In this document: positions 1-20,691 of the stretch, one piece after another | How the letters are laid out: each line of letters opens with the position of its first letter | Numbering within the stretch: position 1 is the first letter of the stretch | Virus record (IMG/VR): IMGVR_UViG_3300022752_005221 | Location: 1-20,691 of that record | Reading direction: 5' to 3' (one strand) | Source: a virus | Length of the DNA stretch: 20,691 nucleotides | The notes under the pieces: generated by a model | The model's database searches: none | What the model saw: the letters and a program-made list of their open reading frames with translations, nothing else | What the model was told of the DNA's origin: nothing | Translations under genes and position numbers: made by a program

Positions 1-505
1 GCTCACCGAGCACCCAGATGTCACCTGGCTTGGAGACCGGGGTCTCGGTGACCTCAGGTACTGCATCTTCATCGGTCAAGCCGTCTTGGGTCTGCTCTTC
101 GCCGGCAATCAAAGCCTCCCACTCCTCCGTGGAAAAGCCAGTAAGGCCAAGGTCAAAGCCAGCGTCCTTCAACTCGGACAACTCGATACCGAGCAGCTCG
201 TCTTCCCAGGAGGCGTTCTCACCGATCTTGTTGTCGGCCAGAATCAAGGCGCGGCGCTGGGTGTCAGTGAGGTGCTCCATGGGCACCACGGGAACCTCGG
301 CAAGACCGAGCTTGCGAGCAGCCAGCAACCGACCATGGCCGGCAATGACGTTGTTCGCGCCATCGATCAGGATGGGAGCACCCCAGCCAAACTCCCGAAT
401 GCTCGCGGCGATCTGAGCCACCTGAGCGTCGGAATGCTGCTTGGCATTGCGCGCATAGGGGATCAGCGAATCGACCGCGCGGTATTCGAGTTTGATGGGG
501 TTCAT
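1..505 (-). CDS. ParB-like nuclease domain / DNA methylase protein, partial
   Basis: The reading frame starts at the ATG at 505-503 and runs off the left edge, giving 168 visible residues. The N-terminus is a ParB-like domain: an opening IPYARNAKQH stretch near residue 15, then PILIDGANNVIAGHGRLLAA around residues 44-63, with the GHGR box typical of ParB/Srx folds. It ends in an acidic linker and PGDIWVLGE, a phrase that in this family normally leads into the N4/N6 DNA methylase domain. Phage homologues usually lie just upstream of the terminase genes and probably methylate phage DNA. The methylase half is outside the window, so that part is inferred. No strong Shine-Dalgarno is visible; the leader holds a terminator-like hairpin ending about 15 bases before the ATG. 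Confidence 0.85.
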   Translation of the reverse strand, partial: MNPIKLEYRAVDSLIPYARNAKQHSDAQVAQIAASIREFGWGAPILIDGANNVIAGHGRLLAARKLGLAEVPVVPMEHLTDTQRRALILADNKIGENASWEDELLGIELSELKDAGFDLGLTGFSTEEWEALIAGEEQTQDGLTDEDAVPEVTETPVSKPGDIWVLGE

Positions 506-518
506 GAAGGCCTGAAAT

Positions 519-559
519 GAAAAACCCGCCTCGCAGCACTGGGTGCATGGGGCGGGTTT
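519..559 (-). terminator. Leftward rho-independent terminator-like hairpin just before the methylase gene
   Basis: AAACCCGCC (522-530) pairs with GGCGGGTTT (551-559). An inner GCAC/GTGC stem (536-539 with 543-546) closes most of the loop. On the minus strand the stem is followed by TTTTTCATTT, a good U-run; on the plus strand there is no T-run. The hairpin is therefore directional, towards the methylase gene. It could also act as an attenuator, because the methylase ATG follows almost at once. Confidence 0.6.
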
Positions 560-570
560 GAAGGGCAGAA

Positions 571-600
571 AACAAAACGCCCACCGAGAAAAACTGGGCG
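571..600 (-). terminator. Second leftward rho-independent terminator-like hairpin
   Basis: CGCCCA (578-583) pairs with TGGGCG (595-600) across an 11-base loop. On the minus strand the stem is followed by TTTTGTTTTCT. It lies about 60 bases after the DUF6456-like stop codon and in tandem with the hairpin at 519-559, so it probably marks the end of the early/replication transcript. Confidence 0.6.
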
Positions 601-659
601 GGCGTGATTTGAGTGATTAGCTGAATCGTATCTCATCGATATATATCGGTCAAGCCCTT

Positions 660-1181
660 TCAGCGTGAATATCCGTAGTGAACTGCAAGCACCGCGAGCG
701 CACCGACCAGGATGCCTTTGGCCTCGTACTGATTGAGCGTTCGCCCGTTCCACCCCTCAACGGCGGACCACTCTTTCACGCTGCGACCCAGACCTGCCAC
801 ATGCCAAACGGCGCAGCCACCCGGGCTGCTGATTCCGCCTACTGCGTCGAGCGCCTCGTGCATGTGCTTGCGCGCCCAGACCACCCGCTCGGTCATGCTG
901 TCCTTCCACTGGCCACCGGGAATGCGGGTGAGCGGCGGAGCGCCTGCTGGGTCCATCTGGGCAAAGACAAAGGTTCGGTTGAAGTCCTGTCCTGCATCGT
1001 GCATTTGAGGCGTGATTGAGCCGTTGCGCAGCAAGATGCCCAGGGAGTCGATGCAGCGAAAGTGTTCGGTGCGGTAGCTCGTGCCCTCTTCAGCGAGGCT
1101 GTTCCACTCAGCAAGCCGGCCACCAGCCAAGCGAACGACGCTGCCGTGCTCCAGGGGTTGAGTGAGCGGTTTTTTAGCCAT
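660..1181 (-). CDS. DUF6456-like small phage protein (173 aa)
   Basis: I chose the ATG at 1181 because GGGAGG sits just upstream (7-base spacing) and because the frame above it overlaps the resolvase gene. The C-terminal half has a helical pattern with RTFVFAQMDP, then ARKHMHEALDAVGG, then a GWNGRTLNQYEAKGILVGAL block and a final YG. This resembles DUF6456 proteins, an uncharacterised group from proteobacterial phages and chromosomes with a conserved aromatic/Gly C-terminus. The similarity is from memory of the pattern, not from a search. The start overlaps the resolvase stop by 8 bp, so translation is probably coupled. It is the last gene before the two terminator hairpins. Function unknown; a DNA-binding or packaging-associated role is only a guess. 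Confidence 0.7.
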   Translation of the reverse strand: MAKKPLTQPLEHGSVVRLAGGRLAEWNSLAEEGTSYRTEHFRCIDSLGILLRNGSITPQMHDAGQDFNRTFVFAQMDPAGAPPLTRIPGGQWKDSMTERVVWARKHMHEALDAVGGISSPGGCAVWHVAGLGRSVKEWSAVEGWNGRTLNQYEAKGILVGALAVLAVHYGYSR

Positions 1182-1716
1182 GACAGGCACCTCCCGCAGT
1201 GCGCCCGCCGCTTTGCGCCAATGCCCAGTCCAGGACGGCCAAGGCATCAGCCTCGTTGTCATCGGCAACCACATAGCCTCGCGCCCGCATGGCTGAAACC
1301 ATCTCGGTCTTCCCAGCGTTCCCCTTGCCGGTCACATGGCGCTTGATCGTGCCCACGGGAACGCCCTGGTACGGGATCTTTTGGTGCTCGCACCAACTGG
1401 TCAGGGTTGCCAGAAAGCCGCCGTAGGCGTGCGCGGCATCGACTCCGAGGTGACGGCGCACCTCCTCGAAATAAACCGCGTCCAGCCCAGACGCAGCATC
1501 TTTCGGGGCCGTCGTAGCCAGGAGTTCGTCGAGCCAGCGGCGAAAGCGCAGGTAGCGCATACCTCCACCCTCGAATCGTTGGGGCTTGAAGCTGACATAG
1601 CCGTGGGTGACCGAGCGATCCGGCAGGCTCAGCGCCCAGCCAGTCGTGGTGCCCAGGTCCAGCGCCAGAACGGCTTGGGGTGTGGCGTTGGGTTGTGAAT
1701 CCTGTGGGCGATACAT
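1174..1716 (-). CDS. RuvC-like Holliday junction resolvase (phage, RNase H fold)
   Basis: This 180-residue protein has the acidic residues expected of a RuvC/RNase H-fold resolvase: Asp20 in LALDLGTTTGWA, Glu84/Glu85 in YFEEV, and Asp152, Asp153 and Asp157 in DDNEADALAV near the C-terminus. A TIKRHVTGKGNAGK stretch (123-136) matches the substrate-binding region seen in such enzymes. It should cleave four-way DNA junctions or branched replication intermediates made by phage recombination, before packaging. GGAGG lies 9 bases before the ATG. It is the first gene after the 388-bp non-coding stretch and it overlaps the next gene by 8 bp. Length and spacing of motifs look intact. Confidence 0.85.
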   Translation of the reverse strand: MYRPQDSQPNATPQAVLALDLGTTTGWALSLPDRSVTHGYVSFKPQRFEGGGMRYLRFRRWLDELLATTAPKDAASGLDAVYFEEVRRHLGVDAAHAYGGFLATLTSWCEHQKIPYQGVPVGTIKRHVTGKGNAGKTEMVSAMRARGYVVADDNEADALAVLDWALAQSGGRTAGGACHG

Positions 1717-2104
1717 CGGGGAAGTCCTCCAAGGGTGCGAACAAGCGCGCGTGCCAACTTGTTCAAGCGACCTGGAGGAGCTCAGGCATCGCCGGGTCAG
1801 GGCTGGTGCGGCTCCCTCATGTCCGTTTCTGTTACGGCTTCGGGGAAGTCAAAGCGGCTCACGTGGCAGTAGCCAGGGCCGGCTTCAATCTTTCATCTTT
1901 CAACGCCAAGTGCATGGGCCTTGGAGTAGTAGAGAGATATTTCAATATTTATTTATTTCAATCTAGTTCTCCCTCTCTCTGTCTCTGTCTGGGGGGCTTC
2001 GCGCACGCGAGGCTCTAGGTTCCCACTTTTTATATGTGTATCTCTAGTGGGGGGTTTGAAAGATGAAATTACTGAAGCAAGCCCATCCGGGCGCCACCCG
2101 CCCT
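1717..2104. other. 388-bp non-coding region, candidate replication origin or control element
   Basis: No convincing gene is seen. A 13-bp perfect inverted repeat, TTTCATCTTTCAA at 1891-1903 and its complement at 2056-2068, is extended outwards by GCTTCA/TGAAGC with slightly different spacers. Inside lie an AT-rich run (about 1938-1962), a pyrimidine tract with two G interruptions (1967-1990), a TCGCG/CGCGA hairpin (about 1999-2010), a direct repeat of CTCTAG (2013-2018, 2042-2047) and a CCCACT/AGTGGG inverted repeat (2022-2027, 2046-2051). The site is next to the primase-helicase gene, where phage origins are often found. That it is an origin is inference. Confidence 0.45.
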
Positions 2105-4396
2105 TCATAGGACCTTGATCCACTGGGCGGGGCGACCCTTGCTTTGCAAGGCCATCATCTCGATCAACCCAGCCTCAGCTAGGGTGCGCAACACCCCGTC
2201 ACGCTGGCGGTGATCCATGAACTGGGTGCGCCGGGTGAAATCGCTCTTGGACATTCCAGCCATGCCCGCATCCCGCAGGATCTGCATGGCCCGCTTGTGG
2301 TGGGACTCGACCTGGTTCTCGGACACCCGCGCAGATGCTTCACGGATCGTGAGCTCGGCACAGTGGCGCGATAGCATGATCCCCCACTCGGCATCGTGAT
2401 CCTCGATCTGGGGGTCCACTGGGTCGCGCGAGACCGCGCGAATGAGCGCCAGCTTGGTGGCGTTTTCCTCGATCCGGGCCAGGATGGACGAGTACCCGGT
2501 GCCTCGCGATGTACGAAGGCGCTCGACCAACTCCTGGTCAAGCTGGCGGAAGGTAGCTCTGGCTTGCGGAGTCATCGGGACCACGCGGGGATCCACCAGC
2601 ACCTCATCGATGGCACCCACATCCGTGAGATTGCCGTTGAGCTTGCCGCCTCCCTGGTGGATAAGGATCAACCGGTCAATCAGGTCTTGGGGCGGGTCGA
2701 TGACGCCAAACGCCTCGTTGCTGTCCGGGAAGTCGTCCTCGCTTTCCATGATCAGAAAGCGAGCCAGCGATCCGTCTGCCACGTTGGACGCCTGCAACGC
2801 CTGCCAAAAGTGCAAAGGCGTCGTGGTGCCATAGATGCAGGCGCACGGCTGGTGAATAGCCCGGTGGGCGTTGTTGTGCTGGGTGCTGGCGTACTCGACC
2901 CCGAAATAGGTGGTGCCTGAGGTGGTGTAGAGCTCGGTCAACAGGTCCAGGATCTCGCACACATAGCGCGGCGAGCGCTTGCGGTCGGCCGCTGCCGAGA
3001 GAAACATCCCGAACTCATCGAGCTGGAACAGGATCGCGGGCTGGCGCTGGATGGCTGTCAACAGGCCTGAGCCCGATGCGATCTTGTTGCCACCCAGGTA
3101 CTGCAGCAGGTTGGCCTTGCGGAACAGCTCGTTGATCACCACACGGCTGTGGTTTTTTCCGGCACCACTCTCGGCGATGCCAACCACATAAAGGTTCGAA
3201 CGGATGTTGCTCTCGGTTCGGTACTTGCGCCCCATAAGTGCCCCGATCGCACACAGGCTCGCACCGAGTGCGAGCACCGGCTGAGGGCGTTTGGCCGTCG
3301 CTGCCATCAAAGCCATCATGTCTGCAATCACACCCCCCACCTGATCCCAACCGACCGGCATAGGCTTGGGTGGTGGCAGTGAGATTTCATGTGGCTCAAT
3401 GGAAATTGGGTCAGCGGCTTGCAGCGCCTGCAGAAACTCACGCGCCGGGTGGTGCCCGTTCGTGACGATTTCGCCGTTCAACTGCATCTCGGCGTCGGGC
3501 TCCCACCCGTTGTCCAGCGCCAGCTTGTAGATCGTGCCGGCCCCTATGCGCTGGGGGGCGAAGCTGCGCCAACTGCGTGCCGTCGTCTTGGGGTCGTTCT
3601 TCTGCGAGCTTTCGGACCATGCCTCAAACAAGGGCCAGCCCTCATCGCCGAGCGCACCCTTGGTGGCCATCCCGATACGAACCCAACTGTCGTAATCCAG
3701 ATCGGCGTTGTCGATGTGCCTGAGGGCATCTTCGACAGCCTCATAGGTGCCGCGCTGCTCAGGAAGGTTGGCGCACTCCATCGGGGAACGCAAGCCAACG
3801 CCCAGGGTCTTGGGACGCAACTCAGCCGGAATCAAGCGGTACGCCTCCTTGGCGAACTCCCGGGCCTGGGCCTCTGTGATGCCGGGCAAGTCATCAGGGC
3901 TCAGGTCAGCCAAGGTGCTCACTGGCCAGTCATAGGGCTTGCCGGTATCCGGGTGGATGCCATAGGCGATGAACTGCTGGCCGACTCCCAGCACCTCAAT
4001 GGGCGGGTACTTGAAGCCGGAAAACGGCTGCACGGCCCGGTAGACCAGCAGGCGCTTTGGCGCATGGCCAATGCGAACCGCAGGTGTGTCGCCCAGCATC
4101 CGCTTGGCCAGCGCCTCGATCTCAAGCGCAATGGTGGGCGAATCGAGTACGTCGATGTCAATGCCGATCACCCGCCCCGCGGCGATACCGATGCCTGCCT
4201 CGGGCCAGTTGCCCCAGATGTCGACCTCGTTGTCGGTGGTGTCACGCTCGCAATGTCGGCTCCACTTGGGGTACTCGTGCCAAGCGCCAAGCTTGTAAAG
4301 ACCTGGCTTCTTGGTGTTGGGTTGAATCGGCAGGATCGGAAAGCCGCGATCGACCAGGGTGGCGCCCAACTGCGCCATGTAATTTTTGTTTGTCAT
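2105..4396 (-). CDS. Primase-polymerase / DUF3987-type helicase replication protein (763 aa)
   Basis: The N-terminal region (about 10-190) is a bifunctional primase/polymerase domain. It has the metal-binding GIDID (Asp80, Asp82) and the following RIGHAPKRLLVYR segment with His111. Residues about 218-300 match a PriCT-2 domain (DALRHIDNADLDYDSWVRIG and a Trp-rich stretch). The C-terminal half is a DUF3987-like ATPase with a P-loop at 406-414 (GIAESGAGK) and Walker B LDE at 459-461. The protein probably primes and unwinds DNA at the element's own origin. AAGGAG lies just before the ATG at 4396, and this Shine-Dalgarno overlaps the stop codon of the upstream zinc-finger gene. The domain chain appears complete. 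Boundaries are by eye. Confidence 0.9.
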   Translation of the reverse strand: MTNKNYMAQLGATLVDRGFPILPIQPNTKKPGLYKLGAWHEYPKWSRHCERDTTDNEVDIWGNWPEAGIGIAAGRVIGIDIDVLDSPTIALEIEALAKRMLGDTPAVRIGHAPKRLLVYRAVQPFSGFKYPPIEVLGVGQQFIAYGIHPDTGKPYDWPVSTLADLSPDDLPGITEAQAREFAKEAYRLIPAELRPKTLGVGLRSPMECANLPEQRGTYEAVEDALRHIDNADLDYDSWVRIGMATKGALGDEGWPLFEAWSESSQKNDPKTTARSWRSFAPQRIGAGTIYKLALDNGWEPDAEMQLNGEIVTNGHHPAREFLQALQAADPISIEPHEISLPPPKPMPVGWDQVGGVIADMMALMAATAKRPQPVLALGASLCAIGALMGRKYRTESNIRSNLYVVGIAESGAGKNHSRVVINELFRKANLLQYLGGNKIASGSGLLTAIQRQPAILFQLDEFGMFLSAAADRKRSPRYVCEILDLLTELYTTSGTTYFGVEYASTQHNNAHRAIHQPCACIYGTTTPLHFWQALQASNVADGSLARFLIMESEDDFPDSNEAFGVIDPPQDLIDRLILIHQGGGKLNGNLTDVGAIDEVLVDPRVVPMTPQARATFRQLDQELVERLRTSRGTGYSSILARIEENATKLALIRAVSRDPVDPQIEDHDAEWGIMLSRHCAELTIREASARVSENQVESHHKRAMQILRDAGMAGMSKSDFTRRTQFMDHRQRDGVLRTLAEAGLIEMMALQSKGRPAQWIKVL

Positions 4397-4404
4397 GGCG
4401 CTCC

Positions 4405-4728
4405 TTAAAACGGTGGGTCATCGGCATAGGCCTGGCGCAGAAAGTCTTGAAATGCGGTGACAGCCACATCGATGAGCGTCGCCCACTCCTGCTCGGTCCA
4501 GCTTGCCAGGTCTGTCTTGCCGATCTCCTCGACGTAGGCGCCCGCGCTCATGCCGGCGGCTGCCAGCGCATTGGCTTCGTGTTTGTTTGGATCGATCATT
4601 CCCTTCAACCTTGCTGTGATGTTCTGGCAGCGCCGAGAGCACTGTTTGCTGTCTGGCGCGTCCACACGGATGTAGCGCGGTGCGAAACCATAGCCGCGGG
4701 CATCCCTGCGGCAGATCACGCACATCAT
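4405..4728 (-). CDS. Small zinc-finger phage protein, DUF6511-like (107 aa)
   Basis: The start is the ATG at 4728-4726, which overlaps the helicase stop as ATGATG, giving 107 residues; a longer frame above it only repeats the helicase region out of frame. Four cysteines, C3-x2-C6 and C30-x3-C34, look like a zinc site. The middle has MIDPNKHEANALAAAG and then YVEEIGKTDLASWTEQEW, a pattern I recall from DUF6511 proteins, small and uncharacterised, found beside replication genes. It sits between the helicase and the primase, which suggests an accessory role in replication. This role is inferred from position only. Confidence 0.75.
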   Translation of the reverse strand: MMCVICRRDARGYGFAPRYIRVDAPDSKQCSRRCQNITARLKGMIDPNKHEANALAAAGMSAGAYVEEIGKTDLASWTEQEWATLIDVAVTAFQDFLRQAYADDPPF

Positions 4729-6302
4729 GAAAACCGGGCTCCGACGACTTCGGTGTAACGACCGCTTGGGCGCACGGCGATCTCGGATGGGCAGCGCAGC
4801 TTGGCTGCGCAGGCGATCGCTTCGTCCACCCGGCGGGGCAGCGGCAAGCCTTGGGCGCGGTTGGCCCACCAGGAGGCTGCCTTTTGGCGCGGATAGCCCT
4901 GGTGTTCGATGCAGATCCACTCGCTGTGGTGTGTGAGCCCGCTCCAGTAGTCCACCCGCAATGACGGCGGCTTGCCCGGCTTGTCATGTCGGGCGTAGGA
5001 GACACGGGTGACCGGCACCCACTCGGACTTGCCGGAGGTCAAAATGTCCAGGTTGCTGGCTTTGGCCTCGATCTTGAGTTCGGGCGGCGGGAACACATGC
5101 CCGCAATCAGGACAGGTGCGCACCGAGGCGTGCACGATGCTGTCGCACTCGGGGCAGGCCTTGGTGGGCGCAACGCCATCCTCACCGCCCTTGGGCCGCT
5201 TGGGCTTGACGGCATCAATGGGACCGTGGCGGGCAATGTTGCCGGCAAAGTCCAACACCAGGCAATCGGTCTTACCAGGCGCCAGCCGGCAGCCGCGACC
5301 CACGATTTGGACATACAGCCCTGCAGACTTCGTTGGACGCAGCATGGCGAGCAGGTCCACGCTTGGGGCGTTGAACCCGGTGGTGAGCACATTGGCGTTG
5401 GTCAGGCATTGAATCCTGCCAGCCTTGAAGTCATTGATGATGGACTCGCGCTGCGCACCGGGTGTGTCCCCGACGATGGTCTCGCAGCTCACGCCACGCG
5501 CACGAATCGCATCGCGCACATGGTAGGCATGGTCCACACCGGCACAGAAGATGAGCCAGCTTTTGCGGTCCTTGCCGTAGGAGAAGATTTCGTCAACGGC
5601 GGCCTGGGTGATGTTGTCCTTGTCGACCGCTGCCTCAAGGTCCTTGGCAATGAACTCGCCGCCGCGGGTGCCCACGCCCGTCAGGTCAATCTGGGTGGCC
5701 ATCCGCTTGGAGATCAGCGGCGAGAGGTAGCCCTGGTCGATCAACTCGCGCACCGACACCTCATAGGCTATGTCCGTGAAGATGGCGTCATCGCCCTCAT
5801 GCAGGAGTCCGGAGTCCAGCCGGTATGGCGTAGCGGTCAAGCCGATCACCTTCATCTGGGGGTTAAGTCGGGCCAGGTCAGAAAGAAAGCGCCGGTACAT
5901 GGTGTTGCTCGACCGCGGAATCAGGTGCGCCTCGTCAATGAGCACCAGATCACACTGCTGCACGTCATAGACCCGCTTGTGGATCGACTGGATGCCGGCA
6001 AAAAGGATCCGGGCATGGATATCACGCTGCTTGAGGCCGGCCGAATAGATGCCCGCCGGGGCCTGCGGCCAGAGCTTCTTGAGCTCGGTGTAGTTCTGCT
6101 CGATCAGCTCTCGAACGTGGGTCACGATCAGGATGCGCTGATCCGGGAAGGCCTTGAGCACACCTTCGACAAAGGTGGCCATCACCAGGGACTTGCCGCC
6201 CGCAGTGGGGATCACCACCAGCGGGTTGCCGGTGGCCTCATGAAAGTAGTTGTAGATGCCTTGAATGGCACCGCTTTGATAGGGGCGAAGGGTCAGACTC
6301 AT
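4725..6302 (-). CDS. Superfamily 2 DNA helicase with zinc ribbon (525 aa)
   Basis: All core SF2 motifs are visible: motif I TAGGKS at 33-38, motif II DEAH at 123-126, motif III TATP at 156-159, and motif VI QIVGRGCRL at 332-340. A four-cysteine zinc ribbon follows (C383, C386, C397, C400). Residues about 410-525 form a C-terminal part I cannot assign. Related helicases (SSL2/RAD25-like, type III restriction-like) in phages remodel branched DNA or assist replication. AAGGAG stands 8 bases before the ATG at 6302. The upstream nuclease gene's stop codon overlaps this Shine-Dalgarno, and its own stop overlaps the next gene by 4 bp, so the three genes are probably translated together. Confidence 0.9.
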   Translation of the reverse strand: MSLTLRPYQSGAIQGIYNYFHEATGNPLVVIPTAGGKSLVMATFVEGVLKAFPDQRILIVTHVRELIEQNYTELKKLWPQAPAGIYSAGLKQRDIHARILFAGIQSIHKRVYDVQQCDLVLIDEAHLIPRSSNTMYRRFLSDLARLNPQMKVIGLTATPYRLDSGLLHEGDDAIFTDIAYEVSVRELIDQGYLSPLISKRMATQIDLTGVGTRGGEFIAKDLEAAVDKDNITQAAVDEIFSYGKDRKSWLIFCAGVDHAYHVRDAIRARGVSCETIVGDTPGAQRESIINDFKAGRIQCLTNANVLTTGFNAPSVDLLAMLRPTKSAGLYVQIVGRGCRLAPGKTDCLVLDFAGNIARHGPIDAVKPKRPKGGEDGVAPTKACPECDSIVHASVRTCPDCGHVFPPPELKIEAKASNLDILTSGKSEWVPVTRVSYARHDKPGKPPSLRVDYWSGLTHHSEWICIEHQGYPRQKAASWWANRAQGLPLPRRVDEAIACAAKLRCPSEIAVRPSGRYTEVVGARFS

Positions 6303-6313
6303 GCTGGTGCTCC

Positions 6314-7270
6314 TTAAAAGGTGTTCGCATACTTGTTCATACCGGTGTCGCGCCAGCGATTCCCACTGGCGAACTCGTACTCGACCCAGTCCTCGCCTGC
6401 GTCGACCTGCTGGCCCGGCACCAGCGATGGGATGAAGAGGTGCATGGCGCAGGCAGCACGCTGGTCAGCCTCGGTCAACCGGCGGTCGTGACGTGCGCAG
6501 TGCCACCCTCCGTCGACGGGTGTCGCATGCAGGCAGGTGCGGCAATTGATCTCGGGGGCGGAAGCGTCTGGTGCGTCCGCGTGGCAGACCGGTGCGTGGT
6601 CACACATTCGGCACTGGTACCAGGCAGGATCTGTGCTGATGCGCGGCGGTGGGGTGGCCGCAAAGATGACTCGCTCCGCCTTGGCCAATAGGCCCTGCGC
6701 AAAAGCCGGATCTGCCTCGACCCGCTCGACGTAAACGTCGTCGGTGTCCTTGCAGACGGCCAGGTACATCGCACGGGTCAAGCCCATGAGGTGCATGTAG
6801 GTCTGCATCTGGGCAAAGTGCAGCGGCTTGCTATCGCGCACCTTCCTTGCCATCAAATCGTTGAAGCTCTTGACCGAGTGCGTCTTGAACTCCAGCACGT
6901 GCCAGGTCTTGGGCGCCTCCAGCAGGTTGATGGCCACGCCATCGAGCGAGCCCCCAAAGTGGCCACCATGCGCTTGAACCCGAAACTGGCGACCCGTGTC
7001 CGGATCAACTTCCAGAACCGTCGCTCCGGTGCGACGCAGGTTCTGAACCAGCCGAGCTTCTTCCAGTTGGCCGGTCTCAAACAGGCGCAAAAGGCGGCCA
7101 GGATGCCGGGCGCGGGTGACCCAGCGGAAATCAAACCAGAGGGCGCGCTCACATTCCTTGCCTATCAGCGACGCGCCAAGGTGGGCACGAAACCCGTCTC
7201 CTGCGTCGGCTTCGTAGGCGGAGAAGATCGCCTCTCGGGTGAGGCTGGTGATGCTGGGCAATTCAGCCAT
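6314..7270 (-). CDS. Cas4/RecB-like PD-(D/E)XK nuclease with probable Fe-S cluster (318 aa)
   Basis: The nuclease core is seen as GGSLDG (Asp110), HVLEFKTHS (Glu127, Lys129) and a QMQTY helix (154-158), the usual D...ExK...Q order. Cys40 in the GKECERALWF motif together with C220, C223 and C229 in CRMCDHAPVC reproduces the 1+3 cysteine layout that holds a 4Fe-4S cluster in Cas4 and AddB-type nucleases. A second cysteine group (C243, C246, C258, C274) follows. It probably resects DNA ends for the annealing proteins encoded upstream. The ATG at 7270 has a G-rich Shine-Dalgarno and overlaps the previous gene by 8 bp. No cas1, cas2 or CRISPR repeats are present, so a CRISPR role is unlikely. Confidence 0.85.
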   Translation of the reverse strand: MAELPSITSLTREAIFSAYEADAGDGFRAHLGASLIGKECERALWFDFRWVTRARHPGRLLRLFETGQLEEARLVQNLRRTGATVLEVDPDTGRQFRVQAHGGHFGGSLDGVAINLLEAPKTWHVLEFKTHSVKSFNDLMARKVRDSKPLHFAQMQTYMHLMGLTRAMYLAVCKDTDDVYVERVEADPAFAQGLLAKAERVIFAATPPPRISTDPAWYQCRMCDHAPVCHADAPDASAPEINCRTCLHATPVDGGWHCARHDRRLTEADQRAACAMHLFIPSLVPGQQVDAGEDWVEYEFASGNRWRDTGMNKYANTF

Positions 7271-7652
7271 GCTGCACCCCCTGCTTGGCGTGAAGCTCCC
7301 GGGCTCGGGTCACCGCTGCCTGCCAGCGCTCATCGTCGCAGCCGGCGCGCAGCACCTCGATCAGTGCATCCTTGAACCGCTCCCTGTGGCCCCCGGACTC
7401 AGCCGCATTCAACTTGGCCATGTGAGCGGTCAACTGCGCCAGTTCCTGCTGTTTCAGGCGCAGCGCCGTCTTGGCCCGGTGGAACCAGGTGGCATCGAGC
7501 GACTTCTTCTCTGTCTGGCGACGGATGTCGGTCGTTGCAATCTGGATCCTTATGGACGCGATCTCATCTTGAAGCGCGGCCAACCGCTCGCGGCAGCCCT
7601 GCAAGGTGCCGGGCAGTCGGATCGGCGTGGCCGCTGGCGCGTGCTCATGCAT
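7263..7652 (-). CDS. Coiled-coil protein of unknown function (129 aa)
   Basis: I place the start at the ATG at 7652, which has AAGGAGG 8 bases upstream. A longer in-frame version would run through the DUF669 gene and add a proline-rich stretch with no support. Residues about 20-82 are rich in Leu, Gln, Arg and Glu with a heptad feel, suggesting a coiled coil. The C-terminal part (RERFKDALIEVLRAG) is helical with acidic and basic residues. I do not recognise a family. It lies between a DUF669 protein and a nuclease whose start it overlaps by 8 bp, so it may be a nuclease partner; that is a guess. Confidence 0.75.
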   Translation of the reverse strand: MHEHAPAATPIRLPGTLQGCRERLAALQDEIASIRIQIATTDIRRQTEKKSLDATWFHRAKTALRLKQQELAQLTAHMAKLNAAESGGHRERFKDALIEVLRAGCDDERWQAAVTRARELHAKQGVQHG

Positions 7653-7665
7653 GCTCGGGTCCTCC

Positions 7666-8196
7666 TTACGCCTGGCGCTTCCAGGGCAGCCCGTTGGCCG
7701 CGGGGGTGGCGGTGGGGGCGGCCGTGATGGGGCGTGCAGCAACAGGAGCCTGGGGAGGCGTGAACGCCTGTGTGGGCTGAGCGACCGCTCCGCTAGTACC
7801 GCCTCGCGGCAGATAGCGGATGGAGTTGGACTCACCGTACAGGCCCTTGGGCGGGCGCACCCGCACATCAAGGGTGATAGGGATCAGATGCAACTGCTCG
7901 GAGTTACTCACCTGCATCTTGCCCACGGCGCGGCAAATCGACGACAGCGTGCGCTTGGCGATCTCTACCGTGTCGGGATTAGCGTTGACCAGATTGAGGC
8001 GGTCGAAAAGTTTACGACCGGCGTACTGACCCTCAAGGATGTCGACCTCCAGATACAGGTACTGGCCGGTGCCGTCTTTGGTCGGGCGCATTTCGCTGGC
8101 GACGATCTGGCCGAGGTACTTGCCCGGAGGCAGGACGTCGTAACTGGTGCTGGGCGCGACAGAGGATGCGTCGAAGGTTTGTCCGAATGAAGCCAT
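7666..8196 (-). CDS. DUF669 family protein, probable ssDNA-binding accessory (176 aa)
   Basis: The segment from residue 20 to about 130 matches the DUF669 pattern: YDVLPPGKYLGQIVASE near the start, a QYLYLEVDILEGQYAGRKLF core, and a late strand region including IPITLDVRV. The tail (132-176) is rich in Pro, Ala and Thr, looks disordered and ends in GLPWKRQA, as in many phage members. DUF669 proteins are thought to bind single-stranded DNA and are regularly encoded beside Sak4-type ATPases, as here. AAGGAG lies 8 bases before the ATG. The Sak4-like gene ends 16 bp upstream. Confidence 0.85.
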   Translation of the reverse strand: MASFGQTFDASSVAPSTSYDVLPPGKYLGQIVASEMRPTKDGTGQYLYLEVDILEGQYAGRKLFDRLNLVNANPDTVEIAKRTLSSICRAVGKMQVSNSEQLHLIPITLDVRVRPPKGLYGESNSIRYLPRGGTSGAVAQPTQAFTPPQAPVAARPITAAPTATPAANGLPWKRQA

Positions 8197-8212
8197 GGCG
8201 ATTTCTCCTTTT

Positions 8213-8995
8213 TCAGGTGCGGGTGGTGGTGGATGGGATCAGGGTGGAATACAAGGTTTCAGGCATGGCCTGCGCAAAGGCAGACCACTCAAGGGGAAGC
8301 GTGTCGGGCAGGTCGTAGCGGTTCTTGGCCAGGAAGGCTGGGCGTTCGACCGTATGAATGACACGCTCGCCGGAGCCCACGGCACGACTGACCTTCTTGT
8401 TGAAGCCAACGTCCGCCTTGACGGTGGAAATCCGGTAGTTGGCAAACAGCACGACATCCGAGTGCTCTTGCAGCAATGCCGCGGCGCGGGCATGGAGCTT
8501 GATCACGTAGCGGTCGTAGGGGTCGTGCTCAGGCGAATCGAAACGCTTGATGTCGGTGTGCGCGATCTGCACCACGGTCATCCCGCGGTCATCACGAAGT
8601 GCGTTGAGGCCATCGATGTACTGGCGCCAGAGGTTCAGGGCCGCGACGTAGCCCTTGCCGTACCCAGCGTCCTCGATCGAATTCCAGCCGTTGTCGCGGC
8701 AGGCTTTTGCCCAGACCAGCGGTTCAAGCCAGTCCACGCTGTCGATCACGACCGTGGCGAAATCGTGCTGCTCGGTGTAGAGCGCCGCCAGTGCCTCCAT
8801 CACTTCGTCGAAGGTCCGAGACAGCGGGAAATTCGCCGCGGAGTTGGTGCCCAGCCCATCTTCGGTCTGGATAAACACGGGTTTGTTGGCCTGGCCTGCG
8901 AAGGTGGTCTTACCGACGCCAGCAACACCGTGAATCAGCACCCTGGGCGGCTTAGGCGTGCCCGCCCGGTTGAGTTGTGCAAGGGAGATAGCCAT
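8213..8995 (-). CDS. Sak4-like RecA-fold ATPase, phage recombination protein (260 aa)
   Basis: Walker A is at residues 23-30 (GVAGVGKT) and Walker B is TVVIDS at 81-86, followed by DWLE. A later QIAHTDIKRF segment (about 145-155) fits the sensor region of this group. The size and the NTP-binding core match the Sak4 class (RecA/RadB-like), which promotes single-strand annealing during phage recombination, usually with an SSB-like partner such as the DUF669 protein encoded next. GGAGGAG precedes the ATG at 8995. The upstream gene ends in TGATG, so its stop and this start share one base. Confidence 0.85.
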   Translation of the reverse strand: MAISLAQLNRAGTPKPPRVLIHGVAGVGKTTFAGQANKPVFIQTEDGLGTNSAANFPLSRTFDEVMEALAALYTEQHDFATVVIDSVDWLEPLVWAKACRDNGWNSIEDAGYGKGYVAALNLWRQYIDGLNALRDDRGMTVVQIAHTDIKRFDSPEHDPYDRYVIKLHARAAALLQEHSDVVLFANYRISTVKADVGFNKKVSRAVGSGERVIHTVERPAFLAKNRYDLPDTLPLEWSAFAQAMPETLYSTLIPSTTTRT

Positions 8996-9519
8996 CAGAA
9001 CTCCTCCCCGAACTTGCTGTCATTCGCTGCCTCAGGCACAGCACCGTCCACGATGCGCTCAAGCTTGTAGGTGGGCTTGCCGGCTTTGAGGGTGCGGGCG
9101 GGTTCGAACAGTTGGCGCACTGCTGGCGGCCAGGCTGTGTACTTGGCCTCGGCGACCTTGACCTCGAGGCTCACGTAGTCCTCGGGGTTTTCGCCCCACT
9201 TGCGCAGGGCTTCGACGGCTTCCTTGAGCTTGCGTTGGTCGTATTCCGTCCGCTTTGGCAAGTCCGCCACAACGGTGAACCCGTCTTCAGCGAACCGAAC
9301 CGTACCGGTGGACTTACCAGCGTCCTGGCGCAACTGGTGCGCCCGCTCACCGAAGCGGCGGTGCAGAACGCCTTGCAGGAACTGCTTGTAGTGGCGGGCG
9401 GTCTCCTCAGCGTCAGACACGCGCTGGATCAGGCGATTGAGGTCCGCCAGTGGCAGGTTTTCAAGCTCTGCCATCACAAAGTTGCCCACCTCGTCGAGGG
9501 CATCGGGTTCAGGGATCAT
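8995..9519 (-). CDS. Phage recombination-operon protein of unknown function (174 aa)
   Basis: I chose the ATG at 9519 because the longer frame overlaps the upstream gene and begins with a low-quality Arg/Pro/His-rich segment. The upstream Shine-Dalgarno is only GAGAAAGAGAG, which is modest. The protein opens with an acidic region, has a helical middle (about 20-65), then FTVVADLPKRTEYDQRKLKE and a late ARTLKAGKPTYKLE motif. I recall similar proteins next to phage Sak4/DUF669 genes but know no function or name. The gene is coupled to the Sak4-like gene by a TGATG junction, so a shared recombination role is plausible. Confidence 0.75.
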   Translation of the reverse strand: MIPEPDALDEVGNFVMAELENLPLADLNRLIQRVSDAEETARHYKQFLQGVLHRRFGERAHQLRQDAGKSTGTVRFAEDGFTVVADLPKRTEYDQRKLKEAVEALRKWGENPEDYVSLEVKVAEAKYTAWPPAVRQLFEPARTLKAGKPTYKLERIVDGAVPEAANDSKFGEEF

Positions 9520-9533
9520 TGGGACTCTCTTTC

Positions 9534-9965
9534 TCAGTGGGTGCCGGTGGCGGGCACGGGGGATGGCGTACCAACCTGGCGCAGGCGGGTGCGGATTTCG
9601 GGGGGTGTGAGGGTGCTGGCAGATCGCACGGCGATGTAGCGGTAATGCCCTTCGGACACCTTCAGGCTGAACAGGTGGACCAGTCCAAGCTCGCATGCGA
9701 TCCAAGCGCGTCTGGCAAGGGCGTGAAGGCGGTTTCGGTCCTTCGACGCCAAGCCACTTCCCGAGTCAGAGCGGTCCAGCAGCAGGAAGCCTTCGTGGTA
9801 CTGGATGGACTGGCCGACCAGGGCGTTTGCCATCCAGTCGCACAGACCGGCTTCGGTGAGTTTTTCGGTGGGCACGTAAACGGCCTGCAGAGCCGCTTTG
9901 CCAGCGTCGACACCAAGCCCAAGCTGGCTGCGCGGCGTTTCAATAATCGTTTTTGAGTTCAACAT
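9534..9965 (-). CDS. Hypothetical phage protein (143 aa)
   Basis: I use the ATG at 9965, preceded by TGGAG with 5-6 base spacing; an upstream in-frame ATG at 9998 lacks such a site. I see no known domain. There is a central LHALARRAWIACELGLVHL helix and then VSEGHYRYIAVRS, a beta-like stretch. It contains no cysteine cluster, signal peptide or membrane span. It lies 14 bp before the next gene and is the second gene of the early operon, after the sigma-like gene and a 116-bp gap. Confidence 0.7.
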   Translation of the reverse strand: MLNSKTIIETPRSQLGLGVDAGKAALQAVYVPTEKLTEAGLCDWMANALVGQSIQYHEGFLLLDRSDSGSGLASKDRNRLHALARRAWIACELGLVHLFSLKVSEGHYRYIAVRSASTLTPPEIRTRLRQVGTPSPVPATGTH

Positions 9966-10081
9966 CAAATCTCCAGGCGTGAGTTGGCCTACCACCACCG
10001 CCCAGAAGGGCGCGGCGTTTGCGGTTCTTGAAGGTTCTTACCGAGCGAGGGGGCTGGTTTTCTCAGCCACCCCGCGATCGG

Positions 10082-10645
10082 TCAGGCGGCCGGCCGAATG
10101 CCGAACATGCGCAGATGCATCTGCAGGTCGGCAACACGGCGGTAGAAAGTGGCGCTGGACATCCCAGAGGCCTTGGCGGCGGCGGGAAGATCTTGGTGAG
10201 CAACGAGAAGCTCAAACAGACGAGCTTGCTCGTTGTTCATGTAGGACAAAGCAGTTTGAATATCTCGAAGCGTTTCTGACTCGGCAAACAAGTCAGAGTC
10301 GTCCGCCCACAGTGGTTCGGCCCCGTCGGGAGCAACCTCACTCGAGGGAGAAAATTCATCGTCGTTAGCAGCTTCCCGCGCCGAAAAGAATGTGAGCTTT
10401 GCGCGATCGCGATTCAGCGCGACCAGGAAGTCTGCAGTCCGATGCTCTGAAACCACTCCTGTAAAGGTGCCGGCACATCCCCGGGCCGGATCAAACTGGC
10501 CGGACCGCTCCAGCAGGTCGAGAACAATAGATTGGTGAAGGTCTTCGCGATCGGCTTTTGTCAGCCTGGCAGAGACCGCAGCGCGGTAGGTACGTGTGGC
10601 GGCTGCATTGAAAACCGCTTGAAGGAAATAATCGTCGTTGGACAC
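10082..10645 (-). CDS. Sigma-factor-like HTH regulator, first gene of the early operon (187 aa)
   Basis: The start is a GTG at 10645-10643 with AGGAG 7 bases upstream. Residues about 32-70 (DREDLHQSIVLDLLERSGQF then DPARG) resemble sigma-70 region 2. Residues about 140-182, with AAAKASGMSSATFYRRV, resemble the region 4 helix-turn-helix. Between them is an acidic linker (about 90-120). Such proteins may act as alternative sigma factors or activators for phage promoters. Its lead position suggests it turns on later genes. It is shorter and more divergent than housekeeping sigma factors, so it could be a plain HTH activator. The upstream 127 bp hold repeats and a hairpin described separately. 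Confidence 0.75.
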   Translation of the reverse strand: MSNDDYFLQAVFNAAATRTYRAAVSARLTKADREDLHQSIVLDLLERSGQFDPARGCAGTFTGVVSEHRTADFLVALNRDRAKLTFFSAREAANDDEFSPSSEVAPDGAEPLWADDSDLFAESETLRDIQTALSYMNNEQARLFELLVAHQDLPAAAKASGMSSATFYRRVADLQMHLRMFGIRPAA

Positions 10646-10650
10646 GGTGA

Positions 10651-10674
10651 GACTCCTGGTGCGTTTAAGGAGTC
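10651..10674 (-). promoter_or_regulatory. Leader hairpin that would hide the ribosome-binding site of the sigma-like gene
   Basis: GACTCC (10651-10656) and GGAGTC (10669-10674) form a 6-bp stem with a 12-base loop. On the minus strand the proximal arm is the Shine-Dalgarno AGGAG itself, just before the GTG. If it folds in the mRNA it would restrain translation. The same dyad could instead be a protein operator. Confidence 0.4.
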
Positions 10675-10694
10675 TCCAAGTATTCGCATATGAC

Positions 10695-10736
10695 TTCAGA
10701 TGGTCTGCGAGGCTATTTCAGATGGTTTTCAGATGG
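10695..10736. repeat. Three TTCAGATGG direct repeats with 11-bp phasing, candidate operator
   Basis: Exact 9-bp copies start at 10695, 10717 and 10728, so the spacings are 22 and 11 bp, two turns and one turn of the helix. All point the same way and lie 50-90 bp upstream of the GTG of the sigma-like gene. That placement fits an activator or repressor array controlling the early operon. Confidence 0.6.
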
Positions 10737-10772
10737 CCGTGGAGTGGTCGTTTTTAAACCTGTCGTCCGACA

Positions 10773-13022
10773 TCAAACCAGCAACTGAAAACTTCCCCGC
10801 TTGGAAAGAGGCGGCGGACCAACATAGACGCCCAAAATCGCCCGCCAAACTTCTGGCCGGAACAACTGGCTTGGCGTGGCTGCAGTCGAGCCGGCGGCCA
10901 CCATCAATCTCTTGGTGGGCACCGCAGGAACGCCAGTGCGATAAGCATCAACCAGCGCCTGAAAAAAGTCGATTTGTTTTTGCCCTGAAAGGGGAAGAGA
11001 TGGCTTGCCCGGGATGTACAGCGTTGCGCTGTAGACATCCGTACGGACAAGGTCAATCACGGAGCCGCCTTGTGCAAGTTGCTTGCGCTGCTCAAAAGTC
11101 GAACCCAACTTAGCTACGTCAATGAGCGCCTCATCGCCGCCAGACGAAAGAATTTCGGCTACACAGACGATGACGTTTGAACCTAAACAAAGGGGATGAT
11201 CGCGCCCACCGGAAAGAACGACTCCGACACCCTGATCTGCGCGGCTTCGCAAGATCACATCAAGGCGTTGCAGGCTTCCTGGGGTGCGAAGATCACGGGC
11301 CAAATAGCACGGAACCGGGACGCCTTGAAAATTGATAGCGCCAAGAAAGGTCAGCAGGTCATCGAGCTTGACCAACGAATTCGTGGCCATGTGAGCCGAG
11401 AGCCTTTTGACGACGATTTCGTCAAGCCAGTCCCGCCGAACGCTGAACTTCTCAACAGCCAGATACGGCAGTTCGACCTTACGCCCATCCTCCGGATGGT
11501 CATAAACCACAACACCTGGTTTCCCTGAAGCGCGAACACTGACCTCATGACTGGTGCCGTCCTCGTCAATAAGTAGGCTTTGGTAGCGCCCCTTGCGCTC
11601 GATGAACCCTACCTCTTGAAGCGCGACCGGATCCAGGTTGCGGGTCAGGAAATAGTTGCCAGGAACTTCCACGATGGTCTGGTCGTACAGCATCATCAGC
11701 GCCGGGAAATGTGCTTTTTCCTGTTCAGCGTCCATCGCGACCACCTGACGCAAGACTCCCCAGGAGCTGAGCAACGCGTACCCAAGATCCCGCTGAACGG
11801 GATCCCGATTGCTTCGCAAATTACACCTGTTTGGCTCGGAAAGAGTGATGTTCAGCGTCTTGGCCTTGCTATCGCCATGACGGGTGTAGCGCACAGCAAT
11901 CACCACCCGTGCAAGACTGACTGCCTTCTTAAAGATGTGATCTTGGCCAAACATGGCTTGGGCCACAGCCTCGATGTCATCAGCCAGCGTTACCTTGAGG
12001 CCAGCCCTGTGTTTTGGGTTGTCGGGCCTGCAGTCGACTTCGACGACAGCGACTCGCTCAATATCGAACCCTGGAACCGTCGGAGTACTCAAACTCAATG
12101 AACTCAAAAAGCGTGAGAGGTCATATTGCTTGAGCGTCAACGGCCGATCAGAAAGATCCATCTTCAGGCCAACCTGGGCGAAAGCCGCAGCGACCCTTTG
12201 CCTTACCGCTGGACTGGCAGAGAAAATCTCCAGTACGCCTTCGTCGGGGACATAGAGTAGCGTCGCCTCATTCAGAGGGCGGTAGTAGCGCTCTTTCCTT
12301 GTGCCATCGGCTTCAAGAAATTCTGCGACGCTTGAAAGCGGCCCGCCGTGACGAACCAGAATCAGATGCTGGACCTGATCATTTCCATCTTGATCTTTAC
12401 CAGTGGTCTCCAAGTGGGTTACTGAACACCGTCCATTGAGCTCCAGTGTCTTCTGAATTTCAGCCTCAAGCGCTTCACGCACCGTTTCGTCCCAAACGAA
12501 GCGCACCTCATCACGTGCGTCCAGCTCGAATGCCTCGTACATACGACCAAAATTTCGGTAGTGGTCAACATAGAACAGGCTTTCGGCTTCGTCGAACAAC
12601 AGTTGATCGTTCTGATACAGCCACACGCTTCGACCCACTGCATCCAGCTGTCCATGAAATGCGGCGATCTTCTCGGTATCGAACAGACGTTCTGCTGCCC
12701 GGTTCAATGCTTCGGTGCCTCGACCATCGGCAAGAGTCAAAATGCGTTGGGCATGCCGATCCAATGGGACAGCAACATCACTCGCAAGTGAATTGGCGAC
12801 TCGGAGCAGATGTTCCCTAAGTTCAAGAATGACCGCGTCGTCTCTCTGCGAAGGCCAGGCAGGCGTGAGAAAGATGGAAGCATGCGCCCCGTCCTCGACA
12901 TCCCGGAAAAATGGCTCAAGCGCATCCAGCGGTGCGGTCTCCAGCAGTCGGTGCAGTGAAACACCGTTCTTGAAGCTTGTGGCTTTCACTGCCTGGCTTG
13001 TTTGTGTTTTTGTTTCGCCCAT
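10773..13022 (-). CDS. Large protein of unknown function in a type I restriction-modification operon (749 aa)
   Basis: I do not recognise a family. The protein is soluble in appearance, with no signal peptide, membrane span, P-loop, HEXXH or clear nuclease motif. The N-terminal third is rich in acidic helices (about 70-200). The middle has a QHLILVRHGG strand and a RYYRPLNEATLLYVPDEGVL stretch, followed by a possible alpha/beta repeat. A region at about 330-430 is beta-rich with basic residues. AGGAG stands before the ATG at 13022, 9 bp after the metallopeptidase stop. It ends the hsd operon and so is probably made together with the restriction enzyme. GC content in part of it (47.5% by hand count over 12541-12660) is lower than in the phage replication genes. 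Confidence 0.8.
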   Translation of the reverse strand: MGETKTQTSQAVKATSFKNGVSLHRLLETAPLDALEPFFRDVEDGAHASIFLTPAWPSQRDDAVILELREHLLRVANSLASDVAVPLDRHAQRILTLADGRGTEALNRAAERLFDTEKIAAFHGQLDAVGRSVWLYQNDQLLFDEAESLFYVDHYRNFGRMYEAFELDARDEVRFVWDETVREALEAEIQKTLELNGRCSVTHLETTGKDQDGNDQVQHLILVRHGGPLSSVAEFLEADGTRKERYYRPLNEATLLYVPDEGVLEIFSASPAVRQRVAAAFAQVGLKMDLSDRPLTLKQYDLSRFLSSLSLSTPTVPGFDIERVAVVEVDCRPDNPKHRAGLKVTLADDIEAVAQAMFGQDHIFKKAVSLARVVIAVRYTRHGDSKAKTLNITLSEPNRCNLRSNRDPVQRDLGYALLSSWGVLRQVVAMDAEQEKAHFPALMMLYDQTIVEVPGNYFLTRNLDPVALQEVGFIERKGRYQSLLIDEDGTSHEVSVRASGKPGVVVYDHPEDGRKVELPYLAVEKFSVRRDWLDEIVVKRLSAHMATNSLVKLDDLLTFLGAINFQGVPVPCYLARDLRTPGSLQRLDVILRSRADQGVGVVLSGGRDHPLCLGSNVIVCVAEILSSGGDEALIDVAKLGSTFEQRKQLAQGGSVIDLVRTDVYSATLYIPGKPSLPLSGQKQIDFFQALVDAYRTGVPAVPTKRLMVAAGSTAATPSQLFRPEVWRAILGVYVGPPPLSKRGSFQLLV

Positions 13023-13031
13023 ACGGCACTC

Positions 13032-13336
13032 CTAAATCTCGCGGCTGCTCAACTCATATTCCCTCCAGCCAGGCACATGGGCGCTGAGAAGCGCCTTGAA
13101 CATTCGCCCGTGCCTGGCGAACCGCAGATGCAGCAGTTCGTGAACGATTACGTAGTCTTGAAAACGTTTGTCTCGATCGAGCAAATCCAAGGCTAAAGTC
13201 ACTGTCCCAGAAGCAGTGCAAGAGCCCCACTTCCGGCGCATTTCCTGCACGCGCACAACGCGGGGATTGACCTTCAGCCTCACAGCCCACGCCATGGCGC
13301 GGCGCCGCAGATCCTGAGCGGGGTATGGCGACTTTT

Positions 13337-13340
<4 letters not shown>
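13032..13340 (-). CDS. Short YgjP-type zinc metallopeptidase (102 aa)
   Basis: The conserved YgjP/DUF45 core is clear: [11 protein letters not shown] at 35-45, the zinc motif HELLH at 67-71 and a third ligand His77, followed by [13 protein letters not shown]. coli YgjP is longer, and many homologues reach well over 200 residues, so this is a minimal version lacking most of the N-terminal part. Small metallopeptidases of this kind are often found directly after hsdR in type I restriction loci, though their task there is not established. The ATG overlaps the hsdR stop by 4 bp (ATGA), so the two are translationally coupled. The catalytic residues are all present. Confidence 0.85.
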
Positions 13341-16275
<2,935 letters not shown>

Positions 16276-16279
<4 letters not shown>

Positions 16280-17483
16280 GCTGCAGCCCCCTCATACTGA
16301 GCCAAGGCTCCGGGCTGCGCCGACAGATCCAGATCGGTCACGGCGATTTCGCCGTTCACCAGCTGGTGCAACAAGGAGTTGAAAAGCTCTTCCAGAATTA
16401 ATCGCTTTCGGCAATGCAGCGCGATTTTTCTGTCGATAGCTTCAAGCACAGCGACAATTTTTTCCTGCTCCTCCAGAGAGGGTAATGGCACAGGCCAAGG
16501 TGAAAGAAACTGTATGTTGATATTTTTTTGCGTCCCCTTCGGAGCCTCCCGATCCATCTTGGGCTGCTGAGTTTGCAGGTAGTAATTTAAAAACTTGTTA
16601 TTTAGATCTGTCGAAGGTGAAATTGCAATAAGGCTGTCGGGGCATGCAGCATTGAATTCAAGGATTCCTGAATAGCCGATATTTGCCGCAATCGTGATGA
16701 GAATCGTACCGGCTTTGAACTCGCGGCTAATTGCAACACCCACTTCATTCAAAGTCTGCGAGTAGTTTTGGATGTACCCGGCAGACCGCACAACGTCGCC
16801 GGTTTGGATGAATGGTGTTTTGCCGCCATAAAACCTGGGCTCGTTCCGAGGTCGATGCATAAAGCGTCCACGCTCAAGAGTTGCAACTTCGCTCAGCGAA
16901 TGAACGACCCACGTCTCTGGCAACAGCCCGATCTCAGTTTCCTTCCGAGGCTCGCCACGCAGCCCGCGCGTGAACAACTCGCGCATGGAGGCGCGTTTGA
17001 GTTCTCGTAGGTTGTCGATTAGTGCCGTCTGCTGCTGCAACGCTGACTCCGTCTTACGAAGGACACCGGCAATCGCCCTCTGCTCAGTTGTATTGAGCGG
17101 ATAGGCCAGTTCCTTCTCCTTCAGGATGGTGAAATGCCGGTTGTAGCCGCGTGCAGGTAGGTCGATAGCACGGCAGGCGTAGAAGAAGAAAAGTGGATCA
17201 ATGCCGTCCTTGGGTCGCAGCAGTTGCGTACCGTCTGCTCCACGGGCAAAAGGGCGATCCACGAATTTGAAAGTACGGGTGTGATCGCCAAAAACGATCA
17301 ATGGGAGTGGTGAATCAATCACAGCACTCTCGTCATCAGTCCAGCCAGCAACCGGCTCCTGTCCCTGATCGATTACCTGAAAGCGACCGCTCGGCTTGTA
17401 GTCGCGCGCTTGGACCTTTGTTTTTCCCGCAGTCGGCACCGTAACCAGGCAATCTGCTACGGAAGCAACATCCCAGAGTCGGC

Positions 17484-17487
<4 letters not shown>
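16276..17487 (-). CDS. hsdS: Type I restriction specificity subunit (HsdS), 403 aa
   Basis: Two target-recognition domains are separated by helical spacers. TRD1 covers about 1-130; the first conserved helix (133-178) includes [19 protein letters not shown] and the hallmark [19 protein letters not shown]2 covers about 186-337, and the second helix (338-381) includes [17 protein letters not shown]. Each TRD reads half of a bipartite DNA site. TRD1 is of the 'slim' type. The gene overlaps hsdM and hsdR as ATGA. DNA coding for TRD2 is markedly AT-richer than its surroundings, 43% GC by hand count over 16501-16680, so this TRD has probably been swapped in. The target sequence cannot be read from the protein. 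Confidence 0.96.
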
Positions 17488-19333
<1,846 letters not shown>

Positions 19334-19334
<1 letters not shown>

Positions 19335-19370
19335 GTTGATATGATTGCTATGTTTGTTATGTTTGTCAAC
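19334..19370 (-). promoter_or_regulatory. Candidate hsdM promoter with three 9-bp tandem repeats (probable autoregulatory operator)
   Basis: On the minus strand TTGACA (19369-19364), a 17-base spacer and AATCAT (19346-19341) form a sigma-70-like promoter. Six bases later comes the hsdM ATG, so transcription would begin on or beside the A of the ATG. The promoter is filled by ACAAACATA (19366-19358), ACAAACATA (19357-19349) and GCAATCATA (19348-19340). GTTGA and TCAAC flank the array as a dyad (19370-19366 and 19339-19335). No Shine-Dalgarno is present. Confidence 0.65.
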
Positions 19371-19489
19371 CCCCTGTGCTGAAAATTTGGCCCTTTCAGG
19401 GTAATCCAGGCCCCAGCCTAGCCGGCTGACCTGCCGGAGCGCCTCAGACCATTCACCAGCACCGCGGGACACCTATGGAGGGCTGGAGC

Positions 19490-19981
19490 ATGGGAAATGG
19501 ACGCTGGGATCAACCTGGAATGCCCCACAAGGGCTGGCGCTGCGTCGGGGTGCATGACCTCGGCGACGGCGTTGGCAGCGGGGAAGAGATCGACTACGCC
19601 GCCTGCGAGATGTGCGGCAACGAGCGAATTCGGTTCGTTCACGTCATGGAACACCCGGACTGCGACACCCAATGCGAGGTCGGGTGCATCTGCGCCGAAA
19701 AGCTGAGCGACGACTACGCTGGACCGAAGCGGCGTGAGTCCGCGATGAAAAACCGAGCTACGAGACGCGCACGGTGGTTGACCCGACAGTGGCGAGTTTC
19801 AGCAAAGGGCAACAGGTACCTCAACATCAAGGGCATCAACGTTGGCGTCCGTCGCACGGGGGCAAACCGGTGGGCTTATTGGATCGGCACGCGCCACAGC
19901 AAGAAGGTGTTCCCCACCATGGATGCCGCCAGGCTGGCTTTGTTTGACGACTACTGGATCTCAGAAGTGAGGCCCTGGTAG
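19490..19981 (+). CDS. Cys-rich putative zinc-binding protein (163 aa)
   Basis: I choose the ATG at 19490 because GGAGG stands 8 bases upstream; an in-frame ATG at 19475 has no good site and would add 5 residues. The N-terminal half has CEMCGNERIRFVHVMEHP and then a CDTQCEVGCICAEKL cluster, which probably binds zinc. I recall this CxxC...GC(V/I)CA pattern in uncharacterised proteins of plasmids and mobile elements, without a known function. The basic middle (KNRATRRARWL) and an aromatic C-terminus with YLNIKG and WAYWIG could bind nucleic acid. It is divergent from hsdM and faces the recombinase module. Confidence 0.75.
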   Translation: MGNGRWDQPGMPHKGWRCVGVHDLGDGVGSGEEIDYAACEMCGNERIRFVHVMEHPDCDTQCEVGCICAEKLSDDYAGPKRRESAMKNRATRRARWLTRQWRVSAKGNRYLNIKGINVGVRRTGANRWAYWIGTRHSKKVFPTMDAARLALFDDYWISEVRPW

Positions 19982-20040
19982 CGCAGCAAGGAAATGCTTG
20001 TGGCTGAGAAAGCGCCCGGGGTACGCCGGTATGAACCTTC

Positions 20041-20223
20041 ATGCCAGCCCAATCTACACGCCCCACATCCAAGACCCCCCCCGCTAAGCCCCCGGCTGCC
20101 GTTGTGGGGGCGATTCTGGCTCTGGCCGTCATCCGCATGCGCGACCGCCAGGATGGACTTGATAACCTGACCGAACAGAGCGTTAGTACGGGGTGTCCTG
20201 ACCACCAAGGAGAACCCCAGTGA
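20041..20223 (+). CDS. Doubtful small ORF before the DUF2924 gene (60 aa)
   Basis: This frame overlaps the DUF2924 start by GTGA, which suits translational coupling, and it encodes a hydrophobic stretch (PAAVVGAILALAVIRM). Against it, there is no Shine-Dalgarno, the composition is Pro/Ala-rich and a run of eight C (20075-20082) lies inside it. I recognise no family. The stretch 19982-20219 may simply be non-coding. Confidence 0.25.
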   Translation: MPAQSTRPTSKTPPAKPPAAVVGAILALAVIRMRDRQDGLDNLTEQSVSTGCPDHQGEPQ

Positions 20224-20666
20224 CTGAACCCGTCGTGGCCCGCGTGGCCGCCCTCAAAACCGCTAGTACCGCCGAGCTCAAGCAGATGTGGCGGGACCTC
20301 TTCCACCAGGACGCGCCCCCGTTCAACCGCCGCTTCCTTGAAACACGCCTGGCGTACCGCATCCAGGAATTGGCCTACGGAGGCCTGAAGCGCGAGACTG
20401 CAAAGCGCCTTGAACTGCTGGGCGAACAACTCGATGGCGGCAAGCAGGAGGTCCGGCGCCGTCGGCTGGACAACCGCCCCATCGCCGGGACACGGCTGAT
20501 CCGTGAATGGCAAGGCACGCCTTGCGAGGTTGTGGTGGGCGTCAACTACTTCGACTACCAGGGCCGGCGGTACAAATCCCTGTCCAGCATCGCGCGCGCC
20601 ATTACCGGCACCAACCGCAATGGGTGGGCCTTCTTTGGGCTGGGCTCGGCAAGGAGCAGCGCATGA
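20220..20666 (+). CDS. DUF2924 protein, partner of a site-specific recombinase (148 aa)
   Basis: A GTG start at 20220 has AAGGAG 7 bases upstream. The sequence shows the DUF2924 hallmarks: an ELKQMWRDLF helix near residue 20, FLETRLAYRIQELAYGG around 39-55, the mid motif AGTRLIREWQG, and the C-terminal YQGRRYKSLSSIARAITGT followed by NGWAFFGL. DUF2924 proteins are small and basic and are usually encoded directly before a large serine recombinase in phages and islands, where they may help integration or excision. Their activity has not been shown to my knowledge. The stop overlaps the start of the next gene as ATGA. Confidence 0.93.
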   Translation: MTEPVVARVAALKTASTAELKQMWRDLFHQDAPPFNRRFLETRLAYRIQELAYGGLKRETAKRLELLGEQLDGGKQEVRRRRLDNRPIAGTRLIREWQGTPCEVVVGVNYFDYQGRRYKSLSSIARAITGTNRNGWAFFGLGSARSSA

Positions 20667-20691
20667 CGGCAGAACGTCGCCTGATCTGCGC
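20663..20691 (+). CDS. Start of the next gene, probably a serine recombinase (partial)
   Basis: The ATG at 20663 has AAGGAG six bases upstream and overlaps the DUF2924 stop. Nine codons are visible (MTAERRLIC and part of Ala), which fit the usual opening of large serine recombinases paired with DUF2924. Identity rests mainly on the neighbour, because the catalytic region is outside the window. Confidence 0.6.

Follow-up and report, generated by a model that had tools for sequence, protein, structure and literature searches.

The type II HTH-methyltransferase fusions M.SsoII, M.Ecl18kI, and M.EcoRII repress their own expression (PMC3978073, PMC3695355; reviewed in PMC12707154). Among type I systems, RptR binds cooperatively to three 9-bp direct repeats located over the operon promoter (PMC12255303). 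In Mycoplasma gallisepticum, the type I hsd operon has a C-protein homologue, HsdC, which binds direct repeats over -10/+1 and is thought to act as a repressor; the fusions listed in the table of the same paper are of type II (PMC5282649). A leaderless C-dependent transcript has been described for PvuII (PMC2997769). In a search of the open-access literature, neither a type I HTH-HsdM fusion nor an operator belonging to one was found described.

The present analysis concerned a 20,691-base virus record, referred to in its whole length as the window, which carries a type I operon on its minus strand. Comparative evidence suggests, with a probability of roughly 0.8, that this operon is self-regulated: the HTH of HsdM would bind a 9-bp array and autorepress the leaderless promoter of hsdM-hsdS-hsdR-ygjP. 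The subfamily extends over more than a dozen phyla, with the regulator located inside HsdM and a candidate operator in a leaderless promoter. It could provide a concrete example, testable at low cost, of type I genes that set their own level, and might explain how an operon of this kind enters and works in very different hosts.

Organization of the type I operon

The presence of HsdM, HsdS, and HsdR in one locus identified the operon as a type I RM system. The following genes were predicted.

17484–19334, minus strand: hsdM (HTH-HsdM), 616 aa, with HTH_3/HTH_31 (E 1e-8 to 1e-9), HsdM_N, and N6_Mtase domains
16276–17487, minus strand: hsdS, specificity subunit, Methylase_S (E 4e-25)
13337–16279, minus strand: hsdR, restriction subunit, TIGR00348 hsdR, above cut-off
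13032–13340, minus strand: YgjP-like metallopeptidase gene (PF01863), the downstream neighbour of hsdR

The genes were arranged in the order hsdM-hsdS-hsdR-ygjP, with neighbours overlapping or abutting. A YgjP-like gene also followed hsdR in 43 loci of relatives, and the metallopeptidase is apparently the standing fourth gene of the hsdM-hsdS-hsdR operon. Directly downstream of the operon, a 749-aa protein (10773–13022, minus strand) had phrog_37634 (unknown) as its sole match. A 187-aa protein (10082–10645, minus strand), encoded in the same direction as the operon, was weakly sigma-factor-like.

Scanning of positions 13000–18000 revealed no promoter-like element within the operon. M, S, and R thus share the hsdM promoter, and its repression would lower all three together. 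The initial annotation had proposed that host DNA could be methylated before restriction rises; since the three genes form one operon and nothing was seen that delays R, this idea found no support. Simpler consequences than delayed restriction would be a burst of expression when the operon enters a cell and a low dosage at steady state.

Relatives and the conserved upstream footprint

Close relatives of HsdM (62–91% identity) were present at 7 viral and 80 genome loci. Nearly all of these 87 sequences aligned from residue 12 or before, which indicates that the HTH fusion is the normal state of the family. They were distributed over more than a dozen phyla (Pseudomonadota, Actinomycetota, Nitrospirota, Planctomycetota, Chloroflexota, Acidobacteriota, Gemmatimonadota, Latescibacterota, and others), and single odd hosts among them may be binning errors, as many relatives are metagenome bins. 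In the tree, the window grouped with two Burkholderiales sequences, L010 and L009. Cultured carriers include Pseudoxanthomonas taiwanensis, Vulcaniibacterium thermophilum, and Tepidimonas alkaliphilus. No relative above 60% identity was found in the phage and plasmid record collections.

For the footprint, the upstream regions of 78 non-redundant relatives (HsdM about 71–91% identical; at most 85% identity in the last 60 bases) were aligned on the start codon without gaps. The mean information was 0.01–0.02 bit per base from -200 to -40; it rose to 0.51 between -40 and -1 and to 0.98 in the first 12 coding bases. The conserved block upstream of hsdM had a sharp onset at about -36. A TTGAC at about the window's distance from the ATG was observed in 50 of the 78 relatives, compared to 6 of 1014 control windows of the same width.

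Promoter and start of hsdM

The elements around the hsdM start in the window were as follows.

19364–19369, minus strand: -35 hexamer TTGACA, which doubles as the 5' part of the first 9-bp unit TTGACAAAC (19361–19369)
19341–19346, minus strand: -10 hexamer AATCAT, at -12 to -7 from the ATG
19332–19334, minus strand: hsdM ATG, with the putative transcription start (+1) at its A (19334), from promoter geometry
19336–19363, plus strand: second promoter-like pair, TTGATA-16-TATGTT, divergent and overlying the array

According to the initial annotation, TTGACA-17-AATCAT would make transcription begin with the first base of the hsdM ATG; the promoter geometry behind this reading was confirmed at 19369–19341 on the minus strand. 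The 17-nt spacer is followed by 6 nt to the ATG, and 10 of 12 bases match the consensus, the -10 hexamer contributing 4 of 6. For transcription to begin at the ATG, the -10 element should cover -12 to -7, exactly where the window hexamer sits. The A at -11, the base that matters most in such an element, was conserved in 88% of all 78 relatives. In a 1-kb region only two promoter-like pairs were detected (0.1 expected). The second is the rightward pair, already noticed in the initial annotation; rightward pairs occurred in 20 of the 78 relatives versus 3.9 in shuffled sequences, and they may arise as a side effect of the AT-rich repeats.

No Shine-Dalgarno sequence preceded the hsdM ATG in the window, as had been noted earlier, and its core was found in none of the 78 relatives even under a loose definition. 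The start codon was ATG in 77 of 78. An upstream GTG start (19472, 662-aa frame) was ruled out, as conservation begins at the promoter and the relatives start at the homologous ATG. From the promoter geometry and the lack of a Shine-Dalgarno sequence, the hsdM mRNA is predicted to be leaderless, with the A of the ATG as its 5' end.

The 9-bp array

The array in the window could be read in two registers, one giving four successive copies (first four lines) and that of the family (last three lines).

19366–19358, minus strand: repeat ACAAACATA
19357–19349, minus strand: second copy of ACAAACATA
19348–19340, minus strand: repeat GCAATCATA
19339–19331, minus strand: degenerate fourth copy TCAACATGA, overlying the start codon
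19352–19360, minus strand: unit ATAACAAAC, 13.3 bits with the relatives' unit matrix, the top 9-mer of the window
19343–19351, minus strand: unit ATAGCAATC, 8.6 bits with the same matrix
19335–19342, minus strand: shortened unit ATATCAAC, 8 nt, adjoining the start codon, where relatives have ATAGCAAAC at -9 to -1

The three near-identical 9-bp repeats reported earlier were thus present at 19366–19340, together with a fourth, degenerate copy. In the family register the window reads TTGACAAAC-ATAACAAAC-ATAGCAATC-ATATCAAC-ATG, with all units in one orientation and the final unit one base short of 9. The lag-9 self-match was 0.64, a value reached by 0 of 2000 shuffles. A general direct-repeat search reported no direct family in the window at its settings, so that the repeat evidence for the window is the lag test. 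When a triple array was scanned over both strands of the 20.7 kb, using a matrix built from relatives alone, to which neither the window nor its sister L010 contributed, the hsdM site was the best at 26.0 bits, and the next, unrelated site scored 11.7.

The comparison of this promoter among homologues, which the initial annotation had suggested, revealed conservation of the repeats in the 78 relatives. The unit consensus of the family was ATAGCAAAC, on a 9-bp grid that ends at the ATG or crosses it. Sixty-two loci were taken to be in register on the strength of a CA at -5/-4 together with an A at -11; their consensus comprised TTGACA at -36 or -35, ATAGCAAAT at -18, ATAGCAAAC at -9, and ATGACAAA at +1. 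Across relatives, the lag-9 self-match was 0.47 versus 0.28 in shuffled sequences (z = 21). Matches to the unit matrix fell on one 9-bp grid: the hsdM strand had them at -18, -9, +1, and +10, and inverted matches lay at -27 and -18. The counts at -18 and -9 are partly circular, these being the matrix source, while the sites at +1 and +10 and the inverted sites are independent of it. Around -14 a partial dyad was seen (0.475, compared to a median of 0.253). It was rejected as the main operator element, as column pairs hardly covaried beyond composition; the 9-bp grid is therefore the main signal.

The repeats might instead serve promoter strength and leaderless translation, with an A-rich, CA-rich start and no protein site. 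CA-rich sequence after the start codon is reported to aid translation, and leaderless mRNAs favour AUG, in line with the nearly uniform ATG starts. However, the 9-bp period also covers DNA that is not transcribed, and inverted units share the grid, with at least one inverted match in 38 of the 78 loci. The upstream units of Nitrospirota are inverted, and one locus of that phylum (L059, 5952–5990) carries a perfect 13-bp inverted pair, TTTGATATGTTTG/CAAACATATCAAA, upstream of hsdM. One building block in two orientations has the look of a protein site and would be hard to fit to promoter and translation needs alone. Considering also that HsdM genes without an HTH lack the repeats, this explanation appears very unlikely.

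The grid could also be followed past the start codon. Where codon 2 encodes threonine it was ACA in 51 of 55 genes, compared to 4.5 expected (ACA makes up 8% of threonine codons in those genes). This excess indicates that, in most relatives, selection at the DNA level keeps the repeat going past the start of the coding sequence; codon 2 of the window hsdM is asparagine.

Linkage of the array to the HTH

Control HsdM genes without an HTH were drawn from genomes, since viral contigs gave too few members. None of the 24 controls had the array (best score 3.5 bits), and 19 of them had SD-like motifs. Among the fusions, 71 of 78 scored above the 99th percentile of shuffles, 8.1 bits. The same sample, drawn blind, also contained two intact fusions, L148 (the same gene as L033; 25.0 bits) and L155 (new; 26.3 bits), both without a Shine-Dalgarno sequence. 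In L007, whose HsdM (5824–7683 in an 83-kb viral contig) is 77% identical in the remainder, HTH helices 1–3 were gone and the array was gone too. The suspicion that a chance AT-rich stretch was taken for repeats and promoter is understandable, as promoter-like matches come easily in AT-rich DNA. It is refuted by the footprint conservation, the lag-9 test, the ACA bias at codon 2, the array scan, and the HTH-less controls, and its probability is practically negligible.

With up to 2 mismatches allowed, each of the 31 carrier genomes searched contained the operator, 30 of them in a single copy, while a reversed control gave 0 matches. In G004, a second operator copy precedes a second, broken HTH-HsdM. 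At L089 (Vulcaniibacterium gelatinicum), the HTH-HsdM start behind the second operator leaves the family frame after the HTH and linker, as a broken or rearranged second copy. Among 369 genomes taken regardless of hsdM, all four exact operator matches preceded an HTH-HsdM gene, as did one of four matches with one mismatch. In viral contigs this applied to 2 of 9 matches, the other 7 belonging to two AT-rich families in contexts unrelated to hsdM. A window-type promoter string in the viral contigs L127 and L128 was likewise discarded as an unrelated AT-rich match.

The array could also be the operator of another regulator, of host or phage, with the HTH targeting the methylase or restriction complex to DNA. 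XRE-type HTH domains have many roles, and operator specificity cannot be told from sequence. Against this, the array is kept together with the fused HTH in over a dozen phyla, where one common regulator is unlikely, and in most carrier genomes it occurs only at hsdM. Such an arrangement is considered highly improbable. Binding and autorepression by HsdM itself, as put forward in the initial annotation, is the best reading of the comparative evidence, in which HTH and repeats appear co-conserved.

At the edge of the family the arrangement has changed: distant fusions (L109–L111, 49–52% identity; L008, 62%) kept the HTH but had no clear array. The promoter sequences of L109–L111 are different ones, with an SD-like GGTG in L110 and L111 and a near-consensus promoter 7 nt before the ATG in L109. 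As the relatives share ancestry, it is mainly a single gene family that underlies the link between HTH and operator; one event of clear joint loss was seen (L007), in addition to the unlinked controls.

The HTH domain of HsdM

The layout of the 616-aa HsdM could be outlined as follows.

Residues about 8–62 (19149–19313, minus strand): HTH, with helices at 8–19, 23–30, 34–41, and 49–62 in the AlphaFold2 model
Residues 66–92: linker
Residues 97–246: HsdM_N
Residues 259–573: N6_Mtase

The domain searches bore out the Cro/CI-type HTH that had been placed at the opening of HsdM. The full-length model was of low confidence (pLDDT 63.5) and was used just for the HTH and linker. The segment SFATVNRWE (residues 33–42), the recognition helix, was 96% conserved, compared to 49% for the linker and 87–89% for the methylase core; in sequence conservation, the recognition helix equals the catalytic core. 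The closest solved folds of the predicted HTH were C.Kpn2I (4yba, rank 1, E 0.004) and then the P22 c2 repressor, with C.BclI and C.AhdI also in the top 25. The E-values were modest, as is expected for a small, common fold such as the HTH. The Cro/CI-type fold of the C-protein family was thus found here, although the value of 0.004 for C.Kpn2I is a weak number.

This resemblance to controller proteins, and the C-activated leaderless transcript of PvuII (PMC2997769), could argue for dual control, in which HsdM would activate and then repress its own promoter as a delayed switch. The array, however, lies on the promoter itself (-36 to +9), with no conserved activator site from -200 to -40, and the near-consensus -35 element means that activation is not needed. 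Dual control is therefore considered unlikely, and autorepression by HsdM remains the preferred reading.

Proposed mechanism

We infer the binding of the HTH to the operator, the repression, and its dynamics from the observed conservation, the HTH-operator linkage, and the single-operon gene order. The element that carries the operon is taken to be viral or proviral. RNA polymerase would start at the A of the hsdM ATG, giving an mRNA translated without a leader. The N-terminal HTH of HsdM would then bind 9-bp half-sites (consensus ATAGCAAAC) on a grid that runs from the -35 box up to the start codon, extending in some clades into coding sequence, so that bound HsdM would occlude -35, -10, and +1. 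Rising HsdM, free or as M2S, would silence the operon as a whole. In a newly entered cell that contains no HsdM, the promoter would be fully open, and later autorepression would settle expression at a low steady level.

A broader proposal is put forward tentatively, at somewhat short of even odds: the operon may represent a widespread, horizontally moving type I subfamily in which the methylase subunit is the repressor. Its promoter could read the assembly state (free M, M2S, R2M2S1) through the two HTHs of each M2S on the half-site array, and the leaderless mRNA could free the operon from host ribosome-binding rules, making it portable between phyla.

Comparison with known systems

RptR resembles the present locus in having 9-bp direct repeats on a type I promoter and a regulator that heads the operon. 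It is, however, a separate 9-kDa protein of another fold that recognizes a TAGCTA palindrome, whereas the putative regulator here is fused in HsdM with the unit ATAGCAAAC; the window, without a separate repressor and TAGCTA sites, falls outside the RptR family. HsdC is likewise a separate protein, with the motif (GTGTTAN5)2, while the window regulator would be part of HsdM.

C.PvuII, C.AhdI, and C.Kpn2I share the HTH fold, and the PvuII transcript is leaderless as well. Each of them is a small protein of its own, as a rule an activator of C and R, and their operators differ from that of the window. A C protein is a separate HTH protein of about 80 aa, whereas the HTH of the window lies within a 616-aa protein. 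The initial annotation's view of the locus as a type I counterpart of C-protein control therefore holds as part of the picture only: separate type I repressors, HsdC and RptR, were already known, and the type II HTH-methyltransferase fusion appears to be the closer analogue.

With M.SsoII, M.Ecl18kI, and M.EcoRII the window HsdM shares an HTH N-terminal to the methyltransferase, joined by a flexible linker, a candidate operator over its own promoter, and probably autorepression. Those enzymes are type II cytosine methyltransferases, whereas the window encodes a type I adenine HsdM (N6_Mtase), and the 9-bp tandem array is unlike the operators of that group. In SsoII and Ecl18kI a divergent R promoter gains once M is shut off; the window has no divergent overlapping R gene, hsdR lying downstream in the same direction. 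The window HsdM appears to work like a regulatory methyltransferase, yet outside that type II group.
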